In this document: piece by piece, positions 1 to 32,434 of the stretch
Position numbering within the stretch: the stretch's first letter is position 1
How the letters are laid out: each line of letters opens with the position of its first letter
Origin: Caenispirillum bisanense
GTDB taxonomy: Bacteria; Pseudomonadota; Alphaproteobacteria; Rhodospirillales; UBA2165
Direction of reading: 5' to 3'
DNA length: 32,434 nt
NCBI GenBank assembly: GCA_945877815.1
Contig: CAMDWJ010000042.1
Location: 1 to 32,434 of the forward strand
Notes under the pieces: generated by a model
Database searches by the model: none
What the model saw: only the letters and a program-made list of their open reading frames with translations
What the model was told of the DNA's origin: nothing
Made by a program: the position numbers and the translations under genes

Positions 1-1053
1 GAAAAGGCGGCGGCGGGTGCGATCCTGTTCGATGCGGCGGAGGCCGCGCGCCGGTCCCATACCGTGATCAACGCGGTCATGCTGGGTGCCATCGCGGCGA
101 CCGGGTTACTCAAGATCGATGCCGAGCATTTCATCGCGGCGATCGAGGAGGAGGGCAAGGCGGTCCGCTCGAATCTCGCCGGCTTCCGCATGGGCTACGC
201 CATCGCCAAGGGCGAGCAACCGTCTCCGGTTTCCGTCGATCTCGCCGCCTATCCGAAAGAGGCGCGCGAGGTGATCGAAATCGGCATCGCCCGGCTGACC
301 GATTATCAAGATGCGGACTACGCCCAGCTATTCGTCGATCGACTTGAGCCGTTCCGCGGCGGCGATCCGACGTTGTTGCGCGAGATCGCGCGTCATTTGG
401 CCGTGCGGATGTCCTACGAAGACATCATCCGCGTGGCGCAGGCCAAGATTCGCAGCTCGCGCTACGAACGCATCCTCGGCGAGGCGCGCGCGGATACCGA
501 CGATATCGTGACGGTGACCGAATTCTTCAAGCCGGGATTCGCGGAATTGGCCGATATGTTGCCGCCGGCTCTGGCCCGCCGCTTGATCGAATGGGCGCGG
601 CGGACGAGGCGGCTGGAGAAAGTCGGCTGGGCCATGCATGTGCGCTCGACCAACGTCACAGGCTTCATGAAAATCTGGCTGCTCGCCAAACTGAAATTCT
701 GGCGTCGCCGTACCTATCGGTTCGCGGAGGAAACAAGCGAAATCGAATCCTGGCTTGGCATCGTCGCCGTTGCCGCGCAACGCGATCTCGCGCTTGCGCG
801 CGAAGTGGCCGAACTTGCGCGCCTCATCAAGGGGTATGGTTCGACGCATCGGCGCGGCCTCGCCAATTACGACCGTATTCTCGGCGCGCTCGTTATGCCC
901 GCGCTGGCCCGCACGACGATCGCGCCTAAGGCGGCCGAGCGCGTGGCGCGGGCGCGTGAGGCCGCGCTCAAGGATCCCGACGGCAAGGCGCTCAGCCAGA
1001 CGCTTGCTTTCAGTCCGGACGTCGCCGAAGTCGTCGTCCGCGCGGCGGAATAA
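1..1053 (+). CDS. iorB: Indolepyruvate oxidoreductase subunit beta, 3' part (partial at window start)
   Basis: The frame is open from the first base and ends at TAA 1051-1053, giving about 350 C-terminal residues; the start lies upstream of the window. The first residues (AAGAILFDAAEAA) fit the end of the 2-oxoacid:ferredoxin oxidoreductase gamma-type domain. The rest resembles the DUF6537-type region found in alphaproteobacterial indolepyruvate oxidoreductases, including the phrase DYQDADYAQLFVDRL near residue 102. By family knowledge, the enzyme decarboxylates arylpyruvates to arylacetyl-CoA, with electrons passing to ferredoxin through a partner alpha subunit; that subunit is not in the window. 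The next gene has its own promoter, so this is probably the last gene of an upstream operon. Family call is fairly firm; substrate is inferred from the family. Confidence 0.75.
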   Translation, partial: EKAAAGAILFDAAEAARRSHTVINAVMLGAIAATGLLKIDAEHFIAAIEEEGKAVRSNLAGFRMGYAIAKGEQPSPVSVDLAAYPKEAREVIEIGIARLTDYQDADYAQLFVDRLEPFRGGDPTLLREIARHLAVRMSYEDIIRVAQAKIRSSRYERILGEARADTDDIVTVTEFFKPGFAELADMLPPALARRLIEWARRTRRLEKVGWAMHVRSTNVTGFMKIWLLAKLKFWRRRTYRFAEETSEIESWLGIVAVAAQRDLALAREVAELARLIKGYGSTHRRGLANYDRILGALVMPALARTTIAPKAAERVARAREAALKDPDGKALSQTLAFSPDVAEVVVRAAE

Positions 1054-1067
1054 TTAAGAGGACATGA

Positions 1068-1095
1068 TTGACCAATTCTCAGGTTACCTGATAAT
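1068..1095 (+). promoter_or_regulatory. Sigma-70-type promoter for the 1269-9655 operon
   Basis: TTGACC at 1068-1073 and GATAAT at 1090-1095 are separated by 16 bp, a close match to housekeeping -35 and -10 boxes. Transcription would begin near 1102, leaving a leader of roughly 165 nt before the crotonase start. It is the best promoter match noticed in the window. The prediction is by eye. Confidence 0.6.
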
Positions 1096-1111
1096 TTGTC
1101 AGGAATACTGA
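1079..1111. promoter_or_regulatory. Two tandem 13-bp operator-like dyads
   Basis: TCAGGTTACCTGA (1079-1091) is a perfect inverted repeat around a central T. TCAGGAATACTGA (1099-1111) shares the outer arms TCAG/CTGA. Their starts are 20 bp apart, about two helical turns. The first sits between the -35 and -10 boxes and overlaps the -10; the second covers the predicted start point. This is the usual layout for repression by a dimeric regulator. No regulator gene is adjacent, so its family is unknown. Confidence 0.6.
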
Positions 1112-1268
1112 TATAGACAGAGCAACGGTACTTGCCTAAACAACGTGCCGGCTAATAACGGGAGATCCTGGGTTCCGATAGTTACATCGTTGAATTTGCG
1201 CCCGGATTCCGCTCGCCCGAACGGTCGCGTGGTTCGGTGCGGATTGCATCAGATTGGAGAGAGAGCAG

Positions 1269-2063
1269 ATGTCTGAAGACTTGGTCACTTACGAACTCGA
1301 CGGCGACATGGCAATTATTGGACTTAATCGCCCGGAAAAGCGCAATGCCTTCAACCCGGACCTCGCAACCGCCATTGCCCATGCGGTCATCCGCGCGAAT
1401 GAGGAAGCGAAGGTCGGTGTTCTATTCGGCCACGGCGATCATTTCTGCGCCGGTCTCGACCTCGAGCATTTCCGCAACCGCATGTCCAAGGGCGATGCGA
1501 AGCAGCGCCGGCGCAGCCAGATTATCGGACCGGGCGGCGCACGCGGCTTCGATCTCATCGCGCGCGGCGATATCCCATGGGTCTCGGCGCTCCACGGCGC
1601 GGTCATCGGCGGTGGTTTCGAGATGGCGGCGAGCACGCATATCCGCGTCGCGGATACGACGGCGTTCTTTGCCTTGCCCGAAGGCCAGCGCGGCATCTAT
1701 GTCGGCGCCGGCGCCTCGGTACGCGTCTCGCGTTTGATATCGGTTGCCCGCATGACCGATCTGATGCTGACGGGCCGCGTGATGAAGGCCGAGGAAGCCG
1801 AACGCAACAACGCGGTGCAGTACGTTGTCGAGAAGGGCAAGCATGTCGAAAAGGCGAAGGAACTGGCGAAAGTCATCGCGTCCAACCGGCTGGAATCGAA
1901 CTTCGCGGTCATCAACTCGCTGCCGCGTATTGCCGATCTTTCCTACAGCGACGGTCTTTATGTCGAAGGTTTGGTCGCGATGGGTATCTATAGCGAAGAA
2001 TCGACTAAGCGTCTCGACGACTTCCTGGCCGGCAAGGCCAAGCGGTTGAAGCCGACGGAGTAA
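1269..2063 (+). CDS. Enoyl-CoA hydratase/isomerase (crotonase) family protein
   Basis: 264 residues, normal crotonase length. The ATG at 1269 is chosen over an in-frame ATG 15 nt upstream because a GGAGAGAGAGC purine tract precedes it. The oxyanion-hole segment is FCAGLDL near residue 65. GAVIGGGFEMAAS near residue 110 supplies the first crotonase glutamate and ALPEGQRGIYVG near residue 137 the second, so hydratase-type chemistry is plausible. It is the first gene after the promoter and operators at 1068-1111 and is followed 37 bp later by the thiolase-like gene on the same strand. The likely role is hydration or isomerisation of an enoyl-CoA intermediate. Substrate cannot be read from sequence. 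Confidence 0.85.
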   Translation: MSEDLVTYELDGDMAIIGLNRPEKRNAFNPDLATAIAHAVIRANEEAKVGVLFGHGDHFCAGLDLEHFRNRMSKGDAKQRRRSQIIGPGGARGFDLIARGDIPWVSALHGAVIGGGFEMAASTHIRVADTTAFFALPEGQRGIYVGAGASVRVSRLISVARMTDLMLTGRVMKAEEAERNNAVQYVVEKGKHVEKAKELAKVIASNRLESNFAVINSLPRIADLSYSDGLYVEGLVAMGIYSEESTKRLDDFLAGKAKRLKPTE

Positions 2064-2100
2064 TCGGCTTCGTTCCGAAATATGGCAAGGGAATAACCGT

Positions 2101-3270
2101 ATGCGCGACACCGCAATCGTAGCATTTGCCGAAACGAAGATCGTTGAAAAGGGCGATCTCGACGTCTGGGAACTCGGCGCCGAGGTGATGGAGACGTTGC
2201 TGCTCCGCACCGGCATCGAAAAGAGCGAGATCGATGGTTTGATCCTGTCGTCTTCGATGACGGGCGCGGGCAATGCCTTCTGGTCTCAGGCGACCGCCGA
2301 ATTTCTAGGCCTTGAGCTTAATTTCTGCCAGACAGTCGATATCGGCGGTTCGTCGCCGAACGGGGCGCTCGCGCGTGGCGTCGCGGCAATCGAGGCAGGA
2401 TTGTGCGAAACCGTGTTCCTGCTATATGCCGATACGCAGTCGAGCGAAAGGAACAACCAGCGGCCGCATTCCTTCAATCTGGAATTCGTGGCGCCGCAGG
2501 GACTCATGGGCCCTCCGGGCGCCTTCGGCTTCATCTCCAGGCGCTACGAACACGAATTCGGGCTCGACTTCAAATCGCTCGCCAAGCTGGCGGTGACCCA
2601 ACGCGACCATGCCGTTCTCAACGACAATGCCTGTGAAAAGCTGCGTGTGCCGATCAGTATCGACGATTATATGAACTCGCGCATGATCTCCGATCCGATC
2701 CGGCTTTTGGATTGCGTCATGGTCTGCGACGGCGCCAGCGGCTTGCTATTGATGAGCAAGAAGCGCGCTAAGGAAAAGGGTCTGTCCAAGATCGTTACCC
2801 TTGCCGGCTACGGCGAGCGCACGAATTACATGGCGACCGAATTGCTCTTCGATCCGACGAAATCGGGTCATGCGGTTGCGGCGGAACGGGCCTTCAAACA
2901 GTCCGGCCTGACACCGAAGGATATCCATTCCTTCCAGCCCTATGACGATTTCATCATCGCCAACATGCTGCAAATGGAAGCGATCGGGTTTTGCAAGCGT
3001 GGCCAGGGTTGCGGCTACATCAACGAAACCAATTTCCATTTCGATGGCGACTTGCCGTTCCAGACCGGCGGTGGCCAGATTTCGGCCGGGCAAACCGGCT
3101 TGGCCGGCGGCGGCGTAAACCTCGTCGAAGCCGTCCGACAATTGTTCGGCGAGGGCGGCAAGCGTCAGGTGAAGAAAAGCGAGACTGCTTTGGTGACCGG
3201 CATTGGCGGCATCGGCTACGGCCGCAACTGGACGACCAGCACCGTGGTCATTCTCGAGCGAGAGGGCTGA
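2101..3270 (+). CDS. Thiolase-like protein lacking the classical catalytic residues
   Basis: 389 residues, thiolase-fold length, preceded by AAGGGA at 2087-2092. Where a degradative thiolase has its nucleophilic Cys this protein reads DIGGSSPNGAL (about residues 80-90). The GHPxGxSG motif is replaced by SAGQTGLAGG, so the catalytic His is a Gln. The C-terminal Cys motif reads TGIGGIGYG. All three classical catalytic residues are therefore absent. The wording near QPYDDFIIANMLQMEAIGFC matches the SCP2/Ltp-type thiolase subfamily that pairs with DUF35 proteins. The next gene, 4 bp downstream, is such a DUF35 protein. Steroid side-chain aldolases (Ltp2 with a ChsH2-type partner) share this arrangement and cleave C-C bonds by retro-aldol chemistry. 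A carbon-carbon lyase or ligase role for the complex is inferred. Confidence 0.8.
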   Translation: MRDTAIVAFAETKIVEKGDLDVWELGAEVMETLLLRTGIEKSEIDGLILSSSMTGAGNAFWSQATAEFLGLELNFCQTVDIGGSSPNGALARGVAAIEAGLCETVFLLYADTQSSERNNQRPHSFNLEFVAPQGLMGPPGAFGFISRRYEHEFGLDFKSLAKLAVTQRDHAVLNDNACEKLRVPISIDDYMNSRMISDPIRLLDCVMVCDGASGLLLMSKKRAKEKGLSKIVTLAGYGERTNYMATELLFDPTKSGHAVAAERAFKQSGLTPKDIHSFQPYDDFIIANMLQMEAIGFCKRGQGCGYINETNFHFDGDLPFQTGGGQISAGQTGLAGGGVNLVEAVRQLFGEGGKRQVKKSETALVTGIGGIGYGRNWTTSTVVILEREG

Positions 3271-3274
3271 GATA

Positions 3275-3733
3275 ATGAGCGAAGAGATGAAGCCCCAAGG
3301 AAAAGCTCAGGGAAAAGAATTGAACAACACGTTCGACGTCGAGCGTTTCCCCGTCACGCCGATGTCCTTCACCAAGCCCTATTGGGATGGCACGCGCGAG
3401 AAGAAGCTCGTCATCCAATATTGCCCGGGCGCCAAGAAGTATCAGTTCTACCCTCGGCCCACGAGCATCTACACGGGTAAGCGCAATCTCGAATGGCGCG
3501 AAGTGGCGGGCAACGGCCAGATCTACAGCTATACCATCACGCGCCGCACGCGACCGCCCTTTCGTGGCCACGAGCCTTTCGCGATCGCGATGGTCGAACT
3601 GGACGAGGGCGTGCGTATCATGGCCGATCTGGTCAACGTTACAGAGGATCAGCTTAAGATAGGCTTGCGCGTGAAGCCCTATTGGCATCCGCTGCCCGAT
3701 GGCCAACACGTTCTGATGTATACCCCCGCTTGA
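3275..3733 (+). CDS. DUF35 OB-fold protein with degenerate zinc ribbon, partner of thiolase-like protein
   Basis: 152 residues from ATG 3275, four bases after the thiolase stop, indicating translational coupling. Layout: a variable N-terminus, a rubredoxin-like ribbon (about 45-70), then an OB-fold (about 75-150) with the typical WREVAGNGQIYSYTITRR segment. In the family the ribbon has two Cys pairs; here only C50 (QYCPGAKK) remains and the second pair reads SIYTG, so zinc binding is unlikely. The YPRP segment that follows the first pair is kept. DUF35 proteins associate with thiolase-like subunits and gate or complete the acyl-CoA site. The tight pairing implies an obligate complex with the product of 2101-3270. 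Confidence 0.8.
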   Translation: MSEEMKPQGKAQGKELNNTFDVERFPVTPMSFTKPYWDGTREKKLVIQYCPGAKKYQFYPRPTSIYTGKRNLEWREVAGNGQIYSYTITRRTRPPFRGHEPFAIAMVELDEGVRIMADLVNVTEDQLKIGLRVKPYWHPLPDGQHVLMYTPA

Positions 3734-3772
3734 TCGGGGCAAAACGACGCATTTGGAGAGTTAGAGGGTTCG

Positions 3773-5899
3773 ATGTCCGATATCAGAAATGAGCCGAGAA
3801 CACAGTCTGTCCGCCGCATCTTGAACCCGCGCTCGATCGCGGTCATCGGGTTTTCGGCCCGTCCGGGATCGCCCGGTCAATCAGCTATCAAGAATCTGGA
3901 GACCAACGGTTATAAGGCAGACCTCTATCTGGTCGGCCGCAGCGGCGGCGAGGTCGATGGACGCAAGGTCTATACCAGCATCGATGAATTGCCTGAGGGA
4001 ATCGATCTCGGCATTTTCACCCTGCCGGCCGCCGGTGTCGCGGAGGCAATCGAAGCCGGCATTCGGCGCAAGATGGGCGGCGCGGTCTGCTTTGCATCCG
4101 GTTTTGGCGAAACAGGCACCGAAGGCAAAGCCCTGGAGCAAAAGATCATCGCAATGCTGCGCGGCAGCGATTTCGCGCTGGTTGGGCCCAACTGCCTCGG
4201 CTTCACGAATATTCTGACTGGCCTGTCGGTAGGCCTGTTCGCCGGACCGAAGGTCGAGCGTATCGAGCCCAAGCCGCGCTCCGCCGTTGCGGTACTCGGC
4301 CAGAGCGGCGGTCTAGTCGGCCATATCCGCCAGACCCTGGCCGCCCGCGGAATTCCGGTCGCCTATAACGTTACGACCGGCAACGAGGCTGGCCTCGATC
4401 TGTGCGACTTCATCGATTTCTTCATGGATGACCAAACGGTCGGAACGGCTGTCATCTATACCGAGCACATCAAGCGTCCGGCGGCATTCCTGAAGGTTGC
4501 CGCGAAGGCCCGCGAGCTGGGCAAGACCATCGTCATGATGCATCCGGGCCGCAGCGCAAAGGGCGCAGCTGCGTTTCAATCGCACACGGGCGCCTTGGCC
4601 GGTGACTATGCCGTCATGCGCACCATCGTCGAGGCGGCCGGCGTCGTCACCGTGAACACGCTCGAGGAATGGGCCGACGTCAGCGAGATCATGGTGCATT
4701 ATCCGAAGCCGCCGACGAAAGGCACTGGGTTGATTACGTTCTCCGGCGCGCTGTGTGGTATCGCACACGACCTTTCGGAGGGCATGGGCATCGAATATCC
4801 AGACGCTTTGCCGGAAACCATGGCGATACTGGAGACGCGTCTGCCGGACTTCGTGGATGCGAAAAACCCGGCTGACCTCACGACAGTGCCTGCCTTCGAG
4901 CCGGACCTGTTGGGTTTCGCGACCAAGGCTTTCCTCGATGCCCCCAATTTCGGGGCGGTCGCGATTGCAGCTCCGCTCGGCAATACGGCTGACAAATATC
5001 TGGACGGCATGATTCCGCTTCTGGCCGGAAACCAGAAGCCGCTGACTATAACGCCATTGGGCGACGGCCGGCCGATGGCCCCAGATATCGTCAAACGTAT
5101 CTACGATGCCAACATCGTGCTGTTCTATTCGTCCGAGCGCATGTTGCGCGCCGTCGCGCGGATCACGCAGCATGGGCAGTTGATGGAGATGGCGGCGAAG
5201 CGCGATGCGGTGAAGCCTTTCGACAAGCTGCCAGATCTCGGCAAGGGCGCTATGGCCGAATGGTCGGGCAAGAAGGTTCTGCAGGCCATCGGGGTCGCGA
5301 CGCCGGCTGGTCAGTTGTGCAAGACGAAGGACGAGGCGATCACGGTGGCCGACAAGATCGGCTATCCGGTCGTCGTCAAGGCGCAGTCGCAGAAACTCAC
5401 CCATAAGACCGAGGCGGGTGGCGTCATCGTCGGCGTCAAGGACAAGGACGCACTCGCTAAGGCGTGGGACGACATGCACAAGAATATCGCGGCGCATGCA
5501 CCGGGCCTTGTACTGGATGGTCTGTTGATTGAAGCAATGGCAGGCAAGGGCATCGAACTCATGCTGGGTGGTCGCCGCGATCCGGCCTGGGGCGCCGTGC
5601 TGCTGCTGGGTCTCGGCGGTATCTGGGTCGAGGCGCTGGGCGACGTTCGGCTTCTGCCGGCCGACGCGCCGGAAGATTGGATCCGCGCGGAGATCATGAA
5701 GCTCAAGACATCTAAGCTGCTCACCGGCTTCCGCGGCACGCCTGCGGCCGATATCGATGCGGTGGTTAAAGCCGCGCGTGCGCTCGGCCGTCTGATGCAA
5801 ACGCGCCTCGAGATCGCCGAGATCGATATCAATCCGCTGGTTGTCCATGCCAAAGGCCAGGGGGCGACGGCTCTCGATGCCTTGATCGTGACAAACTGA
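3773..5899 (+). CDS. Fused acetate-CoA ligase (ADP-forming)-type acyl-CoA synthetase
   Basis: 708 residues with alpha and beta parts in one chain. An N-terminal CoA-binding Rossmann domain (about 14-130) is followed by succinyl-CoA-ligase-like domains; SHTGALAGDYAVM contains the expected phospho-histidine, H271. The C-terminal ATP-grasp domain (about 490-705) shows VVVKAQSQKLTHKTEAGGV, the AMAGKGIELMLGGRRDPAWG segment, and the end motif EIDINPLVV. The family interconverts acyl-CoA, ADP and phosphate with acid, CoA and ATP. In this operon it most likely activates the imported acid. With the upstream arylpyruvate oxidoreductase it could instead harvest ATP from an arylacyl-CoA, as in archaea. 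The ATG follows a GAGGG tract. Confidence 0.88.
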   Translation: MSDIRNEPRTQSVRRILNPRSIAVIGFSARPGSPGQSAIKNLETNGYKADLYLVGRSGGEVDGRKVYTSIDELPEGIDLGIFTLPAAGVAEAIEAGIRRKMGGAVCFASGFGETGTEGKALEQKIIAMLRGSDFALVGPNCLGFTNILTGLSVGLFAGPKVERIEPKPRSAVAVLGQSGGLVGHIRQTLAARGIPVAYNVTTGNEAGLDLCDFIDFFMDDQTVGTAVIYTEHIKRPAAFLKVAAKARELGKTIVMMHPGRSAKGAAAFQSHTGALAGDYAVMRTIVEAAGVVTVNTLEEWADVSEIMVHYPKPPTKGTGLITFSGALCGIAHDLSEGMGIEYPDALPETMAILETRLPDFVDAKNPADLTTVPAFEPDLLGFATKAFLDAPNFGAVAIAAPLGNTADKYLDGMIPLLAGNQKPLTITPLGDGRPMAPDIVKRIYDANIVLFYSSERMLRAVARITQHGQLMEMAAKRDAVKPFDKLPDLGKGAMAEWSGKKVLQAIGVATPAGQLCKTKDEAITVADKIGYPVVVKAQSQKLTHKTEAGGVIVGVKDKDALAKAWDDMHKNIAAHAPGLVLDGLLIEAMAGKGIELMLGGRRDPAWGAVLLLGLGGIWVEALGDVRLLPADAPEDWIRAEIMKLKTSKLLTGFRGTPAADIDAVVKAARALGRLMQTRLEIAEIDINPLVVHAKGQGATALDALIVTN

Positions 5900-6014
5900 T
5901 CACGATTGGCGGCTAACGTTGACGGCGGATTTTTCGGCAAGCGGATTCATAGGAGCTGTTTGATCGGGCGTATCATCGATAGACCATAAGCCAGTGCGCA
6001 ACAGGGAGGCAGTC

Positions 6015-7544
6015 ATGAATAAAGCTGTAGTTGCAGGGATGGCGGCATTAACCGTATTCACGGTGCATACCGCGTCGGCGCAGAAGTCGAAAGATACGGT
6101 GCGTGCTGTGGCGGGCCAGCCGATCGGGCTGATCGATCGCTATTACGCGGGCTCGCCGGCTGTCACCGTTATGACCCGGGCCCTATTCGACTCGATCGTC
6201 CATTACGATCCGATCGCACGCAAGTTCGAGCCGTTGCTGGCGAAGTCTTGGACGCAGCTGGGACCGGACACCATCGAATTCAAGTTGCGGGAAGACGTGA
6301 AGTATCACGACGGCGAACCGTTCGATGCCGACGACGTCGTTGCTCTTTTCAACTTCCTGACCGATCCTAAGAGCACGTTCGCTAACCGAGAGGCGACCTA
6401 CGGCTGGATCAAGGAAGCTCAGAAGATCGATAAATTCACCGTCCGGGTCGTTGCGACCGGGCCTCTGGCGCCGATGATGGCGCGCCTGAATTTCCCGATC
6501 TATCCGGAGCATCTGCATTCCAAGGATCCGAAGAATTTCGGCCAGAATCCGGTCGGGACGGGATTCTATAAGGCGGCGAACCTGGACCGCAATACCGGCC
6601 TGACCATGGTTCGCAACGATTCCTACAACATGACGACGCCGACGCGCCCCATGCCGAAGATCGGCAAGGTCGAATTCGCTCAGCCCATGGATATCCAGAC
6701 CCAGGTCGCGCGCATGATGCGTGGCGAACAGGATATAATGACGAGCGTGGAGGCCGATCAGGCGAACGATCTTGGTGCCAATCCGAACTTAAAGGTGACG
6801 GTCGAAGAGACAATCGGATTTTCTCTGCTCATCATGGATGTGTCGGGGCGCAGTGGGGTGGCGGCGCTCAAGGACGTTCGTGTGCGCCGCGCAATCGCGC
6901 ATGCCATCGATCGTCGGGGTATTCAGGATACGCTTCTGCCTAAGGCGGCAGCGAATATCCCGCTGCCGGGCGGAATGTGTCACAAATGGGTGACGGGTTG
7001 CGATTATTCAACGCCACTTCCCGAATACAATTTGGAGAAGGCGAAACAGCTTCTCACCGAGGCCGGGTATCCCAACGGGTTCGAACTGCGCGTCACCACC
7101 TGGGGCCCGAACAAGCAATTGGGTGAATTGATCGGCGGTCAACTCCACAAGATCGGGATCAAGGCATCGACCGAGCATCTGATCTACACCGTCTACCAGC
7201 AGAAGCAACGCAGCGGCGAACTCAATATCGCTGCCTCGTGGTGGGACAATGGATCGACGAGTGACGTCGAAAGCACGTCCGCCTGGTGGTATAGCGCGGA
7301 TCGAGGGCCGAACGATTATGTTCGCGACCCGGAGCTTTATGCGATGCATGCAAAAGGTCGCACGATCATGGATCCAGCCGAACGGCAAGCCCATTATAAG
7401 GTGCTGTTCAACAAGGTGAATGAACAGATTTACCAGCTGCCGATGGCCTCGACCGCCGCGGTGACGGTCCATCAGAAGGATCTGGTGGTCCGTACCGGCT
7501 ATAAGGAGCCTTTGATCTTCAATTATCTCGAATGGGCAAAATAG
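6015..7544 (+). CDS. ABC transporter solute-binding protein, family 5 (peptide/opine type)
   Basis: 509 residues from ATG 6015, preceded by GGGAGG at 6004-6009; an upstream in-frame ATG would add residues ahead of the signal peptide. Residues 1-23 (MNKAVVAGMAALTVFTVHTASAQ) form a Sec signal with an AxA-type cleavage site. The mature part has the family-5 pattern: ALFDSIVHYDPIARKFEPLLAKSW, FKLREDVKYHDGEPFDADDVV, VRRAIAHAIDRRGI, and the YNLEKAKQLLTEAGYPNG block. It should bind a solute in the periplasm for an ABC importer. It lies between the acyl-CoA synthetase and the FadB-like gene, suggesting the solute feeds this pathway. No permease gene is adjacent; the only ABC ATPases in the window are at 29911-31961. 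Confidence 0.88.
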   Translation: MNKAVVAGMAALTVFTVHTASAQKSKDTVRAVAGQPIGLIDRYYAGSPAVTVMTRALFDSIVHYDPIARKFEPLLAKSWTQLGPDTIEFKLREDVKYHDGEPFDADDVVALFNFLTDPKSTFANREATYGWIKEAQKIDKFTVRVVATGPLAPMMARLNFPIYPEHLHSKDPKNFGQNPVGTGFYKAANLDRNTGLTMVRNDSYNMTTPTRPMPKIGKVEFAQPMDIQTQVARMMRGEQDIMTSVEADQANDLGANPNLKVTVEETIGFSLLIMDVSGRSGVAALKDVRVRRAIAHAIDRRGIQDTLLPKAAANIPLPGGMCHKWVTGCDYSTPLPEYNLEKAKQLLTEAGYPNGFELRVTTWGPNKQLGELIGGQLHKIGIKASTEHLIYTVYQQKQRSGELNIAASWWDNGSTSDVESTSAWWYSADRGPNDYVRDPELYAMHAKGRTIMDPAERQAHYKVLFNKVNEQIYQLPMASTAAVTVHQKDLVVRTGYKEPLIFNYLEWAK

Positions 7545-7576
7545 GCCGGTTCGAAATCCGTACAGTCCCGATGTAA

Positions 7577-9655
7577 ATGGAGATGAAAGTGCCTGATCTC
7601 GTCCGTTCAGAAAAATCCGCCGGCGTGGCCGTCATTACTATCGACCACGCTCCCGCCAATGCTTTGAACGATGCGGTCGTTGCCGCCGTGTCCAGGGCGA
7701 TCAAGCAGGCGGCTGCGGATAAGGCCGTCAAAGGTATCGTGCTGGCCGGCTCGGGACGAACCTTCGCCGTATCGGCCGAGGGCGGGTCGACGAAACTCGG
7801 GGATCTGGTTCGTCTGGTTGATGACTGCCAAAAGCCTATCGTCGCGGCGATCGGCGGAGCCTGCATGGGCGCCGGGCTCGAACTGGCGCTGGCATGCCAC
7901 TACCGGGTTGCCGGTATGGTCGCGTCGTTGGGCTTGCCCGATATCAAGCTCGGTCTTTTGCCCGCAGCGGGCGGAACGCAGCGTTTGCCGCGTCTCGTCG
8001 GCGCGCAGGTTGCCCTCGACATGATCGTTCAAGGCAATGCGCTCAAGGCCGATCAGGCGATGCAAGCAGGTCTCGTCGACGAAGTGACGAAGAGCGATGT
8101 GGTCGAGGCGGCGGCGGCCTGCGCGCGCCGTTCAGTCGGGGATGGGGCGGCGTTACCGCTTGCATCCCAGCGGGTCGACAAATTCGGTAAGGGCAAGACC
8201 GAACCGAATGTCTTCGCGGAGTACCGCAAGTCGATCGCGCGGCGCCAGCGCGGTTTCGAAGCGCCGTTCCAGGCGCTCGATTTGCTCGAAGCGGCCGCGT
8301 CTGCATCGTTCGCCAAGGGCTTGGCGGCGGAGTCCAAGGTGGCCGCGAAAGCCGCCGCCTCGACGCAATCGAAGGCGCAACGCTACATAGCTTTCGCTGA
8401 ACGTGAATCGGCGAGAATACCGGACGTCCCGCCGGATACGCCGACCAAGGAAATCAAGACCGCCGCCGTTATTGGCGCGGGTACCATGGGCGGGGGTATC
8501 GCCATGTGCTTCGCCAATGCCGGCATTCCGGTGACCGTCATCGATGCCGACAAGGAAGGGCTCGATCGCGGTTTGGCGCGTGTGAAGTCCAACTACGATT
8601 TCTCGGTCAAAAGCGGCCGCTTCACCGAGGCCGATGTCGAGAAGCGCATGAGCTTGTTCACGCCGTCGACCGATATCAAGGACATCGCAACTGCCGATGT
8701 GATCGTCGAGGCGGTATTCGAGGATATTAATCTGAAGAAGGATATTTTCGGCAAGATCGATGCCTATGCGAAACCCGATGCCATCCTCGGGACCAATTCC
8801 TCAGGCCTCGATATCGACGTTATCGCCCAGGCGACCAAGCGTCCCGAATCCGTGATCGGCATTCATTTTTTCGCACCGGCCAACGTGATGCGCCTGTTGG
8901 AGAACGTGCGCGCCACAAAAACCGGCAAGGTTGCCATTGCCACGACGATGAAGCTCGGTCGCACACTCGGCAAGATGCCGGTCCTTGCCGGGCTCTGCCC
9001 GGGTTTCATCGGCAACCGCATCTTGCGCGTCTATTTCGGCCAGTGCGACAAGATCATGTGGGAAGGGGCCTATCCGGACGAAATCGATAAGGCGATCTTC
9101 GATTTCGGCTTCGCGCAAGGGCCTTATTCTGTGCGCGATCAGTCCGGCCTCGATATCGGCTATCAGGCGCGCAAGGCGCAAGGCGGCTCCAACGAGCGCC
9201 GCTTCCTGTTGAGCGACAAGCTGTGCGATATGGGTCGTCGTGGCCAGAAGACGGGCGCTGGCTTTTACCGCTATGAGAAGGGCGACCGCACGCCGATCCC
9301 CGATCCCGATGTCAATAAGATGATCGACGATCTGTCCAAAGATCTGGGCATCACGCGCCGCAAAATTAGTCAGGATGAGATTATCGAACGCATCATCTAT
9401 CCCATGATCAACGAGGGAGCCAAGATCACCGAAGAAGGCATCGCGCTGCGCGCCTCCGACGTCGATGTGACCTATATTCACGGCTACGGCTTTCCGCGTT
9501 ATCGCGGCGGCCTGATGTTCTATGCTGATACGGTCGGGCCGAAGAAGGTCTATGAGGTTATGAAGCGACTTGAGAAGGAAGAAGGCGAAGCGATGGCCCC
9601 CGCCAAGCTGCTCGAAAAATTTGCCAAGAGCGGAGGGACCTTCACCGGACAATAA
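7577..9655 (+). CDS. FadB/FadJ-like enoyl-CoA hydratase / 3-hydroxyacyl-CoA dehydrogenase fusion
   Basis: 692 residues. The hydratase domain (about 10-180) has [17 protein letters not shown] with E102, but the second glutamate position reads PDIKLG (D122), and the first oxyanion loop is short ([14 protein letters not shown] instead of the usual GADI type). The 3-hydroxyacyl-CoA dehydrogenase domain starts near 293 with the NAD motif GAGTMGGG (300-307) and keeps the His-Glu pair, H430 in GIHFFAP and E442. Two C-terminal helical domains follow (about 475-690). It would oxidise a 3-hydroxyacyl-CoA; hydratase activity may be weak, which could explain the stand-alone crotonase at 1269. It is 32 bp behind the binding-protein gene. 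The start is ATG 7577 or ATG 7583; neither has a strong ribosome site. Confidence 0.87.
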
Positions 9656-9778
9656 AAATGTAGGTCAATGCGCTTATGCGCGTCGGGTTGACGAACTGTG
9701 ATCGTGAAAATGTCAGAGCTCATTGTTGACGCACGCGTCCGAATCTTCGCTAAAGTTGCACCTTTTGGAGGGATCACC

Positions 9779-10240
9779 ATGACCTCGCTTGTCGCTCGCA
9801 TTGCCGTCGCTGGATTATTCGCGTTGACCGCGCTGTCGACCGCCGCCGTGGCGGCGGAGGCGAAGAAAGATCCGCCATCTTGTTCGGCTATCACCTTCCG
9901 TCCGCTTGCCGACGGCGCGGCCGACGGCGAGGACGAGGCCGGTCTGTATAAGTCGCGTTTTGGCCGGATCGTCGTGAACGGAACGATCAAGGGTGGGCAG
10001 GTCCAGAACTACTATGTCACCGTGAACGGCACGCGTCCGGTCGCTGCTGCGGGAGCCTTGCCGGCTGCGGTCGCGAGTTGCGCCACGACCAAGAAGCTGC
10101 CGGTTCCGGGTAAAGGCGTCGAGCCATGCCTCGGCGATCGTTTCCAAGTTCTGGTCAGCCATTCTGGCAATGCTCGGCATGTCCTGTTTTACGGTCGTCA
10201 GGCCGGCAAGTGGCAGATGTGCAGTGCAGGAACGGCCTAA
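9779..10240 (+). CDS. Small secreted protein with four cysteines, function unknown
   Basis: 153 residues from ATG 9779, which has a good GGAGGG site at 9767-9772; longer in-frame starts would bury the signal peptide. The N-terminus (MTSLVARIAVAGLFALTALS, then an AVAAEA cleavage region) is a Sec signal. The mature part has an acidic stretch (ADGAADGEDEAG), a beta-rich middle (RIVVNGTIKGGQVQNYYVTV) and four Cys (PPSC, ASCA, EPCLG, QMCS) that could form two disulphides. I do not recognise the family. It sits 123 bp after the FadB-like gene on the same strand and converges with the small gene at 10271-10483. Confidence 0.65.
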   Translation: MTSLVARIAVAGLFALTALSTAAVAAEAKKDPPSCSAITFRPLADGAADGEDEAGLYKSRFGRIVVNGTIKGGQVQNYYVTVNGTRPVAAAGALPAAVASCATTKKLPVPGKGVEPCLGDRFQVLVSHSGNARHVLFYGRQAGKWQMCSAGTA

Positions 10241-10287
10241 GAACGATCGTTCGTCGCTAGAAGCGGGGCGTCAGTAACGCTCCGCTT
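10241..10287. repeat. Palindrome and hairpin between convergent genes
   Basis: GAACGATCGTTC (10241-10252) is a perfect 12-bp palindrome just after the plus-strand stop. AAGCGG-G-GCGT (10261-10271) pairs with ACGC-T-CCGCTT (10277-10287) around a CAGTA loop, overlapping the end of the minus-strand gene. No T-run follows, so it may be an mRNA 3'-end stabiliser rather than an intrinsic terminator. Confidence 0.45.
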
Positions 10288-10483
10288 CGACGGACTCGAT
10301 TACAAAACCACGGTCTGCGGGATATTTTCGCGCGATCTTCTGCTTCGCGGCCTCGATATCGAGGGCTTCAATGTCGAAACAATGGATGTCGCTCCAGTCG
10401 TCGGACAAATCGCGATGTCGCCGGCCTTCTTTCATGGCTTGGCGCACCTCTTCGTTGTAAATCCCGATTTCGAATTTTGCCAT
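10271..10483 (-). CDS. Small conserved hypothetical protein
   Basis: 70 residues, starting MAKFEIGIYNEEVRQAMKEG and rich in charged residues: HRDLSDDWSDIHCFDIEA, then EAAKQKIARKYPADRGFVIE. I recall similar short proteins with this opening in alphaproteobacteria, but no assigned function. It has no signal peptide or membrane segment, so it is probably cytoplasmic. The ORF spans the whole gap between its neighbours' ends and its amino-acid composition is protein-like. It converges with the secreted-protein gene and diverges from the molybdenum hydroxylase gene, with about 200 bp between the two starts. The ribosome site is weak. Confidence 0.65.
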   Translation of the reverse strand: MAKFEIGIYNEEVRQAMKEGRRHRDLSDDWSDIHCFDIEALDIEAAKQKIARKYPADRGFVIESVEAERY

Positions 10484-10673
10484 TTTGCTATCGTAGTTCG
10501 CTTCATCCGGAAGTCTGGTGATCTTAGATCACACTTTTTAGTAAATTTCGAAAAAATATTACCCGCCAGGGTGCAGTAGGGCAAATTCCAGCCCGTGCCC
10601 AGCCGCCGTGTCTCCCAGGTGTCCCTTGCCCGTCATGGCATGGCCGGTATGATCTTTCCGCGTTAAGAATTAT

Positions 10674-10688
10674 GGAGGCGTCCCGGTG
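10674..10688 (+). promoter_or_regulatory. Ribosome binding site deciding a GTG start
   Basis: GGAGG at 10674-10678 lies 7 nt before GTG 10686-10688 and 19 nt before the in-frame ATG at 10698. The spacing favours the GTG as start of the molybdenum hydroxylase gene. Confidence 0.6.
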
Positions 10689-13019
10689 ACCTACGTCATG
10701 CCCACCCGTTTTGGAATCGGTCAGTCGGTGCTGCGCACGGAGGATCCTCGTCTGTTGCGCGGTCGGGGTCGTTTCGTCGATGACGTGAATATAGCCCATC
10801 AGGCTTACACGGTGTTCGTGCGCTCGCCTCATGGCCATGCCGATATCTTGTCCATCGAAACGACCGCAGCCGCCGACATGCCGGGGGTTTTTGCGATACT
10901 GACCGGGGCCGACTATGCTGCCGACGGATTGGGTTCGATCACAGGCGCATCGCCTTTGCAGAAGCGTGACGGCTCTGCCATGTTGCGCCCGCCGCGCCCC
11001 GCCCTCACCAAGGACCGCGCGCGCTATGTCGGCCAGCCGGTCGCCATGGTGATCGCACAGACATTGGCTGAAGCCAAGGACGCGGCCGAAGCTGTCGTCG
11101 TTGATTACAAGGCTCTGCCAGTGAATGTGTCGATCGAGCGCGCGAACAAGGGTGCTCCGGCCATCTGGGAAGCGGCGGCCAACAACGAATCATTCTATGT
11201 CGAGCGCGGCGACGGTGTGGCCGTCGAAAACGCGCTCGCTTCGGCCGCGCATGTCGTGCGCCAGAAGTTCGACATCAGCCGCCTCACGGCCAATACGGTG
11301 GAGCCGCGCGGCGCGCTTGGCATCTACGACGAAGGCAACGATCGCTACACGATTCATACCGGGGCGCAGCGACCCTACGTTTGGCGTCAGACCCTCACCC
11401 AGGCCCTATTCAAAATCGACGAAAACCGGCTGTCGCTGATCACCGGGGATATGGGCGGCTCGTTCGGGATGAAGGGCGCCATCTACAACGAAATTCCACT
11501 GGTTGCCTGGGCCTCCAAACGCGTCGGCAGGCCGGTCAAATGGACATGCGAGCGCTCCGAAGGACTGCTGGTCGACGATCATGCACGCGACAATCTCAGC
11601 GAGGCCGAATTGGCGCTCGATGCGGACGGAAAATTCCTGGGCCTGCGTGTAACCACCATCGCGAATCTCGGCGCCTACCTATCTTTCTTAGGCACCGGCC
11701 CCTCGACCGGTAATATCGGCGGACTCGCCGGTGTTTATAGGATACCGGCGATCCAGAGCCGCGTGACCGGCGTCTTCACCAACACGGTGACCTTGTCGCC
11801 TTATCGTGGCGCCGGGCGTCCCGAAGCCTCCTATATCATCGAACGGATGATCGATCTCGCAGCGCGTAAATTGAATATCGCGCCAACCGAGCTGCGCCGG
11901 CGCAATATGATTCCGCCCGATGCCATGCCCTATAAAACGGCGCTGGTCTTCACCTACGATTGCGGTGAGTTCGAGAAGCTGATGGACAAGTGCCTGGCCG
12001 CGGCCGATGCCAAGGGATTCGAGGCCCGCCGCGTCGAGGCGAGGGCGCGCGGTTTCCTGCGCGGGTTTGGCGTATCCTGCACCATCGAGCAGGCCGCTGC
12101 TCCGCAAAGCGAGACCGCCGAGCTGCGTTTCGATCCGTCCGGCACGGCGACTCTGCTGGTCGGCACCACACCGCACGGCCAGGGGCACGAGACGATCTAC
12201 AAGCAGCTCATGTGCGAGAAGCTCGGCATCGATCCGGATAAGGTTCGCGTGATCGAAGGCGATACCGACAAGGTCTCATTCGGCACCGGTACCGGCGGCT
12301 CGCGCTCGGCGACCATCGGTACCATGGCGGTGCATGACGCAACCGTGAAGGTGATCGAGAAGGGTCGACCGCTCGCGGCGCATTTGCTGGAGGCCGCGCA
12401 AGGCGATATCGCGTTTGAGGACGGCGCCTATTCGATCGCCGGCACCGACCGCAAGATCGCCTTTCTCGATGTCGCCAAGGCTGCCTTCGATCCGGCGAAG
12501 CTACCCAAGGGATTCGAACTCGGCCTGTACGAGACCGCGACCTACACGCCGCCGGCCGCGAATTATCCCAACGGCTGTCATGTCTCCGAGGTCGAGATCG
12601 ATCGTGAAACCGGCAAGGTCGAGATCGTCAAATATACGGTCGTCGACGATGTCGGATTCGAATTGAACCCGATGTGCGTGCACGGCCAGATTCATGGCGG
12701 CGTTGCGCAGGGCATTGGCCAGGCTGTGATGGAAGCCATCGTCTATGACGAGGCCGGTCAGCTGTTGTCGGGCTCGTTCATGGATTACGCGATGCCGCGC
12801 GCCAAGGATTTATGCTCGATCGAAACCGGCAGCCATCCTGTCTTGACCAAGACCAATCCGCTCGGTGTGAAGGGCGCGGGCGAGGGCGGCACCGTCGGAG
12901 CGCTTCCCTCGGTGATGAATGCGATCAACGACGCATTGGCACCGCTCGGCATCGTGCACCTCGAAATGCCGTGCACACCCGAGCGCGTATGGCGCGCGAT
13001 CCAGGAAGCGCACGGCTGA
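10686..13019 (+). CDS. Molybdenum hydroxylase large subunit (xanthine dehydrogenase/CoxL family)
   Basis: 777 residues, full length for the molybdopterin subunit. The N-terminal a/b-hammerhead domain starts GQSVLRTEDPRLLRGRGRFVDDV. Molybdopterin contacts include GDMGGSFGMKG and TPHGQGHETIYKQL, and the base Glu is E733 in GVKGAGEGG. The loop that is AYRCSFR in true CO dehydrogenases reads SPYRGAGRPEAS, so CO oxidation is not supported; hydroxylation of an aldehyde or aromatic heterocycle is the general family reaction. These enzymes need a 2Fe-2S small subunit and an FAD medium subunit, and neither is encoded nearby. The gene stands alone between a divergent small gene and the MBL gene. The substrate is unknown. 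Confidence 0.88.
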   Translation: MTYVMPTRFGIGQSVLRTEDPRLLRGRGRFVDDVNIAHQAYTVFVRSPHGHADILSIETTAAADMPGVFAILTGADYAADGLGSITGASPLQKRDGSAMLRPPRPALTKDRARYVGQPVAMVIAQTLAEAKDAAEAVVVDYKALPVNVSIERANKGAPAIWEAAANNESFYVERGDGVAVENALASAAHVVRQKFDISRLTANTVEPRGALGIYDEGNDRYTIHTGAQRPYVWRQTLTQALFKIDENRLSLITGDMGGSFGMKGAIYNEIPLVAWASKRVGRPVKWTCERSEGLLVDDHARDNLSEAELALDADGKFLGLRVTTIANLGAYLSFLGTGPSTGNIGGLAGVYRIPAIQSRVTGVFTNTVTLSPYRGAGRPEASYIIERMIDLAARKLNIAPTELRRRNMIPPDAMPYKTALVFTYDCGEFEKLMDKCLAAADAKGFEARRVEARARGFLRGFGVSCTIEQAAAPQSETAELRFDPSGTATLLVGTTPHGQGHETIYKQLMCEKLGIDPDKVRVIEGDTDKVSFGTGTGGSRSATIGTMAVHDATVKVIEKGRPLAAHLLEAAQGDIAFEDGAYSIAGTDRKIAFLDVAKAAFDPAKLPKGFELGLYETATYTPPAANYPNGCHVSEVEIDRETGKVEIVKYTVVDDVGFELNPMCVHGQIHGGVAQGIGQAVMEAIVYDEAGQLLSGSFMDYAMPRAKDLCSIETGSHPVLTKTNPLGVKGAGEGGTVGALPSVMNAINDALAPLGIVHLEMPCTPERVWRAIQEAHG

Positions 13020-13052
13020 AGCGTTTTCAGGCGATTTTCTAACGACGAATGA

Positions 13053-13094
13053 GATCCAAGTTGGATCGATATTCGTATACCGGCAGAACGGTAT
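13053..13094. promoter_or_regulatory. Two dyads upstream of the MBL lipoprotein gene
   Basis: GATCCAA-G-TTGGATC (13053-13067) is a perfect 15-bp inverted repeat. ATACCG (13077-13082) and CGGTAT (13089-13094) form a second one with a 6-nt spacer. Both lie in the 123-bp gap before ATG 13143, where operators would be expected. The cognate regulators are unknown. Confidence 0.4.
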
Positions 13095-13142
13095 CGTTAC
13101 GTTCGCAAGAAAGCGACGGCGCTGTCGGAGGATGAAACGAAA

Positions 13143-14183
13143 ATGAAGGTTTGGATCGCACGCATCTCTGCGATTTTCTTGTCGGCAGCGCTGGTCGGCT
13201 GTTCGACCTATTACGCGGGCGCGCAATCGCCCCATTTCGACGGCACGCGTTTCTTCAATCCGGCGCCCATGCCGGAACGCGGGTTTCTCGATTTCCTGCG
13301 CTGGCGCTTCACGCGCGCGCCGGCCGAATGGCCGGCCAGCATCGCCAATCCTGCGGTCGGCAAACCGGCACCGCGCGTCGAGGGCGATGCGATGGTTGTC
13401 ACCATGATCGGTCACGCGAGCGTGCTGATCCAGAGCGGCGGGCTCAATGTCGTTACCGATCCGGTGTGGTCGAATCAGGTCGGGCCGACGAGTTTCCTGG
13501 GGCCGGACCGTGTCCGTCCCCCGGGCGTGGCCTTCGCTGATCTTCCCAAGATCGACGCCGTCGTTGTCAGCCACAATCATTACGACCACTTGGATATTCC
13601 GTCCTTGCGCATGTTGTGGGAGCGCGACCGGCCCAAGATCATTGTGCCGCTCGGCAACGACGTGATCTTGCGCGACAATATCCCCGGCATCGAACCCATC
13701 GCAGTCGATTGGGGCGCCAATGTCGATCTCGGCCGCGGCGGCAGGATTATCGCCGCACCCGTTCAGCACTGGTCGCAACGAGGCCCCTTCGACCGCGACA
13801 AGGCGTTGTGGGCGGGATACCTGATCGATCTGCCGGGCGGGCTAGCCTATTTCTCCGGCGATACCGGGCTCGGCACCGGCTGGTGGGTCGATGAAACCGT
13901 GAAGCTGGCGCCGCGCCAGATCGACGTGGCGTTGCTCGCGATCGGATCGTATCTGCCGCGCTGGTTCATGGCGCCGGCCCATATCGATCCTCCGGAAGCC
14001 GTCGGCGTGTTCTGGAAACTGGGCGCGAAATCCGCGCTCGGCATCCATTGGGGCACGTTCCCTCTTGGCGACGATGGGCCGGATCAGGCGGTTAAGGAAC
14101 TTAAGGCCGCGCTCGCATCGACGGATATTTCCGCCGAGACCTACCGTACCTTGGAACCGGGCGAGATGTGGAAAATCAGATAG
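13143..14183 (+). CDS. MBL-fold hydrolase, predicted lipoprotein (UlaG/NAPE-PLD-like)
   Basis: 346 residues. The N-terminus has a basic start, a hydrophobic stretch and the lipobox LVGC with C20, so the protein is probably a periplasmic-facing lipoprotein. Residues 50-65 (FLRWRFTRAPAEWP) and the following TMIGHASVLIQSGGLNVVTDPVW fit the NAPE-PLD-like branch. The metal motif HxHxDH is intact: H143, H145, D147 and H148 in SHNHYDHLD. Further ligands are suggested by HWSQRGPFDRDKALWAGY, YFSGDTGLG and the final GIHWGTF. Family enzymes hydrolyse phosphodiester or lactone bonds; the substrate here is unknown. It may be expressed separately from the upstream molybdenum hydroxylase, given the dyads in the gap. 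Confidence 0.85.
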   Translation: MKVWIARISAIFLSAALVGCSTYYAGAQSPHFDGTRFFNPAPMPERGFLDFLRWRFTRAPAEWPASIANPAVGKPAPRVEGDAMVVTMIGHASVLIQSGGLNVVTDPVWSNQVGPTSFLGPDRVRPPGVAFADLPKIDAVVVSHNHYDHLDIPSLRMLWERDRPKIIVPLGNDVILRDNIPGIEPIAVDWGANVDLGRGGRIIAAPVQHWSQRGPFDRDKALWAGYLIDLPGGLAYFSGDTGLGTGWWVDETVKLAPRQIDVALLAIGSYLPRWFMAPAHIDPPEAVGVFWKLGAKSALGIHWGTFPLGDDGPDQAVKELKAALASTDISAETYRTLEPGEMWKIR

Positions 14184-14192
14184 CCAAATTAT

Positions 14193-14221
14193 CCTCATGC
14201 TTCGACTGGCTCAGCATGAGG
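14193..14221. repeat. 29-nt intergenic palindrome of alphaproteobacterial type
   Basis: CCTCATGCT (14193-14201) and AGCATGAGG (14213-14221) are perfect 9-bp arms around TCGACTGGCTC. From memory, closely similar CCTCAT...TCGA...ATGAGG elements recur between genes in many alphaproteobacteria. It lies 10 bp after the MBL stop and just before the terminator. Confidence 0.6.
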
Positions 14222-14230
14222 TTACAAAAA

Positions 14231-14274
14231 AGAGCCTCACCCCGAGATTGTCGAGGGGCGAGGCTCTTTTATTT
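14231..14274. terminator. Bidirectional rho-independent terminator
   Basis: AGAGCCTC (14231-14238) pairs with GAGGCTCT (14260-14267), and CCCC (14240-14243) with GGGG (14255-14258). A T-run (TTTTATTT) follows on the plus strand, and the A-run at 14226-14231 gives a T-run on the minus strand. It can end both the MBL gene and the convergent ThDP gene. Confidence 0.85.
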
Positions 14275-14279
14275 GGACC

Positions 14280-16004
14280 TTAGCCGCGGCCTTGCGCCGT
14301 ACGGACGTTGAGCAGCGCCTGCTGGCCGCCATGCACCTTGTCGAGTGCACGTTCGAGCGCCTTCGGCAGTTGGGCCGGATCGTCGACCGCTTCGCCGTAC
14401 CCACCGCAGGCCTCAATCGTCTTTTCGAAGGCGGGCGAGGGAGCGAGTTCGGTGAGCGGCATCGAGTTGGCTTTCGCTGCATTGCCGTTCGGATACATGC
14501 CCAAGGTGGAGGACTTCACCGCGAACCAGATGTTGTTGTTCGCAACCACGGTCAAGGTCGCCAGCTTGTCGGCACGGCCGACGAAGTGCGCCGCGGTCGG
14601 ACAGCCGAACATATACGAGCCGTCACCTACGACCGTGATGACCTCCCGGTCGCGTGCGGCCAGCTTGGCGCCTAGAGCGCCGCCGAGGGCGAAGCCCAGT
14701 GCGCCCGCGCCGCCGGCAGTCACCCAGCCGCGAGGATCGTTGTGCTCCAGGATGTCCGGATTGACGCCAAGTTCAGAGCAAACGATGCCGTTCTTCGACT
14801 TCACCTCGTTGATGCAGTGCGTCAGCCAGGCATTGTTGATCGGTGACAGGGTTTTCGCCTTTTCGATGGCTGCGGCGCGTTCGGCGTCGATCTTTTTGCG
14901 CTCTTCGCCGAGGCGCGTCTTACGGGCCTCGATGGCGGCCTTCTTGCTCTTCATGACGTCCGCGAGGGCAGCATGCAGAACGACCAGGGTCGGCGCGGCC
15001 GAACCCGCCAGCGGCAGGTCGTTATGGAAGCCACGGAACGGATAGCGCGAATACATCGGATCGGGCGCCAATTGGATGATCTTGGCATCCGCCTTGGGCG
15101 CGGCCACGCGGGGCATCCACGGAACCGGGCATTCGATGACGAGAATGACGTCGGCGTCCTTCACGTAATTGGCCGAGCGGAAACCGAAATTCATGACATC
15201 GCTTGTCAGCATCGACGGATCGCCGACCTGGGTGACTGGGATCGCGTAATCGTTTGCGAATTTGGACAGCGCGTCGAAAAATTCCGCGCCGCCGTTGTGC
15301 TTGCCGGTGATGATCAGCGGGTTCTCCGCGCCGGCCAGCGCCTTGGCGGCGGCTTCAAGAGCCGGCTGCGACGGGATAGCCTGGAAGTTGCCCAACGGGC
15401 GATCCGGCACGTAATTGCCGAGGCTCTTGATATCGTTGCCCAGCACTTCGCGGGGCAGAGTCAGATAGACCGGCCCGCGCGGTTCGGACATGGAAATGTC
15501 GAGTGCCCGTCCGATGATTGTGTCGACCGGCTGGTCGGTGCGCAGCTCATAATCCCATTTCACATGCTCGCGGAGCATGCCGCCCTGGTCAAAATTTTCC
15601 TGGCCCCAGTGGATCAGGCCGTTACGCGAGCCGTGATGTCCGGTCTCGGTCAGCGGCGTACGGCCGGCCATGAGGAGCATCGAGGAATTGTCGCGGGCCG
15701 CGTTCATCAGCATGCATAGAGCGTTGGCGGTGCCGACATTAACATGGACCATGACCGCAGCCGGCTTGCCGGCGATCTGGAAGTAACCCTCCGCCATCGC
15801 GACCGCGACGTTCTCATGTGGCACGGTGACAAACTGCGGTATTTTCGTGTTGGCGCGACGGGAGTTCACGATCCCTTCGATGATCGGGGCGAAGTCGGTG
15901 CCCGCGTTTGCGAAAACATATTCGATGCCGCGATCATAAAGCGCGCCGAGCAGGCCTTGGGCGACGGTGTCTTTGGCGACCGCTGTCTGGGGGGTATCGT
16001 CCAT
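14280..16004 (-). CDS. Thiamine-diphosphate-requiring enzyme (acetolactate synthase/benzoylformate decarboxylase-like)
   Basis: 574 residues from the ATG at 16004 (MDDTPQTAV); another in-frame ATG lies at 16013, and further upstream frame is not protein-like. The N-terminal PYR domain begins GLLGALYDRGIEYVFANAGTD and has the ThDP-activating Glu in VPHENVAVAMAEGY. A central domain follows (about 200-330). The C-terminal PP domain has the cofactor motif GDGSYMFG ending in NNNIWF. A Lys/Glu/Arg-rich stretch near residues 365-395 looks like an inserted helical linker. The family decarboxylates 2-oxoacids or ligates the product; I cannot say which. It faces away from the RidA-UbiD cluster and ends at a shared terminator. 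Confidence 0.85.
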   Translation of the reverse strand: MDDTPQTAVAKDTVAQGLLGALYDRGIEYVFANAGTDFAPIIEGIVNSRRANTKIPQFVTVPHENVAVAMAEGYFQIAGKPAAVMVHVNVGTANALCMLMNAARDNSSMLLMAGRTPLTETGHHGSRNGLIHWGQENFDQGGMLREHVKWDYELRTDQPVDTIIGRALDISMSEPRGPVYLTLPREVLGNDIKSLGNYVPDRPLGNFQAIPSQPALEAAAKALAGAENPLIITGKHNGGAEFFDALSKFANDYAIPVTQVGDPSMLTSDVMNFGFRSANYVKDADVILVIECPVPWMPRVAAPKADAKIIQLAPDPMYSRYPFRGFHNDLPLAGSAAPTLVVLHAALADVMKSKKAAIEARKTRLGEERKKIDAERAAAIEKAKTLSPINNAWLTHCINEVKSKNGIVCSELGVNPDILEHNDPRGWVTAGGAGALGFALGGALGAKLAARDREVITVVGDGSYMFGCPTAAHFVGRADKLATLTVVANNNIWFAVKSSTLGMYPNGNAAKANSMPLTELAPSPAFEKTIEACGGYGEAVDDPAQLPKALERALDKVHGGQQALLNVRTAQGRG

Positions 16005-16190
16005 GTTCCTCATCCCGTTGTTTGGTTGTTGGGCTTGTTTATAGAGGGCCGGGCGTGGGGCGGCAATGCAACAGGCCATCGAACAGCCAGGGAAAAAGGG
16101 CGATTGCCCATACCCGTGACGATCGATCGCTTCTGCGGATTTACATGCGATTCCGCATCGCAGTAGAACCATTTGCAACCCGGATAATCG

Positions 16191-16264
16191 TTGTTGCACG
16201 TGTCTATGTTGGTGTTTAATCACCCGTCCAACGCCCAAGTAATGGGCGGATGGGGTTGATGAGG
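16191..16264 (+). promoter_or_regulatory. Possible promoter, hairpin and ribosome site before the RidA-like gene
   Basis: TTGTTG (16191-16196) and TTTAAT (16215-16220) are 18 bp apart and could be -35/-10 boxes. CGCCCA (16232-16237) and TGGGCG (16243-16248) form a small hairpin in the leader. GAGG at 16261-16264 is 9 nt before ATG 16274, favouring that start over ATGs at 16250 and 16259. The rest of the 269-bp divergent gap shows nothing clear. Confidence 0.35.
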
Positions 16265-16273
16265 ATATATCGC

Positions 16274-16780
16274 ATGGCCAAAGGTTCCGCGACGAAAAGG
16301 CCGAAAAAAGCTGCTAAAAAAGTCGCCAAGAAGATCGCCAAGCGTCCCGCCAAGAAAACCGCAAAAAAGGCGTCCCAGCGTGCCGCAGCGCCCGCCAAGG
16401 CGCGCCGTGTCGAAATCGCCACCGCCGATATCCCGACACATCCGCAGCCGTTCCCGACCGCGTGCAAGGTCGGCAATGTCGTGTTTTCGTCGGCCATCAG
16501 CGGCGAGGATCCGGTCACTCACCAATTGCCGGACGATATGACGCAGCAGGTCGAGAACGCATTTCGCACCGTGCGCCGCGTCATGGAAGAGGCCGGCGGC
16601 AGTCTCGATAGCATCGGCAAGGTCGTGGTTTACGTGAAAGACCGCGAAATCCGCCCCATCGTGAATAGCGTGTGGCAAAAGGTCTTCACGAATGAGAAAA
16701 GTCGTCCGGTGCGTCACATGGTCCCGTTCGACCTGCCGCCTGGCCGTCATCTGCAAGTCGAATTCATCGCAGTTGTTTAA
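16274..16780 (+). CDS. RidA/YjgF-family protein with histone-H1-like N-terminal tail
   Basis: 168 residues. Residues 1-45 hold 14 Lys and 5 Arg, with paired basic residues every four positions (11-12, 15-16, 19-20, 23-24, 27-28, 31-32) separated by Ala, Val, Ile or Pro. That is the pattern of bacterial histone-H1-like and AlgP-type tails that bind nucleic acid. Residues 46-168 are a RidA fold: NVVFSSAISGED, then a helix VENAFRTVRRVMEEAGGSLDSIGKVVVYV, and the end RPVRHMVPFDLPPGRHLQVEFIAVV, in which R147 is in the position of the RidA catalytic Arg. RidA proteins hydrolyse enamines and imines. It is the first gene of the 16274-20655 cluster, 10 bp before the UbiD gene. Confidence 0.85.
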   Translation: MAKGSATKRPKKAAKKVAKKIAKRPAKKTAKKASQRAAAPAKARRVEIATADIPTHPQPFPTACKVGNVVFSSAISGEDPVTHQLPDDMTQQVENAFRTVRRVMEEAGGSLDSIGKVVVYVKDREIRPIVNSVWQKVFTNEKSRPVRHMVPFDLPPGRHLQVEFIAVV

Positions 16781-16790
16781 GGAATAGATC

Positions 16791-18332
16791 ATGGACCAAC
16801 TCACCGGCTCGGCGACGTCGCTGGACCTCGACCGTTTTTCGCTCCGTCGTTTTGTCGAGCAAATGAAAGAAGCGGGCGAACTGATCGTGCACGACGAGCC
16901 GATCGAGTTGGCCGAGCTTGAGAACCATTTGTTCGGTGCGACCAAGGCTGTTCTGTTCACCCAGGCGGGCCCGGAACGCACAGAGGTTCTTGGCAACGTC
17001 ATGGGCAGCCGCAAGCGTCTGGCGATGGCCTTCGGCGTGTCGGAAGGCGAGTTGCTCAAGGAAGTGATGCATCGGTTGAACACGCCGCAAGACATCGTTC
17101 AGGTTTCGCGCGCACAGGCGCCCGTGCAGCAGGTCGTGCTCGAGGGCGATGCAGCCGATCTCACGAAATTACCCGTGCCGTTCCAGCACGGGCTCGACGG
17201 CGGCTCCTATATTTCCGCTTCTATCGATTACGTGAAGGATCCCGATACCGGTTGGACCAATGTCGGCATTCGTCGCCTGATGCTGCGCGGTCGCCGCGAA
17301 ACCGGTATCGATGCGGTGAGTCCATCGGACTTGCGCGCAATTTATGAAAAGGTTGCGAAGAAGGGCGAGCGTTTGCCCATCGCGTTCGAGTTGGGTTCGA
17401 ATCCCATCGATTTCGTCGCCGGCGCCATGCGCATGCCCGAAGACGAATTGGGCCTGGTCGCCAAGCTGCGAGGTACGACTTTGCCGGTCGTGAAATGCGT
17501 TACCAACGATCTACTGGTTCCGGCGGATGCCGAGATCATTCTCGAAGGTTATCTGGACGAAAAGGGCCATCACGAGATTGAAGGACCATTCGGCGAGTTC
17601 CTCGGCTATTACGGCCATGTCAAAAGGAATCCGGTTTTCCATCTGACCGCGATCACGGCGCGCAAGGATGCGCTCTATCAAACGGCGACGATCGGCGGAC
17701 GTCTGCTGGGCCGCACCGATACCGCGCAATTGAATGCGCTGCGCACCGAAGCCGTCGCCTGGGGAGCCGTTATCACCGCGATCCGCGAGCCGGTCGCGAT
17801 CTACGTCACTCCGTCGTCGGGCGGTATGTATAATCTGCGTCTGTCAATGCGCACGCGCGTGCCGGGCGAGCCTCGCAATGCCATCGCTGCGGTGTTCGGA
17901 TGCCTCGCCAACGTAAAGAACGTGTTCATCGTGGACGAGGATATCGACATCTTCTCCGACGAGCAGATCGATTGGGCGCTGGCCACGCGCTTCCAGCCCG
18001 AACGCGACCTGTTCGTGGAATCGGGTTTCCGCACTCTGCCGCTCGATCCGTCTCTGGCAGGCATGAATACCGGTTCGAAGGCGGGCTTCGACCTGACCGT
18101 GCCGTTCTCGCGTCGCGGATCGCTCGAATTCATGCTGCCCGAGCCGCCGGTGTTTGGGCCGAAGAGATTCGACACGGTCGTGCAGGCTCTGCAAACGGCA
18201 GCGATGCATTTCGGTGAGATCCTGGGGGCTGTCGGCAGCCGCGATGGACGCGATGTGACGCTGGCGCTCGACGAATTGCGCCAAGCCGGAAAACTTATCC
18301 GCCAAGAAGATGGCAAGTACGCCCTGAAATAA
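16791..18332 (+). CDS. UbiD-family prenylated-FMN-dependent decarboxylase
   Basis: 513 residues, typical length. Expected UbiD features are present: WTNVGIRRLML near 155-165 (R162 at the conserved Arg position), ILEGYLDE (E252) and HEIEGPFGEFLGYYG with E264 and E269. The last 30 residues (DVTLALDELRQAGKLIRQEDG) look like a short helical add-on. The family carries out reversible, non-oxidative (de)carboxylation of aromatic or unsaturated acids using prenylated FMN; the UbiX-type prenyltransferase that makes the cofactor is not in the window. The ATG is 10 bp after the RidA stop and has AAGGA upstream; a molybdenum hydroxylase follows 13 bp later. The tight spacing argues for one operon. The substrate is unknown. 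Confidence 0.9.
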   Translation: MDQLTGSATSLDLDRFSLRRFVEQMKEAGELIVHDEPIELAELENHLFGATKAVLFTQAGPERTEVLGNVMGSRKRLAMAFGVSEGELLKEVMHRLNTPQDIVQVSRAQAPVQQVVLEGDAADLTKLPVPFQHGLDGGSYISASIDYVKDPDTGWTNVGIRRLMLRGRRETGIDAVSPSDLRAIYEKVAKKGERLPIAFELGSNPIDFVAGAMRMPEDELGLVAKLRGTTLPVVKCVTNDLLVPADAEIILEGYLDEKGHHEIEGPFGEFLGYYGHVKRNPVFHLTAITARKDALYQTATIGGRLLGRTDTAQLNALRTEAVAWGAVITAIREPVAIYVTPSSGGMYNLRLSMRTRVPGEPRNAIAAVFGCLANVKNVFIVDEDIDIFSDEQIDWALATRFQPERDLFVESGFRTLPLDPSLAGMNTGSKAGFDLTVPFSRRGSLEFMLPEPPVFGPKRFDTVVQALQTAAMHFGEILGAVGSRDGRDVTLALDELRQAGKLIRQEDGKYALK

Positions 18333-18345
18333 GGCTCATATAATT

Positions 18346-20655
18346 ATGCCCGACGGAATTGGGGCGCCGGTTCGGCGCGTCGAAGATGCGCGTCTCATCA
18401 CTGGGCGTGGAACATATGCCGACGATGTGAATGTTGCTGGCCAAGCGCGCGCCTATTTCGTTCGTTCGCCTTACGCGCACGCGAGAATTCTGAGTGTCGA
18501 TCTTACGGCGGCTCGCGCAATGCCGGGGGTCCTCATGATCCTCACTGCGCGCGATTGGGCGGACGCCGGCCTGAAGGGCATTCCGCACGGTGCCAATCCG
18601 GTCGATATGCTCGATGCCAGTATCTCGGCTTTGACGGATCGGCGCGGTCAGGCGCATTTCATGTGCGACAATCTTCCCTTTTGTTCGGATCGCGTACGTT
18701 ATGTCGGCGATGTGATCGCCTGTGTTGTCGCGGAGACCGTTGCCGACGCCAAGAATGCCGCCGAAGCGGTCGAGGTCGAATATGAATCGCTTCCCGCTGT
18801 CGTTGAGAGCGAGGACGCGGTGGCGCCGGGCGCGCCGCTCTTGTGGGAAGGTGCTCCGGGCAATATCGCTTACGATGTCGAAAAGGGAAATCTGGCCGGC
18901 GTCGAGGCCGCGATCGCACAGGCGAAGCATGTGGTCCGCGTGCGCATACGCAGTCCCCGTGTGCAAATCGTGCCAATGGAAACGAAAGGTGCCGTTGCGC
19001 AGTTTGATGCGAACGGACGGCTAACGTTCGAAGGGTCCACACAGGGCGCGTCCTTCTATAAGATGATGTTCGCCTGTATCTTCGGTATCGCCGAGGAGAC
19101 GATCCGTGTCGTCACCAAGGATGTCGGCGGTGCTTTCGGCATCAAACAGAATGTTTCGCCCGAGCATGTGTCGATCATTCTGGCATCGCGCCGGCTCGGC
19201 CGCGCGGTGAAATGGATGGCCGAACGGAGCGAAGCCTTCGCATCCGATTATCAGGGCCGCGATTTCACGACCGATGCGACGCTGGCGCTGGATGCGGACG
19301 GTCGATTTCTGGCACTTAAGACGGTACATCTCTACAACGTCGGCGCGTACACCGTGTCTTACGTGCCGATGGCCAATGGCTGGCGCGTGACGGCGGGTTG
19401 TTACAAGTATGATGCGGTTTATTATCGCAACCGCGCGGTGCTCACCAATGTCGCGCCCACCGCGCCCTATCGCGGGGCCGGGCGGCCGGAGGCGATCTTC
19501 GTCATCGAGCGGTTGGTGGATATTGCGGCCCTGCAGATCGGCATGGACCGGATCGAACTACGCCGCAGGAACCTTGTGCGGCCTGTCGATCTGCCGATGA
19601 TCAACGGCAGCGAACTGCCTTTCAAGAACGACATCGATTTCCCGGCCAATATGGAAGCGGCGCTCTTGCAGGCCGATTGGGCCGGGTTCGAGGCGCGCGC
19701 AGTCGACTCGAAACGGCGCGGCAAACTGCGCGGCATCGGCATCGCCAACTATGTGGAGACCCCGACGGGCGCGGTGGTCGAGCGGACCGACGTCACGATC
19801 AATTCCGACGGTACCGCGACTCTGGTCATCGGCGTGGGTCCATCGGGCCAAGGCCACGAAACGGTTTTCGCGCAAGTTCTATCGGACAAGCTCGGCATAC
19901 CGTTCGCGGCGGTCAAAACCATCATCGGCGATACCGATATCGTGAAGGAAGGCGGCGGATCGCACAGCGTGCGCTCAATGCGGCTTGGCGGAACGGTGGT
20001 CGTCGGCGCGTCGCAAAAGATCATCGAGGAAGGCAAGCAGCGCGCCTCGCAAGTGTTGGAAGCGGGCGTCTCCGATATCGAATTTTCGGACGGCACCTTC
20101 CGTGTGAAGGGCACCGACCGGTCCGTCTCGATCTTCGAGATTGCGGCCAAGGAACCGCTTGCCGCCACCGACCGCATCGCCAAGCGCATCCCTGCCTATC
20201 CTTGCGGCGCCGCGATCTGCGAGGTCGAGGTCGATCCTGATACGGGCGCCGTGACGATCGTCGATTATTCGACGGTGGACGATGTCGGGCGCACCATCAA
20301 TCCTTTGCTGGTCGAAGGTCAGGTGCAAGGCGGCATCGCCATGGGCATCGGCCAGGCGCTGATGGAACGCGCAAGCTACGATCGCGTCAGTGGCCAGCTC
20401 CTGACCGGCTCGCTCATGGATTACGCCCTTCCGCGCGCGTGCGATACCCTAAATTACCGCACGGCGCTGCGCGACATGATCGCGGAAAGCAATCCGTTGG
20501 GGGTCAAAGGGGCGGGCGAAAGCGGCTCGACTCCGGCTCCATCGGCGGTGGTCAATGCGGTGGTCCATGCGCTGCGCGACTACGGCGTCGAACATCTCGA
20601 CATGCCGGCCACGGCGGAAAAAATTTGGCGCGCTATTCATTTCATCAATAAGTAA
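18346..20655 (+). CDS. Second molybdenum hydroxylase large subunit (xanthine dehydrogenase/CoxL family)
   Basis: 769 residues, starting GAPVRRVEDARLITGRGTYADDV. Molybdopterin contacts are KDVGGAFGIKQN and GPSGQGHETVFAQVL, and the base Glu is E725 in GVKGAGESG. The active-site loop reads APYRGAGRPEA, not the AYRCSFR of CO dehydrogenase. It is a clear paralogue of the protein at 10686-13019, but with different flanks. Like that gene it lacks adjacent FeS and FAD subunit genes. It is 13 bp behind the UbiD-type gene, which suggests hydroxylation of a ring before or after decarboxylation. The role in the cluster is inferred. Confidence 0.88.
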   Translation: MPDGIGAPVRRVEDARLITGRGTYADDVNVAGQARAYFVRSPYAHARILSVDLTAARAMPGVLMILTARDWADAGLKGIPHGANPVDMLDASISALTDRRGQAHFMCDNLPFCSDRVRYVGDVIACVVAETVADAKNAAEAVEVEYESLPAVVESEDAVAPGAPLLWEGAPGNIAYDVEKGNLAGVEAAIAQAKHVVRVRIRSPRVQIVPMETKGAVAQFDANGRLTFEGSTQGASFYKMMFACIFGIAEETIRVVTKDVGGAFGIKQNVSPEHVSIILASRRLGRAVKWMAERSEAFASDYQGRDFTTDATLALDADGRFLALKTVHLYNVGAYTVSYVPMANGWRVTAGCYKYDAVYYRNRAVLTNVAPTAPYRGAGRPEAIFVIERLVDIAALQIGMDRIELRRRNLVRPVDLPMINGSELPFKNDIDFPANMEAALLQADWAGFEARAVDSKRRGKLRGIGIANYVETPTGAVVERTDVTINSDGTATLVIGVGPSGQGHETVFAQVLSDKLGIPFAAVKTIIGDTDIVKEGGGSHSVRSMRLGGTVVVGASQKIIEEGKQRASQVLEAGVSDIEFSDGTFRVKGTDRSVSIFEIAAKEPLAATDRIAKRIPAYPCGAAICEVEVDPDTGAVTIVDYSTVDDVGRTINPLLVEGQVQGGIAMGIGQALMERASYDRVSGQLLTGSLMDYALPRACDTLNYRTALRDMIAESNPLGVKGAGESGSTPAPSAVVNAVVHALRDYGVEHLDMPATAEKIWRAIHFINK

Positions 20656-20800
20656 TATTGATGCTTCACCAACGACATGGACCGCCCCTTTTTGGCATGC
20701 TAAGACGGAAAACAAGGGCGTTTCGAGCCGGTAAAAAAAGGCTGATCGATAAAGAAACGGCAAGATAAAGCCTTCAAACGAGCACACGGAGGAATTCCAG

Positions 20801-21895
20801 ATGATTATCGACGCACACGGGCACGTCAGCGCCCCGGCCGAACTCTACGCTTACAAATCGACTCTCTTGTCGTCGCGCGGCTCGCATGGCCGCGGTGGCG
20901 TGAAGCTGTCCGACGACCAGCTGCGCGTGGCGATGGAAGAGGTTGCTTTCGGCCCTTTCAGCCACATGAAATATCTCGACAAGATCGGAACCGACATGCA
21001 GGCGATCAGCCCGCGGCCGTTCCAGATGATGCATTCGGAAAAGCCGTTCAAGATCGTCGAATGGTTCAACGAGGAAGTTAACAACATCATTTATCGTCAC
21101 ACCCAGATGTGGCCGAACCGCTTCTACGGCGTTGGCGGCATTCCGCAAGGCGGCGGCGAGCCGGTGACGACGGCGGTGAAAGAGCTTGAGCGTTGCGTCA
21201 AGCAACTCGGCTTCAAGGGCATCTTGCTCAATCCCGATCCGTACGAAAACAATGGCAAGGAATCGCCGCCGATGGGCGACCGCTATTGGTATCCGCTCTA
21301 CGAGAAACTGTGCGAACTCGACGTTGTTGCCCACATCCACAATACCGGGTCGCTGCGCGAACGCGAGCCCTATACGCTGCAGTTCATCAATGAGGAGACG
21401 ACCTGCATCTATGGCCTGTTGAACTCCAAGGTGTTCGACGATTTCCCGACCCTGAAGATCATGGTCAGCCACGGCGGCGGCGCGATGCCGTATCAGGTCG
21501 GCCGGTTCGAGGCGGGCACCATCCGTCTGGGCGCCAAGGATCCGAAGCAGCTCTTCTCCGAGAAGATGAAAAAGCTCTATTACGATACCGTCCTCTATAC
21601 CCAGGATGCCATTGAGCTTCTGATCAAGACGGTCGGCGTCGATCGTTGCATCTTCGGAGCGGAATGCCCGGGCACTGGCTCGCAGATCCATCCGAAAACC
21701 GGTAAGCCGCTCGATGACGTGGCGCCGTTGGTGAACAACATCTCGTTCCTGACGGCCGAGCAGAAAGAAGACATCTTGTGGCGCAACGCCGTCAAGCTGT
21801 TCAAGCTCGACGTCGATGCCATGAAGAAAGCGACGGCGAAAGACACCAATAGTCTGCCGACCGGCTCCAAGGCGGCGGGCGGCGGCGGCCACTAA
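20801..21895 (+). CDS. Amidohydrolase-superfamily protein resembling 4-oxalomesaconate hydratase (LigJ)
   Basis: 364 residues; GGAGG at 20788-20792 supports ATG 20801. Metal-site residues are visible: H6 and H8 (DAHGH), H178 and H180 (AHIHNTG), H224 (SHGGGAMPYQ) and E288 (FGAECPG). In ACMSD-type decarboxylases the last position is Asp; in LigJ it is Glu, and the following region (HPKTGKPLDDV, then LTAEQKEDILWRNAVKLFKL) also reads like LigJ. LigJ is a zinc hydratase of the gallate/protocatechuate 4,5-cleavage route. A related hydratase or decarboxylase acting on a ring-cleavage product is likely. The C-terminal tail (TGSKAAGGGGH) is low-complexity. It may be co-transcribed with the upstream gene or have its own promoter in the 145-bp gap. 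Confidence 0.82.
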   Translation: MIIDAHGHVSAPAELYAYKSTLLSSRGSHGRGGVKLSDDQLRVAMEEVAFGPFSHMKYLDKIGTDMQAISPRPFQMMHSEKPFKIVEWFNEEVNNIIYRHTQMWPNRFYGVGGIPQGGGEPVTTAVKELERCVKQLGFKGILLNPDPYENNGKESPPMGDRYWYPLYEKLCELDVVAHIHNTGSLREREPYTLQFINEETTCIYGLLNSKVFDDFPTLKIMVSHGGGAMPYQVGRFEAGTIRLGAKDPKQLFSEKMKKLYYDTVLYTQDAIELLIKTVGVDRCIFGAECPGTGSQIHPKTGKPLDDVAPLVNNISFLTAEQKEDILWRNAVKLFKLDVDAMKKATAKDTNSLPTGSKAAGGGGH

Positions 21896-21920
21896 ACCTC
21901 GGTTTTGGATATAAACGACG

Positions 21921-21953
21921 ATGCGGCGCCCTTCGGGGCGCCGCATTTGTTTT
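21921..21953 (+). terminator. Rho-independent terminator with UUCG loop
   Basis: ATGCGGCGCCC (21921-21931) and GGGCGCCGCAT (21936-21946) form a perfect 11-bp stem capped by TTCG, followed by TTGTTTT. It ends transcription after the amidohydrolase gene. Confidence 0.92.
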
Positions 21954-22060
21954 GGGGCGAGGATAGTCCTTGTGGAAGAGTTGAATTGGGTTCACGACGA
22001 TTTATCGGCCCGTGCCGTAAATCGGTGCTAGATCGCCTCGGACGAATTGGGAATGCCAAC

Positions 22061-22978
22061 TTGAAAAAAATAGTCATCTCGTTGGCCACATTGTTCGTGT
22101 GTGGTGCGATGCTCCCATCGTTCGGGTCCGCGCAAGCCCCAGAGCCCAAATACGAAGCGACGGGCCACCCGGTGGTTCCGATCTTGGGATCTTTTGAGAA
22201 AATCGAAATCGATAGTCTTGCGCCCGCCTAAAATGGATCGTCCAAGTCCGCTGTCATCACAGGCTATTTGCTTAAAGCTAAAAGTGCGGACAAGGCACCT
22301 GGAGCCGTGCTGCATCCAGCCTGCGAGGGACTGATGTCGGACGATGGCCAGGTGAAGCTTAAATATGCGCGTATGGGTCGCTATCTCAACGCCGGCGGAT
22401 TCACCGTCTTGCTGGTCGACGGATTCAATCCGCGCGGTTTCAGCGAGGCTTGTACTGATCAGAGAACCAAAGACATCGATCCCATAATGCGTTTGAAGGA
22501 TGTGCTGGGCGGCCTTGCCTATCTGCGCAGCCGCGATGACGTCCTTGGCGACAGGATCGTCATGGTCACCTGGGGAGCTGTGGGCAGTTTAGAAGGGATG
22601 AACAAAGCCACGCCGTAGTACCAACCGCTCGGGACCGGGTTTGCCGCAGCCGTTATGTTTTATCCGCAATGCGACAAGCAGGATAAGCGGTTCGCTCCCT
22701 ATGCCCCGATTCAGGTATTCGTCGGCGAAAGGGATGAATGGAATCCCGCTAAGCATTGCTTGGCCCTGGCCAAGCGTCAGGAGGCGGGAAGTGCGTCGTT
22801 CGCGGTCAAGACATATCCGGATACGCTGCATTCGTTCGATGCGCCTCAGGCACCGCGCTCGACCACGCCCAATGCCAGGATCGGGACGGTCATGGTCGGT
22901 AACAATTCGGAGTCCACGACCAACGCCTACAAAACGACGCGCGAGTTTTTGGCAAAGGTGCTTAGGCCGGCCGAATAG
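22061..22978 (+). pseudogene. Decayed dienelactone-hydrolase-family gene with two in-frame stops
   Basis: A single reading frame runs from TTG 22061 to TAG 22976-22978 at full family length (about 300 codons), broken by TAA 22229-22231 and TAG 22616-22618 with no frameshift. The start gives a signal peptide (KKIVISLATLFVCGAMLPSF...AQA). Downstream segments match secreted dienelactone hydrolases: GAVLHPACEG, GRYLNAGGFTVLLVDGFNPRGF, FYPQCD, GERDEWNPAKHC (acid residue) and YPDTLHSFDAP (catalytic His). The nucleophile elbow, normally GWSHGG, reads TWGAVGS, so the Ser is gone as well. Lost nucleophile plus two stops argue for genuine decay rather than a sequencing error. It converges with olsA 39 bp later. 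Confidence 0.8.
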
Positions 22979-23017
22979 GCTTCGTCGGCGATTAGTTTCT
23001 GAAATGATGAACCCCGT

Positions 23018-23839
23018 CTAGCGCAGCAGACCGAAGATCGGGGTTCCCAGCCAGTCCTCGCCCTCTTCGTAGACGAGGAAAACTGCGCGGCGTTTGCGGG
23101 TAAGCATCAGGCCGCGCCCGCAGGCATCGCGACAATGTTCGGCGAGTTCCTTGCGCGACTCAAAGGCAGCGGCCGAGACCGGCTCGTGGAACAAGATTTC
23201 GCAGACGACACCGCGATGCTGAAGAAGGGCCCATAGGTGCGGCATGAGTAGATCCTCGCCGATCCACGGATGGATGCGGCGTTCTTCGATCGGCAGGTCC
23301 GCGCCGGTGATATCCTTCGCATAAACGATGCTGACGGGTTGGACCAAATCCTGCGCGGCCTCGAACAAGGTGCTCTTGAAGGGAAGAACAGTGCGTCCCG
23401 CCGTGCTGGTACCTTCGGCAAAGAGTACAACTGAGCGACCTGTATCGAGCATGTTCGCGATCATCTCGACCTGACCGACGCAGGCACGGCCACGCCGCTC
23501 CACGAACAATGTATTGGCGAGGCGGGCGAGGGTTCCGATGACCGGCCAGGTCGCGATCGAGGCCTTGGCGACGAACGACACTTCGCTCAGCGCGCCGAGC
23601 GCCAGGACATCGAGGTAAGACACGTGGTTGGAGACCAGCAGCGTGCCGGGCGCCGCGACATAGCCTTGCGCGGCGATTTGAACACCGACGATGCGCGCCG
23701 CATTGCGGTGCCACAGACGCACGACGCGCCGACGGGCATACTCGCCCGCCACTGCGACGATTGCGTAAAGGGCGACCAGGCCGATGGTCAGGCCGACAAG
23801 GGCCGCGAGGCGGCTGACGGCGCGCGTATATCCGATCAT
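23018..23839 (-). CDS. olsA: 1-acyl-glycerol-phosphate acyltransferase-like protein, probable OlsA
   Basis: 273 residues. An N-terminal hydrophobic helix (about 8-32) anchors it in the membrane. The PlsC motifs are intact: NHVSYLD gives HX4D with H72 and D77, and LFAEGTST (E142) is the second motif. The ATG overlaps the stop of the upstream N-acyltransferase gene by 4 nt, so the two are translationally coupled. In alphaproteobacteria this pair makes ornithine lipids: OlsB N-acylates ornithine with a 3-hydroxyacyl chain and OlsA O-acylates the lyso-lipid. The gene order and overlap are the main reason for naming it OlsA rather than a general PlsC. Confidence 0.82.
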   Translation of the reverse strand: MIGYTRAVSRLAALVGLTIGLVALYAIVAVAGEYARRRVVRLWHRNAARIVGVQIAAQGYVAAPGTLLVSNHVSYLDVLALGALSEVSFVAKASIATWPVIGTLARLANTLFVERRGRACVGQVEMIANMLDTGRSVVLFAEGTSTAGRTVLPFKSTLFEAAQDLVQPVSIVYAKDITGADLPIEERRIHPWIGEDLLMPHLWALLQHRGVVCEILFHEPVSAAAFESRKELAEHCRDACGRGLMLTRKRRAVFLVYEEGEDWLGTPIFGLLR

Positions 23840-24627
23840 GACGCGAATTGCTCCATCGTGGCGTTGGTGTAGTGGCGCACGTAACGGCCAGGCACCAGTT
23901 GGCTTTCCACCATCAGGCAGACATCGACCGTGTTGAATTCGGGATCTATCACGGCGCCGTCGCCAACCACGCCGCCGACGCGAAGATAGCCTTTGATCAG
24001 GGGCGGGATTTCGCGGATGGCGCGGCGCGCATCGACGCGGTCGGCCGGCAGTTGGGCGAGCGGGATGTGGCGGTCGGCGCGCGCGCGCGGGCTCCAGGCC
24101 GAGGATGCCGCGTTGTGATAGGCGAGGCTAGAAAGCGCGTGGCTCATTTCGGCGAGGTTGGTGCCGGGGAAGCTGGCGCAACCGAACATCAAGGTGATGT
24201 CGTTGGCGACGAGATAGTCGGAGATGCCTTTCCACAGGAGTTGCAGGACCGAGCGGCTGCGATAGGCGGGATCGACGCAGGAGCGCCCCAGTTCCAGATG
24301 CTCGCCGGGATAAGCGCGCAACGGGGTGAGATCGAATTCGGAGTCGGAATAGAAGCCGAGCGCTGCCTTGGCGCGGCCGGCGCGTAGCAGGCGATAGGTG
24401 CCGACCACCTTGGTATTACCGGGTCCTTGGCTGCGGTCGATGATCAGCAGGTGTTCGCAAACGGGATCGAAGGCATCGAAATCGCGGGCGAGGCGGCGGG
24501 CCTCGGCAGTCGGCGTGGCCCCCATGTTTTCAAAGAAGACGCGGTAGCGCAGCGCCTGGGCTGCATCAATTTCGCGTTCGCTGTCGGCCAGCCGAACGAT
24601 AAGATCGCCTTCGACATTTTGGGACAT
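23836..24627 (-). CDS. olsB: OlsB-like ornithine N-acyltransferase (GNAT-type)
   Basis: 263 residues from ATG 24627 (MSQNVEGDLIVRLADSEREI), which has AAGGGA 8-9 nt upstream; the frame stays open far upstream but that part is not protein-like. Typical OlsB features are AQALRYRVFFENMGA, VVGTYRLL, LELGRSCVDPAYRSRSVLQLLWKGI and MFGCASFPGTN. The family transfers a 3-hydroxyacyl chain from ACP to ornithine, the first step of ornithine lipid synthesis. It overlaps the olsA-like start by 4 nt. A TATATT box on the minus strand (24652 to 24647) and the repeated sites at 24680-24745 suggest regulated transcription, possibly by phosphate. Confidence 0.87.
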   Translation of the reverse strand: MSQNVEGDLIVRLADSEREIDAAQALRYRVFFENMGATPTAEARRLARDFDAFDPVCEHLLIIDRSQGPGNTKVVGTYRLLRAGRAKAALGFYSDSEFDLTPLRAYPGEHLELGRSCVDPAYRSRSVLQLLWKGISDYLVANDITLMFGCASFPGTNLAEMSHALSSLAYHNAASSAWSPRARADRHIPLAQLPADRVDARRAIREIPPLIKGYLRVGGVVGDGAVIDPEFNTVDVCLMVESQLVPGRYVRHYTNATMEQFAS

Positions 24628-24679
24628 CCGGCACTTCCCTTCGCAAAATATAGGATTCGATGCCGTCCTTTTTTCAGGT

Positions 24680-24745
24680 TTGCGCGACAAACAAATGTCG
24701 CTCAGGCGACGGACAAATGTCACTTGTGCGACGGATTTGTGACGG
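24680..24745 (-). promoter_or_regulatory. olsB: Iterated 11/22-bp Pho-box-like array upstream of olsB
   Basis: On the minus strand six consecutive 11-nt units run from 24745 to 24680: CCGTCACAAAT, CCGTCGCACAA, GTGACATTTGT, CCGTCGCCTGA, GCGACATTTGT and TTGTCGCGCAA. Units 1, 2, 4 and 6 resemble the TGTCA-type PhoB half-site. On the plus strand GCGAC recurs at 24684, 24706 and 24728, exactly 22 bp apart, and GCGACA/TGTCGC (24684-24701) is a perfect dyad. PhoB control of ornithine lipids is known in rhizobia. The array starts about 53 nt from the olsB ATG. Confidence 0.5.
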
Positions 24746-24776
24746 TCGGCCCCCCAAGCTTGACGAAGCCGCACCC

Positions 24777-24786
24777 TGTCGCGACA
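24777..24786. promoter_or_regulatory. Palindrome TGTCGCGACA before the ThDP gene
   Basis: This perfect 10-bp palindrome joins the same half-sites (TGTCGC, GCGACA) seen in the array at 24680-24745. It sits 30 nt before ATG 24817 and downstream of a possible -35 box, TTGACG (24760-24765). It could be a separate operator for the ThDP-SDR pair. Confidence 0.35.
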
Positions 24787-24816
24787 ACTGTGCATCTGTA
24801 TTGAGGGGGGGATCTC

Positions 24817-26439
24817 ATGGACGGTGCGGACGTCATTGCGGAAATTCTGCGGCGCGAGGGCACGGAATTCATCGCGGCCTATCCGCGCAATCCCTTGATC
24901 GAGGCCTGCGCCAAGATCGGTATCCGCAGCATTCTGCCGCGACAGGAACGGGTCGGCGTCAGCATCGCAGACGGCTATTCGCGCACGACCTTGGGCAAGA
25001 AGATCGGCGTATTCGCGGCCCAGTCGGGGCCCGGCATTGAAAACACCTTTCCGGGCGCCGCTCAGGCCTTCGCCGAGGCCGTGCCTGTATTGATCGTCAC
25101 GGCGGGCACCTCGAACGGGCGCGAATTCGTGGCCCCAGTCTTCAATGCGGTCGACAACTTCCGTCACGTGACCAAATGGGCGACCAAGGTGAGTGACGCG
25201 CGCTTCCTGCCGGCAACCTTGCGGCGCGCCTATCACCAAATGCGTAATGGCCGTCCCGGTCCGGTGCTTCTCGAAATCGCTCAAGAAGTCTGGACGCAGG
25301 AATTCCAGGGCGAGATCGCCTATACGCCGGTCGAGCGTCTGCGCTCCGAGCCCGACCGCGCTGCCGTCGCCAAAGCGGTGAAGATGCTGACCTCGGCCAA
25401 GAACCCGATGATCTGGGCGGGGGCGGGCATATTGCGCGCCGAAGCCACCGCCGAACTCGTGGAACTGGCCGAGCTGTTGAACCTGCCGGTCATGACCACC
25501 AATCCGGGCAAGAGCGGATTTCCCGAAAACCATCCCCTATCGCTGGGCGGTTCTGCCGTCAATCAGCCGCGCCCGATGACGGAATACCTCAAGAAGTCCG
25601 ATACGATCCTGGCGATCGGCTCCAGCCTCACGACCTCGCCGTTCAATCCGAACATGCCAGCCGGCAAGACTGTCATTCACGCGACCAACAACGCCGAGGA
25701 CATCAACAAGGATTATGCGCCGACGCTCGGCATCCTCGGCGACGCCAAGCTTGTGCTCGCCGGTATCCTCGATCAGTTGAAGGCGGCCGGGGCGAAGAAG
25801 CCCAATATGCGCGGCGATGTGAAGGAAGCGAAGGAAGCCTGGCTCAAGGAATGGGCGCCGCAGCTCAATTCCGACGAAACGCCGATGAACCAATACCGCA
25901 TCGTGCGCGACCTGCTGAAGGGCGTCGATCCAGCCACGACTATCATAACCCACGATTCTGGTAGCCCCCGCGAGCAGGTTTTGCCGTTCTGGGAAACCGC
26001 GGCGCCCGGCGGCTATATGGGCTGGGGCAAATCGACCCAGCTCGGCCACGGCCTTGGCCTTGCCATGGGCGCCAAGCTCGCCGCCCCGGATAAGCTGTGC
26101 ATCAACGTAATGGGCGATGCGGCGATCGGCATGGTCGGCATGGATATCGAAACCGCGTCGCGCAACAAGATCCCGATCCTCACCATCGTATTCAACAACG
26201 GTGTGATGGCGGCCGAGCGCGATACCTTGCTGATCTCGACCGAAAAGTGGCGCACCATGGATGTGGGTGGCAATTACTATGAATTCGCCAATGCCTTCGG
26301 CGTGAAAGGCTTCCGCGTCGAGAAGGCGGCCGATTTTCCGAAGGCGCTCGCCGACGCCAAGAAAGTCGTTGCCGGCGGTACGCCGGCCCTGATCGAATGC
26401 ATTGTCAAAGAAGGATACGAGTTCACGCACGCTCGTTAG
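24817..26439 (+). CDS. Thiamine-diphosphate-requiring enzyme (acetolactate synthase-like)
   Basis: 540 residues; a seven-G run (GAGGGGGGG) provides the ribosome site. The PYR domain begins MDGADVIAEILRREGTEFIA and has ILPRQERVGVSIADGYSR, with a Glu in the usual ThDP-activating position, followed by AAQSGPGIENTFPGAAQAFA. A central domain includes NPMIWAGAGILRAEA. The PP domain has VMGDAAIGM and a closing FNNGVM, the GD...NN cofactor motif. It is a distant paralogue of the protein at 14280-16004, with a less conserved cofactor loop (GDAAIG versus GDGSYM). The SDR gene follows 16 bp later, suggesting a two-step route in which a 2-oxoacid-derived product is reduced or oxidised. Substrate unknown. 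Confidence 0.86.
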   Translation: MDGADVIAEILRREGTEFIAAYPRNPLIEACAKIGIRSILPRQERVGVSIADGYSRTTLGKKIGVFAAQSGPGIENTFPGAAQAFAEAVPVLIVTAGTSNGREFVAPVFNAVDNFRHVTKWATKVSDARFLPATLRRAYHQMRNGRPGPVLLEIAQEVWTQEFQGEIAYTPVERLRSEPDRAAVAKAVKMLTSAKNPMIWAGAGILRAEATAELVELAELLNLPVMTTNPGKSGFPENHPLSLGGSAVNQPRPMTEYLKKSDTILAIGSSLTTSPFNPNMPAGKTVIHATNNAEDINKDYAPTLGILGDAKLVLAGILDQLKAAGAKKPNMRGDVKEAKEAWLKEWAPQLNSDETPMNQYRIVRDLLKGVDPATTIITHDSGSPREQVLPFWETAAPGGYMGWGKSTQLGHGLGLAMGAKLAAPDKLCINVMGDAAIGMVGMDIETASRNKIPILTIVFNNGVMAAERDTLLISTEKWRTMDVGGNYYEFANAFGVKGFRVEKAADFPKALADAKKVVAGGTPALIECIVKEGYEFTHAR

Positions 26440-26455
26440 GAGAAAAGGGACACCG

Positions 26456-27166
26456 ATGGTCAACAAAACCGCACTCATCGTCGGCGCCGGTCCTGGGCTC
26501 GGCACCGCACTTGCGAAAAAGTTCGCTTCCGAGGGCTACGATGTGGCACTCGCCGCGCGCAATTTGGACCGTTTGGGCTCCTTGGCCGCGGAACTGTCAA
26601 AAGGCGGGGTCAGGGCGAAGGCCTTCAAAGCGGACGCGACGAACGAAGAATCCATGACGGCGCTATTCGTCGATGTCGAAAAATCATTGGGTCCGATCAC
26701 GGTCGTTGTGCATAACGTCAATGGCCGGGTCGTCAAAGATCTGCTCGATCTGTCCGTCGCCGACATGGAGAGCCAGTGGCGGTCCATTTGCCTCGGAGGC
26801 TTCCTGACTGGTCGCGAGGCCGCACGTCATATGCTGCCGCGCGGAGCCGGAACCATCGTTTATATCGGCGGCCGGGGCGGCCGTCGCGGAATCGCCAAGT
26901 TCACGGCATTCGGATCGGCCAAGGCAGGAGTACGTTCGGTGGCCGAATGCCTCGCGCGCGAACTGGCTCCTTCGGGTATCCACGTTGTCCATATTGCCGT
27001 CGAGGCGACGATCGGTGGTCCGAGAGCCAACGCGGAGCAAGTCGCCAAGGATGCGGTCGTCGATCCCACGGCGCTTGCCGAGGTCGTCTACCAGACACAC
27101 ATTCAGCCCAAGAGCTGCTGGGCGTTCGAGGTCGACCTGCGGGCCTGGTCGGAAGCCTTTCTATAA
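26456..27166 (+). CDS. Atypical short-chain dehydrogenase/reductase
   Basis: 236 residues from ATG 26456, behind an AGGAGAAAAGGGA purine tract and 16 bp after the ThDP gene. The Rossmann dinucleotide motif is GAGPGLG (residues 10-16), and ALAARNLDRL fits cofactor selection. The usual active-site Tyr-x3-Lys reads FGSAK (F152, K156) and the preceding Ser region reads IVYIGGRGG, so the classical Tyr is missing. The segment ELAPSGIHVVHIAVEATIGG resembles a divergent SDR branch that also lacks the Tyr. It may use another proton donor or be a non-catalytic binding protein. The pairing suggests it acts on the ThDP enzyme's product. Confidence 0.8.
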   Translation: MVNKTALIVGAGPGLGTALAKKFASEGYDVALAARNLDRLGSLAAELSKGGVRAKAFKADATNEESMTALFVDVEKSLGPITVVVHNVNGRVVKDLLDLSVADMESQWRSICLGGFLTGREAARHMLPRGAGTIVYIGGRGGRRGIAKFTAFGSAKAGVRSVAECLARELAPSGIHVVHIAVEATIGGPRANAEQVAKDAVVDPTALAEVVYQTHIQPKSCWAFEVDLRAWSEAFL

Positions 27167-27201
27167 GTCAGAGGCAGGACCTAAGCCGGCCTGGTGCGAC
27201 G

Positions 27202-27879
27202 TTATTTGACGATCGCGGCCATCTCGTCGTAACCGCGCAGCCTTGCATGCTGGAGCGGGGTAACGCCGCTGCGGTCGGCGATCTTACGGTCGGCTCCCGC
27301 CGATACGAGGGCGCGAGCGGTCTCGAGGTGACGTTTGGCGCCATCGCCTAGGATTACCGCTTCGATCAGCGCCGTCCAACCGAGATTGTTGACGTGGTCC
27401 AACGGGGCGCCAGCCTTGATCAATGCTTCGACTACGCCCTCGTGGCCGAGATGTGCTGCTGCGATCAGCGCGGTCCTGTCATAGCGGCTAGTGATCAGTT
27501 TCGGATTGCCGCCCAGTTCAAGTGCAAGTCGGACCATGGGGACGTCGTCTTTCACTGCCGCGATCGTGATGACGTCGTAGCGGTCGTTCTCTAGCGCGTT
27601 TATGTCGCCACCGCCGGCAACGAGCGGGCGAAGGGCATCATATTGCGACGTAAAAGCGGCCACGTGAAGGGGCGTGCGGCCGGATCGGTCGATGGCTTTG
27701 GGATCGGCGCCCTGCGCGAGCAGAGTGCGGATGGCTGTTGCATCGCCGAGGCTTGCCGCGCGATGCAGTCCACTATAGGCAGCGCGCTCGCCGACGCTTG
27801 GCGGCGTCTGGGCCTGCGCCGGCACACCAACCAGCAGCAAGCCTAGACCGCAAAGCAATATCGAGATTACGCGTGTCAT
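27202..27879 (-). CDS. Secreted ankyrin-repeat protein
   Basis: 225 residues from ATG 27879 (MTRVISILLCGLGLLLVG, then PAQAQ), a Sec signal peptide. The mature part holds about five ankyrin repeats: GLHRAASLGDATAIRTLLAQGAD, RTPLHVAAFTSQYDALRPLVAGGGD, YDVITIAAVKDD, RTALIAAAHLGHEGVVEALIKAG, WTALIEAVILGD and VTPLQHARLRGYDEM. Such repeats bind proteins; in the periplasm they are often paired with peroxide- or haem-related enzymes. The start overlaps the stop of the HbpS-like gene by 4 nt, so both proteins are made together. Its partner is probably that HbpS-like protein. Confidence 0.85.
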   Translation of the reverse strand: MTRVISILLCGLGLLLVGVPAQAQTPPSVGERAAYSGLHRAASLGDATAIRTLLAQGADPKAIDRSGRTPLHVAAFTSQYDALRPLVAGGGDINALENDRYDVITIAAVKDDVPMVRLALELGGNPKLITSRYDRTALIAAAHLGHEGVVEALIKAGAPLDHVNNLGWTALIEAVILGDGAKRHLETARALVSAGADRKIADRSGVTPLQHARLRGYDEMAAIVK

Positions 27880-28370
27880 TTTATTTGCGCGGAGAATTTC
27901 GCCAATCCTGCATTGGCGCATGCCTCGTCGCGATCTCCGCTGGGCGCTCCGCCGACGCCGATCCCGCCGACAAGGTCGCTGCCGGCACGGACCGGCACGC
28001 CGCCGGCTAGTGAGATCACTCCGGTGATGTCCTGAAGTGCCGCTGTTGCGGGGTTGGCGACACGGGTCGCGAACTCCGCCGTCGTGATGCCGAATGTCGC
28101 TGAGGTGAACGCCTTGCGTCGCGCGGTATCGGAGGTATGCGGGCCCGCAGCGTCGTCGCGTACGAGTACCTGCACATTGCCACCCCGGTCGACGATGGCG
28201 ACCGAAACGCGGAAGCCGTCCTTGCGGCATTGTTCGATGGCGGCCATGGCGATGCCGTTTGCGACTTCCGCGCTCAGTTGCTTCGTCGTTACGACCCCTT
28301 GGGCGGAGGCGGCGCCGGAAACGGTCAAAGCGGCGGCTGCAAGAACGGACCGTATATACATGTGATGCAT
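27876..28370 (-). CDS. GlcG/HbpS-family (DUF336) secreted haem-binding-like protein
   Basis: 164 residues from ATG 28370, with GAAGGA 9 nt upstream. The N-terminus is a signal peptide (YIRSVLAAAALTVSGAASAQ). The DUF336 fold is shown by AIEQCRKDGFRVSVAIVDRGGNVQVLVRDD, TARRKAFTSATFG, and the closing SLAGGVPVRAGSDLVGGIGVGG followed by GDRDEACANAGL. Family members bind haem or cobalamin-like ligands or accompany glycolate and diol catabolism; the ligand here is not known. Translation is coupled to the ankyrin gene by an ATGA overlap. The LysR gene diverges 107 bp away and is the likely regulator. Confidence 0.87.
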   Translation of the reverse strand: MHHMYIRSVLAAAALTVSGAASAQGVVTTKQLSAEVANGIAMAAIEQCRKDGFRVSVAIVDRGGNVQVLVRDDAAGPHTSDTARRKAFTSATFGITTAEFATRVANPATAALQDITGVISLAGGVPVRAGSDLVGGIGVGGAPSGDRDEACANAGLAKFSAQIK

Positions 28371-28436
28371 CGTGGCATTTCCTTCAGATTGAAATGGTCA
28401 GTCGATGCGCGTGAGCCTAGCTAAGGGGCGTGGCGG

Positions 28437-28478
28437 CGCATATAAGCAATTATGCGAACCAATTTTGCAAAGTTGCAA
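28437..28478. promoter_or_regulatory. LysR-type dyad and repeated TTGCAA in a divergent gap
   Basis: CGCATA (28437-28442) and TATGCG (28451-28456) are perfect arms around an 8-nt spacer, so the core reads ATA-N8-TAT, close to LysR-type boxes. TTGCAA occurs at 28465-28470 and again at 28473-28478, next to and overlapping the first base of the LysR start codon. The dyad centre is about 76 bp upstream of the HbpS-like ATG. Confidence 0.5.
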
Positions 28479-29389
28479 TGAACGATCTCCACTCCTTCGA
28501 ATATGTGTCGAGTGTATTGGCCACATTCCGCGCGGGCTCGCCGCTTAAAGCCGCGCGGACGTTGTCGTGCGCGCCATCGACGGTCTATCGCGCCATCGAC
28601 AGGTTGGAAAAAAGTCTGGGTGCCCTGCTGTTCGACCGGGCATCGACCGGCTGGACGCCGACCGAGATGGGACGCCGGATCATCCGTCTCGCCGAGACCA
28701 TCGAGGGCGAGGTTGCCGCAATTGAGCTTTATCTTCTCGGGCTCAATCGAAATTTTCCGGGACCGTTGCGCATCTCCGCGTCCGATGGGCTGGCGGAAGG
28801 CTACCTCGCCCCAGTATTGGCGGAATTTGCGGTTGTGACCAAAGACCTGACGTTGGAACTTATCGTCGACAATCACTTCGCCGACGTTGTGCGGCGCGAG
28901 GCCGATATCGCCGTCCGGCCGCACCACCGGCCAGGAGAAGGGCTTGTCGGGCGTAGGGCGGGAAAATTGGCCCATGCCCTCTATGGGGCTGCGCCCCTTT
29001 TGGATACCCAGGGGATGCCGGCATCGCTCTCCGATCTCGGCCGCTTTAAACGCTGCATTCTGTCGCCCGATTTGGATCGACATACCTCCGCCGCATGGTG
29101 GGGGGACTCAGTGTTGGGGCGCGGTGATATTTCCTTGATTGCCAATACTGAGATGGGGCTGGCCGCTGCCATCGCCGCAGGGGCAGGTATCGGGGTTCTG
29201 CCATGTTTTTTGGGAGATGCCCTTCCGCGCGTAACGCGAATCGCATCGATCCCCGTAGGGTCGCCTGTGGATATCTGGCTCGTTACTCATTCCGCGTTGC
29301 GGAAAAACCCCGTTGTCCGTTCTTTGCTTCAAACTTTGGCTGCCGCAATGAAGCGGGATGCGGCTAAATTGTCGGGCGCACCAAGTTGA
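28478..29389 (+). CDS. LysR-family transcriptional regulator
   Basis: 303 residues from ATG 28478 (MNDLHSFEYVSSVLATFRAG); this start fits the usual LysR N-terminus better than GTG 28430. The winged helix-turn-helix covers about residues 5-65: SPLKAARTLSCAPSTVYRAIDRLEKSLGALLFDR. The effector domain follows, with PLRISASDGLAEGYLAPVLAEFA and GLAAAIAAGAGIGVLPCFLGD. The recognition helix is somewhat unusual (CAPSTVYRAIDRLE in place of the common SQPALSRQIRxLE). It diverges from the HbpS-ankyrin pair, with a dyad between them, so it most likely controls that pair and itself. Effector unknown. Confidence 0.87.
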   Translation: MNDLHSFEYVSSVLATFRAGSPLKAARTLSCAPSTVYRAIDRLEKSLGALLFDRASTGWTPTEMGRRIIRLAETIEGEVAAIELYLLGLNRNFPGPLRISASDGLAEGYLAPVLAEFAVVTKDLTLELIVDNHFADVVRREADIAVRPHHRPGEGLVGRRAGKLAHALYGAAPLLDTQGMPASLSDLGRFKRCILSPDLDRHTSAAWWGDSVLGRGDISLIANTEMGLAAAIAAGAGIGVLPCFLGDALPRVTRIASIPVGSPVDIWLVTHSALRKNPVVRSLLQTLAAAMKRDAAKLSGAPS

Positions 29390-29910
29390 CAGCGCACATC
29401 ATCGACATCGCGTCAAAGCGCAGAAGACGTATTTATTTCCGCTCAGTAGCAAGGGGTGAGTAAGAAACCCTATAAATGCTAATTCACCTATGCTATTTAT
29501 TTCCTGGGAGACGGGGGGCTAAATCCCTGCGGATCGGTTTAAAACTAAGCAATCGGCCGATCGGAACAACCGACCATTCGTGTGGATAGCTGTAAAGAGC
29601 GATCCAGGAACCACTGGGACCGAGGGAGGGCCCCTTTGTACCGAAACGATCAAAAAGTATCCGGCGGAATCGCGTCGGGGCGCGGGGGCGGTGGGTCCGC
29701 CTCGCGTAGGAAAGGGCTTGGGGGAACGGCTCGCCTAACGCAAAACCCAGTCAATCGCCGTGCACTCAATCTTGGATTGGTGCATTTGATCAGACCTTAG
29801 GAGGAAGCTATTGTCCCGCTGTCGCCGTCAAAGGGTGGTCTACAGCGACACATATCCGGGAGGATGTGGGGCAAGGCGAGGGAGTTAATCGTGAACGCTG
29901 AGAACACACC
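29390..29910 (+). other. 521-bp non-coding stretch with hairpins upstream of ABC ATPases
   Basis: No convincing gene is seen. An AT-rich part (29430-29510) gives way to a GC-rich one. Structured elements include the palindrome ATCGGCCGAT (29552-29561), a hairpin CGCG-GG-GGCGG / CCGCC-T-CGCG (29681-29706), and TGCA..CAATC / GATTG.TGCA (29761-29784). A strong GGAGG is at 29800-29804. It may be a long mRNA leader, an RNA gene, or the scar of a deleted binding-protein gene. It matches no riboswitch class that I recognise. Confidence 0.4.
29811..29888 (+). CDS. Possible 25-residue leader peptide
   Basis: TTG 29811 lies 6 nt after GGAGG (29800-29804) and opens a 25-codon frame ending at TAA 29886-29888, 22 nt before the ATPase start. 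The peptide is Arg-rich (MSRCRRQRVVYSDT at its start). The ribosome site is much better than that of the following gene. It may be a regulatory upstream reading frame or the remnant of a deleted gene's start. Confidence 0.2.
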   Translation: MSRCRRQRVVYSDTYPGGCGARRGS

Positions 29911-30929
29911 ATGACAACAAAACAAAAAGTCATCGACGTCCAAAATCTGACGGTGGAGATCGACGTGCCAGCGGGCACGTTGCATGCGGTCTCCGGTATC
30001 GATTTTCACGTCAACCAGGGTGAGACGCTCTGTATCGTGGGCGAGTCAGGTTGCGGTAAATCCATCACCGCGCTGGCTCTTATGAATCTATTGCCGAAGA
30101 AGGCGAAGCTTTCGGCCGACAAACTTGATCTGCAGGGACGCAACCTGCTGACGATCAGTCCGGGCGAATTTGCGAGCCTGCGCGGTGATCGCATGTCGAT
30201 GATCTTCCAGGATCCGATGACCTCGTTGAATCCGGTTTATCGGGTCGGCGACCAGCTCGAAGAAGTTTACATCCATCACGGCAAGGGTGGCCGCAAGGAA
30301 GCGGCCGAGCGCGCGGAATTTCTTCTTGAGAAGGTGGGCATTTCGGCTCCGAAAAGCCGCCTTATCCAATATCCGCACCAACTCTCCGGCGGTCTTCGCC
30401 AGCGCATCATGATCGCCATGACCTTGATGTGCGATCCGGCCTTGATCATCGCGGACGAGCCGACAACGGCGCTCGACGTGACGATCCAGGCGCAGATCTT
30501 GAATACGCTGCGAAATCTGCAACGCGAATTCAACACGGCGATGATTCTGATCACCCACGATCTTGGCGTCGTCGCGCGCGTCGCCGACAATGTCGCGGTG
30601 ATGTATGCCGGCAAGTTCGTCGAGACCGGCACCGCGATGGAAGTCTTCACCCAGCCCACGCACCCCTATACGCAAGGGCTGATCGCCTGTATTCCGACAC
30701 CGGGTAATAGCGGACACGGACGGCTGGGTTCCATTCCGGGCATCGTGCCGTCGCTCATCGGCGATATGGACGGATGCCTGTTTCGTAACCGTTGCGCCAG
30801 CGTACGCGCCGAATGCGAGGTCGGGATCACTCCCATCAAACATCTCAGCGAGGGCCGAGGCTATCGCTGCGTCATGTCCGTCGAAGAATGCATGAAGCGG
30901 GCGCAAGTACAAATTCTATCGGAGGCGTC

Positions 30930-30933
<4 letters not shown>
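29911..30933 (+). CDS. Peptide/nickel/opine-type ABC importer ATPase (DppD/OppD-like)
   Basis: 340 residues; an in-frame TGA shortly upstream limits the start to ATG 29911, which has only a weak ribosome site. Motifs: Walker [11 protein letters not shown] (near 48), Q-loop [12 protein letters not shown], signature LSGGLRQR, Walker [13 protein letters not shown] and H-loop ITHDLG. The C-terminal oligopeptide-transporter extension carries clustered Cys ([15 protein letters not shown], then RGYRCVM), the type that can bind an Fe-S cluster in some OppD proteins. It would power import of a peptide-like or organic-acid solute together with the overlapping second ATPase. Permease and binding-protein genes are not adjacent; a family-5 binding protein is at 6015-7544. 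Confidence 0.9.
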
Positions 30934-31961
<1,028 letters not shown>

Positions 31962-31988
31962 ACAAACTCGGTATCGCGCAAGACATAT

Positions 31989-32017
31989 ATGGCCGGGTCC
32001 TTGGACCCGGCCATTTT
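31989..32017 (+). terminator. Rho-independent terminator after the ABC ATPases
   Basis: ATGGCCGGGTC (31989-31999) pairs with GACCCGGCCAT (32004-32014) around a CTTG loop, followed by TTTCGTTT. It is a perfect 11-bp stem 27 bp after the stop codon. Confidence 0.9.
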
Positions 32018-32175
32018 CGTTTGAATCCTGTGTCTTGGTCTTTGTGAACTCAATGCGGTCGGCGAATTGGGTGTCATCGAAACATCAACTCCCCGGGCTA
32101 TATTTTTTTCGACTCTCACGATGATCGCATCGTTCGGGACGATGACGCTGCCGGCCTTTTGCAAAAGAAACGCGA

Positions 32176-32316
32176 ATGAAACTCGTTTTTTTCCTCTTGG
32201 GTTTAGTTTTCCTCGGGACGATCGTAGCCGAGACGGATATTGCGCAAGCCGTTGCCTTTCTAAGCGAAATCGGGTGGAGCTTCCTTATGGCTCCTCGACG
32301 TTTCAAGTGGATTTGA
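32176..32316 (+). pseudogene. Short membrane-protein-like frame, apparently cut by an IS end
   Basis: A 46-codon frame starts MKLVFFLLGLVFLGTIVAE, which is like a signal peptide or membrane helix, and runs on with TDIAQAVAFLSEIGWSF. From about 32289 the DNA looks like the insertion-sequence end, so the last residues (MAPRRFKWI) would be IS-encoded. This suggests a gene truncated by insertion, but the frame is short and has no clear ribosome site. It could be chance. Confidence 0.3.
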
Positions 32317-32434
32317 GGATCTCGGGCAGCGGAGCGGCTATTAGGTAGATGACGGTTATGAATGTGGCGGTTTTCCGGTAACCGCGGGCGCGAGCCCTTG
32401 CCGCCTTGAAGATGGCATTGAGGCCCTCAAGACG
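32289..32434 (-). mobile_element. End of an ISL3-type insertion sequence (partial)
   Basis: The stretch contains the 3' end of a transposase gene on the minus strand. GGCTCCTCGACGTTTC begins at 32289, 14 bp past the transposase stop, and resembles ISL3 terminal repeats that start GGCTCTT or similar. The other end and the target duplication lie outside the window, so the exact boundary is a guess. Confidence 0.5.
32303..32434 (-). CDS. ISL3-family transposase, C-terminal end (partial at window end)
   Basis: The last 43 residues are read from the window edge to TGA at 32305-32303. They begin RLEGLNAIFKAARARARGYR, then TFITVIYLIAAPLPEILKST. The LEGLN..(F/I)xAAxxxARGYR pattern followed by a hydrophobic strand is the usual C-terminus of DDE-type ISL3 transposases. 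The catalytic residues lie beyond the window. Whether the element is intact cannot be judged. Confidence 0.65.
   Translation of the reverse strand, partial: RLEGLNAIFKAARARARGYRKTATFITVIYLIAAPLPEILKST

Follow-up and report, generated by a model that had tools for sequence, protein, structure and literature searches.

Between olsB and a divergent gene for a ThDP-dependent enzyme lies a 189-bp intergenic region (24628-24816) with a repeated sequence, which raises the question of what reads the repeat and which of the two genes it serves. An earlier note on this DNA offered two answers: that PhoB controls ornithine lipid synthesis from an unusually long array, or that a different regulator links membrane lipid remodelling to the ThDP-SDR pathway. 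The window, that is, the whole stretch of 32,434 nucleotides from Caenispirillum bisanense that was analysed, is contig 42 within an 84-contig genome of 3.98 Mb. From the sequence and its comparison with related genomes, we consider it probable that the region holds an activating array of six predicted tandem PhoB half-sites, the equivalent of three 22-bp Pho boxes, upstream of olsBA.

Layout and conservation of the repeat

OlsB and OlsA were the top NCBIfam matches of the two minus-strand proteins, though below the curated cut-offs, and their Pfam domains scored above theirs (Table 1); the two names are well supported, not certified. NF004807, the family matched by the divergent enzyme, is named merely thiamine pyrophosphate-requiring protein. 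Between the window genome and G002, a genome of the same genus and the nearest relative in the comparison, the ThDP enzyme is 90.7% and the SDR 82.6% identical (24817-27166 and L016), and OlsA only 58.8%; conservation is much higher in the neighbouring ThDP-SDR pair than in the lipid gene. Judged by its translation, a second ThDP-dependent enzyme, acetolactate-synthase-like, lies inside the window at 14280-16238 (minus strand), near xanthine-dehydrogenase-like and UbiD-like frames.

Table 1. Features of the olsBA-ThDP locus. Positions are those of the window; scores are from the pst-derived half-site matrix.
Feature	Position	Strand	Remarks
olsA	23018-23839	-	lyso-ornithine-lipid acyltransferase-like; NF052553 E 4e-54, 183.5 of 300 (under cut-off); PF01553 over cut-off
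olsB	23836-24627	-	L-ornithine N-alpha-acyltransferase-like; NF052555 E 2.4e-83, 279.9 of 320 (under cut-off); PF13444 over cut-off
CCTATATTTTGCG	24642-24654	-	possible -10 region of olsB; G002 keeps ATATTTTGCG
block GCAAACCTGAAAAAA	24669-24683	-	olsB end of the array; identical in G002; possibly belongs to the core promoter
half-site 6, TTGTCGCGCAA (core GTCGC)	24680-24690	-	4.3; G002 core identical
half-site 5, GCGACATTTGT (core GACAT)	24691-24701	-	-4.2 alone; G002 core identical
half-site 4, CCGTCGCCTGA (core GTCGC)	24702-24712	-	-1.5 alone; G002 core identical
half-site 3, GTGACATTTGT (core GACAT)	24713-24723	-	-1.4 alone; GAAAT in G002; within the significant phased run
half-site 2, CCGTCGCACAA (core GTCGC)	24724-24734	-	5.2; G002 core identical
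half-site 1, CCGTCACAAAT (core GTCAC)	24735-24745	-	9.5, best single unit (own and G002 boxes omitted from the matrix); GTCAT in G002
palindrome TGTCGCGACA	24777-24786		near the ThDP gene; present but not conserved; judged outside the array
ThDP-dependent enzyme gene	24817-26439	+	divergent; NF004807 670.7 vs cut-off 607 (over); neighbour of the array, control by it unsupported
SDR gene	26456-27166		next after the ThDP gene; short-chain dehydrogenase, no closer assignment

The earlier note had described GCGAC at 22-bp steps, and we found these copies starting at 24684, 24706 and 24728, with a further one at 24781. A 5-mer present in three copies with a constant spacing of 8-40 bp was seen in 16 of 5000 dinucleotide-preserving shuffles of the 189-bp region. 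The best 44-position self-match at lag 22 was 29/44, which was equalled in none of 5000 shuffles and in none of 1000 when any lag from 8 to 40 was permitted. The minus-strand reading as 11-nt units toward olsB also stood: from 24745 down to 24680, the olsB strand carries six head-to-tail 11-bp units, a GTCAC core followed by GTCGC and GACAT cores in alternation. The self-match was 19/44 at lag 11 versus 29/44 at lag 22, and the alternation of two kinds of half-site along the six units accounts for the 22-bp step. The repeat pattern is therefore genuine, and bigger than first described.

All six units are in the same phase in G002, so that the 22-bp period, on whose conservation the earlier note had made its proposal depend, is kept. 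Identity between the two genomes was 28/30 at core positions 3-7 and 23/36 at the other positions (Fisher p 0.007). Inspection by eye showed four units in phase in two other genera of the family, g2 and g8, the cores being GTCAA, KTCKC, GNMAY and GTCKC. A functionless, chance repetition could draw on the frequency of GCGAC in G+C-rich DNA and on the eight places elsewhere in the genome that match GYGACRN6TGTCRC, but the lag-22 match that no shuffle reached and the shared phase of six units in G002 make this barely credible.

Likeness to the pst boxes of the family

We found ten pstS promoters in the family of the window genome, each with three GTCAY/GTAAY-type units at an 11-bp pitch, and built a half-site matrix from nine of them; the box of L111, a near-repeat of that of L110, was omitted. 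The matrix recovered 10/10 pstS promoters, each with its own box left out; of 192 control segments, taken from 24 olsB loci, 9 fired. With the own and G002 boxes omitted, the region upstream of olsB in the window genome gave p 0.003, a statistical likeness to the pstS boxes of the family. Under the same omission, a 3-unit scan of relatives gave p values of 0.010 for both G012 and G001, 0.061 for G011 and 0.072 for G010; of the three genomes of the sister genus g8, G012 was thus significant, and G010 and G011 were not. The top-scoring run of G001 in the order-wide scan fell outside the array. In the order search, olsB was found in 7 of 24 family genomes.

Phased arrays recur upstream of olsB across the order. 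At the 11-bp pitch and p<=0.05, 31 of 70 sequences fired and 39 did not, compared with 3, 7, 8, 6, 5 and 12 of 70 at pitches of 8, 9, 10, 12, 13 and 14 bp and with 10 of 70 on the opposite strand. Counted by genus, 17/48 fired at the 11-bp pitch versus 2-7 for the controls. The 70 sequences comprised those of the window genome, G002, G001 and G010-G012, 24 loci from the order search and 40 fetched regions; they are part of the 157 olsB-bearing genomes among the 248 of that search, picked for spread over genera. In a count made without any matrix, pairs of GTCRY on the olsB strand peaked at 22 bp (eight sequences), followed by 11 and 33 bp (four each), and on the other strand at 42 bp (six) and 9 bp (four), all of these being small counts that include the window genome and G002. 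Examples are CTGTCATAAAT CTGCAACAAAA at L244, GCGTCATAAAA and ACGTCACGAAA with 22 bp between them at L187, and CCGTCGCAAAT CCTTCGTCGAA CCGTCATCGAA at L211, where the GTCGC type of the window stands beside a canonical unit. A second matrix, made from the olsB runs of 11 other genera that had first been chosen using the pst matrix, picked exactly the six window units, with p at its floor of 0.001. By eye, 7 of 12 rhizobial loci (L033, L034, L036, L043, L045, L047 and L051) have GTCAN-N6-GTCKY upstream of olsB, pairs at an 11-bp pitch that resemble half-sites 1 and 2 of the window.

Scoring with a PhoB matrix, which the earlier note had proposed as a check, gave a divided result. Half-sites 3, 4 and 5 scored below zero singly, yet the phased run was significant (p 0.001-0.003), and half-sites 3-6 gave p 0.001-0.003 when half-sites 1 and 2 were removed. 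The scores of those first two units (9.5 and 5.2) resemble those of the boxes before phoX (9.3, 8.0 and -1.5) and a plcP-like gene (10.8, 5.6 and 5.7) and are lower than those of pstS (14.7, 8.1 and 14.9). The three negative single scores count against PhoB, as does the G in place of A at position 6 of half-sites 2, 4 and 6; A occupies this position in all 27 pstS half-sites that went into the matrix, although the first scan for them had rewarded A over G. This G is kept in G002, which makes simple decay unlikely. It may lower affinity and so make olsBA late, or may point to a different regulator from the same structural family.

A full PhoB site is described as two tandem half-sites with TGTCA tracts (PMC6194859). 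The strict pattern GTCAY-N6-GTMAY was absent from the intergenic regions of the window genome and G002, and within a 22-bp box a GTCA tract was present in half-site 1 alone, its partners being GTCGC. Since GTCA does not occur in both half-sites, the array falls outside the strict Pho-box definition; we class it as a variant that would work like a Pho-box array.

Triple GTMRY at 11 bp, which served only for finding candidate boxes, was hardly enriched (9 matches versus 6 in the reversed control in the window genome, 3 versus 3 in G002). After reading their context we accepted three of the nine as boxes, those of pstS, phoX and the plcP-like gene, and left out the remaining six (an overlapping pair at C6:71494, and those on C10, C37, C56 and C61). 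YGTCRC-N4-YYGTCRC had 51 matches in six genomes, 15 of them in the window genome (control 4); the 14 of these that are not at olsB coincide with open frames 80 codons or longer, which at so high a G+C content is a weak sign of coding, and 6 of the 36 matches in the other genomes were inspected. A separate observation concerns L175 at about 1501-1540 (G000:C6:71494-71531, minus strand). Between frames that read, from their translations, as transaldolase-like and PriA-like, it has a perfect 11-bp tandem repeat, GTCACATAGCG, with four copies of GTCACATAG. This repeat has the PhoB-type pitch and core, yet could be a plain tandem repeat.

Which regulator, and for which gene

The window genome encodes PhoB (TIGR02154, 340.1 bits versus a cut-off of 296.2). 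Its gene is downstream of pst genes, with pstC over the cut-off of TIGR02138 and with frames read as phoR, pstS, pstA, pstB and phoU; immediately past phoB there is a cytochrome-c-peroxidase-like frame (L107 10436-11587, from its translation). A triple box precedes PhoX (PF05787), and G002 has a similar frame, read from translation, with boxes. Another triple PhoB-type box stands before a metallophosphoesterase-glycosyltransferase pair (L184 1-1520; G000:C43 near 10702), which we infer to be PlcP-Agt. The presence of PhoB and of triple boxes at PhoX and at the PlcP-Agt-like pair makes a PhoB-run lipid-replacement programme plausible in this genome.

The reader of the array could also be, in place of PhoB, a different member of the OmpR/PhoB structural family of response regulators, one whose half-site is of the GTCKC type. 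The genome has ten matches to the DNA-binding domain of this family (one containing stops), and the position-6 G of three of the six units, conserved in G002, is unlike the pstS, phoX and plcP-like boxes. However, GTCGC and canonical GTCAT units occur together in olsB arrays of other genera (L211 and L227), and the matrix that detects these arrays derives from pstS boxes. No exact match to the CtrA motif was present here. The published CenR site, TGA-N8-TGA (PMC9275681), and ChvI site, GCC-N8-GCC or TTGC-N3-GCAA (PMC9731502), had no exact match on either strand in the window genome or G002. We therefore regard another regulator of this family as unlikely.

A regulator that binds dyads, such as one of the RegA/ActR/PrrA redox type, would instead read the inverted repeat GYGACA-N6-TGTCRC, present twice at a 22-bp step. 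The sequence GCGACAAACAAATGTCGC is indeed a perfect dyad, with a near-perfect one after it. Yet G002 keeps the GTCGC arms while the other arms change (GTGAA and ACGAC), and the eight places with the dyad pattern elsewhere in the window genome appear to be coding by eye. RegA/ActR/PrrA sites have the RegR-type motif GNGRCRTTNNGNCGC, to which there was no exact match and from which the dyad spacing differs; the cognate sensor family NF033792 (RegB/ActS/PrrB) was over its cut-off in none of the six genomes searched for it. This reading is very improbable. ChvI, CenR, CtrA and RegA-type sites were all rejected for want of an exact motif match.

The link to the ThDP-SDR pathway found no support here. 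The palindrome reported at 24777 is present, but it aligns to TTGTCGCGGC in G002, where TTGTCGCG is kept and the palindrome is lost, and we rejected a ThDP link based on it. Among 51 related olsB loci, we found the divergent ThDP-olsB pair in that of G002 and nowhere else (1/51; four of the 51 hold less than 1.7 kb upstream and could hide a ThDP neighbour). The 11-bp arrays also precede olsB in other genera, which likewise argues against a regulator that joins lipid remodelling to this pathway. A bidirectional switch that also controls the ThDP-SDR pair would be compatible with PhoB. It would fit the conserved divergent arrangement and ThDP enzyme, as well as a TTGACG (24760-24765) that G002 also keeps, 14 bp past the array toward the ThDP gene. 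The half-sites, however, point to olsB, and the ThDP strand was not significant (p 0.081). With the loss of the palindrome and the rarity of the ThDP neighbour, we find such a switch quite improbable; shared control with the ThDP pathway is possible but unsupported.

PhoB acting on olsBA is thus the part of the earlier proposal that computation favours, through the 11-bp phasing, the pstS-derived matrix with its spacing, strand and segment controls, the conservation within the genus and the presence of PhoB and PhoX; binding by PhoB is predicted. A sigma-70-like promoter was looked for in 24560-24860 and not found, a result in keeping with an activated promoter. A terminator candidate at 24697-24710 was rejected (one found versus a mean of 0.5 in shuffles). 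Under phosphate starvation, PhoR would phosphorylate PhoB, which would load head to tail, starting with half-site 1 and the unit next to it and then filling the weaker GTCGC and GACAT half-sites cooperatively toward the poor core promoter. The filled array would turn on synthesis of the phosphorus-free ornithine lipid, and the weak half-sites may give olsBA a higher threshold than pst. A weak PhoB site (KD 4.9 uM) is reported to work at high PhoB, in that case as a repressor site (PMC6194859).

More tentatively, the alternation of GTCGC and GACAT might be a selected second dialect of the Pho box in this genus, with olsBA read either by PhoB, from half-sites that are weak by design and act cooperatively, or by a PhoB-like paralogue whose code is GTCKC, and with replacement of membrane phospholipid set at a separate, later threshold than phosphate uptake; we hold this possible but doubtful. 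The array offers a concrete case in which the phosphate-starvation response may take its order from the quality of half-sites and not simply from their presence. A further lesson is that a pst-box matrix undervalues such sites when they are scored half-site by half-site, and that the 11-bp phase recovers them. PhoB-type control of ornithine lipids, reported in rhizobia and predicted in Burkholderia, would be carried to a broad sample of the order of the window genome; among the matches listed in the open-licence literature, judged by title and start of abstract, we found none on PhoB control of olsB in this order.

Comparison with known systems

The E. coli-type Pho box is described as CTGTCAT(A/T)4CTGTCAT, 22 bp with two 7-bp direct repeats and 4-bp A/T-rich spacers (PMC4832192, PMC4971064). 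The window array shares the 7+4 bp direct repeats at an 11-bp pitch, their orientation toward the gene and, in half-site 1, GTCA. It differs in having six units, G at position 6 of units 2, 4 and 6, GACAT in units 3 and 5, and less A/T-rich spacers. The ten pstS boxes of the family also consist of 11-bp half-sites on the strand of the gene, but they have three units, A at position 6 throughout and A-rich spacers. Next to these the array is long, as the earlier note had it, but runs of four to five units were seen by eye before olsB in L187 and L240, and its length is less unusual among olsB promoters.

PhoB is reported to activate ornithine-lipid genes, and in Agrobacterium a putative Pho box stands before olsB (PMC3972451); of 43 Burkholderia sensu lato genomes, 21 have a predicted Pho box upstream of this gene (PMC7814305). 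These share with the window the gene and the proposed regulator and belong to a different order or class; the comparison is by their published description, not base by base. PhoP of M. tuberculosis is reported to have a higher affinity for three or four repeats than for two (PMC4832192). It is another regulator with another motif, but, as described there, it occupies series of more than two direct repeats, spaced by 4 bp, in a cooperative manner, much as is proposed here for the six half-sites upstream of olsBA.
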